Of a DNA stretch of 64,000 nucleotides, positions 1-64,000 are shown piece by piece (positions within the stretch are counted from its first letter, which is position 1; each line of letters starts with the position of its first letter). Below the pieces are notes generated by a model, which was given only the letters and a program-made list of their open reading frames with translations, made no database searches and was not told the origin of the DNA. The position numbers were made by a program, and so were the translations under genes. This stretch comes from Phaeobacter sp. 11ANDIMAR09 (GTDB lineage Bacteria; Pseudomonadota; Alphaproteobacteria; Rhodobacterales; Rhodobacteraceae): the NCBI RefSeq assembly GCF_001294455.1, contig NZ_LIKT01000013.1, forward strand, positions 1-64,000, in the 5' to 3' direction.

Positions 1-202
1 TACGGCCATCCAGACATGCCTGACGATGAAGGTGCTGTTCGGTATGGCGCTCCGACAGACGACCGGGTTCGTCGAGAGCCTGTTGCGTTTGATCGGTTTG
101 AACTGGGCGGTGCCCGACTTCAGCACGCTATTGCGCCGCCAGATAACACTGGCCGTGAACATCCCGTATCGTGGCTCTCACGACCCATTGCACCGGCTGA
201 TC

Positions 203-243
203 CCCTCTCGGGACATCACTTCGTGATGCCCTGCCGGGCAGTG
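203..243. repeat. 39-bp palindromic mini-element, copy 1 (inside transposase)
   Basis: Inserted between the codons for LI and DSTG of the transposase (net +41 bp, which shifts frame). It has a left constant block CCCTCTCGGGA (203-213), a 15-base hairpin CATCAC-TTC-GTGATG (214-228) and a right constant block CCCTGCCGGGCAG (229-241). GGG (210-212) can also pair with CCC (229-231), extending the stem. Copy 2 lies at 677-715 with the same 39-bp length. I saw no third copy in the window. Confidence 0.75.
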
Positions 244-670
244 GACAGCACCGGTATCAAGGTCGAGGGTGAAGGAGAGTGGAACGCAGGCAAGCATGGT
301 GGGCCCAAGCGGCGGGTTTGGCGCAAGATACATCTTGGGATCGACGAACAAACGCTGGAGGTTCGGGCCGTGGAGATCACCGGGCGCCACATCGGTGATG
401 CGCCGGTGCTGCCAGATCTTCTGAACCAGATCCCGACGAACGAGACGATCAGCAGCGTCACCGCAGACGGCGCCTATGATACTCGCAAATGCCACGATGC
501 CATCGCTGACCGCGGCGCCCATGCCGTCATCCCACCCCGCAAAAACGCCAAGCCGTGGAAGGCCGTCACCGCGGGTGCCGTGGCCAGAAACGAGGCCCTG
601 AGAGCTTCGAAATACCTCGGCCGCGCAATCTGGCGAAACTGGAGTGGTTACCACCGCCGGAGCCGCGTCG

Positions 671-718
671 TGTCCACCCTCTCGGGATCATGCTTTGCAT
701 AACCCTGCCGGGCAGCGG
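671..718. repeat. 39-bp palindromic mini-element, copy 2 (inside transposase)
   Basis: Core 677-715 repeats the constant blocks of copy 1 exactly (CCCTCTCGGGA at 677-687 and CCCTGCCGGGCAG at 703-715). The middle 15 bases differ (TCATGCTTTGCATAA, 688-702) yet still pair at five of six stem positions, four of them by compensating changes relative to copy 1. It replaces the few codons expected between SRV and MHCV, so insertion was accompanied by a small deletion or flanking change. Confidence 0.72.
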
Positions 719-908
719 ATGCATTGCGTTAAACTGCTGGGGCAGCGCCTCATGGCACGGGACTTTGACCGGCAGGTCGCGGAAGTCCAAATCCGCATCG
801 CCGTCATGAACGGCTATACGGCGCTCGGCATACCCATTACCGAGGCCGTGGGATAAGCCCGTCCAGGGAAAGGGGAACTCTGTCTATCAGTGGATTTGTG
901 CAACAGAG

Positions 909-1196
909 TCACGCCACGAACTTCCCGGCTCCAAACTCCGCGATTAGATCTCTTTGATTAGTATCTTTCCAAAGCTTCAAGTGTCGCAGGGCGCCTAGTA
1001 TACTCAAAATAGTATTTTGGGAAAGCTTGGAGCGTAGCTCAACGGTGACAAAGAGTGTCGACCAATAGTCAGGCAGGCGGCTCTCAGCTTCGAGGTAGCT
1101 GAACCGTTTGCCACTGGAAAAAATGATGTTACGGTGTGTTAACACCCGCCCCGAAACCAACCAAAAATCTACATTTTCAATTGGCTTCGGAATCAC
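909..1196 (-). pseudogene. Integrase-like N-terminal fragment cut off by the IS element
   Basis: A 95-residue reading frame that looks like the N-terminal, core-binding part of a tyrosine recombinase: helical, with LSQNTILSILGALRHLKLW followed by a short basic/acidic helix. No catalytic R-H-R-Y part follows, because the frame runs into the IS end. Its stop codon is built from the last two bases of the IS (909-910) plus one base of host DNA (911). The start is a GTG (1194-1196) without an obvious ribosome binding site. Family assignment is from general appearance only; the truncation by the IS is seen directly. It sits just downstream of ssb in AT-rich DNA, as expected for a remnant of an integrated element. 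Confidence 0.5.
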
Positions 1197-1280
1197 TGCC
1201 TGATGTCAACCTTAAAAATATACATTTTTTAGGTTTTTGTTGTTTTTTATATATGTTTACACCCCAAAAAACTACATTTT
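1163..1280. repeat. Three 15-bp direct repeats at 51-52 bp spacing
   Basis: AAAAATCTACATTTT (1163-1177), AAAAATATACATTTT (1214-1228) and AAAAAACTACATTTT (1266-1280) share the pattern AAAAA-N2-TACATTTT. Start-to-start distances are 51 and 52 bp, about five helical turns. The sequences between are unrelated. The first lies inside the 5' end of the integrase-like gene, the others in the AT-rich gap to ssb. They could be arm-type integrase sites, operators or iteron-like sites. Confidence 0.6.
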
Positions 1281-1295
1281 GAGATTTTGTTTCCG

Positions 1296-1820
1296 CTAGA
1301 ACGGGATTTCATCGTCGTCGATGTTGTGCGAGGGGCCGCTGTTGCCGCCGCCAAAGCCGCCGCCCTGTTGCGCGCCGCTGTCGTAGCCTCCGCCACCGCC
1401 GCCACCATAGCCGCCATCCTGGCCTCCGCCATAACCGCCGCCGCCGCCACCTGCGCCGCCGCCTTCGCCACGTCCGTCAAGCATGGTCAATGTCGAGCCA
1501 AAGCCCTGCAGGACCACCTCGGTGGAGTAACGGTCATTGCCGCTTTGGTCCTGCCATTTCCGGGTTTGCAGCTGGCCCTCGATATAGACCTTAGAGCCTT
1601 TGCGCAGATATTGCTCGGCGACGCGAACAAGACCTTCGTTGAAGATCGCGACCGAGTGCCATTCGGTGCGCTCGCGGCGCTCGCCGGTGTTGCGATCTTT
1701 CCAGTTTTCCGAGGTGGCAATGCGCAGATTGCAGACCTTGCCGCCATTTTGGAATGTGCGAACTTCCGGGTCGCGTCCCAGGTTGCCGATGAGGATGACT
1801 TTGTTGACTGAGCCGGCCAT
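1296..1820 (-). CDS. ssb: Single-stranded DNA-binding protein SSB
   Basis: 174 residues. It binds and protects single-stranded DNA in replication, repair and recombination. The OB fold (about 5-110) opens with [18 protein letters not shown] and contains the family motif [34 protein letters not shown] in segments. A long Gly-rich linker (about 118-165) leads to the acidic tail DDDEIPF, the docking peptide for partner proteins. The start at 1820 (MAGSVNK) fits the family; the frame stays open upstream to 2111 but that extension has no homology I recognise. Divergent from the transglycosylase. I found no GTTC-N7-GTTC SOS box in its promoter region. Confidence 0.97.
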
Positions 1821-2126
1821 AGGGGGTCCGTCCTTATTCTTGTCTTTGGTTATGGTCGTGCGGGACAGGGCGGGATTCAGCCGAATCCCAACCGCTGGAT
1901 TTTGGCCACAGTACAGACCTGTGCGCTGCGAGGAAAGCTCTCCTCTGATTGCATCGGTCTTGCGCTTTGGGGCAGGGTGGTTGGGGGTGCGAGGTCGACC
2001 TTCTGCCCGGACACCGGCGTAGATTTGCTGGTGGCCAGCGGCTGTGTGAACCTGTTTGCTTTCATTTGATGCAAATCCGGCTATAGTCCTGCCAGAATTC
2101 AGCTGCGGCACGGGGTGAGGGGCGGA
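1821..2126. other. Divergent promoter region ssb / transglycosylase
   Basis: A 306-bp gap between two divergent genes. It must hold both promoters. I could not assign -35/-10 boxes with confidence and see no SOS or CtrA box here. Confidence 0.5.
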
Positions 2127-2720
2127 ATGCGGTCACTGAGAAGTGGGATTATTGGCGGTTTTATTGGGCTGGGAGCCTTTTGCGCGACATCTGTGCAGGC
2201 GGATATGTTCAGCACCAAAAGCAGACGCGATCTGTTTTCGGCCCATACCCGTTTGCTGGATACGCGTGCTTCCCAACAATATGAGGATTCCGCCCGTTTG
2301 CGGCCCGACGTCATTCCGAACGTATCCTCGGTTAGCCCGCGTTACACCGGAAAGTACCGTGGCGAATACCTGACCATGGCGCGGGAAGCGGCGCGCAAAC
2401 ATGGGGTGCCCGAGGATCTGTTCCTGCGTCTGGTGCAACAGGAAAGCAACTGGAACCCAAATGCGGAATCGCACAAAGGCGCCTTGGGGTTGGCGCAGTT
2501 AATGCCGGCGACTGCGCGCCGTCTTGGTGTGGATCCGACTATTCCCAAACAGAACCTAGAAGGTGGCGCCCGCTACCTGTCCAAACAGTTCCGCAAGTTT
2601 GGCTCCTGGCGCCTGGCGCTGGCCGCCTATAATGCGGGGCCACAGGCGGTGCGTAAATATGGTGGCGTGCCCCCCTATGAAGAAACTCAGAACTACGTGG
2701 CCAAAATCTGGGGGAGCTGA
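2127..2720 (+). CDS. Lytic transglycosylase, SLT domain, exported
   Basis: 197 residues. It should cleave the MurNAc-GlcNAc bond of peptidoglycan in the periplasm. An N-terminal signal peptide (about 1-26, ending near VQADMF) precedes a linker and a C-terminal SLT domain (about 85-195). Visible motifs are the catalytic-Glu region [10 protein letters not shown], then [18 protein letters not shown] and [15 protein letters not shown]. Start chosen at ATG 2127, which has GAGGGGCGG just upstream; a GTG at 2115 is the alternative. Small stand-alone SLT proteins of this type are common in Rhodobacteraceae. Exact role (wall turnover or machine assembly) is not visible. Confidence 0.9.
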
Positions 2721-2892
2721 TCCGCCGTTGCGCGGTGGCAAGTTCCTGGAGATAGGCCGCAGGGGTGAAGCGTTCCCACTTGTAAGTATCTATTTTAAAT
2801 TTGAAAACTTGGTTTGGATCCAGGGGCCTGCGCCCTGGGATAGGCTCAGACTCTGAAACTTGCTGGTTGCGTTAATGAATTGTCAAACTCTC

Positions 2893-2908
2893 TTAATGCC
2901 ACGTTAAC
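2893..2908 (+). promoter_or_regulatory. Full CtrA binding site TTAA-N7-TTAAC
   Basis: TTAATGCCACGTTAAC matches the established CtrA consensus TTAA-N7-TTAAC at every fixed base. It lies 69 bp before the GTG start at 2977. A second near-match (TTAA-N6-TTAA, 2924-2937) follows. CtrA and its modulator SciP are encoded at 27.6-28.7 kb of the same window. Confidence 0.6.
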
Positions 2909-2976
2909 TTCTCCGCTTTGCCATTAATCAGCCTTAATTTTTGATGAATTTGCCGGTGATTTCAGGAGGAATTCAC

Positions 2977-3354
2977 GTGACAAGCAGAAGCTTTGACGAT
3001 CGGCTCGAACGCATTCAATGGACACCCGGAGCGGTGCCATCACAAGACGTGATTGATAGCGTGCTGGGGGGACAGCGTGGCCTGGCCAAGGCCCGCAGCG
3101 TCGGAGCCACTCTGCTTGGCGCGATTTCAGGAATTTGCATTGGTTTTGGCGTCAAGGGGATGACACTTGTTGGCTCTCCCTGGGGGCCGGATACGGGGCT
3201 GGCTGGCATGATTGGGGGCGGTTTGTCCCTGACAGCTCTGGCGGTCTCGATGGCCCTGGCGATCTATGTTGCGCTGCGCAGCCATAGACACCCTTGGCTG
3301 ATGCAATTTGCCTCAATGAACCTCCTGATGATCGTGGTCCTGCTGCTGAGTTGA
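2977..3354 (+). CDS. Hypothetical membrane protein behind a CtrA site
   Basis: 125 residues, family not recognised. Start chosen at GTG 2977, which has AGGAGGAATTCAC immediately upstream, a near-perfect ribosome binding site; an in-frame upstream ATG (2944) has none. A soluble N-terminal stretch of about 45 residues is followed by three probable membrane helices (about residues 45-65, 72-98 and 108-124; the last is rich in L, M and V and ends at the stop). No catalytic motif seen. Preceded by a full CtrA box, so probably part of the CtrA regulon (motility, cell cycle, gene transfer or signalling in this family). Confidence 0.75.
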   Translation: MTSRSFDDRLERIQWTPGAVPSQDVIDSVLGGQRGLAKARSVGATLLGAISGICIGFGVKGMTLVGSPWGPDTGLAGMIGGGLSLTALAVSMALAIYVALRSHRHPWLMQFASMNLLMIVVLLLS

Positions 3355-3436
3355 CCACACTGGCCTTGTGCGGGCGCTGATATCTCATCTGCTGTGGGAG
3401 TGGGGGGAGAGGGTTCCTGATTTTTTTAATCAGGAA

Positions 3437-3450
3437 TTGCGCTACATCAA
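3437..3450 (+). promoter_or_regulatory. FNR/FnrL-type box
   Basis: TTGCGCTACATCAA keeps the TTG-N8-CAA core of the FNR/FnrL consensus (TTGAT-N4-ATCAA), 55 bp before the peroxidase start. Control of a di-haem peroxidase by low oxygen is a known pattern. Confidence 0.5.
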
Positions 3451-3504
3451 GGTTCTCATTATGGGTTTCGGGGATTACAGGCACAGCCGTTTTTCCCGGA
3501 GCCC

Positions 3505-4671
3505 ATGATGCAGTTTCCAATCTCACCCCGAATGACACTGTCCAGCCTTTGCGCCGCTTTGGCCCTGTGCATTGGCGCGACAGCACAGTCAGATCCGCTG
3601 ACACTTGAGCGCCTAGGAGATTCCCTGTTTCACGACGAAAACCTGTCGATGAATCGCAGCCAGTCCTGCGCCAGCTGTCACGATCCCGAGCAGGGGTTCA
3701 GCGATCCGCGGCGCTCAGCGGATGGGGCCTTCTCGCTGGGGGATGATGCTGAGTCGCTGGGCAACCGAAATGCGCCAACGGCTTCATATGCTGCCTTTGT
3801 TCCGCCGTTTCATCAAAACGCAAATGGCGAATGGATTGGTGGGCTGTTTTGGGACGGACGGGCAAACAGTCTCGAAGATCAGGCGGGTGGGCCGCCCTTG
3901 AACCCGGTCGAGATGGGCATTCCAAACAAGGCAGTCTTGTTGCAACGCCTGCGCGAAAACCCGGACTATGTGGAACGTTTTGCAGCGCTGTTCTCGGAGA
4001 CTGTGCTGCAGGAGGAAGAGGCTGCGTTTACGGCGATGACACAGGCGATTGCGGCGTTTGAACGGGGCGAGCAGTTTGCCCCCTTCAGCAGCAAATATGA
4101 CCGTTATCTCGCAGGGACGGCAGAATTGACCCGGGAAGAGGAGCTGGGGCGCACGTTGTTTTTCTCGGAACAGTTCACCAATTGTAACCTTTGCCACCAG
4201 CTGCGTACAAGCCAGATGGATCCACAAGAAACCTTTAGCGATTACAGTTTCCACAATATCGGGGTGCCGCGAAATCCTGCAACCGTCGCCGAGGCTGGCA
4301 TGCCGTCCGATTTTGTCGATGATGGCCTATTGGCCAACCCACAGGTGACTGATCCGGCCCAACGCGGCAAATTTCGCACGCCGACCCTGCGCAATGTCGC
4401 GGTGACTGGCCCCTATATGCACAATGGGGTTTTTCAGGATCTGCGCACTGTGGTGCTGTTTTACAACCGGTACAACAGCAAGGCAGAAACCGCGCAGATC
4501 AATCCCGAAACCGGTAGGCCCTGGGGGGCGGCTCCAGTGCCTGGTACGCTGTCTGTTCCCGAACTCACCCATGGGCCAGCACTTGAGGCGCGTCGCGTCG
4601 ATGCATTGGTGGCTTTCCTCAAGACCCTGACGGATGAACGCTACGAAGATCTATTGGAAGCGGCGCACTAA
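3505..4671 (+). CDS. Di-haem cytochrome c peroxidase / MauG-like protein
   Basis: 388 residues, periplasmic. An N-terminal signal peptide (about 1-27, cut near ATAQS) precedes two c-type haem sites, CASCH (55-59) and CNLCH (227-231), the hallmark of the CcpA/MauG family. Between them lie FWDGRA and NPVEMG, and after the second PTLRNVAVTGPYMHNG, all typical of bacterial di-haem peroxidases that reduce H2O2 with electrons from small c-type cytochromes. A MauG-like oxidase of another substrate is possible; sequence alone does not separate them. The upstream FNR-type box suggests oxygen control. A strong hairpin closes the unit. Confidence 0.9.
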   Translation: MMQFPISPRMTLSSLCAALALCIGATAQSDPLTLERLGDSLFHDENLSMNRSQSCASCHDPEQGFSDPRRSADGAFSLGDDAESLGNRNAPTASYAAFVPPFHQNANGEWIGGLFWDGRANSLEDQAGGPPLNPVEMGIPNKAVLLQRLRENPDYVERFAALFSETVLQEEEAAFTAMTQAIAAFERGEQFAPFSSKYDRYLAGTAELTREEELGRTLFFSEQFTNCNLCHQLRTSQMDPQETFSDYSFHNIGVPRNPATVAEAGMPSDFVDDGLLANPQVTDPAQRGKFRTPTLRNVAVTGPYMHNGVFQDLRTVVLFYNRYNSKAETAQINPETGRPWGAAPVPGTLSVPELTHGPALEARRVDALVAFLKTLTDERYEDLLEAAH

Positions 4672-4680
4672 GGCGCAGCA

Positions 4681-4711
4681 GCCACCCCGTTCCTGCGAGG
4701 AACGGGGTGGC
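4681..4711. terminator. Strong hairpin between convergent genes
   Basis: A perfect 14-bp stem, GCCACCCCGTTCCT / AGGAACGGGGTGGC with loop GCG, lies 9 bp after the peroxidase stop and 9 bp before the end of the opposing ABC ATPase gene. T-runs are weak, but the position suits a bidirectional terminator. Confidence 0.75.
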
Positions 4712-4719
4712 CCCAGGGT

Positions 4720-6807
4720 CTATTCTGCGGCCAGTTTGATCACGGGCTGCATACGTTCCAGAACCTCATCGCTCAGATGGCACTTGATCTGGTGACCTGC
4801 TTCCAGGGTCCGTGTCGGCGGCACTTCTTGGTCACATAGCCCGCCAGCAACCTCGCCCTTCCAACGGCAGCGGGTCTGGAACGGGCAGCCAGAGGGCGGA
4901 TCCATTGCCGAGGGAATATCTCCCTCCAGAACGATATGTTCCTTTTCGATGGAGGTATCCGCAATCGGAACCGCGCTCAGCAGCGCTTCGGTATAGGGGT
5001 GATAGGGCGGCGAGAAGACCTGATCAGTATCGCCCAGCTCAACCACATGGCCAAGATACATCACCATGACCCGATCGCTGAGATAGCGCACAATGGACAG
5101 GTCATGGCTGATGAACAGCAGAGTGGTTTTCTCCGTCCGTTGGATCTCCATTAGCAGATCCGTCACCGCGGCTTGAACGGACACATCCAAGGCCGAGACC
5201 GGCTCATCGGCAACAACGATCCGCGCCCCTCCCGAGAAGGCCCGGGCAATGCCCACGCGCTGTTTTTGCCCGCCCGAGAGCTGGCGCGGCATGCGTTCTG
5301 CAAAGGCGCGCGGCAGTTTCACCAGATCCAGCAGCTCCAGCATACGCTGCTTGCGATCCTGATCCGTGTCGCCAATGTCAAAGATTTCCAACGCCCGAAT
5401 GATCTGCCGTCCCACTGTCATTGAGGGATTCAGCGTATCAAAGGGGTTTTGAAACACCATCTGCACATCCGAAACCGTCTGTGTATTGCGGGCCTCAATG
5501 GCGGTTTGCTCGATGTTTTTGCCATCTAGCAGGATCTCGCCCTCGGTCGCGGTTTCCAATCCCATCAGCACCTTGGCAAAGGTGGATTTACCGCAGCCGG
5601 ATTCGCCAACAATGGCCAGAGTTTCGGACTCTCTGGCTTCAAAACTCAGCGTTTCGTTGGCCTTGACCACCTTTTTGACTCCGCCTCCAAACAGGGCATT
5701 GGCCGCCACCTCATAGTATTTCTTCAGGTTGTCGATCTTCAGGACCACCTCACCCGGTTTGGTCTTTTCTGTCTGATCGCCAACAACAATCGGCGCGTTC
5801 CAATCAATTTCCTGATAGCGCAGGCAGCGGGTGGCATGGCGGTCATTGCCCGCCACATCTGCCATCTGGATCTGGCCTTGATCACAGCGGCCGGCTTCAA
5901 AATAATCACATCGCGGACCAAAGTTGCAGCCAGGTGGGCGCTCATGCGGCAGCGGAAAGTTGCCGGGGATCGCCACCAATGGATGCGCGTTCTTATCGGC
6001 ACCTGGCAGCGGGATCGAGCGAAACAGCGCCTGGGTATAGGGGTGTTGCATCTCGTCAAAGACATCAGCGATAGAACCGCGCTCCACCGCTTCGCCGGAA
6101 TACATCACACAGAGCCGGTCACAGGTTTCCAGGATCAGCCCCAAGTTATGGCTGATAAACAGCATTGAGGTGCCGTATTTCTTGCCCAGATCCCGAACCA
6201 GCTCCACCACTGCCGCCTCAACTGTCACATCCAGCGCGGTGGTCGGCTCATCCAGGATCAACAGCGAAGGCTTTGACATCAAGGCCATGGCAATGACAAT
6301 CCGCTGTTGCTGCCCGCCCGAGAGCTGGTGCGGATAGGAGTTCAACATCCGCTCAGGGTCCGGCAGCCGCACATCCGTAACCACCTCCAGCGCGCGCGCA
6401 TGGGCTTCCTTCTCCGAGACCCCCTCGTGGATCATCGGCACTTCCATCAACTGGCGTCCGATTTTCATCGCCGGGTTGAGGCTGGCCATGGGCTCTTGGT
6501 AGATCATCGCGATCTCATTGCCACGAATGTCGCGCAATTCCTCGCGGCTCATCTCGGCCAGATCGCGGCCCTTGAACTTGATCGACCCGCCAACGATGCG
6601 GCCGTTCTTGCCTAGATCCTGCATCACCCCCAGCGCCACGGTGGATTTGCCACAGCCGGACTCTCCCACCAGCCCGACGGCCTCACCGGGCTGCACCGAG
6701 ACGGAAAAATCCATCACCGCCGGGATTTCCCTTAGCCGGGTGAAAAAGGAAATCGACAGTTTATCGATCTCAAGCACCGGTCCATCATAGTCTGACAGTT
6801 TGTTCAT
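4720..6807 (-). CDS. Peptide-type ABC transporter, fused double ATPase (DppD-DppF type)
   Basis: 695 residues with two complete ABC ATPase domains in one chain. Domain 1: Walker A GESGCGKST (48-56), signature LSGGQQQR, Walker B LLILDEPTTALD. Domain 2: Walker A GESGCGKST (about 399-407), signature LSGGQKQR, Walker B IVVADEPVSALD. Each is followed by the Cys-containing oligopeptide-transporter C-terminal motif (PPGCNFGPRC and PSGCPFQTRC). It powers uptake through the two permeases encoded upstream on the same strand. The usual arrangement is two separate genes; the fusion is known in other bacteria. Substrate is probably peptide-like, but this family also carries nickel, haem and sugars. Confidence 0.93.
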   Translation of the reverse strand: MNKLSDYDGPVLEIDKLSISFFTRLREIPAVMDFSVSVQPGEAVGLVGESGCGKSTVALGVMQDLGKNGRIVGGSIKFKGRDLAEMSREELRDIRGNEIAMIYQEPMASLNPAMKIGRQLMEVPMIHEGVSEKEAHARALEVVTDVRLPDPERMLNSYPHQLSGGQQQRIVIAMALMSKPSLLILDEPTTALDVTVEAAVVELVRDLGKKYGTSMLFISHNLGLILETCDRLCVMYSGEAVERGSIADVFDEMQHPYTQALFRSIPLPGADKNAHPLVAIPGNFPLPHERPPGCNFGPRCDYFEAGRCDQGQIQMADVAGNDRHATRCLRYQEIDWNAPIVVGDQTEKTKPGEVVLKIDNLKKYYEVAANALFGGGVKKVVKANETLSFEARESETLAIVGESGCGKSTFAKVLMGLETATEGEILLDGKNIEQTAIEARNTQTVSDVQMVFQNPFDTLNPSMTVGRQIIRALEIFDIGDTDQDRKQRMLELLDLVKLPRAFAERMPRQLSGGQKQRVGIARAFSGGARIVVADEPVSALDVSVQAAVTDLLMEIQRTEKTTLLFISHDLSIVRYLSDRVMVMYLGHVVELGDTDQVFSPPYHPYTEALLSAVPIADTSIEKEHIVLEGDIPSAMDPPSGCPFQTRCRWKGEVAGGLCDQEVPPTRTLEAGHQIKCHLSDEVLERMQPVIKLAAE

Positions 6808-6860
6808 TACATGTGTCTCCCTGCCGAAACCAACAGAGCTTTCGCCCTTTCATTTGGCCT

Positions 6861-6894
6861 CAAATATCCCGGGGGTCCGGGGGCTGGCCCCCGG
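6861..6894. repeat. Intergenic repeat with hairpin (roseobacter type)
   Basis: CAAATATCCCGGGGGT (6861-6876) followed by the hairpin CCGGGGGC-TG-GCCCCCGG (6877-6894). Read on the minus strand the first part gives CCGGGATATTTG, matching the CGGGAATATTT unit at 36340-36350. Similar GC-hairpin plus ATATTT units are scattered between genes in many Rhodobacteraceae. Here it lies between the ATPase and the permease and may act as a transcription or stability signal. Confidence 0.55.
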
Positions 6895-6909
6895 TCGCCC
6901 TGGTGTGGA

Positions 6910-8352
6910 TTAATCCTTCAGGCTCTCTTCGCGCAGCCCATCCGCCAATAGGTTCAGCCCCAAAACCATGCTCAAGAGTGCAAAGGCCGGCGGCAGGGCG
7001 GGGTGCAGATAGATCGCCAAGAGCTTGCGCCCCTCATTGATGGTCGAGCCCCAATCCGGGCTTTCGGGGGGCAGGCCGAGGCCAAAGAACCCGAGTGTTC
7101 CCAAAAGGATGGTGGTGTAGCCGATGCGCAGGCAGAAATCGACGATCAGCGGCCCGCGCGCATTGGGCAGCACCTCCCAGAGCATGATATACCAGGGGCG
7201 CTCCCCGCGGGTCTGGGCGGCGGCGACATAGTCGCGTGTCTTGATATCCATCGCGAGCCCGCGCACGATCCGAAACACCGTTGGCGAATTCACAAAGACC
7301 ACAGAGACAAAAACCACCAGGATGCCGCCAGGGATGTCGATCCTGTCCAGCACAGCTGGCAAAAGATTCACTTTTGAGCCGGGCTCGTTCACCACCATCA
7401 GATAGAGGATCAGCATCGGCAAGAGCACTGCGGCAAGCCAAAGATAGTTTTTGGCAGGCTGGGTGCGATAGCGCGCATTGATCAACACGTAGAAAAAGAT
7501 CAGCGGAAAGGCGAACAGGACAATGGCCATATATTGCGGCAGCCCGGTCTGCACGATTTCCGGGGTCACCAGCAGGTAAAACAGCAAGATCACTGGAAAG
7601 GCCAGGATCAGGTTGGCCAGGAAAGACAGGAAGGTGTCGAGCTTTCCGCCAAAGTACCCGGCAGGCAGGCCCAGTGTGATACCAACCATAAAGGCAAACA
7701 GGGTCGCCAGCGGCGCAATCTTGACCACCTCCCAGGCGCCTTTCACCATGCGGCTAAAGACATCGCGGGCCAGGTTGTCGCCGCCGAGCAGATACCATTG
7801 AAAGTCGCCCTCTTGCGGATTTCGCAGCGCGGTGCCCGGCACCTTGTTCTTTAGCCCCGAGACCTGCGCCAACGGATCATGAGTGATAATCAGATCAAAG
7901 GCGCCAAAGATGCCGGTGAAAACCCAAAACATCACCAGGCCAAAACCGATCATGCCAATGGGGCTGTCAAACAGCTTGCCATAAAGCCCCAGGCGTCTTT
8001 TGTAGCGGATCGAGAGGGTAAACAGCAACACCAGGGCAATCCAGACCGGGAGAAACTGCTGGGCAATGGCGCCTACAATGCCAGCCCCTGTGCCCATAAT
8101 CAGTCCGAGAACCAGATAAGACAAAAGCAGCGCAGTTGTGGCCATCAGCGCGGCCTTGACCGCCAGGGTTGCCAGGTCGCGCGGACCAGAGCTGAGGCTG
8201 GCGCCGCCAGCCGTTACATTGATGGCGCGGTCTTCCGGCAGCACTATGCTGAGCAGTACCCAGACCGCAACCGAAGCAGCCAGCAGTCCGAGGGCTAAGA
8301 AAAGAAAAGGGTCGAGGAAGGCGATTTTGCCGGTCCAGCTGAGGGGATCCAT
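6910..8352 (-). CDS. Peptide-type ABC transporter permease (DppC type)
   Basis: 480 residues, inner membrane. It is clearly longer than the usual 280-300 residues of DppC: an N-terminal block (about 1-150) adds three or four hydrophobic segments before the conserved permease part, and a further hydrophobic stretch lies in the middle. The EAA loop appears near the C-terminus as EVLPNARGPLIVDFCLRIG, followed by GTLGFFGLGLPPESPDWGS, the usual contact with the ATPase. Second permease of the operon; 15 bp separate it from the upstream permease. Confidence 0.9.
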   Translation of the reverse strand: MDPLSWTGKIAFLDPFLFLALGLLAASVAVWVLLSIVLPEDRAINVTAGGASLSSGPRDLATLAVKAALMATTALLLSYLVLGLIMGTGAGIVGAIAQQFLPVWIALVLLFTLSIRYKRRLGLYGKLFDSPIGMIGFGLVMFWVFTGIFGAFDLIITHDPLAQVSGLKNKVPGTALRNPQEGDFQWYLLGGDNLARDVFSRMVKGAWEVVKIAPLATLFAFMVGITLGLPAGYFGGKLDTFLSFLANLILAFPVILLFYLLVTPEIVQTGLPQYMAIVLFAFPLIFFYVLINARYRTQPAKNYLWLAAVLLPMLILYLMVVNEPGSKVNLLPAVLDRIDIPGGILVVFVSVVFVNSPTVFRIVRGLAMDIKTRDYVAAAQTRGERPWYIMLWEVLPNARGPLIVDFCLRIGYTTILLGTLGFFGLGLPPESPDWGSTINEGRKLLAIYLHPALPPAFALLSMVLGLNLLADGLREESLKD

Positions 8353-8367
8353 GTCAGTCTCCTTCCG

Positions 8368-9420
8368 TTACGAGATGCGAATGCGTGGGTTAAGAAAGAC
8401 ATAGCCGATGTCAGATATCAGCTGGGTCACGAGGACGACAAAGACCGAAACAACCGAGATCGCCAGCAGCAATTCAATGTCGTTATTGCCTGCGGCCTGC
8501 ACAAGTATCCATCCGAAGCCTTTGTAGTTAAACAAAGTTTCCACGATGACCACGCCGTTGAGAAGCCAGGGGAACTGCAACATTATGACGGTGAATGGGG
8601 CAATCAGCGCATTGCGCAACGCATGCTTTAGAACGATCTTAGGGAAGCTCACCCCTTTGAGCCGGGCCGTGCGGATGTATTGCGCTGTCATCACTTCGGT
8701 CATCGAGGCACGTGTCATGCGGGCGATATAGCCCATGCCATAGAGCGCGATTGTCAAAACCGGCAGAAAAAAGTTTTCAAAGGTCGGGTTCTCCGTGGCG
8801 GCAGTGGCCGAGCCCTTGAACCATTTCAACCCGACAGTGGAAGAGGTAAAGATCGCGATAAAGACCACACCCGAGACATATTCCGGGGTGGCGGTGGTCA
8901 GGATGGAGACCGTTGACAGGCTGCGATCAGTCACCGAACCCTCGCGCATACCGGCCAAGACACCAATGATCAGTGCCGAGGGCACCATCAGCAGCAGCAC
9001 CCATCCCATCAGCCGCAGCGTATTGCCCAGGCGTTCCCAGACAACATCGGAGACATCTTTTTGCAGAACGGTTGAATGCCCCCAATCGCCCTGCAGAATG
9101 CCACAGAAGCGCGGGAATTCTCCGGCCTCAGTCTCCGTCACGACGCCGACAATGCATCGGCCTGTAACCCCGTCGTCGCTGTCATAGGTCCAGCCGGGAA
9201 GTACCCCCAGCCATTGACCATATTTCACAGCCATCGGCTGGCTGTACCCGTTTTTGTCGAGCCAGCTGGCCACCGCCTCGTCGGTCATCCGGAAGTTGCC
9301 CTGCGTTTTGGCGAGCTTTTCCAGGTTAGGGTAGAGGTTGGTGAGCGAGAAAACGATGAACGTCAGGCATAGCGCCGTCAGGATCATCACGCCTGAGCGG
9401 CGTAGAATGAACAATCCCAT
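8368..9420 (-). CDS. Peptide-type ABC transporter permease (DppB type)
   Basis: 350 residues, inner membrane. An N-terminal helix (about 8-30, ending in LTNLYPN), a large outside segment (about 35-130, containing a GDWGHS motif typical of DppB) and five or so further helices. The ATPase-contact loop reads RTARLKGVSFPKIVLKHALRN, the normal DppB EAA motif. It pairs with the downstream permease. A hairpin attenuator separates it from the substrate-binding gene upstream, which fits lower expression of the membrane parts. Confidence 0.92.
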   Translation of the reverse strand: MGLFILRRSGVMILTALCLTFIVFSLTNLYPNLEKLAKTQGNFRMTDEAVASWLDKNGYSQPMAVKYGQWLGVLPGWTYDSDDGVTGRCIVGVVTETEAGEFPRFCGILQGDWGHSTVLQKDVSDVVWERLGNTLRLMGWVLLLMVPSALIIGVLAGMREGSVTDRSLSTVSILTTATPEYVSGVVFIAIFTSSTVGLKWFKGSATAATENPTFENFFLPVLTIALYGMGYIARMTRASMTEVMTAQYIRTARLKGVSFPKIVLKHALRNALIAPFTVIMLQFPWLLNGVVIVETLFNYKGFGWILVQAAGNNDIELLLAISVVSVFVVLVTQLISDIGYVFLNPRIRIS

Positions 9421-9489
9421 AGGGTTCCCTGTTGGTCTGGCGTAAAAACCGGCGCGGCCATTTCGGCGCAGCCTTGGTGGTTTTGGCTA

Positions 9490-9522
9490 CCCCGAGCCGC
9501 CCTGTTGTTTGGCGGCTCGGGG
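9490..9522 (-). terminator. Attenuator hairpin after the binding-protein gene
   Basis: A perfect 12-bp stem CCCCGAGCCGCC / GGCGGCTCGGGG with a 9-base loop sits in the 128-bp gap between the binding protein and the first permease. Such hairpins commonly protect the binding-protein mRNA and reduce read-through into the permeases. Confidence 0.65.
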
Positions 9523-9548
9523 AAAGGGATATGTTGGCGCGGCAGGTT

Positions 9549-11216
9549 CTAGGCCGACCAACCCCATTTGTAGTGGTGATGTTCAAAGGTGACATGCATA
9601 TCGGCATTGGCAACACCTTCACGCATGTGGCGATACAGCGAACGCCAGTAAGGCTGGATGGTGACGCCCTCTTCCTGAACAATCATCTCCATCTTCTTCA
9701 TCACTTCGCGACGTTTGTCGGCATCGGCAATGGAGAGCGCCTGGGTCAGCAGAGTGTCAAACTCTTCATTGGCCCAGCCAAATTCGTTCCAGGCCTCGCC
9801 CGAACGATAGGCCAGCGCATGGACCTGAACGCCAAGCGGGCGCGGGTTCCAGTTGGTGGAGCTGAAAGGATATTTTGACCAGTCATTCCAGAAGGTAGAT
9901 CCGGGCAGAACTGTCCGCTTTACCTTGAAACCGGCATCGCGCAGCTGAGCGGCAACGGCATCGGTGGTGTTCTTGCGCCAGTCATCGTCGATCGAGATGA
10001 TTTCATGTTCGAAATCCATCATCCCGGCTTCTTCCATCAGGGCGCGGGCACCAGCAGGGTCGAACTTCTGCGGTGGCAGTTCGGCATATTCGGGGTGGAT
10101 TGGCCCGACATGGTGGTTTTCGGCGGCCTGACCCCGGTTGCCATAGCCAAGCTCGAGACAGACCGAATTGTCCACGGCCATCTGGATGGCCTGACGCACC
10201 CGTTTGTCGGCATAGGGACGCTTGCCGTCAACTTCGGCCAGCTGGTTGGGGCGCACCACAACTGTCGCCATGGTGACAACTTCGGACTTGTTATAGCCAA
10301 GGGCATCCATCACATCGATGAACTCACCGACCGATTCATAGAGCATGTCGACTTCATCGGATTCCAGCGCCGCGAGCCAAGAGGAAGGGTCGGTGCCAAA
10401 ATCGGTATATTCGATACGATCCAGCGCGGGTGTGCCATAGACGGCGTCCCCCCACCATGTATGGTCCGCATTGCGCTCCAGTACGGCCTTGACGCCGACT
10501 TCCAGTTCACTCAGCAGATAGGGGCCGGTGCCGATGTTTTTGGTAAAATCTTCGGTCTGGAAACTGGAGTGCATGATCGCAGCGGGATAATCGGCCATGC
10601 CGGCGATCAGCGAAATATCCGGGCCAGGCAGGTTCAGGCGTACGGTGTGGTCATCGACCACTTCGATGCCGCCCTCAATGGCGACATTTGTTTCAGGATC
10701 GACCAGCGTGCCAAAACGGCCTGCCATCGAGTTGCCCTCTAGCCCTTTGTCGCACCAGCCCGTGATGTTGCGTGCAACGTCTTCGGCGGTGAAGGCGTCG
10801 CCATTGTTCCAGGTGACACCCTTACGCAAATTAAGGGTATAGACCGTGGCGTCGTCATTCACCTCCCAGCTTTCCAGCAGCATGCCCCGGATTGTACCGT
10901 CGTTGTTGTATTCAACGAGGTATTCATTGGTGCCGCGAGTCTGGTTGGCCATCTGTGACCAGTCATAGGTGCGCGGATCCTTCAGAGGGCGAACTTCCAT
11001 CTGCACCCGCAGCGTGCCGCCGGGTTTCATTTCGGTAGCTGCTTGGGCCGCTGGTGCGGTCAGGCCAAGAAGCCCATAGGCAGCGGCGGCACTCACACCC
11101 AGCCCCGTGGCGCGGGTCAGGAATTCACGGCGGTCTAGTTTGCCTTCGAAAACTTCGCGAGCATGCATTTTTGCAGCCCAATGTGGAGTCACATCTGTCT
11201 TGGATTCGTGGGTCAT
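9549..11216 (-). CDS. Peptide-type ABC transporter substrate-binding protein, Tat-type signal
   Basis: 555 residues, periplasmic. The N-terminal region carries [12 protein letters not shown] (about 28-39) followed by a hydrophobic stretch ending AAQAATE: a twin-arginine signal placed unusually deep behind a 27-residue cytoplasmic-type lead. The rest is an SBP_bac_5 fold, with the family motif of [20 protein letters not shown] and DVARNI. Start chosen at 11216 because AGGGAG stands just upstream; a longer in-frame extension to 11336 is unlikely. It delivers ligand to the two permeases downstream. The ligand (peptide, opine, glycoside) cannot be told from sequence. Confidence 0.92.
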
Positions 11217-11625
11217 TCGGGTCTCCCTTTGGTGCACCGCTGGAGAGATCTTCTCCATTTGGACATTGCCAATGTGTTTCTGAAACGTGGCACAGAAACG
11301 GTGCGGTTTTGGCTTGTTGCCTTTTGATGAGCTCATTCGGCCCTAGATCAGGGGAGAGGTCAATGCACAGAATCGGCGATGAGGGAGGTAAAAGCGACAT
11401 TTTTGGTGTCGGCTTTGAATTATTTGCTCCACTTGGGAGGCGATACTGGGCACAAGTGCCCAGTTCTCTGACCTGCCGAGAGGGCCTGTCTGGCGAGTCG
11501 TGGAAATGAGTCGCATGCCGCAGGACGGTCATCTAGGCCAAAAAATCACCACTGGGAAAGAGCTGCTGCCAGCTGCGTCATAACGCGACCCAATTGCGGG
11601 TGGCCAGGATGGCGATTGTGAGCGT
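11217..11625. promoter_or_regulatory. Promoter region of the peptide ABC operon with a 20-bp palindrome
   Basis: A 409-bp gap between the binding-protein gene and the AraC gene, both on the minus strand. At 11445-11464 lies ACTGGGCAC-AA-GTGCCCAGT, a perfect 9-2-9 inverted repeat about 230 bp before the binding-protein start, the most likely operator here. No convincing gene lies in this gap. Confidence 0.5.
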
Positions 11626-12438
11626 TCAATGCCGCTTGCGCGACATTTTCCGCAGGGAACTCGGCGTTTGGCCGGTGTGCTGGTTGATGAACCGGGTGAA
11701 ATAAGCAGGGCTGCCAAACCCGATCTGCTCTGCAATATCGCGCATGGTCAAATCCGAGAAGGCCAAGAGGCCGCGCGCTGCATATAGCTGGCGTTCAGTC
11801 AGCAAGGCGGCGGCAGTTTTGCCAGTTTCTGATTTGCAGACACGGGTCAGATGGGTCGGGGTCACATTCAAGGCTGCGGCGTGATCTGCCATTGTGATAC
11901 GGGCATCAAAATACTCACTGACCCTCTGGCAGTAGGATTGCGACAGGCGCCGTGCAGCTGATGGCCGTTCAGGCGGCAGCGGTCCAGAGGGCGGCAGGCG
12001 CCGCAGCTGAATGCTGATCAACTCACTATAGGACTGCAGGGCTCTGCGCCACAGCGCCGGGTGGCCGTTTTGTTCTTGCACCATAGCCTCAAGCAGCGCG
12101 TTCAGCCGTGCCTGTTCGCGCGCATCAGAAATCTTTAGATGCAGGGGTTTGTCAGGGGTGGCGACGGGTGCTGAAACGGGAATTTTCAGCGCCTGACCCA
12201 GGCATTGGCGCCCGAACTCAACGGACCAAAGCGAGCGCGCCGGGAAAAATAAAGCGCTATGGGCGCTGAAGCCGCGCTGGTTGCCATCCATCAACATCCG
12301 GCCCTGACCCCGGGTGACCCAAATCAGCAGATGTTCCCCGCGGTCATGGGCAAGCTCCGTTTGCCAGGCGCCATAGGGCACCAGCTGCGACAGTGGGACA
12401 ACCTGTATTTCTTCGCTAGGACTTGGATCAAAGGGCAT
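11626..12438 (-). CDS. AraC-family transcriptional regulator
   Basis: 270 residues. An N-terminal cupin-like sensing part (about 15-110, with GRMLMDGNQRGFSAHSALFF) is followed by a C-terminal double helix-turn-helix (about 170-265), showing ITMADHAAALNVTPTHLTRV and the strongly conserved second motif IAEQIGFGSPAYFTRFINQ. It lies directly upstream of the peptide ABC operon on the same strand and is the natural candidate for its regulator, perhaps through the palindrome at 11445-11464; this is inference from position. Confidence 0.9.
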   Translation of the reverse strand: MPFDPSPSEEIQVVPLSQLVPYGAWQTELAHDRGEHLLIWVTRGQGRMLMDGNQRGFSAHSALFFPARSLWSVEFGRQCLGQALKIPVSAPVATPDKPLHLKISDAREQARLNALLEAMVQEQNGHPALWRRALQSYSELISIQLRRLPPSGPLPPERPSAARRLSQSYCQRVSEYFDARITMADHAAALNVTPTHLTRVCKSETGKTAAALLTERQLYAARGLLAFSDLTMRDIAEQIGFGSPAYFTRFINQHTGQTPSSLRKMSRKRH

Positions 12439-12584
12439 ATAGTGAGGATAACTTCGCTAACTGGTTCAAATTTTAACAAGCAGGCCATGAATTTTTGATT
12501 CGGGCAAGTTCTGCGGATAATTGTCTTTGCGTATAGGGGGTTGGATTTGATCCGGGGGCAGAGGTTTAGGCCGGACCGCTGAGG

Positions 12585-13451
12585 TTACAGATCACCTGAT
12601 TCTACAACCTCCCACTGCTTCATTCGGGCGCGAAACCAGCTGCGTTGGCGTTTGGCATAGCGGCGGGTCGCAATGGCCGCCTGTTCGCGCGCCTCCTCCA
12701 ATGTCAGCTCCCCACAGATGTAGCCCATCAGTTCGGGCACACCAATGGCTTTGCACGCGGGCAGGGCGGGGTCATAGAGGTCTCGCATCTCTTCCACCTC
12801 CTCCAATGCGCCCTGTTCGATCATCAAATCAAAGCGTTGACGGATGCGGGGTTCCAGCCATTCTTTGGGGCTGTGCATGACCAAGGCGTTGCAACTGCCA
12901 AGTGGCAGAACGGGGGGCGGGGTATCGTCCTGCCACTCGGCCAGGGAGCGCCCCGTCGCCTGCAGCACTTCCCAGGCCCGCTGGACCCTGGCGCGATTAT
13001 TCAGATCTATGCGTTTGGCGGTCTGCGAATCAAGTTGGCTCAGAAGGCTATCAAGCGTCAGGGAATCACCAAGGCTGCGAATCTTGTCGGGGGTTGGCGG
13101 GATCTCGGCCAGACCTTCGGTGAGCGCAGAGAAGTAGAGCCCGGTTCCACCGACGATAATGGGGCGCTCGGACCCGGCCAAAAGGGGTTTGACCTGGCGC
13201 AGCCAGTGGCCTGCGGAATACTGCTCATCATAGCGGATATGACCATAGAGATGGTGCGGCAGGCTTTGTTCCTCGCTGATCGAGGGGCGAGCTGTGACCA
13301 CACGCCAACAGTCGTAAATCTGACTGGCATCTGCATTGACGATCACACCGCCTTGTTTTTCCGCGATTTTCACCGCCAGGCTAGACTTTCCCGAAGCCGT
13401 GGGGCCGGCCAAAAGCACGGGTTTGTCCGGGTCAAGATCGGGCAACATCAT
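12585..13451 (-). CDS. miaA: tRNA dimethylallyltransferase
   Basis: 288 residues. It adds dimethylallyl to A37 of tRNAs reading codons that start with U. Walker [10 protein letters not shown] (16-24) near the N-terminus, the DASQIYDCW motif that places the tRNA base, [14 protein letters not shown], and the C-terminal [13 protein letters not shown] motif are all present. Length is normal for alphaproteobacteria. It is divergent from pyrH, with 175 bp between the two starts. Confidence 0.96.
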
Positions 13452-13626
13452 GAGAGGTCCATCCAGCAGTTTGCGAGTTTATGCCAATAGCAGGCCGGGG
13501 CGAGGCCCAGGCCAGGTCAGGAACAGGTCAGAAACAGATGGGAAAGCGCGCTAGCCGCATTGAATCTCGTTGCATTTTGCTCCATTTTGCCGCGCAAACT
13601 AACCCCCTCATATGCCGGAGCGCAAC

Positions 13627-14373
13627 ATGCCCCTTGATCTCGAAACGCTGGATACTGCTCCAGACGCTACCTATAACCGTGTCATGCTGAAAATCTCCGG
13701 CGAGGCGCTGATGGGCGATCAGGGGTTTGGCCTGAATCCTCCCACAGTTCAGCGCATCGCCCGCGAAGTCAAAACCGTGCATGACATGGGCGTCGAGATC
13801 TGCATGGTGATTGGCGGCGGCAATATTTTTCGCGGATTGTCTGGCGCAGCCCAGGGGATGGAGCGCACCACGGCTGACTACATGGGGATGCTGGCAACCG
13901 TCATGAATGCCCTGGCCATGCAAAGCGCTTTGGAAGATCTGGGCGTCTTCTGTCGGGTGATCTCGGCCATTCCGATGGATCAGGTCTGCGAGCCCTACAT
14001 CCGCCGCCGCGCCGTGCGCCACCTCGAGAAAAAGCGGGTCTGCATCTTTGCCGCCGGAACCGGAAACCCCTATTTCACCACCGATACCGCAGCCACCCTG
14101 CGGGCCAATGAAATGGGCTGCGAAGCGATCTTTAAGGGCACCAAAGTTGACGGCGTCTATGACAAAGACCCGGTGAAATTTGACGATGCCAAACGCTATG
14201 ACACCGTCAGCTTTGACGATGTGCTGGCAAAACGTCTCGGGGTGATGGATGCTTCGGCTATTGCCTTGGCGCGGGACAACAATCTTCCCATCATCGTGTT
14301 CTCCCTCGATGAGCCCGGCGGGTTCCGGGGCATCCTGGCGGGCGAGGGAACCTACACCAAGGTTCAGGGCTAG
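13627..14373 (+). CDS. pyrH: Uridylate kinase
   Basis: 248 residues. UMP kinase of the amino acid kinase fold, making UDP in pyrimidine synthesis. Visible motifs: [36 protein letters not shown] and the DGVYDKDP segment. Start set at ATG 13627 because GGAG lies 8 bases upstream; an in-frame ATG at 13612 has no ribosome binding site. First gene of the large envelope/housekeeping cluster; rpsB and tsf, its neighbours in many bacteria, are not upstream here. Confidence 0.96.
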
Positions 14374-14730
14374 TAGGCTGTCTTTTGCGACGGCTGAACA
14401 TCTTTGCGCCCTGCGGGAAGAGTTTTGGATGTCATACTGCTGATACGTTGCATCGCTAGCCTAAGGATAGGCATCATTCACAGGACGTGAAACCCGGAAG
14501 AATTCTTCCCTTTCGGGGGTGCTATGGTCCCCCCTGGACCCAATAGATATCTGCGCGTGATGGCTCGCCATCGCGCGCAATTTCGTTTCTGGGATGGCGC
14601 CAAGCTCGGGTTCAGGGCTGTGGTTTCAAACCATTGCGCCACAGAAATCCCTGTCATGATCGCTATACATTGACGGGCCAATGGCTTATGAGCGGATCAA
14701 AGACTGTCTCAAGTCAGCGGAGAGAATAGA
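14374..14730. other. pyrH-frr spacer with several hairpins
   Basis: A 357-bp gap inside an otherwise tight cluster. It holds GCCTA-AGGA-TAGGC (14458-14471), the perfect 14-bp palindrome GGAAGAATTCTTCC (14496-14509) and a 12-bp stem with one G-U pair, GCGCGTGATGGC / GCCATCGCGCGC (14553-14578), followed by a short U-rich stretch. It may terminate pyrH, carry the frr promoter or encode a structured RNA. Confidence 0.45.
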
Positions 14731-15294
14731 ATGTCTGACGATTTCGAACTGGATACCGACGATCTGAAACGCCGCATGGATGGCGCGATGGCGAATCTGA
14801 AAACCGAATTTGCCTCGTTGCGCACCGGCCGCGCGTCGGGTTCTATGCTGGAACCGGTCATGGTCGAAGCCTATGGCTCGATGACGCCAATCAACCAGGT
14901 TGGCACCGTGAACGTCCCTGAACCCCGCATGGTTACCATTAATGTCTGGGATAAGGGCCTGGTTGGCCCGGTGGAAAAAGCCATCCGTAACTCGGGTCTG
15001 GGCATCAATCCTCAGCTGAATGGCACCATCATCATGCTGCCAATCCCGGAGCTGAACGAAGAACGCCGCCGGGAGCTGGGCAAGGTCGCCGGACAATATG
15101 CTGAACATTGCCGGGTCTCGATCCGCAATGTGCGCCGTGACGGTATGGATCAGATCAAAAAGGCCAAGGCCGACGGCATGTCCGAGGACGATCAGAAGTT
15201 CTGGGAATCCGAAGTCCAAGATCTCACGGATGCGATGATCAAAGCTGTTGATGACGCGCTTGAGCACAAGCAGGCAGAAATCATGCAGGTTTGA
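14731..15294 (+). CDS. frr: Ribosome recycling factor
   Basis: 187 residues. Splits post-termination ribosomes together with EF-G. It shows the family pattern [22 protein letters not shown] near residues 30-50, then [13 protein letters not shown] and the C-terminal helix pair with KDGMSEDD-type motif ([22 protein letters not shown]). GGAGAGA precedes the start. Usual partner of pyrH. Confidence 0.97.
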
Positions 15295-15302
15295 TCCGCT
15301 AG

Positions 15303-16061
15303 ATGCCCCGTGTTTCCAAGACCAGTGCCAGTACCTCGCCCTCAGAAGAGCCCAGTTCTTCTGGACCACGGCATGTTGCCATCATCATGGATGGCAATGG
15401 TCGATGGGCCCAAGCACGTGGTCGGCCGCGACTGTTTGGGCATCATGCCGGCGCGCGACGGGTGCGAGAGATTGTTGAATGCTGCCCACAGTATGGGGTG
15501 AAATACCTGACGATTTTTGCCTTTTCGACAGAGAACTGGAAACGGACTCAGGTTGAAATCTCCGGGTTGATGAGCCTGTTTCGCCGCTACATTTCAAAAG
15601 AAATGAAAGCCCTGGCCGCGCGCAATGTCCGGGTCCGCTTTATTGGTGATCGCCTGCGGCTTGATGCCAAACTGGTCCAGCTGATGGATGAGCTGGAGCG
15701 GGAAACCGAGGTGAATGACGGCATTCATCTGACCATTGCCTTGAACTATGGCGGTCGGGATGAAGTTGCCCGTGCCACCAAACGACTGGCCCAGGATGTG
15801 GCTACGGGGCGTTTGCACCCCGAAGACGTGAATGAAGAGACCCTGCCGCGGTATTTGGACACCCATGTTTTGCCTGACCCAGATCTGGTGATCCGCACCA
15901 GCGGCGAAGCCCGGATTTCCAATTTTCTGCTGTGGCAGTCCGCCTATGCGGAATACGAGTTTATTGACACGCTATGGCCTGATTTTTCCTCTGAGGAACT
16001 GGGGCGGCTCTGCCAAAAGTACGGGGCCAGAGATCGCCGCTTTGGCGCTGTGTCCTCATGA
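15303..16061 (+). CDS. uppS: Isoprenyl transferase (undecaprenyl diphosphate synthase)
   Basis: 252 residues. Condenses isopentenyl diphosphate onto farnesyl diphosphate with cis geometry to give the C55 carrier lipid for cell wall and O-antigen synthesis. Motifs: HVAIIMDGNGRWAQARG with the catalytic Asp, FAFSTENWKR, and the C-terminal DLVIRTSGEARISNFLLWQ and EYEFIDTLWPDF. Eight bases after frr, and its last four bases (ATGA) overlap cdsA, so the genes are translationally linked. Confidence 0.96.
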   Translation: MPRVSKTSASTSPSEEPSSSGPRHVAIIMDGNGRWAQARGRPRLFGHHAGARRVREIVECCPQYGVKYLTIFAFSTENWKRTQVEISGLMSLFRRYISKEMKALAARNVRVRFIGDRLRLDAKLVQLMDELERETEVNDGIHLTIALNYGGRDEVARATKRLAQDVATGRLHPEDVNEETLPRYLDTHVLPDPDLVIRTSGEARISNFLLWQSAYAEYEFIDTLWPDFSSEELGRLCQKYGARDRRFGAVSS

Positions 16062-16858
16062 CGGGTCCCAAGGCAGCTGGCCCCGGTGGGCAGGGACGTT
16101 GGGGGGATTTGACGCCTCGGATCCTCTCTGCTCTGGTCATGGTTGCAGTGGCGCTTGCGGCGATCTGGGCCGGAGGGCTGATCTTTGCCTTGGTGATTGC
16201 ACTGTGTTGTGGCGGGATGGCTTGGGAGCTTTCCCAGATGCTGGCCCCGCGCCGCTCTGGACTTGCGCTGCAACTGGGGGCGGCGACTGCAGTCGCAGTT
16301 TTTGTGGCCGGAGTGCTGCCTATGTCTTTGGGCCTGGCCTTGCTGCTGGTGCCGGTTGTACAGGGCTGGCTGCAGGTCGCTCCAACGGCAAAGACACGGT
16401 TTGCGGTCTTTGCTCTGTGGATTGTACTGGCGGGATATAGCTTCATCTGGGTGCGAAGCAGTCTGGGTGCGGATTGGTTGATCTGGTTGGCGGTGGTGGT
16501 GGTGGCCACGGATGTGGCGGGCTACTTTGCCGGGAAAACCATAGGCGGGCCGAAATTCTGGCCGCGTATCAGCCCCAAGAAGACCTGGTCGGGCACATCG
16601 GCCGGTTGGGTCGCGGCAGCTCTGGTTGGAGCGGCCTCTGCGCCAATTTTTGACATGGGCTTTAGCCTGGTGATTGCCTCTGTGCTGGTCTCGATGGCCA
16701 GCCAGGCGGGGGATGTGGCTGAAAGCGCGCTGAAGCGCCAGACTGGGGTCAAGGATTCCAGCGGGCTGATCCCTGGACATGGTGGGCTTCTGGACCGCTT
16801 TGACGGGATGCTGGGTGCTGCGGCCATGTTTTTGTTTCTCTTCACCTTTCTGGGGTAG
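16058..16858 (+). CDS. cdsA: Phosphatidate cytidylyltransferase
   Basis: 266 residues, inner membrane, about seven helices. Makes CDP-diacylglycerol from phosphatidate and CTP. The C-terminal signature is clear: KRQTGVKDSSGLIPGHGGLLDRFDG, following the PKFWPRISPKKTWSG segment typical of the family. Overlaps uppS by 4 bp; dxr starts 15 bp later. Confidence 0.95.
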   Translation: MTGPKAAGPGGQGRWGDLTPRILSALVMVAVALAAIWAGGLIFALVIALCCGGMAWELSQMLAPRRSGLALQLGAATAVAVFVAGVLPMSLGLALLLVPVVQGWLQVAPTAKTRFAVFALWIVLAGYSFIWVRSSLGADWLIWLAVVVVATDVAGYFAGKTIGGPKFWPRISPKKTWSGTSAGWVAAALVGAASAPIFDMGFSLVIASVLVSMASQAGDVAESALKRQTGVKDSSGLIPGHGGLLDRFDGMLGAAAMFLFLFTFLG

Positions 16859-16873
16859 CCTGAGAGGGCGAAA

Positions 16874-18046
16874 ATGCAAAAAATCTCTATTTTTGGAGCC
16901 ACAGGCTCGATCGGTCAAAGCACTATTGATTTGATCCGGCGGGATTTGAGTTCCTATGACGTGGTGGCCCTGACAGGCGGGCGAAATATTGCCCGGCTGG
17001 CGGCTGATGCCATTGAGCTGGGTGCCGATCTGGCCGTTACCGCCTATGAGGAGGCGCTTCCGGAACTGCGCCAGGCGCTGGCTGGCAGCGGGGTCGAGGC
17101 GAGCGCGGGGCAGGCGGCTTTGATCGAAGCCGCGGCGCGGCCTGCGGATTGGATCATGTCTGCCATTGTCGGGGTTGCTGGGCTTGCGCCGGGGCTCAAA
17201 GCGCTGGAACAGGGCACGACGCTGGCGCTCGCCAATAAGGAGTCGCTGGTCTGCGCCGGGAGGCTCCTGTTGGATACCGCCAAGCAGTACGGCGCACGCC
17301 TGCTGCCCGTCGATAGCGAACATTCGGCGGTGTTTCAGGGGCTGGTGGGCGAAGACATCTCGGCTGTTGAACGTATTGTTATCACAGCCTCGGGGGGCGC
17401 CTTTCGGGATTGGCCGCTGGAGAACCTAAAAACGGCCACCTTGGCCCAGGCTTCCGCGCATCCCAATTGGGATATGGGGCAACGCATTACCATCGACAGC
17501 GCATCGATGTTCAATAAGGCCTTGGAAGTTATTGAAACTCGTGAATACTTTGGAGTGGAGCCAGAGCAGATCGAGGTTCTGGTTCATCCTGAATCCCTGG
17601 TGCATGCGCTGGTTGGGTTTCGGGATGGGGCTTTGATGGCACATCTGGGGGCTCCGGATATGCGCCATGCAATTGGTTATGCGCTACATTGGCCCGAGCG
17701 GCGGGATCTGCCTGTCGCGCGGCTGGATCTGGCCCAGATCGGCCAGCTGAATTTTTCCACGCCCGATCTGATCCGCTATCCGGCACTGTCGCAAGCAAGC
17801 GGTGTGATGCAGCGCGGCGGGCTGATGGGGGCGGTGTTCAACGCTGCCAAGGAACGCGCGTTGGATCATTTTATTGCCGGTGACATCGGTTTCACCGATA
17901 TGGCCGAGATCACGGCACGGGTTCTGGAACGGGTTGAGACGCAAAGCGGCCTTATTGATTCCGCAATGACCCTTGATAACGTCACACAGATTGACCACAT
18001 CGCCCGCAAGTCTGCGGATGTGGCCGCAGCTCAAACCATAGGGTAA
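16874..18046 (+). CDS. dxr: 1-deoxy-D-xylulose 5-phosphate reductoisomerase
   Basis: 390 residues. Converts DXP to MEP with NADPH, second step of the non-mevalonate isoprenoid route. N-terminal dinucleotide motif GATGSIGQSTIDLI, LANKESLVCAG (metal and substrate region), PVDSEHSAVFQ, and ITASGGAFRDWP are present. Sits between cdsA and rseP as in many proteobacteria, supplying isoprenoid precursors to the same envelope pathway as uppS. Confidence 0.97.
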   Translation: MQKISIFGATGSIGQSTIDLIRRDLSSYDVVALTGGRNIARLAADAIELGADLAVTAYEEALPELRQALAGSGVEASAGQAALIEAAARPADWIMSAIVGVAGLAPGLKALEQGTTLALANKESLVCAGRLLLDTAKQYGARLLPVDSEHSAVFQGLVGEDISAVERIVITASGGAFRDWPLENLKTATLAQASAHPNWDMGQRITIDSASMFNKALEVIETREYFGVEPEQIEVLVHPESLVHALVGFRDGALMAHLGAPDMRHAIGYALHWPERRDLPVARLDLAQIGQLNFSTPDLIRYPALSQASGVMQRGGLMGAVFNAAKERALDHFIAGDIGFTDMAEITARVLERVETQSGLIDSAMTLDNVTQIDHIARKSADVAAAQTIG

Positions 18047-18050
18047 CGCT

Positions 18051-19400
18051 TTGGACCTCCTCTCCCTTCTCCCGCAAATCAGCGGGCTGTTCTATACCAT
18101 TGTCAGCTTTGTGGTGGCGCTTTCGGTCATCGTCGCGGTGCATGAATATGGCCATTATATTGTGGGGCGCTGGTCTGGCATCCACGCCGAGGTCTTTTCG
18201 CTGGGATTTGGTCCGGTACTGTGGAGCCGTCACGATAAACATGGCACCAAGTGGCAAATTGCGGCGCTACCGTTTGGGGGATATGTCAAATTCCTTGGCG
18301 ATGCTGATGCGGCCTCCGGCAAAGACCTGGATGTGATCGAAGCGGCTGCAGCAGATCCGGTGCAACTGCGCCGGACCATGCACGGGGCGCCGCTTTGGGC
18401 GCGCGCTGCGACCGTTGCTGCGGGACCGGTGTTCAATTTTGTCATGTCGATTGCCGTCTTTGCCTCTTTGGCTCTGTACTTTGGTATGGTCCGCACCCCC
18501 TTGACGATTGGGTCTTTGGTGCCTGTTCCCGGGGTGGAAAACACGCTGCGCCCGGGGGATGAGCTGCTTGAAGTTGGCGGCATTGTGCTTCCGGAACTCG
18601 GCGATACGGCGGGCTGGACGGCGTTTCGCGAGGCCCTGCCTGTAACCCCCAGTTTAGACTATCTGGTCCGTCGCGACGGTGTTGAGCACAGCCTCGTAGA
18701 TACCCATTTTGCCCCGGCCTATGTGTCGTCTGTGACACCGCGCAGTGCCGCTGCGGATGCTGGGGTTCTGACGGGGGATTTCATCACTGCTGTAGATGGT
18801 GAACCTGTTTTTGCTTTTGGGCAGTTGGTTGCCAAGGTCGCAGAAACCAAGGGGGCTGAGCTCTCTCTTGAGATTATGCGCGACGGGACCAAGCTGGAGA
18901 TGACCTTGTCGCCGCGCCATGTGGACCTGCCAAACCCCGAAGGTGGGTTCACCAGCCGCTGGCTGATCGGGATTGGTGGTGGTAGCCTGATAGACTATCA
19001 GACGGAACCTGCCAGCATTGGCCATGCGCTCAGCACGGGGACAGAACAAGTCTGGACTGTGATCCGCTCATCGATTTCTGGGCTGACACATATTATCAGC
19101 GGGGCCATCAGCACCTGTAACCTGTCAGGTCCGATCGGCATCGCCAAGGCGTCCAGCGACACGGCGAGCCAGGGGGCTGCCAGCTTCATCCGCTTTATTG
19201 CGGTCCTGTCGACGGCCATTGGTCTGCTTAACCTGTTTCCCATCCCGGCGCTGGATGGCGGCCATCTGGTGTTTTACGCCTATGAGGCGGTTGTTGGTCG
19301 CCCGCCCAGTGATCGCGCAATTCAGATCCTGATGACCGCAGGTATTGTGATGATCCTGTCTTTGATGGTCTTTTCGCTGAGCAACGATATTTTCTGCTAA
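18051..19400 (+). CDS. rseP: Site-2 protease RseP (membrane zinc metalloprotease)
   Basis: 449 residues. Intramembrane protease that completes cleavage of anti-sigma factors and signal peptides. First helix carries the zinc motif HEYGH; the second zinc ligand lies in the C-terminal LDGGH segment of NLFPIPALDGGHLVFY. A central PDZ part (about 130-300) lies between. Start is a TTG (18051) 4 bp after dxr, with AGGGT upstream. Ends at the terminator 19427-19458. Confidence 0.95.
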   Translation: MDLLSLLPQISGLFYTIVSFVVALSVIVAVHEYGHYIVGRWSGIHAEVFSLGFGPVLWSRHDKHGTKWQIAALPFGGYVKFLGDADAASGKDLDVIEAAAADPVQLRRTMHGAPLWARAATVAAGPVFNFVMSIAVFASLALYFGMVRTPLTIGSLVPVPGVENTLRPGDELLEVGGIVLPELGDTAGWTAFREALPVTPSLDYLVRRDGVEHSLVDTHFAPAYVSSVTPRSAAADAGVLTGDFITAVDGEPVFAFGQLVAKVAETKGAELSLEIMRDGTKLEMTLSPRHVDLPNPEGGFTSRWLIGIGGGSLIDYQTEPASIGHALSTGTEQVWTVIRSSISGLTHIISGAISTCNLSGPIGIAKASSDTASQGAASFIRFIAVLSTAIGLLNLFPIPALDGGHLVFYAYEAVVGRPPSDRAIQILMTAGIVMILSLMVFSLSNDIFC

Positions 19401-19426
19401 GGGCAGACCTAAACCGACTGCCCCAT

Positions 19427-19458
19427 AGCCCGCCCTCTGATCCTGAGGGCGGGCTTTT
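19427..19458 (+). terminator. Rho-independent terminator after rseP
   Basis: An 11-bp perfect stem AGCCCGCCCTC / GAGGGCGGGCT with loop TGATCCT and TTTT afterwards, 26 bp past the rseP stop. Confidence 0.85.
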
Positions 19459-19653
19459 GCTTTTGTCATGGCTGGGGCTTTGCCGCTTTGGCGATGCCCA
19501 AGTTCTGCCCTTGTCTCGCGATGCCCAACTGATGCCACATTCGCCAGTTAATGAATTGGTAATCTGCATTAACGCGCAGGATCGGACAGGGTCCCATGCC
19601 AGGACTTAAGTTTTTGCTCCGCTTCTGTGCTCTTTGTCCTGGGGGATCAAACC

Positions 19654-19791
19654 ATGCAAAGCTACATGATGGCGCCGAATGAAACCGAAAACGGATTTGC
19701 ACTTTTGCTACGCCTGAACTGGGATCGTGCGCTTGCAGCGGGCTTCATTCTGCTCTCGCTTTGGCTGGGCAGTTGGCTGGCCGCTTTGTAA
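19654..19791 (+). CDS. Small single-helix membrane protein, 45 residues
   Basis: Starts ATG with GGGGGA 6 bases upstream. N-terminal half is polar (MQSYMMAPNETENG) and the C-terminal half is one membrane helix (about 28-45, AAGFILLSLWLGSWLAAL). It lies alone in the 527-bp gap between the rseP terminator and bamA. No family recognised. Its good ribosome site and a sensible helix argue it is real; conservation would settle it. Confidence 0.5.
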   Translation: MQSYMMAPNETENGFALLLRLNWDRALAAGFILLSLWLGSWLAAL

Positions 19792-19896
19792 TCTCATCAT
19801 AAGTCTAAATTTTTTAGTCAAGACGGCGCGCGGGTTCCTGCCTGCGTGTTTTTTTGTGGGTTTTGACAACCGCCCTCAAACCCGCTACGCACTGTG

Positions 19897-19912
19897 TTAA
19901 GCTGCTATTAAT
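19897..19912 (+). promoter_or_regulatory. Near-consensus CtrA site before bamA
   Basis: TTAAGCTGCTATTAAT fits TTAA-N7-TTAA, differing from the CtrA consensus only in the last base (T for C). It ends 15 bp before the bamA start, so it could act on a promoter here or be a chance AT-rich match. Confidence 0.35.
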
Positions 19913-19927
19913 TTCGGGTAAACACTG

Positions 19928-22348
19928 ATGGTCTGGGGCAAGAACGTGGGCATATCCTGCGGTAAGCGCGAAAAGCGTACCAATATTTTGTATCGGGGCG
20001 TATCTGTCGTCGCTCTGACGGTTACTTTCGGATTTGGGCTGTCACCCAATTTTGCCGAAGCTCAAAACTACCGCTTTAATCGGGTGCAGGTAGAGGGCAA
20101 CCAACGTATTCAAAGCTCAACAATCGTTGCCTATACGGGCATTGAACGGGGCAAGACGGTATCGGCTGGCAAGTTGAACGATGCCTATCAGAACATCATC
20201 GACAGCGGTGTATTTGAATCGGTTGATCTGGTCCCCAAGGGGAACACCCTGGTTATCAAAGTGACCGAATTCCCGACCATCAATAAGATCAACTTTGAAG
20301 GCAACCGTCGGATTAAGGATGAGAATCTCTCTGGGATTATCGAATCGTCCCCACGACGGGTGTTCGATCCTGCGGTGGCCGAACGTGACGCCGCCGCCAT
20401 TGCCGAAGCCTATGGCGTGCAGGGCCGACTTGCCTCTCGGGTGACGCCGCGGATCATCCGCCGCAGCGACAACCGCGTTGATCTGGTGTTTGAAATCTCC
20501 GAAGGGGATACCACCGAGGTGGAACGCGTTTCCTTCCTGGGCAACCAAGTCTATTCCGACCGCAGGCTGCGCAGGGTTCTGGAGACAAAGCAGGCAGGCT
20601 TTTTGCGGGCCTTTATCAACAAAGACACTTTGATCGAGGATCGCGTCGAGTTTGACAAGCAGATCCTGCGTGATTTCTACCTGTCGCGCGGCTATGTCGA
20701 TTTCCGGGTCAATAGTGCCAATGCTGAAGTCACTCGGGAGCGGGATGCGGTTTTTCTGGTTGTTGATGTTACCGAAGGCCAGCAGTTCTCTTTTGGCGAC
20801 ATCACAGTCACCAGCGAAGTTTCCGAAGCGGATGCAGATGTCTTCCGGCAGGCCCTCAAATCCAAGCCGGGGGTGATTTATTCGCCGACAATCGTAGAGA
20901 CCGAGATTGAGCGCATGGAAACGCTGGCTCTGCGTTTGGGCATCGATTTCCTGCGGATCGAACCTCGGGTGACACGGAATGATCGCGACCTTACTCTTGA
21001 TCTCGACTATGTGCTCACACGCGGCCCACGTGTTTTTGTTGAGCGTATCGATATTGAGGGCAACACAACCACTCTGGACCGGGTGATCCGCCAGAAATTC
21101 CGCACCGTCGAAGGCGATCCTTTCAACCCGCGTGAAATCCGGCGTACAGCCGAACGAATTCGCGCGCTTGGCTTCTTCTCGGAAGCGGATGTCGATGTGC
21201 GTGAAGGTAGTTCGCCGAGCCTCGTTGTTGTGGACGTTGATGTCGAAGAACAGCCAACAGGTTCTTTGAGCCTGGGTGGGTCATACTCGATTGATTCCGG
21301 TTTGGGGCTCTCCATTGGCTTGACGGAGAACAATTTCCTGGGACGTGGCCAGCGGCTTTCCTTTGCTATCGCAACTGCGACAGAAGAAGACGAATATGTC
21401 TTGGGGTTTGTTGAACCTCATCTTCTGGGGCGGGACCTTCGCTTCAGCTTAGATCTTGGTGTTGCAGAGTCGGATTCGAGTTTTTCTCAATACGACACTA
21501 AGCGGGCTTTCGTCACTCCGGCCCTCACCTTCAACCTGAGTGAGAGCACTGCGCTTCAGCTGAGCTATTCGTGGCAGAGTTCCGAGATGATTGCTCGGGC
21601 TGATGTGTCAGATACCAGCATAGTTCCAACCAATGTCTATGCATCTGCCTCACCGACCGTTGTAAATGAGATTTCCCAGGGCGAGCGCAGCAGTAGTATT
21701 GTCGGGTTTAAGTATACCTATGACAGCCGTCTGATCGGACTTGATCCAAATGCGGGTTTCTTGTTTGAATTTGGCGCTGACTATGCGGGTCTCGGTGGCG
21801 ACAACGAATATGTAAAAACCACCACCAAGTTTGTTGCCCAAAAGATGGTTTTCAACGAAGAGGTCACCCTGCGGGCGACTCTGGAAACCGGAGCTTTGCA
21901 CTGGCTTGGCAGTAACAACAGCAGATCTTTGGATCGGTTTATCCTATCTCCGTCGATCATGCGTGGCTTTGAACCTGGCGGCATTGGCCCACGGGACCAG
22001 AGCGCCTACCCTGGTGGCAGCACCGGAAGCTATGATGATTTCCTGGGGGGCAATCTGTTTGCCGTTGCACGTTTTGATGCTGAGTTCCCGCTGGGGCTGC
22101 CAGAAGAGCTTGGGCTCCGAGGCGGGGTTTTTTACGACATCGGCAACCTTTGGGGGCTTAACGATGTGGACACATCTGGCAGCTCGAACATTGTCGGCCG
22201 AGATGGTTCATTCCGCCATGTTGTCGGCTTCTCGTTGCTTTGGACTACCGGGCTTGGCCCGCTACGGTTCAACTTTTCAAAGGCGCTACGCAAAGAAGAC
22301 TTTGATAAGGAACAAAGCTTCGATCTGACCCTACAGGCACGGTTCTAA
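19928..22348 (+). CDS. bamA: Outer membrane protein assembly factor BamA
   Basis: 806 residues. Inserts beta-barrel proteins into the outer membrane. N-terminal signal (about 1-45, longer than usual, ending AEAQNY), five POTRA repeats (about 46-420; the first begins FNRVQVEGNQRI), then a 16-strand barrel with the family motif region GFEPGGIGPRD for the inward loop (about 678-688) and a terminal strand ending in an aromatic residue (LTLQARF). Followed within 4 bp by the Skp-like gene. Confidence 0.97.
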   Translation: MVWGKNVGISCGKREKRTNILYRGVSVVALTVTFGFGLSPNFAEAQNYRFNRVQVEGNQRIQSSTIVAYTGIERGKTVSAGKLNDAYQNIIDSGVFESVDLVPKGNTLVIKVTEFPTINKINFEGNRRIKDENLSGIIESSPRRVFDPAVAERDAAAIAEAYGVQGRLASRVTPRIIRRSDNRVDLVFEISEGDTTEVERVSFLGNQVYSDRRLRRVLETKQAGFLRAFINKDTLIEDRVEFDKQILRDFYLSRGYVDFRVNSANAEVTRERDAVFLVVDVTEGQQFSFGDITVTSEVSEADADVFRQALKSKPGVIYSPTIVETEIERMETLALRLGIDFLRIEPRVTRNDRDLTLDLDYVLTRGPRVFVERIDIEGNTTTLDRVIRQKFRTVEGDPFNPREIRRTAERIRALGFFSEADVDVREGSSPSLVVVDVDVEEQPTGSLSLGGSYSIDSGLGLSIGLTENNFLGRGQRLSFAIATATEEDEYVLGFVEPHLLGRDLRFSLDLGVAESDSSFSQYDTKRAFVTPALTFNLSESTALQLSYSWQSSEMIARADVSDTSIVPTNVYASASPTVVNEISQGERSSSIVGFKYTYDSRLIGLDPNAGFLFEFGADYAGLGGDNEYVKTTTKFVAQKMVFNEEVTLRATLETGALHWLGSNNSRSLDRFILSPSIMRGFEPGGIGPRDQSAYPGGSTGSYDDFLGGNLFAVARFDAEFPLGLPEELGLRGGVFYDIGNLWGLNDVDTSGSSNIVGRDGSFRHVVGFSLLWTTGLGPLRFNFSKALRKEDFDKEQSFDLTLQARF

Positions 22349-22352
22349 ACCT

Positions 22353-22994
22353 GTGATCGGGAGTTTGGCAAAATCTCTGCCGTTTCAAAAACCACCAGCG
22401 CTGGCCTTCGGGCTGGCGCTTGTTACCCTGATCACCGGAACATTGCCGACGCTCGCCCAGCAATCACTGCCGATGACAGGGTTTGAGATGGGGCGGGACG
22501 TTCAGCTGGGAACGCCTCAAAGCGGTCTTTTGACGATCCAGCCCGACCGGCTTTTCTCGGAAAGCCTATTTGGCAAGCGCGTCACCCGTGAAATCGAAGC
22601 CGAAGGGGCGGTCTTGACTGTTGAGAACCGTAATATCGAAGCCGAGTTACGGACCGAAGAACAGGAATTGACCGAGCGGCGCAGTCAGATGGAAGCCGAG
22701 GCCTTTCGGGCTCTTGCAGATGCCTTTGACCGCAAGGTTCAGGAGACGCGCAATACTCAAGAACAAAAGCTTCGTGAGATCACGCAGTTGGGAGAGGATG
22801 CGCGGCGCGAGTTTTTCGCCGCTTCCTTGCCTGTGCTCGAGGGGATTATGCGGGAAACCGGGGCCGGGGCGATCCTGGATCACTCTACGGTTTTCCTAAG
22901 CGCAGATGTCGTGGATATCACTGAACTTGCCATCAGCCGGATCGACAGGGTGCTTGGCGACGGGCTGGGGCAGGCGGGTGCAGACGACCAATAG
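22353..22994 (+). CDS. OmpH/Skp-like periplasmic chaperone
   Basis: 213 residues. Signal peptide (about 1-35, cut near LAQQ) and a long charged coiled-coil region (about 85-160, with AVLTVENRNIEAELRTEEQE), as in Skp proteins that hold unfolded outer membrane proteins for the BAM machine. The start is GTG at 22353, 4 bp after bamA. N-terminal extension before the tentacle domain is longer than in E. coli Skp. lpxD, which usually follows skp, is absent; fabZ comes next. Confidence 0.88.
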   Translation: MIGSLAKSLPFQKPPALAFGLALVTLITGTLPTLAQQSLPMTGFEMGRDVQLGTPQSGLLTIQPDRLFSESLFGKRVTREIEAEGAVLTVENRNIEAELRTEEQELTERRSQMEAEAFRALADAFDRKVQETRNTQEQKLREITQLGEDARREFFAASLPVLEGIMRETGAGAILDHSTVFLSADVVDITELAISRIDRVLGDGLGQAGADDQ

Positions 22995-23068
22995 GCTGTC
23001 GAAAGCTTGCTCAAAACGGGCCTAGTTGATAGGGACGTTTCAAACCATTCAAAGACAGGAAGAATGCC

Positions 23069-23533
23069 ATGACCGCTGAGCTGCAGAGCGCCGATATCCA
23101 CCTGATCCAGCGGATCCTGCCGCACCGCTACCCCTTTCTCTTGGTCGATAAAGTCGTCGATATTGATGGTATGAAATCGGCACGCGGCATCAAGAATGTG
23201 ACCATGAACGAGCCGCATTTTCAGGGGCATTTCCCTGGGACGCCAATCATGCCAGGGGTCACAATTGTCGAAGCCATGGCGCAGACCGCAGGTGTCATGT
23301 TGGGGGTGGCCCTTGATATGGCCGATCGGGACCTGCTGATCTATTTCATGAATATCGACAAGTGCAAATTCCGTCGCAAGGTCATCCCCGGAGATGTTCT
23401 GGAGATGAATGTGGAAGTCCTGCGCGGCAAGCCAGGTGGTAAAATCTTTAAATTCAAAGGGGTTGCCACGGTAGAGGGTGAAGCTGCGGCCGAGGCCGAG
23501 TTTACGGCCATGGTGGATATTCAAAAGGATTGA
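23069..23533 (+). CDS. fabZ: 3-hydroxyacyl-ACP dehydratase FabZ
   Basis: 154 residues, hot-dog fold. Dehydrates 3-hydroxyacyl-ACP in fatty acid elongation and balances the 3-hydroxyacyl pool used by lipid A synthesis. [11 protein letters not shown] at the N-terminus holds the catalytic His, and [19 protein letters not shown] holds the catalytic acidic residue of the long helix. The stop lies 2 bp before the lpxA start. Confidence 0.97.
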
Positions 23534-23535
23534 AT

Positions 23536-24324
23536 ATGATGAGCCAGATTCATCCCAGCGCGGTGATTGAAGAGGGCGCCAAGATTGGCGAGGGATGCGA
23601 GATCGGTCCCTTTTGCCATATTGGCCCCGAGGTTGTTCTGGGAGACCGCGTGACGCTTAAGTCTCATGTGGTTGTCACCGGGGACTGCGAAATTGGCGAT
23701 GACACGGTGGTCTTTTCCTTTGCCGTGCTTGGCGAGATCCCTCAGGATCTCAAGTTCCAGGGCGAAAAAAGCCGTACTGTCATTGGCAAGCGCAATCGCA
23801 TTCGGGAACATGTCACGGTCAATGCCGGCACCGAAGGTGGGGGCGGTGTGACCCGTATCGGTGACGATGGGCTGTTTATGGCGGGCTGTCATATTGCCCA
23901 TGATGCTATTGTTGGTGACCGGGTCATAGTGGTGAATTCCGCAGCCGTGGCCGGCCATTGCGTGCTCGAAGACGATGTGATCATCGGCGGGCTCTCTGGT
24001 ATTCATCAATGGGTGCGTATCGGCCGCGGTGCCATCATTGGCGCGGTGACCATGGTGACCAATGACGTTATCCCCTATGGGCTGGTGCAGGCGCCACGCG
24101 GTGGGCTGGACGGTCTTAATCTTGTTGGGCTCAAACGCCGGGGTGTCACCCGCTCAGATATCACCGCCCTGCGAGCGGCCTTTCAGATGTTGGCCCAGGG
24201 AGAGGGGACGTTTCAGGAACGGGCCCGCCGGTTGGGCGAGGAGACCGAGAGTGCCTATGTGGAAGAAATTGTCTCTTTTATCACGGGTCAAACAGATCGC
24301 TCTTTTTTGACCCCCGGAGGATGA
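23536..24324 (+). CDS. lpxA: UDP-N-acetylglucosamine acyltransferase
   Basis: 262 residues. First step of lipid A synthesis, moving 3-hydroxyacyl from ACP to UDP-GlcNAc. Left-handed beta helix of hexapeptide repeats from the first residues (IHPSAVIEEGAKIGEGCEIG) to about 190, with GCHIAHDAIVGD carrying the catalytic His, then a helical C-terminal part. Two ATGs at 23536 and 23539 are possible starts. lpxD is not in this cluster. Confidence 0.96.
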   Translation: MMSQIHPSAVIEEGAKIGEGCEIGPFCHIGPEVVLGDRVTLKSHVVVTGDCEIGDDTVVFSFAVLGEIPQDLKFQGEKSRTVIGKRNRIREHVTVNAGTEGGGGVTRIGDDGLFMAGCHIAHDAIVGDRVIVVNSAAVAGHCVLEDDVIIGGLSGIHQWVRIGRGAIIGAVTMVTNDVIPYGLVQAPRGGLDGLNLVGLKRRGVTRSDITALRAAFQMLAQGEGTFQERARRLGEETESAYVEEIVSFITGQTDRSFLTPGG

Positions 24325-24328
24325 CCCT

Positions 24329-25117
24329 ATGCTCGCAGTGATTGCCGGGACCGGGCTGTTGCCAAAAGAAGTTTCTGATCGCCAAACCAAACGGCCTCTG
24401 ATCTGTGCGATGGAGGGCTCGGAGCCCGATTGCGTGGATGCTGAAATCTCGTTTCGCATTGAACATTTAGGCAGTTTTCTGGCGCGGTTGCAGGCGGCCG
24501 GGGTGACAGAGGTTTGCCTGGCCGGGGCGGTTAGTCGCCCAGCCATTGACCCCACCGCGATTGATGCGGCGACTATGCCCATGGTTCCGGTGATCCAAGC
24601 GGCGTTGGGGGCTGGGGATGATGGCGCGCTGCGCGCAGTCATGGGGCTAATCGAGCAGGCAGGGTTCACCCTGCGCGCCGCACATGAGGTTGCCCCTGAA
24701 CTGCTGATGCAAGAGGGGGTGCCGACCCAGGTACAGCCCGGCGCCCTGGACAAGGCAGATGCGGATCGCGGTGCTGCAGTGGTTGCGGCCATGTCGGCTG
24801 CAGATATTGGTCAATGCTGCGCCATTCGTGCGCGCCAGGCCATTGCCGTGGAGGGCGCTTTTGGCACCAATTGGCTTTTGCAAAGCCTCAACCAACGCCC
24901 CGACGGGCAGGGCGGGCTGTTGTTCAAAGCGCCCAAACCGGGACAGGACAGACGGGCAGATCTGCCTGCCATCGGCCCAAGGACCGTTGAACTGGCTGCC
25001 AAGGCCGGACTGTCAGGCATTGTGCTGGAGGCCGGAGGAGTCATTGTGCTGGAGCAGGAAAAGGTGATTGCAGCCTGTGATCGCCTGGGCCTGTTTCTCT
25101 GGCTGCGCGCCTCGTGA
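24329..25117 (+). CDS. lpxI: UDP-2,3-diacylglucosamine pyrophosphatase LpxI
   Basis: 262 residues, DUF1009 family. Hydrolyses UDP-2,3-diacylglucosamine to lipid X in alphaproteobacteria, replacing LpxH. The start LAVIAGTGLLPKEV, the middle ALDKADADRG and the C-terminal GLSGIVLEAGGVIVLEQE are typical of the family. Sits exactly between lpxA and lpxB and overlaps lpxB by 4 bp. Confidence 0.94.
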   Translation: MLAVIAGTGLLPKEVSDRQTKRPLICAMEGSEPDCVDAEISFRIEHLGSFLARLQAAGVTEVCLAGAVSRPAIDPTAIDAATMPMVPVIQAALGAGDDGALRAVMGLIEQAGFTLRAAHEVAPELLMQEGVPTQVQPGALDKADADRGAAVVAAMSAADIGQCCAIRARQAIAVEGAFGTNWLLQSLNQRPDGQGGLLFKAPKPGQDRRADLPAIGPRTVELAAKAGLSGIVLEAGGVIVLEQEKVIAACDRLGLFLWLRAS

Positions 25118-26271
25118 GCCTGAAGGTCTTTATTCTGGCCGGAGAGCCCTCCGGGGACCGGCTGGGGGGGGCTTTGATGGCAGGGCTCAACACCCTGAAC
25201 CCGGATGTGACTTTTGACGGGATTGGTGGCGCACTCATGCAGGCGCAGGGGCTGCGCTCTCGCTTTCCGATGGAAGAGCTGTCGGTGATGGGGCTGGCAG
25301 AGGTTCTGCCAAAGTACCGCCATCTCAAGCGTCGCATCCGCGAAACGGCTGAGGCGGTGATTGCCCAGAAACCCGACGTGTTGATCACCATCGATAGTCC
25401 AGATTTTTCACTGCGGGTCGCTGCCCTCGTTAAGGCGGGCAGCGATATTCGCACCGTCCACTACGTGGCGCCCTCGGTCTGGGCCTGGCGGCCCAAGCGG
25501 GCGGTGAAGATGGCCAAGAGCATTGATCAGGTTCTGGCCTTGCTTCCCTTTGAGCCTCCTCTGATGCAGGCGGCGGGGATGGATTGCGATTTTGTCGGTC
25601 ATCCGGTTGTGGCAGAGCCCCTGGCCACCGAGACAGAGATCCGCGATTTCCGACAAGAGTTTAACCTGGGGGATCAGCCGCTGGTTCTGGCGCTGCCAGG
25701 ATCACGACGGTCCGAGGTCACGCGACTTGGCCCCGTTTTTGGCGAGGCCTTGCAGGCCTTTGCCCATTTCCACCCCGGTTATCGGGTGGTTGTACCCTGT
25801 GCCGCTCCGGTGGCGGATCTGGTACGGTCGCAGGCCGAAGATTGGCCCGAGGATACCCTGTTTCTGGACCCAGCCGCCTATGACGCAGAGCGCTACGCGG
25901 CAATCAAACGCGCGGCCTTTGCGGGGCCAAGCCTAGCGCTTGCTGCCTCCGGGACGGTCTCGCTGGAATTGGCGGCGGCAGCAACGCCGATGGTCATTGC
26001 CTATCGATTCCAGTGGCTCACCTGGCAGGTGATGAAACGCATGGCGCTGGTGGATACGGTGACGCTGGTCAACCTGGTCAGCGAGACCCGCGTGGTGCCG
26101 GAATGTCTGGGGCCCGATTGCACCGCAGAAAATATTGCCGCCAAGTTGGATGAGCTGGCCCAAGCGCCAGAGCTGCAAAACGCGGCTATGGCGGTCACCA
26201 TGCAACGCCTGGGACTGGGGGGCGAAGATCCTGGCTTGCGGGCCGCCAGGGCGGTTTTGAACCGCCTCTAG
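25114..26271 (+). CDS. lpxB: Lipid-A-disaccharide synthase
   Basis: 385 residues, GT19 glycosyltransferase at the inner membrane. Joins lipid X and UDP-diacylglucosamine. N-terminal FILAGEPSGDRLGGALMAGL, then YVAPSVWAWRPKRA, GHPVVAEPL, LPGSRRSEV and the nucleotide-binding LAASGTVSLELA. Last gene of the envelope cluster; convergent with mnmA after 32 bp. Confidence 0.96.
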   Translation: MSLKVFILAGEPSGDRLGGALMAGLNTLNPDVTFDGIGGALMQAQGLRSRFPMEELSVMGLAEVLPKYRHLKRRIRETAEAVIAQKPDVLITIDSPDFSLRVAALVKAGSDIRTVHYVAPSVWAWRPKRAVKMAKSIDQVLALLPFEPPLMQAAGMDCDFVGHPVVAEPLATETEIRDFRQEFNLGDQPLVLALPGSRRSEVTRLGPVFGEALQAFAHFHPGYRVVVPCAAPVADLVRSQAEDWPEDTLFLDPAAYDAERYAAIKRAAFAGPSLALAASGTVSLELAAAATPMVIAYRFQWLTWQVMKRMALVDTVTLVNLVSETRVVPECLGPDCTAENIAAKLDELAQAPELQNAAMAVTMQRLGLGGEDPGLRAARAVLNRL

Positions 26272-26303
26272 CACACGTTTCTGTAGTGCCCATGGGGCGG
26301 AGC

Positions 26304-27449
26304 TTAGTAGCCGCGCCAGATCCAGCCGCCGCCAAAGATGCGGCTGCTGTCGGAGTCGTAGAACACACAGGCCTGCCCGGGCGAAACCCCTTCTTCCGGT
26401 GTCAGAAGTTCCACTTCGGCGGTTGTGGCACTGAGCGGGCGAATTATTGCCTCGCGCGGGGGGCGGGTGGAGCGCACCTTGACCATGACAGTCCACTCGT
26501 CTCGACTCTCAAAGGGGTCATCCCCCAGCCAGTTGATTTCGCGAACTGGTATCGTGCGGGTCGCCAGCAGCTCTTTTGGACCCACAATCACCTGTTTTTT
26601 GTCCACATCCAAACGCACCACATAGAGCGGCTCGGTCAGGCCGCCGATGCCCAGACCGCGACGTTGGCCGATCGTATAGTGAATGACGCCGGTATGCGTT
26701 CCCAGCACGCGGCCATCTGCATGTACGATTTCTCCGGGCTCAGCTGCGCCTGGACGCAATTTCTCGATAACGGAGGTATAGTTTCCATCTGGGACAAAAC
26801 AAATGTCCTGGCTGTCGGGTTTATCGGCCACCGCAAGCCCATATTGCGCTGCCATCTCGCGGGTTGCGTCCTTGGAGGGCAGATGGCCCAGAGGGAATCG
26901 CAGATAGTCGAGCTGCTCAGGCGTGGTGGAAAACAGGAAATAGCTCTGGTCGCGGTTTGCATCCTCGGCGCTGTGCAACTCGGCGCCCTGTGCACCCATT
27001 TTGCGCTGGATGTAATGGCCGGTTGCCATGCAATCGGCCTCCAGGTCGCGGGCGGTTTCCAAAAGATCCTTGAATTTCACCCGCTCATTGCAGCGAATAC
27101 AGGGCACAGGTGTCGCGCCTGCCAGATAGCTATCGGCGAACTCATCAATCACCGCGTCTTTGAAGATGTTTTCATAATCAAGCACATAATGCGGGAAGCC
27201 GCGTTCTTCGGCCACGCGGCGGGCATCATGGATATCAATGCCGGCACAGCAGGCACCTTTTTTCGCCAGTGCAGCCCCGTGATCATAGAGCTGCAGCGTG
27301 ACACCGATCACATCATAGCCCTGATCGGCGAGATAGGCCGCAACAACGGAACTGTCGACGCCCCCGGACATCGCCACCACCACGCGGGTTTCAGCGGGCG
27401 GTTTGGCAAAGCCAAGGGAGTTCAGTGGAGTATCTGTATCCAGTGCCAT
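26304..27449 (-). CDS. mnmA: tRNA-specific 2-thiouridylase
   Basis: 381 residues. Thiolates U34 of Lys, Glu and Gln tRNAs with ATP and a sulfur relay. PP-loop motif [13 protein letters not shown] at the N-terminus, [14 protein letters not shown] with the first catalytic Cys, and [10 protein letters not shown] with the second region, plus [21 protein letters not shown] in the C-terminal part. Divergent from sciP. Confidence 0.96.
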
Positions 27450-27598
27450 CAGGCAATTCCTTAGATCAAGGGGGCAAGCATCGCAGAATATATGAAAATC
27501 CTACAGACTCTCAAGGGGGCAGGTTCATGGCTCATTAAGTAGACTGCGCATTAGCTGTTGCTGAGCAAAGAAATGATGCACCGAACAAGGGAAAAGGC

Positions 27599-27877
27599 AT
27601 GTTCCTGAAGAAAGTCGAAGGTCCGCGCGCTGTAACACTGCCTGATGGCAGTACGATGACGCGTGCTGACTTGCCACCAGAAGACACCCGCCGTTGGGTG
27701 GCCTCCCGCAAGGCAGCGGTCGTGCGTGGCGTTCTCTATGGCTTGATTCCCCAGACCGAAGCCCTGCGCCGCTATGGGCTGAGCGAGGAGGAGTTCCGCA
27801 GCTGGATTTCGGCGGTGGCGGACCATGGCGAAGAGGCGCTGAAAACCACCCGACTAAAAGAATACCGTAAACACTGA
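27599..27877 (+). CDS. sciP: CtrA inhibitor SciP (DUF1153)
   Basis: 92 residues. Small helix-turn-helix protein which in Caulobacter represses CtrA-activated promoters. Almost the whole chain matches the family: VEGPRAVTLPDGSTMTRADL, RRWVASRKAAVVRGVLYGLI, then EALRRYGLSEEEFRSWISAV. It sits 124 bp before ctrA on the same strand, the normal arrangement in this group, and completes the cell-cycle/motility control pair. Confidence 0.93.
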   Translation: MFLKKVEGPRAVTLPDGSTMTRADLPPEDTRRWVASRKAAVVRGVLYGLIPQTEALRRYGLSEEEFRSWISAVADHGEEALKTTRLKEYRKH

Positions 27878-27915
27878 AGCCATTTTAAACTGAAGACTTG
27901 AGTCAAAGTTGATAA

Positions 27916-27963
27916 TTAACGATTATGGTAACGGGCCATTAACCTTTTTCCATCAGGGTTAAC
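27916..27963 (+). promoter_or_regulatory. TTAAC-rich region upstream of ctrA
   Basis: Three TTAA half-sites (27916, 27939, 27959) with the inverted pair TTAACC (27939-27944) and GGTTAA (27957-27962) stand 40-85 bp before ctrA. They do not match full TTAA-N7-TTAAC spacing, but CtrA half-site clusters at its own promoter are known in Caulobacter. Candidate autoregulatory region. Confidence 0.35.
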
Positions 27964-28001
27964 GCAACCTAAGGGAAACAGTTACAGGCGGAGACTTTCA
28001 C

Positions 28002-28721
28002 ATGCGTATTCTTCTGGTCGAGGACGATCCAACAACAGCAAAAAGCATCGAGTTGATGCTGACCCATGCCAACCTCAACGTCTATTCGACGGATCTGGGC
28101 GAGGAAGGGATCGATCTGGCGAAGCTATATGACTACGACCTGATCCTGCTGGATCTCGGCCTGCCGGATATGAATGGTCACGAAGTCCTGCGCCAACTGC
28201 GCATGGCCCGTATCGAAACGCCGATCCTCATTCTGTCCGGTGCGGACGATACGGACAATAAAATCAAAGGTTTCGGCTTTGGAGCGGATGACTATCTGAC
28301 CAAACCTTTCCATCGCGAAGAGCTGGTGGCCCGGATCCACGCGATCATTCGCCGCTCCAAAGGTCACTCCCAGTCGATCATCAAAACCGGCAAGATTGCC
28401 GTTAACCTGGATGCAAAGACCGTTGAGGTCGACAGCAAGACTGTTCACCTGACTGGTAAAGAATATCAAATGCTGGAACTCTTGAGCCTGCGTAAGGGGA
28501 CGACCCTGACCAAGGAGATGTTCCTGAACCATCTTTATGGTGGCATGGATGAACCCGAACTGAAAATCATTGACGTTTTCATCTGCAAACTGCGCAAAAA
28601 ACTCAGCACTGCAACGGGCGGCGACAACTACATCGAAACCGTTTGGGGCCGGGGCTATGTTTTGCGGGACCCGCAGGATGATCAGATGTCCGGTGGTCAT
28701 CGCATGGCCGTAGGCGCCTGA
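28002..28721 (+). CDS. ctrA: Response regulator CtrA
   Basis: 239 residues. Master regulator of cell cycle genes in Caulobacter and of motility, gene transfer agents and signalling in Rhodobacteraceae. Receiver domain 1-120 with the acidic pair DD (8-9), phosphoacceptor D51 in [10 protein letters not shown] and conserved LTKPF; DNA-binding winged helix 125-230 with [12 protein letters not shown] and [10 protein letters not shown]. The C-terminal tail differs from Caulobacter and lacks its terminal AA-type degradation signal (ends VGA). Confidence 0.96.
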
Positions 28722-28854
28722 GACGACGCAGTCTGATCGCAGCGGTTGCAGTCCCAAATAGCCTGGGGCAGGTCAAAGTGTAGATCTGCCCGGCTTTGTG
28801 AATGTCCGGATAGTGAAATTTAGGTTAATGCTGCGCGCGTGTGCAGCACAGAAG

Positions 28855-28877
28855 AACCCGCTTTTGGCGGGTTTTTT
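28855..28877 (+). terminator. Rho-independent terminator after ctrA
   Basis: AACCCGC-TTTTG-GCGGGTT followed by TTTT, 134 bp past ctrA. Confidence 0.8.
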
Positions 28878-28962
28878 GCTGTTTTGACCGGGCGGCCTGT
28901 GTTGAGGCGCTTTCCTGTGTCACGGTCACTAGACGCGACGGGATACCCGATTTATCACCTAG

Positions 28963-33335
<4,373 letters not shown>

Positions 33336-33364
33336 GCCAATTTTTCCTGAATTTCCTCTCGCAA

Positions 33365-33400
33365 GTTCTGAAAAAGTTCGCAAATGTTCTCAAAAAGTTC
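33365..33400 (+). promoter_or_regulatory. Two tandem SOS boxes (GTTC-N7-GTTC)
   Basis: GTTCTGAAAAAGTTC (33365-33379) and GTTCTCAAAAAGTTC (33386-33400) each match the alphaproteobacterial LexA box GTTC-N7-GTTC exactly and are 21 bp apart, two helical turns. A degenerate third, GAAC-N7-CAAC (reverse strand GTTG-N7-GTTC), lies at 33424-33438. They stand 30 bp past recG and about 105-140 bp before the 40-residue gene at 33506. Confidence 0.82.
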
Positions 33401-33505
33401 TTTACAGGGCTGGCGCAAAATGAGAACAAAAGAGCAACAAGAGGCCGACGGAGAGCGGCGAGGTTAAAGCCTGAACCCTGACAGAGAGTAGTGGAGACAA
33501 ATCTG

Positions 33506-33628
33506 ATGATGACCCAGTTGAAGACAACCCTACACAATGCCCAACCGACCCTTCTTCAGGATGCGCTTGGCGCCGCTGCGCTGGCCGTCATGCTGGTTGT
33601 TGCGCTTCATCTGCCGGGGTTCCTGTAA
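33506..33628 (+). CDS. SOS-controlled small membrane protein, 40 residues
   Basis: Starts ATG (33506, a second ATG follows at 33509) with GGAG 9 bases upstream. N-terminal half polar (MMTQLKTTLHNAQPTLLQD), C-terminal half one hydrophobic helix (about 19-40, ALGAAALAVMLVVALHLPGF). It follows two exact SOS boxes and a strong terminator comes 190 bp later, so it looks like a stand-alone LexA-regulated gene. By size, membrane helix and control it resembles SidA of Caulobacter (29 residues, stops division by binding FtsW/FtsN) or E. coli TisB-type toxins, though I see no sequence match. Function is inferred, not shown. Confidence 0.65.
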   Translation: MMTQLKTTLHNAQPTLLQDALGAAALAVMLVVALHLPGFL

Positions 33629-33819
33629 TCGCGCAACCGTGATCCCACGATCTCTTTTTTCAACCCCTTGAATACCTATTTCTAGTTTCTGCCTGCTGTC
33701 TTTATGTCAGATGCGCTGACATCCACCCCGGTGTCATTGGATCCCCGCCTGACTTTATCCACCCGGTTGCGCCTATCAACCGGGATGCGCTCTGATCCCC
33801 GCATAAAGACGCATTTCCT

Positions 33820-33857
33820 GCCGCCACCATCTGCCCGGATGTGTGGCGGCTTTTTTT
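33820..33857 (+). terminator. Rho-independent terminator; preceded by a second hairpin
   Basis: GCCGCCAC (33820-33827) / GTGGCGGC (33843-33850) followed by seven T. Upstream, CCCGGTTG-CGCCTAT-CAACCGGG (33762-33784) forms another 8-bp stem. The transcript from the SOS promoter would carry a long structured 3' part (33629-33857), or a separate small RNA ends here. Confidence 0.75.
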
Positions 33858-33867
33858 GTGCCACAGC

Positions 33868-35331
33868 CTAGGAGGTGATCCCCATGCGGACACCGCCCCA
33901 ATGGCGTGCCCCAACAAAGACCGGAGCCGACAGGTCCTTCATCATCACAAATTTGCCGCCGCCCATGTCCCGGCGGTAAACCTGCATCAGGAAGGGTTCG
34001 GAATTGCGACCCGCCTTGAGCCCCACCCGATCATCAAAGATCCGCCGATTTCGACAATTGGCGGTGTTCCACTCAGGATCACTGCCCTGCGGGTGGGAGA
34101 ATTTTTTGTTATGGGTCGGCAAATAGCCATTGGTGTCGATCGCTGCACAAAACACCACACGCGGGTCAAAATCGAGGGCTGCCTCCAAAATCGGGGGCAA
34201 CGTGGCATCTGTGAGGGACAGGAAGGAGGTGGTGTATTGCTCGGGGTTGCTGCCCGGGATCAGTTTGTAATTCTTGTCAAAAAGAGCGCTGGAGGAGATT
34301 TTTCCAGCCTCCAGAGCTCTTTCAAAAATGGTTCCAACCTTTTGGCTCAGCTCGGTGACATAGGAAATCAGCTTTTTATCCGTGGATTGCCCGCCAAGGG
34401 CAACGGTCCCCTGCACCAATTGTTCCGAAGAGGAAATCAGATTCTCAACCCGCGTATGGGTGTCGTGAATGCCTGTAGTGGTCTGCTCGACAGATTTTCC
34501 GATGCGGTTGATATTGGGGGCAAAGCTGTTCACCGCCTTTTTGACCACCGCCGCCTTGTCGAGGATGCGGGCGGTCTGGGCGTTTACCTCGGTTGCCTTT
34601 TCTTCAATACTCACCAGTGAACTATCCGTTTCCCGGGCCTGGCCCAGGATTTTTTCGGCAGATTGTGAAATGTCGACGGTTTCATCGTGAAGCAGAGTGA
34701 CCCATTTCGACAGGTTTTCGATATTCATGCCAATTTCCTGCGCAGCACTTTGGGTGCGTTTTGAAAGGTCATTGATTGCTTCGGCCACCACGGCAAAACC
34801 GCGCCCAGCGTCTCCGGCCCGGCTGGCCTCGATCTTGGCATTGATGGCCAAGATATTTACCTGGGCGGCAATATTGGTGATCATTTCGTTGTTTTTGCGA
34901 ACGGCTTCAACTGTCCCGCCGATTTGATCGGTGCGTTCTTCCAGATCGTTGACCCATTCAGCAACGGCCTGGCTGCGTCCGCTGTTGTCGCGGACAAATT
35001 TGACCGAGGTCTGGACCGATTTCAGTGTCTCCTCGGTGGTTACCGATACCGTCTGAATGGTGTCCAGAACTTGCCCATTAGAGGTGACTACCTGATCTGC
35101 CTGGCGGGTGAGATCCCTGAGGGCAGAGAGCTGACCCTGAGATTGTTGATCCATCTCGTCCAAAAAGCCCGCAATATCGACAATCTCATATCCCAGTTGC
35201 GAGGAGAGCTGGGTCAGATGGTTGAGTTGCAGGTTCTGGGCTGCGGTCTCTTGCGAGAGCGCGGTTTCATTGGCGATCATGGCTGCTGGATGTGTCGCTG
35301 CCGCTGCCGTGGACTGGGTGTGTGACTGCAT
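33868..35331 (-). CDS. Soluble methyl-accepting chemotaxis protein with C-terminal sensor part
   Basis: 487 residues. No signal peptide or membrane helix, so cytoplasmic or membrane-associated through partners. The signalling domain lies in the first half (about 30-250), with the strongly conserved hairpin tip [20 protein letters not shown] and [15 protein letters not shown]. The C-terminal part (about 355-487), with [16 protein letters not shown] and [14 protein letters not shown], looks like a Cache-type sensing fold. This is the reverse of the usual sensor-first order. Start chosen at 35331 (MQSHTQS). A role in motility or another Che-type pathway is likely. Confidence 0.88.
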
Positions 35332-35389
35332 GATTTGGGCCTGTTTTGAATCAACAAGCCCGTTATATTTGATTAAAATAAAGGTGAGG

Positions 35390-35842
35390 TTAAGCGCAGT
35401 TTTTCTGCAAAGCCGCTTCGAACGCCTCCAAAGATGCCTCGAGGCAGAGCAGAATAGAGGCGTGGCGGTTTTTGAATTCGCGTGCTGGAATAAGGACTTC
35501 CAAATCGGCAAAGGGGGTATTGGGGGCGGCTGCGCCCTGCTGGAGCATGGCTTTCAGCTCATCCCGGGCGGTTTTGACCTCGGCAAAAGAGCGGCCAATG
35601 ATGTTTTGTCCCACCACCGAGGCCGAAGCCTGCCCCAGAGCGCAGGCCTTGACGTCCTGGCCAAAATCGCTGATCCGCCCCTCGGCCAGTTTGAGGTCCA
35701 CGGTAACGGTCGATCCACAGAGCGGCGCGCGTTTTTTTGCCGTGGCATCCGGGGCTTCCAGCCGGTCGAGATAGGGAATATCTGCGGCCAGCGCCAAAAT
35801 GCGGGAGGAATAGAGCTTGATGAGATCGGATTCGCTGGACAT
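35390..35842 (-). CDS. NifU/SufU-like iron-sulfur scaffold protein
   Basis: 150 residues. Three conserved Cys segments of the IscU/SufU fold are visible: [28 protein letters not shown] and the C-terminal [13 protein letters not shown]. Such proteins accept sulfur from a desulfurase or carry nascent Fe-S clusters. It stands alone here, with hisI divergent. It lacks the HSC20-binding LPPVK motif of IscU, so a SufU-like role is more likely. Start MSSESD at 35842. Confidence 0.85.
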
Positions 35843-35919
35843 CTGTGGCCTTGGGCTTTCCCTTGGAGTTTCTTCCCCATACATAGGCACGCATATCCCA
35901 GATGCAAAAGGTTTTTGAC

Positions 35920-36279
35920 ATGTCCTTTGATCCCAACAGCCTGACCTTTGACCCGGCCGGTCTGATCCCCTGTATTGCGCAGGATGAAGAGAGCGGTGAA
36001 GTTCTGATGATGGCCTGGATGAATGCCGAAAGCGTTGCAAAAACGCTGGAGACCGGCAAGGTGACCTATTGGTCGCGTTCGCGACAGGCTTTTTGGGTCA
36101 AGGGCGAAAGCTCGGGCCATGTGCAAAGCCTGGTGGATTTGCGCTTGGACTGTGACAGGGATTGCCTGTTGGCCCTGGTGCGCCAGGTGGGGCCGGCTTG
36201 CCACACCAACCGTCGCAGCTGTTTTTACACAGCTATTCGCGGGGGGGGAGAGCAGGAATTGATGTCCCCGATGGTGTGA
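35920..36279 (+). CDS. hisI: Phosphoribosyl-AMP cyclohydrolase
   Basis: 119 residues. Third step of histidine synthesis, opening the adenine ring of phosphoribosyl-AMP. Metal-binding pattern DLRLDCDRDCLLALVRQVGPACH and HTNRRSCFY near the C-terminus is intact, and MMAWMNAESVAKTLETGKVTYWSRSRQ fits the family. Start set at ATG 35920; an in-frame ATG at 35902 is less well placed. No hisE fusion. Confidence 0.95.
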   Translation: MSFDPNSLTFDPAGLIPCIAQDEESGEVLMMAWMNAESVAKTLETGKVTYWSRSRQAFWVKGESSGHVQSLVDLRLDCDRDCLLALVRQVGPACHTNRRSCFYTAIRGGGEQELMSPMV

Positions 36280-36312
36280 GGCCCGCAGCGAGAAGGGCGA
36301 GAAGGGAAGGGG

Positions 36313-36354
36313 GCGGCGCTGCAGCGCCGCTGCCTCCGGCGGGAATATTTATGG
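36313..36354. repeat. Intergenic palindrome and CGGGAATATTT repeat (roseobacter type)
   Basis: An 18-bp perfect palindrome GCGGCGCTGCAGCGCCGC (36313-36330) followed by TGCCTCCGGCGGGAATATTT (36331-36350). It lies between the convergent ends of hisI and gluQ and may terminate both. The GGAATATTT unit is related to the repeat at 6861-6876. Confidence 0.6.
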
Positions 36355-36414
36355 AAAAGTGAATGTGAGCTGTTGCGCAGATCAGGCCTGTGTGTGGCCT
36401 GAGTTCAAACCGGA

Positions 36415-37338
36415 TCAGTCCAGTCCGACAAGGGCGCGGATATCTGCAGGGGATGCGCCATCCTCTCTGTATTTGGCAATCGCCCGGGCATCATCGCGTT
36501 TGGCGAGCCGTTTGCCTGTTTCATCGCGGATCAGGCCGTGGTGGTGATAGGTTGGCTGCGACCAGTAGGTCTTGATCTCCCCGTCAAGCAGCCAGCCGAT
36601 CAGGCATTGTATGATGGTGGCCTCCAGTAGATCCGCGCCGCGGACAACATGGGTGACGCCCTGTTGCTGATCGTCGACGACGACTGCCAGGTGATATGAT
36701 GCGCCCATGTTCTGGCGTGCCACCACAAAATCCCCAATGTTTTTAAGAATATCCTGCATAGAGAAGGTGTAGTGACCCGCCGGGCTATTGGCTCTTGGAC
36801 CTGTTTCACAAAAGCAGGCGGCGCGGGGGGCTTCTCCGCCTGTTGGGGAGAAATGGCCGCCTGCGTGCAGCGGGGTCAGGGCTTTGTGCACATCCAGCCG
36901 CAGCGTGACGTCTTGAGGTCGCGGTCCTGAGGGACTGCGGCGAGGCCGGCAGGTGCCAGGGTAAATGAGACCATCGGGGCCAAGCTGCGGCTGGCCTTCT
37001 TGCGGGGCGGATTGTGCCTCTTTGATATCGCGCCGGGTGCAGGTGCAGCTGTAGAGCAGTCCTTTCCGCCAGAGCACATCCAGGGCGGTATCGTAGTCCG
37101 CCTGGCATTGGCTTTGCTTTCGTACCGGCGTTTGCCAGCTGATGCCAAGCCAGGCCAGATCTTCATAGATCTGTTCTTCCCAGGTGGCGCGTGATCTGCT
37201 TTGGTCCAGATCATCTATACGCAGCAGGAATTTGCCGCCCCGGGCCTGGGCCATGTCGTGGCCCAACAGCGCGGAATAGGCGTGGCCCAGATGCAGCGGA
37301 CCAGTGGGCGAGGGGGCAAAGCGGGTGATGAAGGTCAC
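36415..37338 (-). CDS. gluQ: Glutamyl-Q tRNA(Asp) synthetase
   Basis: 307 residues. Attaches glutamate to the queuosine base of tRNA-Asp. Class I signatures: TRFAPSPTGPLHLGHAYSAL (HIGH-type) and GKRLAKRD (KMSKS-type). A zinc site is visible in CTCTRRDI and the later YPGTC segment. About two thirds the size of GltX, lacking the anticodon-binding part, as the family does. 23 bp before the trmFO stop, so probably one transcript. Confidence 0.94.
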   Translation of the reverse strand: MTFITRFAPSPTGPLHLGHAYSALLGHDMAQARGGKFLLRIDDLDQSRSRATWEEQIYEDLAWLGISWQTPVRKQSQCQADYDTALDVLWRKGLLYSCTCTRRDIKEAQSAPQEGQPQLGPDGLIYPGTCRPRRSPSGPRPQDVTLRLDVHKALTPLHAGGHFSPTGGEAPRAACFCETGPRANSPAGHYTFSMQDILKNIGDFVVARQNMGASYHLAVVVDDQQQGVTHVVRGADLLEATIIQCLIGWLLDGEIKTYWSQPTYHHHGLIRDETGKRLAKRDDARAIAKYREDGASPADIRALVGLD

Positions 37339-37361
37339 AGGAACTGCCCCCTTGGTTTGAT

Positions 37362-38705
37362 TCAGGCGAAGCTTTCCAGCCAGTTGGCCCAGGCTGCTTT
37401 GGCACGATCCGTATAGGCCTTGTAGCGGTCCTTGCGGCCGCGACGACCGCCTTTTAGGCCCTCAACCGGTTGGAACAGACCAAAGTTCACGTTCATCGGC
37501 TGAAAGGTCTTGGCCTCGGCGCCACCAGTGATGTGATGGATCAGCGCCCCCATGGCACTGTCCTGGGGTACCTGGGGTAGCTCAAGCCCGAGGATCTCAG
37601 CGGCGGCCATACGGCCTGCCAGCAGTCCCATGGCCGCGCTTTCCACATAGCCTTCAACCCCGGTGATCTGGCCGGCAAACCGCAGATGCGGCTTGGATTT
37701 CAGCCGCATCTGATCGTCCAGCAGGGTGGGGGAGTTGATGAAGGTATTGCGGTGGATACCGCCAAGCCGGGCAAAGCTGGCCTGTTCCAGCCCTGGGATC
37801 ATTTTCAGAACCTCAGTCTGGGCGCCATATTTCATTTTGGTCTGGAAGCCGACAATATTGAACAGAGTGCCAAGCGCATTGTCTCGGCGTAGCTGCACCA
37901 CGGCATAGGCCTTTTCCTCTGGCTTGTGCGGATTGGTCAGGCCCACGGGTTTCATCGGGCCAAAGCGCAGGGTCTCGCGACCGCGTTCTGCCATGACCTC
38001 GATCGGCAGGCATCCGTCGAAATATCCCGCTGTTTCGCCCTCGTGGAATTCGGTCTTGTCAGCCGTCAAGAGCGCGTCGATGAAAGCCTCATATTGGTCT
38101 TTGGTCATCGGGCAGTTGAGATAGGCGGTGCGTTCTTCTTCAGTTTCACCCTTGTCATAGCGCGACTGCATCCAGGCCTGCGACATGTCGATGCTGTCAG
38201 TATAGATGATTGGCGCTATGGCATCAAAGAAGGCCAGTGCCTCAGCTCCGGTCTCTGCCTGAATGGCCTGGCCAAGGGTGCCAGAGGTCAAAGGTCCGGT
38301 GGCAAAGATCCAATGGCCGTCCGCGGGCAGGGCGGTGATTTCCTCATAGGAGACTGAGATATTGGGGTGCGCCTTCAGCTTGGCCGTCACCGTCTCGGCA
38401 AAGGGGTCGCGGTCCACGGCCAGGGCGCCGCCGGCGGGCAGGCGGTGCTCTTCGGCGGTGGCCATGATGAGGCCATTGGCGGCGCGCATCTCCCAATGGA
38501 GCAGGCCGACGGCGTTTTGCTCGTCATCGTCGGACCGGAAGGAATTGGAGCAGACCATCTCGCCCAGATTGCCGGTCTGATGGGCAAAGGTTTCCACTTT
38601 GGGCCGCATCTCGTGGATCACCACGTTGACGCCCATGTTCGCAGCCTGCCAGGCCGCCTCGGACCCGGCCATGCCGCCGCCCACAATATGCAATGTCTCT
38701 GTCAT
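37362..38705 (-). CDS. trmFO: Methylenetetrahydrofolate-tRNA (uracil-5-)-methyltransferase TrmFO
   Basis: 447 residues. Makes m5U54 in tRNA using folate and FAD. The N-terminal FAD motif [17 protein letters not shown] and the family motif [16 protein letters not shown] are clear, with [26 protein letters not shown] near the C-terminus. The start is at 38705 (MTETLHIV); no good ribosome binding site, typical of a leaderless or weakly translated gene. The 5' side holds the long inverted repeat at 38968-39049. Confidence 0.95.
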
Positions 38706-38967
38706 GAGGGGCAAATAGGGCAGACCGGGCCGTTAAGCAATATTGTGCAGGCGCAAATGTGGCAGCAAAGGGGCGGAATGGGGCAAAGATGTCAGAGGCA
38801 GTTTGCCGGACCCTCATCGGCGCGGAGGCTGATGGTCAATGGTCGGAAATCGCAGGGTGGGACACAGTTGTATCAATACCGGGGTATCGTTTCTGTCCTG
38901 CGTACAATCGGGCAGAAACAGGGGCCGTATATCCCAAAGTATGGGTCTATGATCTAAAGGAGAGGGG

Positions 38968-39049
38968 AATTTGGGGCCGCTGAGCGGGAATGTCGACCGG
39001 GGAGAGAGATTCCCGGCTGGAGGGACCTTCCGCTTCAGCGGCCCAAATT
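38968..39049. repeat. Long inverted repeat with inner hairpin
   Basis: Left arm 38968-38990 and right arm 39028-39049 pair over about 22 bp with small bulges (outer parts AATTTGGG and CCCAAATT, inner GCCGCTGA and TCAGCGGC). Inside lies CCGGG-N10-CCCGG. The 477-bp gap 38706-39182 holds no gene I trust. The whole is an 82-bp near-palindrome: a structured RNA, a small insertion element or a terminator of the enoyl-CoA hydratase gene upstream. Confidence 0.6.
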
Positions 39050-39182
39050 GTGACGGGGTCAGAACATCTGTCGTAACCCGTGCCCAATCTTTGCCACGAT
39101 CTTGCCCAGATTAAAAGGCCTGATATAGAAACAATAATTCCTGAATGGTAAACAAAGCCTAAAATTTTCTGACAAATTGTTA

Positions 39183-39965
39183 TTATTCCCAGTCAGGGCG
39201 CCTTTTTTCGATAAAGGCCTGCATGCCTTCGACTGTGTCGGGCTGCATCAGGTTGGTGACAATCACCTCACTGGTATAGGCATAGGCCTCTTCGATTGGC
39301 ATCTCCAGCTGCTGGTAATAGGCCTCTTTGCCGACCTTCACGGCTGCGCCGAGTTTTGAGGCAATCGTGTCGGCCAGGGCGCGGGTCTCGGACTCCAGTT
39401 GTTCTGCAGGGACCGCACGGTTGATTAGCCCCAGTTCCGCAGCGCGCGTTGCGGACATGAACTCACCAGTGGTGAGCAGCTCAAAGGCGTGTTTGCGCGG
39501 GATGTTACGCGACAGGGCAACCATAGGGGTGGAGCAGAACAGACCTATGTTGACGCCATTGACGCCAAAGCGGCAGTCATCAGAGGCAACCGCCAGATCA
39601 CAAGAGGCCACCAACTGGCAGCCCGCAGCAGTGGCGATGCCATGAACCTGGGCAATGACGGGCTGTGGCAGGCGCTGCAGCCCCAGCATCACAGAGGTGC
39701 AGCGGGCAAAGAGCCCTTCGAAATAGGATTTTCCTTTGTCCTCGGCCTCTCGCCCGGCTGTCATCTGGCGAATATCGTGACCGGCGCAAAAGGCCTTGCC
39801 ATTGCCAGAAAGGATCACCGCTTTGATGCTGCGATCTTCTTTTAGGGCGTCAATCTGTTCTTGCAGCGCCGCCAGCATCTCGTCCGACAGGGCGTTTAGC
39901 CGCTCGGGTGCATTCATTTGCAGATGGGCCACTGCATTTTTGTCGTGACGTTCCAGAATTGACAT
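39183..39965 (-). CDS. Enoyl-CoA hydratase/isomerase family protein
   Basis: 260 residues. Crotonase fold: HDKNAVAHLQMNAPERLNALS, the oxyanion part KAFCAGHDIRQM and VHGIATAAGCQLVASCDLAVAS. Visible catalytic Glu pattern differs from the classical E..G...G..E hydratase pair, so it may be an isomerase, a hydratase or another crotonase. Closest in look to ECHDC3-like members. Substrate unknown. Confidence 0.85.
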   Translation of the reverse strand: MSILERHDKNAVAHLQMNAPERLNALSDEMLAALQEQIDALKEDRSIKAVILSGNGKAFCAGHDIRQMTAGREAEDKGKSYFEGLFARCTSVMLGLQRLPQPVIAQVHGIATAAGCQLVASCDLAVASDDCRFGVNGVNIGLFCSTPMVALSRNIPRKHAFELLTTGEFMSATRAAELGLINRAVPAEQLESETRALADTIASKLGAAVKVGKEAYYQQLEMPIEEAYAYTSEVIVTNLMQPDTVEGMQAFIEKRRPDWE

Positions 39966-40023
39966 CTTGCTCTCCCTTGATGTTCCGGGTGAACACTAGG
40001 GCGCAACGAGGGAGAGGAAAAGC

Positions 40024-40446
40024 ATGGGTTTGGCATTTGATGTCGCAGGGCTAGAGGCCTATATGGAGGCAATCTTTCCACAGGTCGCAAATGACTTCGC
40101 TATTGATGCTCTGTCGATGGGGGGCATCACCATGCGCCTAAAAGTGGCAGAGCGTCATCTGCGGCCTGGTGGGACAGTTTCTGGGCCGTCGATGTTTTCG
40201 CTGGCGGATGTCACCGTCTACGCGCTGGTGTTGTCGCGGCTGGGGCCCAAGGCGCTGGCAGTGACCACCAATTGTTCGCTGGATTTTATGCGCAAGCCCG
40301 AGGCCGGGCGCGACATTATCGCCAAGGGACAGCTGCTGAAACTGGGGCGCAGCCTTGCGGTGGGGGATGTTCATATGGTCTCAGCAGGATCAGACAAGCT
40401 AGTGGCGCGCTCCACTATGACTTATTCAATCCCGCCAGAGCGTTAA
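40024..40446 (+). CDS. PaaI-type hot-dog thioesterase
   Basis: 140 residues. Single hot-dog domain with RPGGTVSGPSMFSLADVTVYAL, the usual substrate-pocket segment of PaaI/YbgC-type acyl-CoA thioesterases, and NCSLDFMRKPEAGRDIIA. Probably releases CoA from an aryl or acyl thioester. Its stop overlaps the end of psd by 4 bp on the opposite strand. Confidence 0.85.
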   Translation: MGLAFDVAGLEAYMEAIFPQVANDFAIDALSMGGITMRLKVAERHLRPGGTVSGPSMFSLADVTVYALVLSRLGPKALAVTTNCSLDFMRKPEAGRDIIAKGQLLKLGRSLAVGDVHMVSAGSDKLVARSTMTYSIPPER

Positions 40447-41336
40447 GCAATTGCGCGCGCCAGAGGCTGGCCAACCTTGACCAGCGTCTCGCGCCCCTGA
40501 GCGCTATTGGCCACAAGATCCTCGCTAAAGGAAATTTGGTCGGGTTGAAACACCACAACGACGGTGGAGCCGCCAAATTTGAAGTAGCCCTTTTCCTGCA
40601 TCTTGCTGACCGCGCCTGTTGAGGTGGTGTTGATGATAGATCCAACCCCAAAGGCGCCGACTTCGCTAAAGCAGTAGGTTCCGATTTTCTCGTTTTTGAT
40701 TAGGGTGTTGCAGCGCTTGTTTTCGCCAAAAACATCTGGCCCTGCGCCCAGGGCAATCGGGTTGACCGAGTGCAAGGCGCCGGGGATGTCCTGACTAGAC
40801 AGAATCTGACCACCTGCGGGGAAATGGTAGCGGTGATAATCTGCCGGGCAAAGCCGTACGATCGCCAATGCACCACCCAAGAATTGCTCCGAGAGCCCGG
40901 GCAGCATTGAGGTGATCGACATCGGATGGCCTTTGACTGGCACAAAGACATCCCTGTCCAGCTTGGGAAAGACCAGAACCCGGCCATCCGCCGGAGAGAC
41001 AACCTCGTCCGGATCATCTGAATAGGGGCGCGCTTCGGGTTTCAGGTGACGGGCAAAGAAATCATTAAACGAGCTGAAATCAGCGGCGGGTCTCTGGGCT
41101 TCAGCCATATCAATGGACAGCTCATCAATCACCGCCTTGATCTTGCCGCGCGACAGAGCGCTGTCATACCACAGGCCAAACAATCGGCTCATCAGGGGGG
41201 AGCGAAACAGCAGCCGCTCCACCAGGCTGGAACTGGTGTCCTGATAGGCCCAGCGGATCCATTTTTCACCGAGGATGACTTCGTCAAAAACCTGACCTGT
41301 GTCCCGGTTGACCACTTGAATGGGGGTGTTTTGCAT
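40443..41336 (-). CDS. psd: Phosphatidylserine decarboxylase
   Basis: 297 residues. Forms phosphatidylethanolamine at the inner membrane. The self-cleavage site FKFGGSTVVVVF places the pyruvoyl Ser at residue 257. Other motifs: FNDFFARHLKP, VSPADGRV (the Asp of the processing triad) and HYRYHFPAGG-type LCPADYHRYHFPAGG. Length and the GGST site fit the large Psd type. No pssA next to it. Confidence 0.94.
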   Translation of the reverse strand: MQNTPIQVVNRDTGQVFDEVILGEKWIRWAYQDTSSSLVERLLFRSPLMSRLFGLWYDSALSRGKIKAVIDELSIDMAEAQRPAADFSSFNDFFARHLKPEARPYSDDPDEVVSPADGRVLVFPKLDRDVFVPVKGHPMSITSMLPGLSEQFLGGALAIVRLCPADYHRYHFPAGGQILSSQDIPGALHSVNPIALGAGPDVFGENKRCNTLIKNEKIGTYCFSEVGAFGVGSIINTTSTGAVSKMQEKGYFKFGGSTVVVVFQPDQISFSEDLVANSAQGRETLVKVGQPLARAIA

Positions 41337-41597
41337 GGGGTCCGCCTTGCTTTGCCTTACCCCTCGCCGCCTAACAGAGGCAAGTACCGGGCCTCAAGGG
41401 GATTTTGGCGCGGCAGGCCTGCCCTAAGGCGGGTGCCTGAATGTGAGTATAGATTTTGGCAATAATTATCATTCCCGTTATCTGTTTGTCCAATGGGGGT
41501 GAGCTGTGCAAGCGTCTCCCAATAGAAGCCAGGGGGCAGAGACGCAGGGCGTTTTCCACCCCGAGAGAGCAAAACGGAACCGACAAAGGAATGAACC

Positions 41598-42380
41598 ATG
41601 ACCACACGTAGAACGCTTTTGAAAACCACACTGGCCGCCGGCTTTGCCTTGGTTGCCAGCCTCTCTACTGCCAGCTTTGCAATGGCCGAAGAGCTGGGAA
41701 AGATCAAAGAAGACGGCGTAATCCGTATCGCCATGAGCGGCGCTTACCCTCCCTTTAACTTTGTCAATGACAGCAACGAAGTGGTCGGTTTTGATCCTGC
41801 TGTGGGCGCCGAGATCGCCAAGCGTATGGGCGTTGAAGTTGAAATCGTCACCACCGCCTGGGATGGCATCATTGGTGGCTTGCTGGCCAACAAATACGAT
41901 GCCATCGTCGGCTCCATGTCGATAACTGAGGAACGCCAGCAAGTGGTTGATTTTGTTGGGCCCTATTACACCACCAAACGCGCCATCTTTGCCAAACCCG
42001 GCGGCATCACTTCGGCGGCCGCTTTGGGCGAAGCCAAGGTTGGTTTGACACTGGGCGAAACCCATGAGGCCTGGGCCCGTGAAATGGGCTATGACGTGCG
42101 CACCTATAAAGGCCTGCCCGAACTGCTGTTGGAGCTGGAGCACGGTCGCGTTGACGTCATCGTCAATGACTCGATTGCGGCCATCCTGGCGATGAAAGAA
42201 ACCGGTCAAGACTATGTCATGATTACCGATTTTGAGACCGAAGAATTCGGCGCTGGTATCGCTATTCGCAAGGGCAACCCAGAGCTGGCTGCGGCCATGC
42301 AGGGCGCGCTGGACGCGATGATGGAAGATGGCACCTATCTTGAGATTGCCAATAAATGGGTTGGCGGCGACATTCGCTAA
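41598..42380 (+). CDS. Polar amino acid ABC transporter substrate-binding protein
   Basis: 260 residues, periplasmic. Signal peptide 1-32 (MTTRRTLLKTTLAAGFALV..., cut near FAMAEE). SBP_bac_3 fold: IRIAMSGAYPPFNFVNDSNE, VGFDPAVGAEIAKRMG, WDGIIGGLLANKYDAIVGSM, then IAIRKGNPELAAAM. Ligand is a polar or amino acid-like solute. First gene of a four-gene transport unit that ends next to the catabolic cluster regulator. Confidence 0.93.
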   Translation: MTTRRTLLKTTLAAGFALVASLSTASFAMAEELGKIKEDGVIRIAMSGAYPPFNFVNDSNEVVGFDPAVGAEIAKRMGVEVEIVTTAWDGIIGGLLANKYDAIVGSMSITEERQQVVDFVGPYYTTKRAIFAKPGGITSAAALGEAKVGLTLGETHEAWAREMGYDVRTYKGLPELLLELEHGRVDVIVNDSIAAILAMKETGQDYVMITDFETEEFGAGIAIRKGNPELAAAMQGALDAMMEDGTYLEIANKWVGGDIR

Positions 42381-42394
42381 ACCCCTCAAGACGC

Positions 42395-42435
42395 AGCCCC
42401 GCTCAGGTTTCTCTGCGACACACCAGGGCGGGGCT
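42395..42435 (+). terminator. Attenuator hairpin after the binding-protein gene
   Basis: AGCCCCGC (42395-42402) and GCGGGGCT (42428-42435) flank a 25-base loop, with TGTTTA after. It sits between the binding-protein gene and the permeases, likely partial termination as in other binding-protein operons. Confidence 0.55.
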
Positions 42436-42506
42436 GTTTAAAGCGCGGCGGCTTTGCCCTATCAGCGGGGCAGCAAAACAAGCGCGGTTCGAGGAGACAG
42501 ACGACA

Positions 42507-43154
42507 GTGGACTATGCCCTGATGCAGCGGGTCTTTCCCTTCTTTTTAGAGGCGGCCTGGATAACCATATTGCTGTCGGTGCTCACCGCCATTCTGGGCC
42601 TGACCTGCGCCATGTTGGGAACCGCAGCGCGATTGTCGCGCTTCCGGGTTCTGCGTTTCCTTGGGGCGGCCTATGTCAGTGTGTTCCGGGGCACCCCGGC
42701 GCTGATCCAGCTGTTTATTCTTTACTTTGGTGGCCCGCAGATCGGCATCCAGCTGGATGCCTTTGAGGCCGGTGTCATTGGCTTGGGGATCAATGTCGGC
42801 GCCTATATGACCGAAACCATGCGCGGCGCCATCATTTCCGTCGACAAGGGGCAGGGCGAGGCGGCCCGAACCCTGGGGATGAGCAAGTGGCAAGCGATGC
42901 GCAATGTGATCCTGCCGCAGGCGATGCGCCTGATGATCCGCCCGCTTGGGGTGAACCTCAATACGCTGATTAAAAGCACCGCATTGGTCGCCGCCATTTC
43001 CGTGGTTGAGCTGACCTACACCGCGCAGCGCTACATTGGCTCCACCTATAAACCCTTCGAGATGTTCCTGATTGCAGGGCTTTTGTACATGATCATCATC
43101 TATGTTGTGGGACTGGGCGTGACCTGGGCCGACCGCAAAGCCCGCCTGAACTGA
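42507..43154 (+). CDS. Amino acid ABC transporter permease (HisM/HisQ type), 1
   Basis: 215 residues, about five helices. The conserved N-terminal part (RFLGAAYVSVFRGTPALIQLF) and the cytoplasmic EAA loop GEAARTLGMSKWQAMRNVILPQAMRLMI are clear. Works as a heterodimer with the next gene, 18 bp downstream. Confidence 0.94.
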   Translation: MDYALMQRVFPFFLEAAWITILLSVLTAILGLTCAMLGTAARLSRFRVLRFLGAAYVSVFRGTPALIQLFILYFGGPQIGIQLDAFEAGVIGLGINVGAYMTETMRGAIISVDKGQGEAARTLGMSKWQAMRNVILPQAMRLMIRPLGVNLNTLIKSTALVAAISVVELTYTAQRYIGSTYKPFEMFLIAGLLYMIIIYVVGLGVTWADRKARLN

Positions 43155-43172
43155 TCGGGGAAAGGACACGCC

Positions 43173-43829
43173 ATGGGACTAGATTTTAGCGTCATTCCAA
43201 AATACCTCGATATCGTCCTTCTGGGCGCGCTTTGGACCATTGCCATCACCCTGGGGGCGGCCATTGTCAGCTTCTTTGGGGGCATTCTGCTAGCGGTGAT
43301 CGCGCTCTATGCGCATCCTGTGGTGCGCTGGCCGTTTCGGGTCTTTTCCTTCCTGTTTCTGGGCACGCCGCTGCTGCTGCAGCTGTTTCTGATCTATTTT
43401 GGCCTGGTACAGATCGGCATTGATGTGCCGGCCTTTGTGGCTGGGGTGATCGGATTGGGGTTGCATTTTGCCGTCTATAACTCTGAGCTGTTTCAGGCCA
43501 GCATTCTGGCCGTCGACAAAGGCCAGATCGAGGCCGCCCGCACCCTGGGCCTGTCGCGGATGCAGGCGCTGCGCAAGGTGGTGGTGCCACAGGCGGTGCG
43601 CGATGTGATCCCGCCGATTGGCAACAATATGATCGCGCTGCTGAAAGATTCCGCGCTGGTCTCGGTTATCGGTGTCTCTGAACTGACCCTGTCGGCGCAA
43701 CGTGCCATTGGCAGCACCTATCGTCCCTTTGAATTCTACGTCCTGGTGGCGGCCATCTACTACATTATCAACCTCGGCATGGAGGCGGTTCTGCGCCGCG
43801 TGGAACGCCGCATTCAGGCCTCGAAATGA
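43173..43829 (+). CDS. Amino acid ABC transporter permease (HisM/HisQ type), 2
   Basis: 218 residues, about five helices. [18 protein letters not shown], and the EAA loop [27 protein letters not shown]. Paralogous to the upstream permease. The ATP-binding subunit follows at 43847. Confidence 0.94.
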
Positions 43830-43846
43830 CCGGGCAGGAGAGAAAC

Positions 43847-44620
43847 ATGAGCGCCCAGAAACCTTTCATCGACATTCGTCACGCCAAGAAAAGCTTTGGC
43901 ACCCTGGAAGTGCTGAAAGACATCAACCTGCAGGTGGACCGCGGCCAGATCGTTGCCATCATCGGCCCCTCTGGGTCCGGCAAAAGCACCCTGCTGAGGG
44001 CGATCAATGATCTGGACCCGCTGACGGGGGGCGAGATCTGGCTGGAGGATAAACAGATCAATATGGATCTGCCGCACCGCCAGTATGAACGCCATATCAA
44101 TGAGGTGCGTCAGGAGATTGGTATGGTTTTCCAGCACTTCAACCTGTTTCCTCACCTAAAGGTGCGTGAAAACGTGACCCTGGCGCCCAAGATGCTCAAA
44201 GGTCTGTCCGATGCTGAGGCCAACGCCCTGGCAGAGGAGCAGCTGACCAAGGTCGGCATGATCGAGCGGATTGATTATTACCCCTCGCAGCTCTCGGGCG
44301 GACAGAAACAGCGGGTTGCCATTGCACGCGCTCTGGCGATGAAGCCCAAGGTGATGCTGTTTGACGAGGCCACCTCGGCTCTGGACCCGGAACTGGTGGA
44401 AGAAGTCAATCTGGTGATGAAACAGCTCGCCGAAGAACATATGACCATGATTATCGTCACCCATGAAATGGGCTTTGCCGAAAGCGTCTGTGATCGGGTC
44501 TTGTTTATGGATCAGGGCGTGGTGGTCGAAGAGGGCCCGCCAGAGGTGATCTTTCGCAATCCCAAGAGCGAGCGGACCCAGAATTTTCTGCGCAAGCACC
44601 TGGCCGGGCAGCAGGCCTAG
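43847..44620 (+). CDS. Amino acid ABC transporter ATP-binding protein
   Basis: 257 residues. Walker [10 protein letters not shown] (about 44-52), Q-loop, signature LSGGQKQR and Walker [15 protein letters not shown], as in HisP/GlnQ. Start chosen at 43847 with GGCAGGAGAGAAAC before it; an earlier in-frame ATG at 43826 overlaps the permease stop. Its stop codon overlaps the end of the LysR gene on the other strand. Confidence 0.95.
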
Positions 44621-45585
44621 CTGTAGCTGCGGTCCTCGATCGGGGTCTCGTCGATTGCCGCGATCAAACGATCCAGCAGGATCTGCTCGGCCCGGTTCTT
44701 GGTCGCGTTTTCGCTCCAGACCAAGTAAACGTCGATGGGGGGCAGGTCCTCAAACGGGGGGACCTGCCAGAGCTGCCCATCGCGCACATCCCGGGCGGCG
44801 ACGTGGATGGGAAGGGGGCCGACACCTAGCCCAGAGACGATCATCCGGCGAACCTCTTCCAGATGGCTCGAGACACCAGTGATTTTCTGGCCCAAAGCGG
44901 CCTGCGCCCGCATCACGGTAATGGGTTTCAAAACATCCTGCAGTCGATCGGTTTCAAAACTAACCGAGGAATGCCCCTCCAGGTCGGCAGTGGTCAGGTC
45001 GTCCCGGCCAAACAGCGGGTGCGGTGGGCCGCAGAACAGGCCAAAATACTCGCGAAACACCCGTCGATATTCCAGGTTGGGGTTGTGATCCCCGACCAGA
45101 CAAATGGCAAAGGAGGCGCGTTTTGCCGCCACTTCGGCAATGGCTTTGGAGCTGGATAAGATGTCAATCTTGAGCGTGGCCAGCGGGTGTGCGTGATGAA
45201 AACCGGTCAGGGCCTGATCTATCAAGGGGCTGACAACATGGCTTGCCATGGCGATATGCACATGTCCACGGACATCATCGGTCATTTCGCGCATCAGCGT
45301 CGATAAGCGCAGCACCGACCCATTGATTTCGACCGCCTCGCGATACAGCAGGCGCCCAGCTTCGGTTAGGGCATAATGCCCAGGCGAGCGGTTGATCAGC
45401 TTGCGGCCAACCCGATCCTCTAGGCGTTTTAATGCAGTAGAAACAGAGGGTTGCTTCAGTCTCAATTGGCTGGCCGCATCGGTGACGGAGTGGCTTTCAG
45501 CGAGCACCACAAAGGTCCGCAACAGGTTCCAGTCCAGCTCGCGGGCGATCCGCTCTGGGGCGTAGTGGGGGTCATCCTCCCGCAT
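44617..45585 (-). CDS. LysR-family transcriptional regulator
   Basis: 322 residues. N-terminal winged helix-turn-helix (about 18-75, with [21 protein letters not shown] and [16 protein letters not shown]), then a periplasmic-binding-like effector domain. GAGGTGAG precedes the start. Divergent from the aminotransferase operon and convergent on the transport operon, so it probably controls the catabolic genes and perhaps the transporter. Effector unknown. Confidence 0.93.
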
Positions 45586-45752
45586 AGCTCACCTCTATAT
45601 CAGGAATTCCAATTATCTATTTGATCTATAGTAGCGGCTCTCGCATGGTTCCTACAAGCCCGCATTCCGGCCATTTGCAGTATCCGCGCAGCCAGACTGC
45701 GCAGCGGTGTTTGAGCTGGGCAACACAGCGGGAGGGAGTTGGAAAGCAAAGA
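45586..45752 (+). promoter_or_regulatory. Divergent promoter between LysR gene and catabolic operon
   Basis: 167 bp with ATCTAT-TTG-ATCTAT (45615-45629), a direct repeat that also reads as the partial palindrome TATCTATTTGATCTATA. Position and symmetry suit a LysR (T-N11-A type) site controlling 45753-51464. Confidence 0.4.
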
Positions 45753-47090
45753 ATGAGCAATCTGTTTTATCAGGCGCAGGGGCGCAGGCCGGTGTTGGAT
45801 CAGGCGCGCGGCGTCTATATGTGGGACAAGGACGGCAAGCGCTATCTGGATGGGTCCTCTGGTGCGATGGTCTGCAATATCGGTCATTCCAACGCCGAGG
45901 TGCTGACCGCAATGCGCCGCCAGATGGAAAAATCCACCTTTGGCTATCGGCTGCATTTTGAAACAGAGGCGTCAGAGCAGCTGGCGCAGAAACTCGCAGG
46001 CCTGATGCCAGGGGATCTGAACCGGGTTTTCTTTGTGTCTGGTGGGTCCGAGGCTGTTGAGAGCGCCATCAAATTGGCCCGGCAATATGCTCTTGCCAGT
46101 GATCAGGCCAGCCGCTGGAAGGTCATTTCGCGCAGCCCCAGCTATCATGGTTGCACGCTGGGGGCCCTGGCGGTGACCGGTTACACGCCGCTGACCACCC
46201 CTTTTGAACCGATGATGCGGGCGATGCCCAAGACTCCTGCTCCGCGCGCCTATCTGGATGGTTTGGACGCCAGCGACCCGGCCACGGGCCATCATTATGC
46301 CGATATGTTGGAGGCGCAGATCCTCGCCGAAGGCGCCGACACCGTACTGGCCTTTCTGGTCGAGCCAATCGGAGGCGCCTCGACCGGCGCGCTGGTGCCA
46401 CCGGCGGGCTATATGGAGCGGGTCCGGGAGATTTGTAGCCGCCATGGCATCCTGTTGATCATGGACGAAGTGATGACCGGCGCCGGACGCACTGGCAGCT
46501 TTCTTGGCTCGGACCATTGGCAGGCACAGCCAGATATTGTGGTCATGTCCAAGGGCTTGGGGGCCGGCTATGTGCCCTTGGGGGCGGTCATCGCAGATGA
46601 GCGCCTGGTCGCACCGGTGTTGGCGCAGGGTGGCTTTGCCCATGGGTTCACCTATGCGGGCAATCCCCTTGCCTGTGCGGCAGGGCTTGCCGTGGTGAAT
46701 GTTATTGAAATGAATGGGTTATGTGCCAATGCTGTCCAGATGGGGGAAGTGCTTCTGGCACGGCTTTCTGACCTGATGCAGAAATATGAACTGATCGGCG
46801 ATGTGCGGGGCAAGGGGCTGCTCACGGCTTTTGAGTTTATGGCAGATCGCCACAGCAAGGCTCCGCTTCCGGCCAGTTTGAACGCCCATCAGCGCTTTGT
46901 TGATCTGGCCTATTCCAAGGGTTTGATTGTTTACTCGCGGCGCACACGAGATGGAACCGAAGGAGACCACATCCTTGTGTGTCCACCTTTGATTGTGAAC
47001 TCGGATCATATTGACGAAATTATTGAAGGTCTGGATGCCAGCCTGGCGCGATTCAGCCAGGACATTCACGGCGAACTGAAAGCAGGCTGA
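45753..47090 (+). CDS. Class III aminotransferase (PLP)
   Basis: 445 residues. Omega-amino acid/amine type transaminase: GGSEAVESAIKLARQY, SPSYHGCTLGALAVTG, IMDEVMTGAGRTG, and the PLP Lys267 in MSKGLGAGYVPLGAV. Start at ATG 45753 rather than the open frame to 45621, because this begins the homologous part. First gene of a five-gene operon. Substrate not visible; members act on beta-alanine, taurine, diamines and beta-amino acids. Confidence 0.92.
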   Translation: MSNLFYQAQGRRPVLDQARGVYMWDKDGKRYLDGSSGAMVCNIGHSNAEVLTAMRRQMEKSTFGYRLHFETEASEQLAQKLAGLMPGDLNRVFFVSGGSEAVESAIKLARQYALASDQASRWKVISRSPSYHGCTLGALAVTGYTPLTTPFEPMMRAMPKTPAPRAYLDGLDASDPATGHHYADMLEAQILAEGADTVLAFLVEPIGGASTGALVPPAGYMERVREICSRHGILLIMDEVMTGAGRTGSFLGSDHWQAQPDIVVMSKGLGAGYVPLGAVIADERLVAPVLAQGGFAHGFTYAGNPLACAAGLAVVNVIEMNGLCANAVQMGEVLLARLSDLMQKYELIGDVRGKGLLTAFEFMADRHSKAPLPASLNAHQRFVDLAYSKGLIVYSRRTRDGTEGDHILVCPPLIVNSDHIDEIIEGLDASLARFSQDIHGELKAG

Positions 47091-47093
47091 CCC

Positions 47094-48020
47094 ATGAGCA
47101 AAATTTTGATTACCTGTGCTGTCACCGGGTCGATCCACACCCCGTCAATGTCGCCATATCTGCCCGTTACGCCTACGGAAATCTGTGACCAGGCACGGGG
47201 GGCGGCAGAGGCCGGGGCAGCCATCCTGCATCTGCATGCGCGCAACCCGCAGACGGGGCAGCCCTCGGCGGGGGAAGAGGATTTTATGAGCTATCTGCCG
47301 CAGTTGAAGCAATCTTGTGATGCGGTGCTCAACCTTTCCACCGGGGGCAGCGCCGTGATGACCCTGGACGAACGTCTGGCCGCGCCCAAACGGGTCGCGC
47401 CTGAGATGTGCAGCCTCAATATGGGCAGCATGAACTTTGCGCTCTACCCGGCGGCGGCGCGGATTTCCGAATGGAAACACGGTTGGGAACAACCCTTTCT
47501 GGAGAATTCGGATGATCTGGTGTTTAAGAACACACCGCGCGATATCGCCCGCATCCTCACCGAGCTGGGGGTGGAGCGCGGGGCCCGGTTTGAGTTTGAA
47601 TGCTACGATGTTGGGCATCTCTATATGCTCAAGCATTTTGTGGATCGCGGATTGGTGCAAAAGCCTCTGTTTATCCAGTTCGTGTTTGGGGTGCTGGGCG
47701 GCATGGGGACCGATCCGGAAAACCTGATGCATATGAAGGTGATCGCCGACAAACTGTTTGGCGATGACTATATGTTTTCGGTTCTGGCCGCCGGGCGTCA
47801 ACAGATGCCTCTGATCACCATGGCTGCTGCCATGGGCGGGCATGTGCGGGTTGGGCTGGAAGATAGTCTGATGATTTCGCGCGGCGTTCTGGCCAAGGAT
47901 AACGCAGAGCAGGTGCGCAAGATCCGCCGTATCGTCGAGGAGTTGGGCCGCGAAGTCGCAAGCCCGGCTGAGGCTCGCGAGATGCTGGGTCTCAAGGGCG
48001 CTGACCGCACTGAAATTTAA
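47094..48020 (+). CDS. Beta-keto acid cleavage enzyme (BKACE, DUF849)
   Basis: 308 residues. TIM-barrel Zn enzyme of the BKACE family, which splits a beta-keto acid with acetyl-CoA to acetoacetate and an acyl-CoA. Visible motifs: LITCAVTGSIHTPSMSPYLP, AAILHLHARNPQTGQPS with the metal-binding HLHAR, LNLSTGGSA, NMGSMNF, and VRVGLEDSLMISRG near the C-terminus. Families differ by substrate (beta-keto-5-aminohexanoate, beta-ketoadipate, dehydrocarnitine and others). 3 bp after the aminotransferase, so the keto acid is probably its product. Confidence 0.92.
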   Translation: MSKILITCAVTGSIHTPSMSPYLPVTPTEICDQARGAAEAGAAILHLHARNPQTGQPSAGEEDFMSYLPQLKQSCDAVLNLSTGGSAVMTLDERLAAPKRVAPEMCSLNMGSMNFALYPAAARISEWKHGWEQPFLENSDDLVFKNTPRDIARILTELGVERGARFEFECYDVGHLYMLKHFVDRGLVQKPLFIQFVFGVLGGMGTDPENLMHMKVIADKLFGDDYMFSVLAAGRQQMPLITMAAAMGGHVRVGLEDSLMISRGVLAKDNAEQVRKIRRIVEELGREVASPAEAREMLGLKGADRTEI

Positions 48021-48042
48021 AAAAACAAGGCAGGACAGTGAG

Positions 48043-49068
48043 ATGAAAGCATTTCTTGATGCGCGCCAATGGCAGCATGACCCAAAGCACTTTATGGCCA
48101 ATGGTCGGGCACAACCAAATCCCGAGCAGCCCAAGCGTATCGAGGTGCTGCAGCAGGGCGCCTTGGCGGCGGGCTGCGTCTTTACCGAACCGCGCGACGC
48201 CGGGCTGGGTCCGATCGCAGCGGTTCACACGGCCGAGTATCTGACCTTTCTCAGGAATATTTATCGCCGCTGGCAGTATATCCAGGATGCCGGCGAAGAG
48301 GTGATCCCCAATATTCATCCCGCCAACCGCAGCGACAGCTACCCGAAATCTGCCACCGGCCAGTCCGGGTATCACCAGGCGGATACGGCCTGCCCAATCG
48401 CCAAGGGCACTTGGGAGGCGGCCTATTGGTCCGCGCAATCCGCCATCGCGGGTGCGGATTCTCTGCGCAAAGACGGTCAGTCTGCCTATGTTCTGGCGCG
48501 TCCGCCTGGGCACCATGCCTTTGCTGATTTGGCCGGGGGGTTTTGTTTTCTCAACAACTCCGGCATCGCGGCGCAACGCTTGGCTGCGGCAGGGATGCGT
48601 CCAGCGATTGTGGATGTCGATGTGCATCACGGCAATGGCACTCAGGGCATGTTCTACGACCGCGACGATGTCTTGACGGTATCTCTTCATGCCGACCCGG
48701 ACCGGTTTTATCCGTTCTTTTGGGGTCATGCGCAGGAGCGCGGCGCAGGTGCGGGGCTGGGGTACAACCTTAACCTGCCACTGGCGCGTGGCACCGAGGA
48801 TGACGCCTTCCTAAAGGCGCTGGATGTTGCGCTGGAACGGGTGACGCTGTTTGGCGCGGATGTGGTGGTGGTGGCCTTGGGCTTGGACGCCGCGATTGAT
48901 GATCCGTTTCAGGGGCTCGCAGTCACGAAGCAGGGCTTTTCCCGCATCGGCGTGGCTTTTGCGCAGCTTGGCTTGCCGGTGCTTTTTGTGCAGGAAGGCG
49001 GCTATCTGAGCGACAGTCTGGGGGAAAACCTGACCCGTTGCCTCACCGGCTTTCAGGACGCCACCTGA
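48043..49068 (+). CDS. Histone-deacetylase-fold amidohydrolase (acetylpolyamine type)
   Basis: 341 residues, the same length as the Mycoplana acetylpolyamine amidohydrolase. Zn-site motifs VDVDVHHGNGTQ and LGLDAAIDDPFQGL, catalytic HH in RPPGHHAFADLAGGFCFLNN, and FVQEGGYLSDSLG at the end. It should remove acetyl from an N-acetylated amine (acetylputrescine, acetylspermidine, acetyl-lysine-like). Third gene of the catabolic operon, and speD lies just beyond the operon. Confidence 0.92.
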   Translation: MKAFLDARQWQHDPKHFMANGRAQPNPEQPKRIEVLQQGALAAGCVFTEPRDAGLGPIAAVHTAEYLTFLRNIYRRWQYIQDAGEEVIPNIHPANRSDSYPKSATGQSGYHQADTACPIAKGTWEAAYWSAQSAIAGADSLRKDGQSAYVLARPPGHHAFADLAGGFCFLNNSGIAAQRLAAAGMRPAIVDVDVHHGNGTQGMFYDRDDVLTVSLHADPDRFYPFFWGHAQERGAGAGLGYNLNLPLARGTEDDAFLKALDVALERVTLFGADVVVVALGLDAAIDDPFQGLAVTKQGFSRIGVAFAQLGLPVLFVQEGGYLSDSLGENLTRCLTGFQDAT

Positions 49069-49110
49069 CCTGCCGTCCGCCCAAAACCTGAGCCAAAGAA
49101 AGTACGCGCC

Positions 49111-50322
49111 ATGACGACCGCTCTCTCTGTCAACACCTTTACCTACCTGCAGTCCCTGCGGCAGGCTTTGCACCAAATGCCCGAGATCTCTGGCGAGGAG
49201 GAGAAGACCGCCGCCCGGATCACGCAGGAGCTGGAGCAGGCTGGGGCGGATAGGATCTGGACCGGGTTGGGCGGGCATGGCGTGGCGGCAGAATTCACCG
49301 GCGCGCAGCCAGGCCCAACGGTGATGATCCGCTGCGAGCTGGATGCACTGCCCATTCAAGAGATCTCACAGCAGGCTTACCGTTCGCGTATTGAAGGCAA
49401 GGGGCATCTTTGTGGCCACGATGGCCATATGGTCATGGTGCTTGGTGTTGCATTGGCCATGAAAAAACGGCCCCCGTGCGGCCGGGTGATCCTGCTGTTT
49501 CAACCTGCCGAAGAGACCGGTGCCGGCGCCTTCTCTGTGATCAAAGACCCACGCTGGCCCGAGCTGCGCCCGGATTTTGCCTTTGCCTATCACAACGTGC
49601 CCGGGCGCCCCCTGGGGGAGATCGGTCTGTGCAATGGGGTGAGCAACTGTGCCTCGCGGGGGATGAAAATTCGCTTTACCGGCAAGACGTCGCATGCGGC
49701 AGCCCCAGAAGACGGGGTTTCCCCCGCCACAGTCCTCGCGGATCTCATGCGCAGCTTACCCGCTCTGGGAGCGGGGGGTGACATGGGGGCAAATTTTGCG
49801 CTGGCCACGCTGACCCATGCTCAGCTGGGAGAGGCAACCTTTGGCATTGCGCCGGGGGCGGGTGAATTGCGCATGACCCTGCGCAGCCAGACCGATACCC
49901 GCATGGATCAGCTGGTTGGCGAGGCGGAGCAGCAATTGCAGGCCGCGCTTTTGCGAGCGGCGGAGCATCTGGGAGAAATCTCTGCTGATGTGACCTGGCA
50001 CGACATCTTTCTTGCCACGGTGAATGAGGGCAGCGCCGTCGGCGTCGCCCGCAAAGCCGCGGATCAATTGGGTCTGCAATGCACAAACATGGATCAGCCC
50101 ATGCGCTGGTCCGAAGATTTTGGTCGTTTTGGGCTGGACGGGGCAAAATCCGCAATGGTGTTCATTGGCTCGGGCGAGGCGCAGCCACAGTTGCACAACC
50201 CGAATTTTGACTTCCCCGATGCCTTGATACCAGTTGGAGTGACATTGCTGGTTGAAATTTTGCAACAGATTCTTGGGCAGTCTGCCCCGGCTGTTGTTCA
50301 AACTGCCGTTGGGTTGGATTGA
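49111..50322 (+). CDS. M20-family amidohydrolase (hippurate hydrolase/IAA-amino acid type)
   Basis: 403 residues. Metal-binding segment CGHDGHMVMVLG and EETGAGA, then YHNVPGRPLGEIGLCNG, and KTSHAAAPEDGVSPATVLADL, then WSEDFGRFG with the last His-type ligand region. Cleaves an N-acyl amino acid amide bond. Two amide hydrolases in one operon suggest a substrate with two N-acyl groups or two different substrates. Confidence 0.92.
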   Translation: MTTALSVNTFTYLQSLRQALHQMPEISGEEEKTAARITQELEQAGADRIWTGLGGHGVAAEFTGAQPGPTVMIRCELDALPIQEISQQAYRSRIEGKGHLCGHDGHMVMVLGVALAMKKRPPCGRVILLFQPAEETGAGAFSVIKDPRWPELRPDFAFAYHNVPGRPLGEIGLCNGVSNCASRGMKIRFTGKTSHAAAPEDGVSPATVLADLMRSLPALGAGGDMGANFALATLTHAQLGEATFGIAPGAGELRMTLRSQTDTRMDQLVGEAEQQLQAALLRAAEHLGEISADVTWHDIFLATVNEGSAVGVARKAADQLGLQCTNMDQPMRWSEDFGRFGLDGAKSAMVFIGSGEAQPQLHNPNFDFPDALIPVGVTLLVEILQQILGQSAPAVVQTAVGLD

Positions 50323-50327
50323 CCGCA

Positions 50328-51464
50328 ATGCCCCTGCCCGTAACCGAAAGCGCTTGGTGTGAGATCTCGCAGGGGCAAATCGCGCAAAATCTGCGCCACA
50401 CCCTGGCGCGGTTGCCGGACCAAACCCGGCTCTGTGCGGTGGTCAAGGCGGATGCCTATGGGCATGGCATTGAAAACGTGGTGCCTCTGGTCATTGGCCA
50501 AGGGGTGAGCCATATCGGCATTTCCTCCAACGCTGAAGCCCGTACCGTGCGCGCTGCGGGCTTTACCGGCAGTATTCTGAGGCTGCGGACAGCCACCCCC
50601 GACGAAGTGGAGGGGGCTTTGCAATATCGCGTAGAGGAATTGGTGGGGTCAGAGGAAGGCGTGCTGGCGATCCTGGACCGGGTGGGGCAACGGCGGTTGC
50701 CGCCGCTGCACATATCGCTGAACGCGGATGGCATGTCCCGCGACGGGCTGGAGCTGTCAACGCCTGCAGGGCGCGGTGCCTGTGCCAGAATACTGGAACT
50801 GGCAGATGGACATATTGTTGGCCTATGTACCCATTTTCCTTCCAACCACCCGGATGAGCTCGGCGAGAATATCGCCAGATTTCAACAGGATTTGGCCTGG
50901 GTCTTTGCCCATAGCTCTTTGCAACGGCAGGAGGTCCTGACCCATGCCGGCAGCACCTTGACCTTGGCAGCCGGACTGGATCCGCAGGTGGATATGATGC
51001 GCTGTGGTGCAATCTTATTTGGAATTGCGGCGCCAAGCCACGTGTTTCATCCCGCGCTGACGCTGAAATCTCGGGTGATCAGTATCGGCTCTTACCCCAA
51101 AGGCAGCACCATCGGCTATGATCGCACAACGGTGTTGCGCCGGGACCGGCTTCTGGCCAGCGTCGCTCTGGGCTATGCCAATGGCTATTCTCGTCAGCTG
51201 TCCCAGGGGGCAGAGGTGCTCATCCGGGGGCAGAGCTGCCCAGTGATGGGGGCGATTTCGATGAATACCATTGTGGCTGATGTGAGCGCCCTCCCAGAGG
51301 TCGCCATTGGCGATGAGGTGGTTGCCTTTGGGCGTCAGGCCGAGCAAGAGATCCTCTCAGAGGCGATGGAACGGCAGAGCGGCACCATTATGGCTGATCT
51401 GTTGACCGATTGGGGGCAGCGCAACCCGCGCATTCTCTGCGATTTTGCCGCTCAGAATCCCTAG
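50328..51464 (+). CDS. Alanine racemase family protein
   Basis: 378 residues. PLP-dependent fold III racemase: Lys40 in AVVKADAYGHG, HISLNADGMSRDGLE, THFPSNHPDE, MMRCGAILFGI and ALGYANGYSR with the Tyr segment YDRTTVL. May be catabolic (DadX-like) or broad-specificity, since it closes a catabolic operon; start ATG 50328, another upstream TTG at 50319 overlaps the M20 stop. Confidence 0.9.
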   Translation: MPLPVTESAWCEISQGQIAQNLRHTLARLPDQTRLCAVVKADAYGHGIENVVPLVIGQGVSHIGISSNAEARTVRAAGFTGSILRLRTATPDEVEGALQYRVEELVGSEEGVLAILDRVGQRRLPPLHISLNADGMSRDGLELSTPAGRGACARILELADGHIVGLCTHFPSNHPDELGENIARFQQDLAWVFAHSSLQRQEVLTHAGSTLTLAAGLDPQVDMMRCGAILFGIAAPSHVFHPALTLKSRVISIGSYPKGSTIGYDRTTVLRRDRLLASVALGYANGYSRQLSQGAEVLIRGQSCPVMGAISMNTIVADVSALPEVAIGDEVVAFGRQAEQEILSEAMERQSGTIMADLLTDWGQRNPRILCDFAAQNP

Positions 51465-51503
51465 GTGCGCGATTCAGGGCCGTCAGGTTTTGAGACTGAG
51501 GCT

Positions 51504-52004
51504 CTAGGCCTTCTCGCCCGACAGCTCGGCACCACGGAGCAGTTCCCGCACGGCTATGTCTTCGGTCTCAAAGGCTGCTTTGAACACATCAACGGCTTTC
51601 CAGGGGTCGGCATCGCCACACATAAAGACATCAAAAGCACCATATCCGATCTCCGGCCAGGTGTGCACGGTCATATGGCTCTCGGCCAGGACGGCGACAC
51701 CAGACACTCCTTGGGGTGAGAATTTATGAGTGTGGATGTGCATCAGGGAAGCGCCGCACAGCTCTGCTGCTTTGCAAAAGGCCGCTTGAATGCGGGGCTC
51801 GCTGTCGAGCCCTGTGGCTTCCATTACCTCGATGATCAGATGGGTGCCGGCAAAGACCCGGTTGTCACGGCGGATGAAGTGATCGGTGCGATCGGCCTGA
51901 ACCATAGCCTCCAAAGCTGCAGCGGAGGCCCGGAGCGGGCGCTCGGCCCCGGTTGTCCCGGGCTTTGATCGCACGTCGGGCTGCCTATCGTCGGTGTCAC
52001 TCAC
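51504..52004 (-). CDS. speD: S-adenosylmethionine decarboxylase proenzyme family
   Basis: 166 residues. Pyruvoyl enzyme that gives decarboxylated AdoMet for spermidine, or in some relatives an amino acid decarboxylase. The self-processing site is in GVAVLAESHMTVHTWPE (Glu-Ser), followed by IGYGAFDVFMCG. The first part (GTHLIIEVMEATGLDS) is standard. No speE in the window. Convergent with the racemase gene, 39 bp apart, so polyamine metabolism and the acetylpolyamine-type deacetylase stand together. Confidence 0.88.
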   Translation of the reverse strand: MSDTDDRQPDVRSKPGTTGAERPLRASAAALEAMVQADRTDHFIRRDNRVFAGTHLIIEVMEATGLDSEPRIQAAFCKAAELCGASLMHIHTHKFSPQGVSGVAVLAESHMTVHTWPEIGYGAFDVFMCGDADPWKAVDVFKAAFETEDIAVRELLRGAELSGEKA

Positions 52005-52231
52005 GGTGTGGTCCTGCGACTTCCAGAAATTTGAATGGTTTCATCAAACGCGGGGCTCTTGGACATGCGGAAGGTTGGACGGGATGGGGGCATGAGGTTT
52101 GAATGAAGGATTTGGGCATAAATTCGTGGCCCTGCCTAGCATGTGCCATTGACGCGCCGCAAGGGAGCTGCTGGGGCTGTGCGGCCAGGCTATGCCAACC
52201 GCAGCGCGGTGCGGCTCCGTGGAATGGGCAT

Positions 52232-52258
52232 AAAAAAGGCCGGGGACAAGCCCCGGCC
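52232..52258 (-). terminator. Rho-independent terminator after DUF1127 gene
   Basis: On the minus strand, GGCCGGGG-CTTGT-CCCCGGCC followed by six T. It ends the short gene at 52285-52518. The 280-bp gap to speD shows no other gene. Confidence 0.85.
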
Positions 52259-52284
52259 ACCAGTTGGTTCCGTTGCCCAGGGGA

Positions 52285-52518
52285 TCAAGGGCGCCAGAAC
52301 GGAAGAGTTCCTTGATAATGGGCCTCCTGACGGGAGATCCCAATGTCTTTTAGCTGGTCTGCGCTGAGATGGCGCAGCTCCTTTCGCGTCTTGTGGCGGA
52401 TGGACCATTTGGTGACGAGGACTGCAAAGGCGACAGCTGCCTGTGCCAGCACTGGCAGGGCAGGGCGGCTGTTCAGGTAGGAGGTGTTTGAAAGGCTCGA
52501 AGTTGCAGATGTGGTCAT
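52285..52518 (-). CDS. DUF1127 small protein
   Basis: 77 residues. A hydrophobic patch (LPVLAQAAVAFAVLVTKWS) leads to the DUF1127 signature RKELRHLSADQLKDIGISRQEA. Such proteins are small, often RNA-binding or envelope-linked regulators that respond to stress. Divergent from a MocR-type regulator, with 95 bp of shared promoter DNA that carries its operators. Confidence 0.8.
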   Translation of the reverse strand: MTTSATSSLSNTSYLNSRPALPVLAQAAVAFAVLVTKWSIRHKTRKELRHLSADQLKDIGISRQEAHYQGTLPFWRP

Positions 52519-52532
52519 GGTCGTGATCCTAT

Positions 52533-52624
52533 ATTGTGTTGATACAATCCCAGTTGTCTGTTACAAGAAAATTGATACAATGGCTGAACGTGACTGTCTA
52601 AGGATGGATTGTAATGGGTACAAT
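52533..52624. promoter_or_regulatory. Operator repeats between DUF1127 and MocR-type genes
   Basis: TTGATACAAT occurs at 52539-52548 and 52572-52581, 33 bp apart. Inverted repeats ATTGT-N6-ACAAT (52533-52548), TTGT-N5-ACAA (52554-52566) and ATTGT-N7-ACAAT (52608-52624) surround the MocR start. A likely self-regulatory MocR binding region. Confidence 0.55.
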
Positions 52625-54017
52625 TTGGGCGCCGGATCTCGATGGGAAAACGGGACCAAAATATCAACGGGTGGCAGATACGATCCGCGCCGCGGTAGAT
52701 GATGGGGTCTTAAAGACTGGCACAAAGCTACCGCCGGTGCGGGAGCTGGCCTATCAGCTCGAGATCACACCGGGCACTGTGGCGCGCGCCTATACATTGC
52801 TGACGGACGAAGGGTTGCTGCAGGCAGAGGTGGGGCGGGGGACCTTTGTGGCGGAAAAGCAGACCCGTGTCCTGGATGATGTCTGGTCGCGGGAACTGCA
52901 CCTGCAGGAAGCCAAGGATCCCCATCACGTCAGCCTGTTTAGCCCGCGAATTGTGGATGTGGGTCAGGTCGCTGCGCTTCGTGAGGCGATGGATCGTGTG
53001 GCCAAGGGCGATCCGTTATTGTTTTTGAACTATCCAACGCGGGATGCCTATTACCCGGTGAGACAGGCCGTTTTGCAATGGCTGGAGGGGCAGGCATTGG
53101 GGCCATTGGGGGAATCGGATGTTGTTTTGACCCACGGGGGCCAAAATGGCATCCTCACCGTGTTGCAGACTGTGCTGCGCGACCCGCAGCCGGTGATTTT
53201 GGTTGAGGACCTCTCTTATGCAGGGTTTCGGCGCGCCGCTGAACTCCTGAGGGCCAAAGTGGTGGGGGTGGCCATGGATGACCATGGCATTGTACCAGAC
53301 TCACTCGAGCTTGCGATCCGAAAATCAGGTGCCCAGGTTCTTTGTACCAGTCCGGAAGTGCACAATCCGACATGCCTATTCACCCCTCTGGAACGGCGGC
53401 AGGAAATCGTCAAAATCGCCCGTCGCCATGGGGTCCAGATCGTAGAGGATGACTGCTATCGTATGGGGGAGGCCAAAGCGCCGAGCTATCGCGCCTTGGC
53501 GCCGGACATGACCTGGCATGTGTTTTCGATTTCAAAAAACCTGACGCCCGCGCTGCGGGTTGGCTTTGCCCTGGCGCCCACGGGGCGGTCGCAGGATCTG
53601 CGTCGGGCGGCTGAATACAGCTATTTTGGCCTGGCGCAGCCCCTGGCGGAAATCACCCGCATTTTGTTGTCAGACCCCCGCACCAAGCAGTTGGCCCTAG
53701 AGGTGCGCCGGGAGATGGCGAAGTACATTCGGGTTGCTGTGAATGCACTGGGCGGGTTTGAGCTGGTCTGGAATGACGAAGTGCCGTTTTTGTGGTTGAA
53801 ACTGCCCGCAGGCTGGCGATCAGCCGCCTTTACCCGCGCTGCAGAGGCGAAGGGGGTTCAGATCCGTTCGGCGGATGAATTTGCCCTGCGTGATGGGCGC
53901 GCGCCTAATGCGGTGCGCATCTGCGTCAACGGACATGTCAGCCTGAAACGGTTCGAAGAGGCCATGCTGCGGCTGCGCGCGCTCCTGGATAATCCGCCAG
54001 AACAGATCAGTGTCTGA
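52614..54017 (+). CDS. MocR/GntR-type regulator with aminotransferase domain
   Basis: 467 residues. N-terminal GntR winged helix (about 15-85, PPVRELAYQLEITPGTVARAY) and a C-terminal fold I aminotransferase domain (about 110-460). PLP Lys expected in HVFSISKNLTPALRVGF. PdxR is a known member, so pyridoxal-phosphate sensing is one possibility; no pdx gene is adjacent. Divergent from DUF1127. Confidence 0.9.
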   Translation: MGTIWAPDLDGKTGPKYQRVADTIRAAVDDGVLKTGTKLPPVRELAYQLEITPGTVARAYTLLTDEGLLQAEVGRGTFVAEKQTRVLDDVWSRELHLQEAKDPHHVSLFSPRIVDVGQVAALREAMDRVAKGDPLLFLNYPTRDAYYPVRQAVLQWLEGQALGPLGESDVVLTHGGQNGILTVLQTVLRDPQPVILVEDLSYAGFRRAAELLRAKVVGVAMDDHGIVPDSLELAIRKSGAQVLCTSPEVHNPTCLFTPLERRQEIVKIARRHGVQIVEDDCYRMGEAKAPSYRALAPDMTWHVFSISKNLTPALRVGFALAPTGRSQDLRRAAEYSYFGLAQPLAEITRILLSDPRTKQLALEVRREMAKYIRVAVNALGGFELVWNDEVPFLWLKLPAGWRSAAFTRAAEAKGVQIRSADEFALRDGRAPNAVRICVNGHVSLKRFEEAMLRLRALLDNPPEQISV

Positions 54018-54026
54018 CGGTCTGGA

Positions 54027-54773
54027 CTATGCTTCGCTTTGATAATGCTCGGCAATTTTGGCGATCTCGTCAGCCTTGTCGAGCCCATTGATGACTTTGC
54101 GCGCATTGACAAAATCGGTGCTCTTGCGATTGACGAACTGTTCCAGTGTTCGTCCTGTGAAGGTCCCGGTTTTCATCCCATGCCCTAGCACAAACAGGGC
54201 GACATCCGGCTGCATGGCGAGATCCGGATCCCCGATCAGATCCAACCCCAAAATGCCCCCATACATCCGATAGTTATTCTCCCAGGTCAGCTGCACATAG
54301 CCGCGACCATAGTAGGGGTAATAGCGGAGGTTTTTCTTGCGCCAGGATTCTGACAACCAAAAGGCCTCCCGGACCGGTTTGAAAGTATGCGCTGTCTCCC
54401 ATTGGGTAGTAGCAAGCCCATAGGCGATCTGAGTGCTGAGGGGCAGGCCAATGAATTTGAACATCGCGGCAATCTGAGCCTGCACCTCTTCTTCTGTAGA
54501 ACTGGGGCTGGCCAATATCGCAGTCAGCTCCTTCTTTTGGGCCTTCATATAGTTGAGGACATCTTCCGAGACTATGGCGGGGTTGCCGTGTCCGATATCG
54601 GAGACCAGCTCAGCAAAGGCATTGCGCGTTTTAGGGCCATGGAGCCCATCCACTTCCCCGATCGGGTAGCCACAGATGGCAAGCCCGCGTTGAACGGCCG
54701 ACAGCTTGGTTTTATTGAGATCCGCCAGAGCGGTTCCTGGATCAATTTTGTCCAATGGCTTAAGGTCCAGCAT
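54027..54773 (-). CDS. GH19 chitinase/lysozyme-like protein with peptidoglycan-binding domain
   Basis: 248 residues. N-terminal peptidoglycan-binding-like segment (about 20-60, VQRGLAICGYPIGEVDGLHGPKT) and a C-terminal GH19 domain, with the signature YYGRGYVQLTWENNYRMYG. Catalytic Glu near ATTQWETAHTF. No signal peptide seen, as in phage endolysins or GTA/prophage lysins. No holin or other phage gene lies nearby, so it may be an orphan. Confidence 0.8.
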   Translation of the reverse strand: MLDLKPLDKIDPGTALADLNKTKLSAVQRGLAICGYPIGEVDGLHGPKTRNAFAELVSDIGHGNPAIVSEDVLNYMKAQKKELTAILASPSSTEEEVQAQIAAMFKFIGLPLSTQIAYGLATTQWETAHTFKPVREAFWLSESWRKKNLRYYPYYGRGYVQLTWENNYRMYGGILGLDLIGDPDLAMQPDVALFVLGHGMKTGTFTGRTLEQFVNRKSTDFVNARKVINGLDKADEIAKIAEHYQSEA

Positions 54774-54891
54774 GCAATGTTCCTATCGTGTTAAATCAGT
54801 TTCAGCGGTTATCTTTCGTTTTTGGAGAATGTGACGGGGGTAATATCGCATAGGTTGCGTTGATTTTCAAATCTGAGCGTCAAATTTGTGG

Positions 54892-54982
54892 GGTATTGTA
54901 ATACCTATTTGATAAGCTTATGAAATTGCTCAATTTAAACTTTGTTCCGCGTGTTGACCCGACGCGTGCTAAGCCTTAGACC
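54892..54982 (+). promoter_or_regulatory. Palindrome and candidate promoter before rplM
   Basis: GGTATTGTAATACC (54892-54905) is a 6-2-6 inverted repeat between two divergent genes. A promoter-like TTGACC (54954-54959), 17 bp, then TAGACC (54977-54982) precedes rplM. The -10 is weak. Confidence 0.4.
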
Positions 54983-55047
54983 CCTCACATCAAATCGGAC
55001 GTTGGACCTTTGTCCTGCGTCATCACGACAAACAGGATTGACCTGCC

Positions 55048-55506
55048 ATGAAAACCTTCTCTGCTACACCAGCAGATATCGACAAGAAATGGATCATCAT
55101 CGACGCCGAAGGCGTGGTGCTGGGCCGTCTTGCTTCGATCATTGCCATGCGCCTGCGCGGTAAGCACAAAGCAACATTCACTCCGCATATGGACATGGGT
55201 GACAACGTCATCGTGATCAATGCTGAAAAGATCCAGATGACCGGCAAGAAGCGCGAAGAGCACTTCTACTGGCACACCGGCCACCCAGGTGGCATCAAGT
55301 CCCGCACCAAGCAGGAAATCCTGGAAGGCAAGCACCCCGAGCGTGTTGTCTATCAGGCGGTCAAGCGCATGCTGCCAGGCAACCGCCTGTCGCGTCAGCA
55401 GATGACCAACCTGCGCATCTACGCTGGCACCGAGCACGGCCACGAGGCTCAGTCGCCCGAAGTTCTGGACGTAAAGTCCATGAACAAGAAAAACACCCGG
55501 AGCTGA
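55048..55506 (+). CDS. rplM: 50S ribosomal protein L13
   Basis: 152 residues. Family-typical [57 protein letters not shown] and the conserved [10 protein letters not shown]. Slightly longer C-terminus than E. coli, as usual in alphaproteobacteria. Followed after 5 bp by rpsI. Confidence 0.98.
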
Positions 55507-55511
55507 TATAG

Positions 55512-55997
55512 ATGTCTGATCAGATCAACACTCTCGAAGAGCTGGCAGCTGCAACCGGTGTGGAAGCAGTCGCTGAAGAAATCATCTCCCGTGAGCCCGT
55601 CCGTGACGAGCTGGGTCGTTCCTATGCCACTGGTAAGCGTAAAGACGCTGTTGCCCGTGTCTGGATCAAACCAGGTTCCGGTAAGGTCGAAGTGAACGGC
55701 AAAGAGATGAGCAAGTACTTTGCCCGTCCGGTTCTGCAGATGATCCTGCGCCAGCCGTTCACCGTTGCCGGTGTCGAAGACCAGTTTGACGTCTACGCGA
55801 CTGTCAAAGGTGGCGGCCTGTCCGGTCAGGCCGGCGCGGTTAAGCACGGTGTTTCCAAAGCTCTGCAGCTTTATGATCCCGCTCTGCGCGGTGCTCTGAA
55901 AGCCGCTGGCTTCCTGACACGCGACAGCCGTGTTGTAGAACGTAAGAAGTTTGGCCGCCGTAAAGCGCGTCGTTCCTTCCAGTTCTCCAAGCGCTAA
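55512..55997 (+). CDS. rpsI: 30S ribosomal protein S9
   Basis: 161 residues. [28 protein letters not shown], then [18 protein letters not shown] and the basic tail ending [18 protein letters not shown]-terminal 35 residues are an acidic extension seen in this order. Ends at the terminator 56022-56049. Confidence 0.98.
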
Positions 55998-56021
55998 TTC
56001 TACCGCTTTTCCAGATTTGGG

Positions 56022-56049
56022 GGGTCGCCTTTGGGCGGCCCTCTTTTTG
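56022..56049 (+). terminator. Rho-independent terminator after rpsI
   Basis: GGGTCGCC-TTTG-GGCGGCCC (one G-U pair) followed by TCTTTTT. Confidence 0.8.
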
Positions 56050-56195
56050 TTTCTATTGCGTAAAACACGACCAGCAATTCAGGGAAATTTGTTCAGTGCC
56101 CTCGGGAATACAAACATAGGAAACTATTGTGTGAACGTCCCGGTAGAAATTACCACAGATTCTAAAGACCGGCACGCCTATGAGGCCTGACCCCC

Positions 56196-56700
56196 TTTTG
56201 TGAGAGCAAGGAAGCCGTCGCAATTGGCACGGCTGATTTCTCCAAACTCCCGCTTTATCACCCTGATTTGAACCCGGTTCTGAATCGTATTGCTTGCACC
56301 CATTGCGGTCATGAGTTCACCAAGGTTTTTTTACCGATGAGGCAGCCGCTCTGGTCGCGACACGAACAAGCGACAAGCAGAAGGTTGGACACAATATTGA
56401 GGTCCTGCGGGCGATCTCTGCGGACGGGGTTGAAAACGTGCGCTGCCACGTCCAAGGTGGTCAGTGGCTGGCCATAGGGTTTGGCAATGGAGTACTGCTG
56501 ATGGCGGCGGGTGAATTTGGCTTTCCCCCCATTGGGCTTGATCTACGCGCGGACAATGTCGAACGACTGAAAACCTTTGGCATCGAGGCGCATTGCAAGG
56601 CTCTCGATGATTTGAAGCTTGAGGAAAATGCGATGTCATCAGCATGATGGATGTTGTGGAACATGTTCCATTCTCAAAGCCTTTTCGAAAATCGCCAATT
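56196..56700 (+). pseudogene. SAM-dependent methyltransferase remnant
   Basis: Fragments in successive frames give CTHCGHEFTKVF (56295-56330, a Cys pair), then IEVLRAISADGVENVRCHV and the SAM motif GQWLAIGFGNGVLLMAAGEFGF (two segments) with GLDLRADNVERLKTFGIEAH. A further one-base loss after LEEN leads to CDVISMMDVVEHVPF. One break lies in a run of seven T, another in AATGCGATG. The protein is not intact. Position after rpsI suggests a decayed cargo gene. Confidence 0.7.
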
Positions 56701-56960
56701 GCACATCTGGCGCCAGGGGCCAATGTCTCGGTCGGTTCCTTTTGTTCCATCTCGGAGGGAACCCTGCAAATTTCCAGAAAAAGCGCTTTGAAGACGAGGT
56801 GATTGCAGCGCTTCAGAAGTTGGCCTGGTGGAACCTGCCTGAGGCATTGATCAAGGAAATGGTGCCACTCTTGTCGATGGCGCCGAATACAGCTCTGATT
56901 GAGGGTTTGAAATCCATCGTCGCGGATCTGGTTGTTTTTGAGGATGAAACCGCGGCCTAA
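56700..56960 (+). pseudogene. Hexapeptide (CatB-type) acetyltransferase remnant
   Basis: One frame shows APGANVSVGSFCSISEGT, another (56780-56960) shows RFEDEVIAALQKLAWWNLPE and ALIKEMVPLL, which look like the mid and C-terminal parts of CatB-type O-acetyltransferases. The first piece may instead belong to the methyltransferase. The family call is from appearance only. Confidence 0.45.
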
Positions 56961-56985
56961 GGGCTGGAACACAGCCTGGAGTGTG

Positions 56986-57017
56986 AAAAAAAGACCCAAG
57001 TTTTCTTGGGTCTTTTT
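56986..57017. terminator. Bidirectional terminator between pseudogene and TetR gene
   Basis: AAAAAGACCCAAG-TTTT-CTTGGGTCTTTTT, a 13-bp perfect stem with T-runs both ways. Confidence 0.85.
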
Positions 57018-57045
57018 GTGGTCTGGTCATGCTGCAAAGGCGTGG

Positions 57046-57663
57046 TCAGATGTCCCTGTCGATCAGTCCCAGGCCACGCAGATAAATGCCGATGCCCGTT
57101 TCCAGCAGATCTTCGGGTGGAAACGGGGATGTGGCTCCGGGGGTGTTTCGGGCATAGAGCTCAACGACACCGTGGCTCATCGCCAGAATATGGGCTGAAA
57201 ACATCGAGGCCGGCGGGCGTCGGTCTTCGGGGATATGTTTGCTCAGGTCTTCGGCGGCGCGCTCCAAGATATTGCGGGCACGATAGGCGGCATTGGCCAA
57301 TTCCGGGGTGCGATTGCTGGAGATGCCGCTCTCGAACATGGCGATGTAATGGCCGGGATGTTTGCGTGCAAAGGCCAGATAGGCGCGGCCTGTGGCCTCA
57401 AAGGCAGCCAGGGCCGAGGGCTGGTATTTATCATAGGCGTGCTGCATCAGATCGGCAAACATCAAGAAGCCCTGACGTGCCGCCTCGGCGATCAAATCTT
57501 CCCGGCCCTCAAAATGGCGATAGACGGCTGCTGGGGTAACGCCGGCCTGCTTGGCCGCCTCCGACAGAGTAAAGCCGGTGGGGCCTTTCGTCTCGATCAG
57601 ACGCAATGCGGCCTCAACCAAAGCCTGGCGCAGGTTGCCGTGATGGTAGCCGCGTTTAGGCAT
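57046..57663 (-). CDS. TetR-family transcriptional regulator
   Basis: 205 residues. N-terminal helix-turn-helix (about 8-55, [40 protein letters not shown] in parts) and a C-terminal ligand part with the WHG-type [10 protein letters not shown] region. Its start overlaps the end of ppk2 by 8 bp, so the two are transcribed together, and it may regulate that operon. Confidence 0.92.
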
Positions 57664-58525
57664 CCCAGTTGTCCGGCCCGATACAGATCATGTCATTCAA
57701 AGGGCCGATGGCCTTTCCATCTTTGTTTTTATAGTCAACGGCATGCAGGACTGTTCGGATTGCCGCCAGTCGGGCCCGGCGCTTGTCATCAGAGCGGATC
57801 ACCACCCAAGGCGCATGGTCTCCGTGGGTCTTGCTGAGGGTCTCTTCGATAGCCTGGGAGTAGTCATCCCATTTCTCCAGACCTTTGACGTCAATCGGGC
57901 TGAGCTTCCATTGCTTGAGCGGATCTGCCTCGCGCGCCAAAAAGCGGCGCAGCTGTTCGGGGCGGCTGACATTCAGCCAGAATTTGAACAGCAAGATCCC
58001 ATCATCCACCAGGGCTTCTTCAAAACTTGGCACCTGTCGAAAGAAGCGGTCGCGCTGCTCTGGGGTGCAAAACCCAAAAACATGCTCGACAACACCACGG
58101 TTGTACCAGCTGCGATCAAAAAAGGTGATCTCGCCACCTGAGGGCAGGTGATCAATGTAGCGCTGAAAATACCATTGGCTTTGCTCAGGCTCACTTGGTT
58201 TGGACAGGGCCACCACGCGGGCGCCGCGCGGGTTCAGGTTTTCGCGAAACCGCTTGATCGTGCCACCCTTGCCAGCCGCATCACGCCCTTCAAAGACAAT
58301 GGCAATGCGCGCGCCACTCTCTTTGACCCAGGCTTGCAATTTGACCAGTTCGATTTGCAGAGCTTTGATTTGTTTTTCATAATCCTTGCGCCCCATCCGT
58401 TCAGAATAGGGAAAGCCGCGGGCCAGGATGTCACTCTTGCCACTCTCTTTGATGCTCTGCGTAACCTCATTCGGAGCTTTGTTTTCAAAAAAGCTGCTGA
58501 TGGCACCGTCAAATGGCAGTTTCAT
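57656..58525 (-). CDS. ppk2: Polyphosphate kinase 2
   Basis: 289 residues. PPK2 family, making or using polyphosphate to phosphorylate nucleotides. Walker A-like [17 protein letters not shown], Walker B-like [16 protein letters not shown], and [18 protein letters not shown] are intact. Single-domain (class I or similar) form. GDP- or ADP-specificity not visible. Confidence 0.94.
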
Positions 58526-58680
58526 GGCTAAATCCTTCTGTCCTCACCCCTTTATAGGGCCAAGACGGTGCAAATGTGAATCGCTTTTACTCAGGTGCTC
58601 GCGTCACAGTGAACCAGGGGCGTCAGATCAGGTGCGGCAGCAGGCGCCTCTAGGCAGCCTGTTGCCCTGTGTCATTGTCT

Positions 58681-59619
58681 TCAGGCCCGCAGATCCGTCG
58701 TTTCGACCCCGATCCGGTCAATCTCGTAGGGGGTCGTCTCATAGATCTCGTTGATCCAGTTGCCATAGAGCAGATGGGCATGACTGCGCCAGCGGTTCTG
58801 TGGCACCCTTGTGGGATCATCATCGGGGTAATAGTTCAGTGGCACATTGATTTCGGTGCCAGAGGCGACGTCGCGGTCGTACTCCTGCTTGAGCGTGTCG
58901 CTGTCATATTCAAAGTGGTTGAAAATATAGAGCGCACGGTGGTCAGGATCCTCGATCAGGCAGGGGCCGGTTTCATCGCTGCCCAGCATTGTGCTCAGAC
59001 CAGGGCAGGCCTCCACTTCCTCTTGGCGAATTTCTGTCCAGCGGGAGACGGGAACAACGCAATCATCAGAAAATCCACGCAGATAGGGCGAGGCCGGCGT
59101 CATGTTCTGATGGCGAAAACAGCCAAAGGCCTTGTGATCCAGCATATGCTTTTTCACACCGTTGAAGTAGTTGATCATGGCCATCCCCCCCCAGCAGACG
59201 CCAAAGGTGGAATGGACATTGGTCTGGGTCCAGTCAAAGACCTCGCAGAGCTCATCCCAATAGGTGACCTCCTCAAAAGGCAGGTGCTCGATCGGGGCGC
59301 CGGTGATCAGCAAGCCGTCGAATTTCTGATCCTTAACCTCTTGGAAGGATTGGTAGAACTCAGCCATATGTTCAGCCGCTGTATTGCGCGTCTGATGCTC
59401 GGTCATGCGGATCAGAGTGAGATCAATCTGCAAAGGTGTGGCGCCAATCAGACGGGCAAACTGGTTCTCCGTCTGGATCTTTTTGGGCATCAGATTGAGC
59501 AAGCCGATGCGCAGTGGCCGAATATCCTGGCGCGCTGCCTGATCCGGCGACATGACCATGACGCCTTCGTTCGTCAGAACGTCATAGGCCGGCAGGTCAG
59601 AAGGGATCTTAATAGGCAT
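58681..59619 (-). CDS. metA: Homoserine O-acetyltransferase, MetA type
   Basis: 312 residues. MetA fold, first committed step of methionine synthesis. The catalytic Cys is in [11 protein letters not shown]. In [18 protein letters not shown] the Glu after GAPI marks acetyl-CoA-using MetA enzymes (Bacillus type); E. coli succinyltransferase has Gly at this site. I therefore call acetyltransferase activity despite the frequent annotation as succinyltransferase. Upstream gap of 59 bp shows no SAM riboswitch. Confidence 0.9.
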
Positions 59620-59678
59620 GGGGTTTTCCTGTTTATCGGATGATAGTGCGGTATAGCGGAAACTGACACATAGTCGTC

Positions 59679-60542
59679 TTAGCTGCGGGCCTCAAGGGCT
59701 CTGCCGATCAACTGATTGAAATCGGCCTCGCTCTGGACGCTGGAAACCTGATCTGCGGTCACGGTGACGCCCCATTTTTTAGCCATTTCCGCATAGCGGG
59801 GCTGGCGATGGGCCAGGGCTTGGGAATAGGTCCAGCGGATAAAGTCATCAGGATCAACATCCTGCTCTGATACGCCCATTTGGTTGAGATAGTCTTCCCA
59901 GGCCTGCGCCAGAAACTCGGGCTGGTATGACATCGGCTTGGGGGCGCGATCAAACCGTCGGATCAATTCTTCGGTATGGGCGGCGTCGCCCTTGATCCAG
60001 ACCATCAGGCACTGGGCCGAGAGTTCGCGCAGCACGGTATCATTGGGGTCTGCGGCATCCACCCATTCACAGATCGATCCGCCAGTGTCGCAGATGAAAT
60101 TGGGATAGCCATAGAGCCGCTTGGAGCGATCAGCAAAATAGGCGGTATCCATCAGCGCGTGAATTTCGGCGGTGCGAAACTGATCCTGACGTCGGCGGTA
60201 CTCGTCGATCGCCAGCCCGCCCTTGCGGCTATCCCCAGGCTTGCCCAGGTAGGAGGAAACCGGTGTGAGGTTTTCAAAGGTGATATTGGAGCCGATATAG
60301 ATCGAATCTGAGAGCAGGAGGTCCCGTAGAAAGGGGTTCTTCATCGCCTCTGCCTTGGCGTTATCGGCAATATATTCGCCCATGTAGCGGGTGCCGATGC
60401 GATAATCGATTGAGTAATGAAACCAACTGCCCGCGCCGCGCAGAATATTGCTGACATAGGTTTTGCCAAGGCCAGACATGCCAAAGAACAAGACCCGTTT
60501 TTGTGGCGCGTCGAGCCACTCCTGTGCGGAAGAATAGAGCAT
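59679..60542 (-). CDS. P-loop ATPase of unknown function
   Basis: 287 residues from ATG 60542 (a GTG at 60569 gives 296). Walker [10 protein letters not shown] near the N-terminus; [12 protein letters not shown] just before it. [12 protein letters not shown] and [11 protein letters not shown] follow; the rest is rich in aromatic and charged residues. Not recognised as a named family; looks like a conserved Rhodobacteraceae protein of the adenylate/shikimate kinase-like P-loop group. 59 bp before metA on the same strand. Confidence 0.75.
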
Positions 60543-60649
60543 AGGCGTTCCAGATTGTTTTGGTTTCACGCCTTGCTAGTGCTCTGGACTGGTCTGGTCA
60601 ATTCCCACGCGGAAATTGCTGCCCTGGCTGTCGGGAATTTCTGGCCTAG

Positions 60650-60691
60650 CCCCCCAATAAAATAAGCCCCCGCCACATGGGCGAGGGCTTG
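60650..60691 (-). terminator. Terminator after the FadL-type porin gene
   Basis: On the minus strand, AAGCCCTCGCCC / GGCGGGGGCTT (one mismatch) followed by TTATTTTATT. Confidence 0.7.
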
Positions 60692-60726
60692 TTGGAGGTT
60701 CTGATCGGGCAGTAAACGAAATTGGC

Positions 60727-61866
60727 CTAGAAGTAGTAGCCAACCTTGATGCCAAAGCTCACAGCGTCGCTGCCGGTGAAGCTGGCGCGCGCCACATCTG
60801 GCGTGCCGGTTTCTGCGAAGGCATCGCCAAGTTTGGTGTAGCGTATTCCGCCGGAAACCTTGAACTTGTCTTGAGTGTATTGCAGGCCAATGGCGATGCT
60901 CTCAAAACCATTGGTCGGGGCGAGCGGAGAGACAAGATTGTCATCACTGGCCTCTTCATATTCCAATAGAATGGAACCGGACCAGTTTTTATTGAAACGA
61001 CGGGCCACCCCAAGGCTGAAGGTTGTGGAATCTTCCAGGTCAATTAGATCGACCCCCGCAAGGGTGGGTCTCAGCTTGGTTTCGCTATGATCCGCCCAGC
61101 GAATGCCGCCCATCAACAGGGTATTGGGGGCGATACCAGTCTGGAAGTCCAGGTTCACCGATTGGGGCGTTTTGGTTGTGGTTGTCGTTGTGATCGCCGG
61201 GTTGAGATTCTCGGTTGTTCTGAATTCATGTTCGATTTCAGAGTTATACGTTAGCGCGACCCGGAGGGCGATATCTGGAATCTCATAGGCAGCACCCGCA
61301 ACCCAGCCCAGAGCGCGGTCTCTTTCAATCCGGACAGAATAGCCAGACAGCCCAGCCGGAGGAGCGCCACCATAGGCGGCCCCATTCAGGGTAATATTGC
61401 CTTCGACTTGCTGCCAGCGCAGGCCACCATGGATACTGAAGCGGTCGTTGAATTTGTAGCGCAGCAAGCCAGTGATCGCATCTGATTCAGCAAAGGCCTG
61501 GGTACCGCCCAGCAGGGCAGACCCTGGGGTCAAAGGATTGGCATTTGCTGCCGGATAGCTGATGTCAGAGCCCCAGGGTTGATCATAGATCATGGCAAAG
61601 GACAGCCGGTCGTTGATATCGAGCTTGAACCCTGCACCAGCCTGATTGAACGCCTGCGCCACATTCCCGCTGGGGGTGCGCGCGGGATTGAACGCTGCAA
61701 CGTCGCGGCCATTGAGGTTGGGGTCTGCGCGACCAATTGAAAATTCGGCGTAATTTCCTTTTTCGAATAGTATGTCTATGGATTGGCCTGTTCGATCCAA
61801 CCCTCCCGCCTGGGCAGCACTAGAGAGTGCTGCCAATGCCAAAGGCACAGCAACGTAGTTTTTCAT
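60727..61866 (-). CDS. FadL/OmpP1-type outer membrane transport protein
   Basis: 379 residues. Signal peptide (about 1-20, ending AQAGG) and a beta barrel of about 14 strands typical of FadL/TodX uptake channels for hydrophobic compounds. C-terminal strand ends in GIKVGYYF with aromatic terminus. The usual N-terminal NPA-type hatch motif is hard to see, and the chain is shorter than E. coli FadL (446), so substrate is open. Confidence 0.86.
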   Translation of the reverse strand: MKNYVAVPLALAALSSAAQAGGLDRTGQSIDILFEKGNYAEFSIGRADPNLNGRDVAAFNPARTPSGNVAQAFNQAGAGFKLDINDRLSFAMIYDQPWGSDISYPAANANPLTPGSALLGGTQAFAESDAITGLLRYKFNDRFSIHGGLRWQQVEGNITLNGAAYGGAPPAGLSGYSVRIERDRALGWVAGAAYEIPDIALRVALTYNSEIEHEFRTTENLNPAITTTTTTKTPQSVNLDFQTGIAPNTLLMGGIRWADHSETKLRPTLAGVDLIDLEDSTTFSLGVARRFNKNWSGSILLEYEEASDDNLVSPLAPTNGFESIAIGLQYTQDKFKVSGGIRYTKLGDAFAETGTPDVARASFTGSDAVSFGIKVGYYF

Positions 61867-61970
61867 GTATTCCTCCCAAAGACAGGCCTTTTGGCCTCTT
61901 TTCCAGAGGTTAGGGGGAAGATGTATTTCGGATCAATGTTAACCAGACGGCAACTTTGTGCGCATTGGGC

Positions 61971-62855
61971 TCACGTTTTGGCGAATTTCCGTGATTTCTC
62001 AGCTCTCAAGTTCAGCAGATTCGCCGCGCAAATCACTGCGGCGCCAATAAAAATCCACAGATCTAAGTCTTCACCATATATAAGCATTCCCAAAACTGCG
62101 ATCAGAGGGAGGCGCACAAAGTCGATCGGCACTACGGAGGTCGCAGGGGCAAGGGACAGTGCTGTGGTGAGGCAGAAATGAGCGCTAAGGCCCGCCAGGC
62201 CAATCACGACCACCCAGGGTAAAACCCGAGCATCTGGCAGCGCAATGTCGCCGTCCCAGCCTGCCATGATCAATCCCATGACCAGTTGCATTGAGGTCAA
62301 CCAGAAAAGGATCGAAGCGATGCCTTCATAACGGGTCAGTCGTTTGGTGATAATGACTGTCAATGCAAAGAAAATCGCGCAGCTGGCCGCTGTGATGATC
62401 CCGGCATTGAAGGTGTCCGGAGAGGGGCGGGCAACCATCAGGATGCCTACAAACCCAAAAACCACCGACAAGGCCCGGATCAGCGTCAGCCGCTCGCCCA
62501 GCAACAGCGGAGACAATACAACCACCCAAATCGGTGAGGTGAATTCCAGCGCAAAGACCTGCGCCAGTGGGATCAGCGTCACCGCAAAGAACCAAAGATT
62601 TTGGCCGGTGAAATGGGCCAGATTGCGCAGAAGGTGGGTGCCAAGCCGTTCAGTTTTCACCTGGCCCCAGTGTTTTGTAAAGGTGATCAACAGGGCCACG
62701 ATGATCAGCCCGACAAGGCTGCGATAGCTCATGATTTCAAAGGTATCGAGGCTGTGCCCCGCTTCACGGCCGGCAATCGCCATGGAGGAAAACGACAGGA
62801 TGGCTCCAGTCATCCAAAGCGCTGCCTTACCTACCTCGCCCCTTTGATGCGACAT
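61971..62855 (-). CDS. EamA/DMT-family transporter
   Basis: 294 residues, ten predicted membrane helices in two EamA repeats (about 12-140 and 150-285). Motif segments FALEFTSPIWVVVLSPLLLGE and PATSVVPIDFVRLPLIAVLG end each repeat. Drug/metabolite efflux family; substrate unknown. Start MSHQRGE at 62855; 30 more in-frame bases upstream are unlikely. Confidence 0.9.
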   Translation of the reverse strand: MSHQRGEVGKAALWMTGAILSFSSMAIAGREAGHSLDTFEIMSYRSLVGLIIVALLITFTKHWGQVKTERLGTHLLRNLAHFTGQNLWFFAVTLIPLAQVFALEFTSPIWVVVLSPLLLGERLTLIRALSVVFGFVGILMVARPSPDTFNAGIITAASCAIFFALTVIITKRLTRYEGIASILFWLTSMQLVMGLIMAGWDGDIALPDARVLPWVVVIGLAGLSAHFCLTTALSLAPATSVVPIDFVRLPLIAVLGMLIYGEDLDLWIFIGAAVICAANLLNLRAEKSRKFAKT

Positions 62856-62928
62856 CCCGTACCTTCCCTCATGTCCAGGCGGCAAGAAGGTGGTAAATCA
62901 ACGAGAAGGTCAAGCCAAAGGGACGATA

Positions 62929-63450
62929 TCAAGAGGCTAATTGGCTCTCCGACAGCGCCAGGCTTTGGCTGGCCTCTAGATAGTCCGATACGATTTGTTC
63001 AGGACCAAAACCGCGATTGGTCAGCAATCCTGCGTTGCTGTCGACCAATTGCTCATCGGTTGTGACGTTTGCATTGTATTTGGGTGGTAAGAGGGGCTCC
63101 CGGACATGGCCTAGATCAGCCGGAAGCCTGACCGCGCCACCGGGCTTTCCTGCGTCCTCGAGTTGAACCTTGATAAAGCGGACCCGATCGCCATAGCTGC
63201 GCTCAAAATAGTGCTGCAAGCCATCCCTCTCTAAGTGTACCAAATTGCAACGCCATTCACTCCCAGTGGTTCATGGATGGCTGTGCCCCCAGGTTGGCCT
63301 CTATTAATTTGGCCAACCAGCCTGTGCCAGACCGACCTACAGTGAGAGTGAAAATCCTCTGTGTCACATCGGCCTTCACTGGTTCCTTCAGCCATTCCAA
63401 AATTGGTTTCCGATTTCGCGGCGGAGGGCTGCACCAAAGCCAACTTGGAA
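62929..63450 (-). pseudogene. Sulfotransferase-like remnant
   Basis: A first frame gives the nucleotide-binding start RIFTLTVGRSGTGWLAKLIE (to about 63262), the next continues HEPLGVNGVAIW, and a third (62929-63243) continues with LERDGLQHYFERSYGDRVRF. These resemble P-loop sulfotransferases of marine bacteria. At least two frame changes separate the parts, so it is decayed. It lies between the EamA gene and the guaA terminator. Confidence 0.55.
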
Positions 63451-63536
63451 GAATGAACAGTTTCTTGGTTTTCAAAAAGAACCGAGTCAAATTCAGCCTG
63501 TCAGGGGTGCGCAACTGGTGCAATGACTGGCACGCG

Positions 63537-63568
63537 AAAAAAACATCCCGGTCGGGATACCGACCGGG
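63537..63568 (-). terminator. Rho-independent terminator after guaA
   Basis: On the minus strand, CCCGGTCGG-TATC-CCGACCGGG, then seven T after a short ATG spacer. Confidence 0.8.
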
Positions 63569-63606
63569 CTGCAAATCTCAGCTTTCAGCAACGACAGTTT
63601 GCTGCA

Positions 63607-64000
63607 TTATTCCCATTCGATGGTGCCTGGGGGCTTCGAGGTGATGTCATAGGTACAGCGGTTGATGCCTTTGACTTCGTTAATGATCCGGGTCGCGGTT
63701 TCGCCTAGGAATTCATGGCTGAAGGGGTAGTAATCCGCTGTCATCCCATCCACCGATGTCACCGCGCGCAGGGCACAGGCAAAATCATAGGTGCGGCCAT
63801 CGCCCATTACGCCAACGGTGCGCACGGGAAGAATGGCAACAAAGGCCTGCCAGATCTCATCATAGAGACCATGCTTGCGAATCTGGTCGATATAGACGGC
63901 ATCGGCCTCGCGCAGGATCTCCAGCTTTTCGCGGGTGATCTCACCAGGGCAACGGATCGCAAGGCCAGGGCCAGGGAAGGGGTGACGCCCAATGAAACTC
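63607..64000 (-). CDS. guaA: GMP synthase (glutamine-hydrolysing), C-terminal part
   Basis: The last about 130 residues of GuaA, running off the right edge. Dimerisation/ATP-binding C-terminal domain with [39 protein letters not shown] and the family-ending motif [16 protein letters not shown]. The rest lies outside the window. Confidence 0.95.

Follow-up and report, generated by a model that had tools for sequence, protein, structure and literature searches.

A putative SOS transcript of Rhodobacteraceae joining a forty-residue membrane protein to a conserved structured 3' RNA

SOS division brakes vary by lineage, and the closest described systems use small membrane proteins, small RNAs, or both. 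TisB/IstR is an SOS type I toxin-antitoxin system in which a small SOS-type membrane peptide is accompanied by RNA features. In Caulobacter crescentus, the SOS-induced division inhibitor SidA is a 29-residue protein of the inner membrane that acts on FtsW (PMC4211646). In Klebsiella pneumoniae, the small RNA DinR is reported to be cut from the 3' end of the LexA-controlled dinI mRNA and to repress ftsZ; it overlaps the end of the dinI coding sequence, and its ftsZ-pairing stretch is specific to Klebsiella (PMC10907235). Among the Rhodobacteraceae, UdsA-H, UpsM and CcsR of Rhodobacter sphaeroides are described as UTR-derived sRNAs, and RNase E-matured 3'UTR sRNAs exist in the family (PMC8625941), while StsR is given as 72 nt long (PMC8307010). 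By term counts, recG, LexA and SOS have no occurrence in the main text of PMC8625941, and recG is absent from the main text of a study of D. shibae that reports LexA sites predicted in silico (PMC6473078). Literature listings limited to open-licence papers gave no SOS-controlled division brake for Rhodobacteraceae.

Here we analyse a locus next to recG in a 64,000-nucleotide stretch of DNA, referred to as the window. Like SidA, its product is a very small, predicted inner-membrane protein of an alphaproteobacterium with SOS-type control; unlike SidA with its 29 residues it has 40, and the two are likened by description, not by sequence. We know of no conserved RNA on the sidA transcript. The locus differs from DinR in carrying a multi-hairpin fold across many genera of a family, next to a different protein and with ftsZ pairing unsupported. 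It shares with TisB/IstR a small SOS-type membrane peptide with RNA features, but here the gene is widespread and syntenic, the helix is free of basic and almost free of acidic residues, and an antisense RNA, for which no specific search was made, was not seen. Among these systems SidA offers the closest model for the protein and DinR for the RNA. Like the 3'UTR-derived sRNAs known from the same family in R. sphaeroides, the RNA lies in a 3'UTR, and its conserved structure on the mRNA strand ends in an intrinsic terminator; unlike the 72-nt StsR, it is about 170 nt. As far as open-licence literature listings show, the combined protein and RNA unit is previously undescribed.

Operator and probable promoter behind recG

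The features upstream of the coding frame are as follows.

31221..33335, + strand: recG, an open reading frame; the upstream neighbour, of which the position alone is used
33365..33379, + strand: box 1, an exact GTTC-N7-GTTC from the pattern scan, GTTCTGAAAAAGTTC
33386..33400, + strand: box 2, an exact GTTC-N7-GTTC, GTTCTCAAAAAGTTC; operator core, 74 of 75 loci having an exact box
33401..33406, + strand: TTTACA, the probable -35 element, abutting box 2; TTTAC is kept at 91-100% per position in 74 loci; putative promoter role
33421..33429, + strand: TGAGAACAA, the probable extended -10 element (TGnGAACAA), 17-bp spacer after the -35, overlapping the inverted near-box; putative role
33424..33438, - strand: box 3, the inverted near-box, GAACAAAAGAGCAAC, GTTG-N7-GTTC when read on the minus strand; one mismatch, nearly fixed
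33493..33496, + strand: GGAG, ribosome-binding site, 9 nt before the ATG

The original prediction had placed two exact GTTC-N7-GTTC boxes 21 bp apart, a degenerate third box and a well-placed GGAG in front of the frame. All of these are present: the exact pair at 33365-33379 and 33386-33400, the third box as a reverse-strand near-box with one mismatch (33424-33438), and the GGAG at 33493-33496, 9 nt before the start codon. Boxes 1 and 2 are the only exact copies in the 64 kb, and the first starts 29 bp past recG. Their number in the window is not beyond chance (2 against 1.48 expected, with two or more in 43 of 100 shuffles), and the whole-genome count of 103 lies below the 126 of the reversed control. 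Because the box count alone is no proof, the case rests on position and conservation.

To assess conservation we used 75 Rhodobacteraceae genomes chosen by the protein alone, comprising 29 from the first search, 26 further ones from the profile listing and 20 weaker rows. The set excludes L029, where the match lies inside a long response-regulator frame, and L038, which is the same genome as L013; as strong protein matches, the 75 genomes undersample diverged members. A frame could be set in all 75 loci, and an exact box lies within 330 nt upstream of it in 74, so the expected conservation of frame and box in relatives was borne out, but that of the tandem arrangement was not: two exact forward boxes occur in just 4 loci, all of the window's genus. 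The tandem exact pair is thus local, and what is general is a rigid operator in which GTTC half-sites are combined with a -35-like element and an inverted near-box. Boxes 2 and 3 occur together in 69 of the 75 loci, and the second half-site of box 1 (GTTC, 33376-33379) is retained across 74 loci at frequencies of 0.96 for G, 0.97 and 0.96 for the two T, and 0.99 for C. The operator consensus of these 74 loci, which excludes L028 as it is without an exact forward box, reads GTTCnCaAATGTTCTcAaAAAGTTCTTTACa, followed after some 11 variable bases by AAaTGAGAACAAAggggCAACA, and in 70 of them TTTAC and GAACA are separated by 18 nt. Between -35 and +20 relative to the start codon, 58 of the 75 loci have a GGAG, where shuffles give 18.8. 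We read the layout as GTTC-N6-GTTC-N7-GTTC running up to a putative -35 TTTACA, with the near-box over a putative extended -10 element 17 bp on; a repressor bound there would block RNA polymerase.

The pattern GTTC-N7-GTTCTTTAC was found in 272 of 395 family genomes, some of these matches lying elsewhere in the genome at places that were left unchecked. Its reversed control was found in about 30 of the 395 (hand count of the listing), and a version with an N6 spacer in 2 of 395, a slightly unequal comparison since that pattern also fixed one A.

We consider it likely that LexA controls this operator. GTTC-N7-GTTC is the reported alphaproteobacterial LexA motif (PMC8565304), and in 12 family genomes the exact form stands at 12 of 12 lexA and 11 of 12 recA promoters. 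In the benchmark of further genes, which left out L230, L243 and the second pieces of split genes, 10 of 11 uvrA loci carry an exact box. We had also taken comM as an expected LexA target, and it failed as a benchmark with an exact box in 0 of 11 loci; either it is no target here or its box is inexact. Matches to uvrA fall in two pieces in G020 and contain internal stops in G024, where the comM match is also in two pieces.

One position sets the operator apart. Here 73 of 74 loci have A as the base preceding the second GTTC, whereas 35 lexA, recA and uvrA sites have T (30) or C (5), and T is also found there at four further repair-type genes of the window's genome. As the A is absent from the benchmark sites, the operator is not a textbook LexA box; the A may serve an A-tract ahead of the -35, or it may signal another regulator. 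Such a regulator would read the GTTC direct repeats and the unit would not be an SOS gene, which would also fit the extra rigid elements (a third forward half-site at N6 and the inverted near-box) that were not noticed at recA, lexA and uvrA promoters, these having been scanned for exact boxes only. Against this reading, the N7 spacing matters (272 genomes versus 2 with N6 and about 30 reversed), box 3, read on its own strand, retains the T before its perfect half while its other half is mismatched, and the half-site context TGTTCTCA is also found at uvrA in two genomes. We know of no other regulator that uses a GTTC direct-repeat motif, and we consider control outside the SOS response unlikely. 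The prediction of a roseobacter SOS effector therefore stands in part: frame and operator are conserved family-wide, as is the place after recG in the loci examined, while the A before the second GTTC leaves LexA short of proof.

Further exact boxes in the window's genome lie 18-43 nt before genes for tag, radA/sms, a PA0069-type radical-SAM protein and a Y-family polymerase (L271, L273, L274, L278). The tag match is under the NCBIfam cut-off and far over that of Pfam. These four are likely SOS genes, judged by their boxes. Two related short frames (..LIETLWSI.V.FVDLG..; L276 and L277) also lie beside exact boxes in this genome, and are perhaps mobile-element genes under SOS control.

A forty-residue protein kept next to recG

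33506..33628, + strand: open reading frame for a 40-residue single-span membrane protein, N-terminus inside by charge

The predicted 40-residue frame with one membrane helix (33506-33628) is a real gene under purifying selection in the genus. Its pN/pS there is 0.16, whereas the other two frames give 1.15 and 5.2, and differences between genus members fall on the three codon positions as 441/103/1138. Of 153 loci, 120 have a frame of exactly 40 codons; every start is ATG, partly by construction because ATG was preferred over GTG and TTG. Within the 75 proteins, D19 and G22 are each kept in 73. Residues 1-18 hold 2.2 K/R per protein, and from residue 20 onward there is no K/R and 0.03 D/E per protein. 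This confinement of K/R to residues 1-18 argues for a topology with the N-terminus inside and the C-terminus outside. AlphaFold predicts helices at 2-11 and 13-39 (mean pLDDT 86, pTM 0.46), and the helical moment over residues 21-38 is 0.21. We thus describe the product as a predicted N-in single-span helix. Searches with four of the proteins found no match in Pfam or NCBIfam, and searches with two found none in PHROGs or PADLOC. Phage records held no match for the small protein, and the PDB no credible one (best E 0.37).

The protein is confined to the family as far as we can see, and widespread within it. All 12 genus genomes searched contain it (E<=3.3e-13), and at a threshold of E<=10 the search matched 33 of 60 genomes overall, with its weakest matches arising by chance within long frames. 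A protein profile matches 373 of 395 Rhodobacteraceae genomes at E<=1, and 345 at E<=1e-4 by a hand count of the listing. A search of 387 genomes sampled from across the Alphaproteobacteria gave good matches (E<=2.1e-13) in six from the window's family; six other genomes have weak partial matches (E 0.001-0.0095) in frames of 183-720 codons, and no match outside the family is convincing.

Synteny is similarly uniform in the loci examined. recG lies upstream in 74 of the 75 protein-selected loci. We also scanned named genomes for a 22-nt operator core, which gave at least 118 stretches, and examined the 80 that were listed. In all 80 the core sits at this place, and the frame lies downstream in 78 and recG upstream in 78, the exceptions running off the locus ends.

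Twenty-two of the 395 family genomes are without a protein match at E<=1 (for example G025, G034 and G063). The operator pattern is present in G034, at an unchecked place, and in G087, where the protein match has an E of 0.25; in some non-matching genomes the protein may have diverged rather than been lost. At one locus of the window's own genus (L010, G001:C54) RecG matches in three frames, while the small protein is 83% identical. The low RecG identity of 61% at this locus arises because recG looks frame-shifted there, which looks like either an assembly error or real damage.

A structured RNA between stop codon and terminator

33686..33693, + strand: C-rich single-stranded leader, TTTCTGCC, from folds and word counts
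33688..33820, + strand: structured RNA domain in the 3'UTR, matched by covariance model R1 and supported by covariation
33694..33707 with 33801..33813, and 33708..33716 with 33787..33794, + strand: closing stem, with a C-rich unpaired bulge between its two parts
33717..33736, + strand: hairpin A; loop CACCCC in the window, CUGUCC in most aligned loci
33738..33761, + strand: hairpin B, the weakest helix; loop CCCCGCCTGACTTT in the window, often CUGCCUGUCC elsewhere
33762..33784, + strand: hairpin C; loop CGCCTAT in the window, often UGCCUC elsewhere
33820..33857, + strand: intrinsic terminator, a 13-bp GC stem followed by seven T

A terminator after the frame had been predicted, and one is present; it lies about 190 nt further on (33820-33857), with folded RNA between. 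The whole stretch from stop codon to terminator (33629-33857) is a conserved structured RNA with C-rich loops, and few stretches in the genus are as well conserved as the terminator. Within the first 200 nt past the stop codon, CTGCCTG is present in 60 of 75 loci, where shuffles give 2.0. Folded singly, 14 loci show a common plan: an unpaired UUUCUGCC leader comes first, then a long closing stem interrupted by a C-rich bulge, hairpins whose loops are C-rich, and a terminator hairpin with a U run. An alignment of 71 diverse loci by sequence only recovered the closing stem in part and the terminator, and this partial recovery called for a structure-guided model.

We built the covariance model R1 from 13 sequences, none of them of the window's genus by their labels. 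In the window it matches 33688-33820 at 50.3 bits (E 2.4e-10), and the next match there scores 10 bits. It matches 60 of the 75 protein-selected loci at E<=1, one row being a chance match, and 50 of the 65 that were not used in its building. In the R1-aligned set 91.6% of cells pair, versus 35-42% with the partners slid; all 29 pairs changed on both sides, with 301 double-change cells versus 71 in shuffles. Because this alignment was fitted to the model, the slid and shuffled controls outweigh the raw percentages. Hairpin B is the least certain element, at 77.8% paired. A model-free MAFFT alignment of 12 genus sequences gave the closing stem, hairpin C and the terminator, with compensated changes at 15 of 42 pairs; hairpins A and B were not recovered in this fold. 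Together, these data show by covariation that the 3' RNA has a branched fold.

On the named loci, R1 matches 40 of 80 at E<=0.1, 3 of those having been used in its building. A second model, R2, built from the 75-locus set, matches 55 of the 80 at the same threshold, with covariation at 28 of 29 pairs and 91.5% paired; because genera of the first set recur among the named genomes in part, the two sets are not fully independent. At E<=1, R2 also matches 8 of the 15 loci missed by R1, versus one weak match in 58 control loci (lexA, recA, uvrA, comM, ftsZ). Since R1 misses 15 of 75 loci (E<=1) and R2 misses 25 of 80 named ones (E<=0.1), the fold is a feature of many genera, not demonstrated in every one.

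Of 116 aligned matches, 115 lie within 150 nt 3' of the frame on the same strand, and the remaining one is the chance row (alignment A4 holds one such row, L203, 1979-2064). The median gap from stop codon to RNA is 10 nt in the first set and 7 nt in the named set. In 24 whole genomes the RNA model gave at most one match each, at the locus in 10 of 12 genus genomes with 2 missed; elsewhere in the 24 it gave two weak matches (E 0.18 and 0.85). Rfam gave nothing over its gathering score, either for the window at 33300-33900 (best 15.8 bits against a cut-off of 43) or for 8 relatives (0 matches). Across 61 rows, CUGCC recurs in the leader of 52, UGUCC in loop A of 41, GCCUG in loop B of 43 and GCCUC in loop C of 23.

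Proposed roles of the two products

We propose that the locus forms one SOS transcription unit of Rhodobacteraceae. LexA would bind the tandem GTTC half-sites upstream of the -35 and the inverted near-box over the -10 and hold the unit off, and RecA-driven cleavage of LexA upon DNA damage would turn it on. The mRNA would be about 420 nt long, with a probable start near 33436 and its end at 33857. The 5' part of the transcript would be translated into a 40-residue inner-membrane protein, with a short amphipathic N-terminal helix inside and one membrane helix that begins with the conserved D-x-x-G. This helix most likely docks on a late divisome protein of the FtsW/FtsI/FtsN kind, which would delay septation and so block division in the manner of SidA. 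The 3' part, roughly from stop codon to terminator, would be a folded RNA that is probably freed by RNase cleavage, probably regulatory through its repeated C-rich single-stranded motifs, and might act in trans. We regard a dual LexA-controlled SOS transcript of this kind, giving a SidA-like membrane effector or division brake and a 3'UTR-derived RNA, as plausible, though somewhat short of probable. That the locus is a bifunctional part of the core genome, whose single LexA-controlled transcript carries divisome-directed membrane micro-proteins of a new family together with a multi-hairpin regulatory RNA that has C-rich loops and is both new and deeply conserved, is a possibility that we hold tentatively.

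The original prediction had left open whether the protein is a division inhibitor or a toxin, and we favour the inhibitor, because the gene is widespread at one place and the helix has a conserved D..G start. Small size, a single span, wide presence in the family and the specific conservation of the helix speak for a protein partner in the membrane. A type-I-like SOS toxin of the TisB kind, whose peptide would depolarise the membrane and slow growth while RNA elements restrain its translation, would also be small, with one hydrophobic helix, a multi-box operator and structured RNA on the same transcript. Type I toxins are expected to be scattered in their spread, however, and at E<=1e-4 this protein has matches in 345 of the 395 genomes of the family and, in the loci examined, lies next to recG (74 of 75 loci, and 78 of 80 with 2 cut). 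TisB carries charged residues along its helix, whereas here there is no K/R and 0.03 D/E per protein past residue 20. The 3' RNA gave no consistent sign of pairing with its leader beyond chance, the real duplex energy falling below the mean of the shuffles in 27 of 68 cases, and no conserved antisense element was noticed, albeit without a dedicated antisense search. We consider a toxin an unlikely account of the protein. The same leader energies, which do not beat shuffles, bear on a purely cis-acting RNA that would stabilise the small-protein mRNA or control its translation. Consistent with such a role, 115 of 116 matches lie just past the frame on the same strand, and no second copy was seen in 12 genus genomes in a prefiltered search that missed even this copy in 2 of the 12. 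Two words complementary to the loops are enriched around the start codon of the 75 loci (GACAG 23 versus 7.4 in shuffles, GAGGC 14 versus 5.4), but longer ones are not enriched or are missing (GGACAG 1 versus 2.0, GGCAG 0 versus 4.8, GGGAC 0 versus 4.7). Duplex energies thus lend no support to the RNA as a regulator of its own leader, single words are mixed, and the elaborate conserved loops seem beyond the needs of a stabiliser; we find action in cis only rather doubtful.

Alternatively, the RNA could be the main product and the frame mainly its carrier, with the CUGCC/CUGUCC motifs of an sRNA blocking the ribosome-binding sites of several mRNAs. The strong covariation, the recurrent C-rich loops, the terminator with its U run, the wide presence in the family and the DinR precedent would all suit such an RNA. 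The frame is under purifying selection and its length is kept, which argues that it is not a mere carrier, and no target was found in our pairing tests. The ftsZ start region was tried as a target and gained no support: in 1 of 14 genomes (the L009 RNA) the pairing beats 60 of 60 shuffles, three more genomes stand at 4, 4 and 6 of 60, and ten are not special; in most, the tested segment had its centre at an in-frame ATG that lies a little inside the likely start. A locus whose main product is the RNA seems improbable to us.

The locus offers one testable candidate for an SOS division brake in Rhodobacteraceae, a mostly marine family that includes Rhodobacter relatives and the roseobacters. It adds a protein unmatched in Pfam, NCBIfam, PHROGs and PADLOC and an RNA unmatched in Rfam. 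If our proposal is correct, division would be braked at the level of both protein and RNA from one promoter, and the RNA would be, to our knowledge, the first lineage-wide structured RNA known to be SOS-made. The 3' RNA may be half of the function.

Some leaders carry a further motif. Of the 75 leaders, 19 have TTAAC in the last 75 nt before the start codon, and 13 have T[CT]AA..TTAAC, a CtrA-like arrangement, in the last 120 nt (for example L035, L039 and L042). This raises the possibility of a cell-cycle input on the same promoter as the SOS-type operator.
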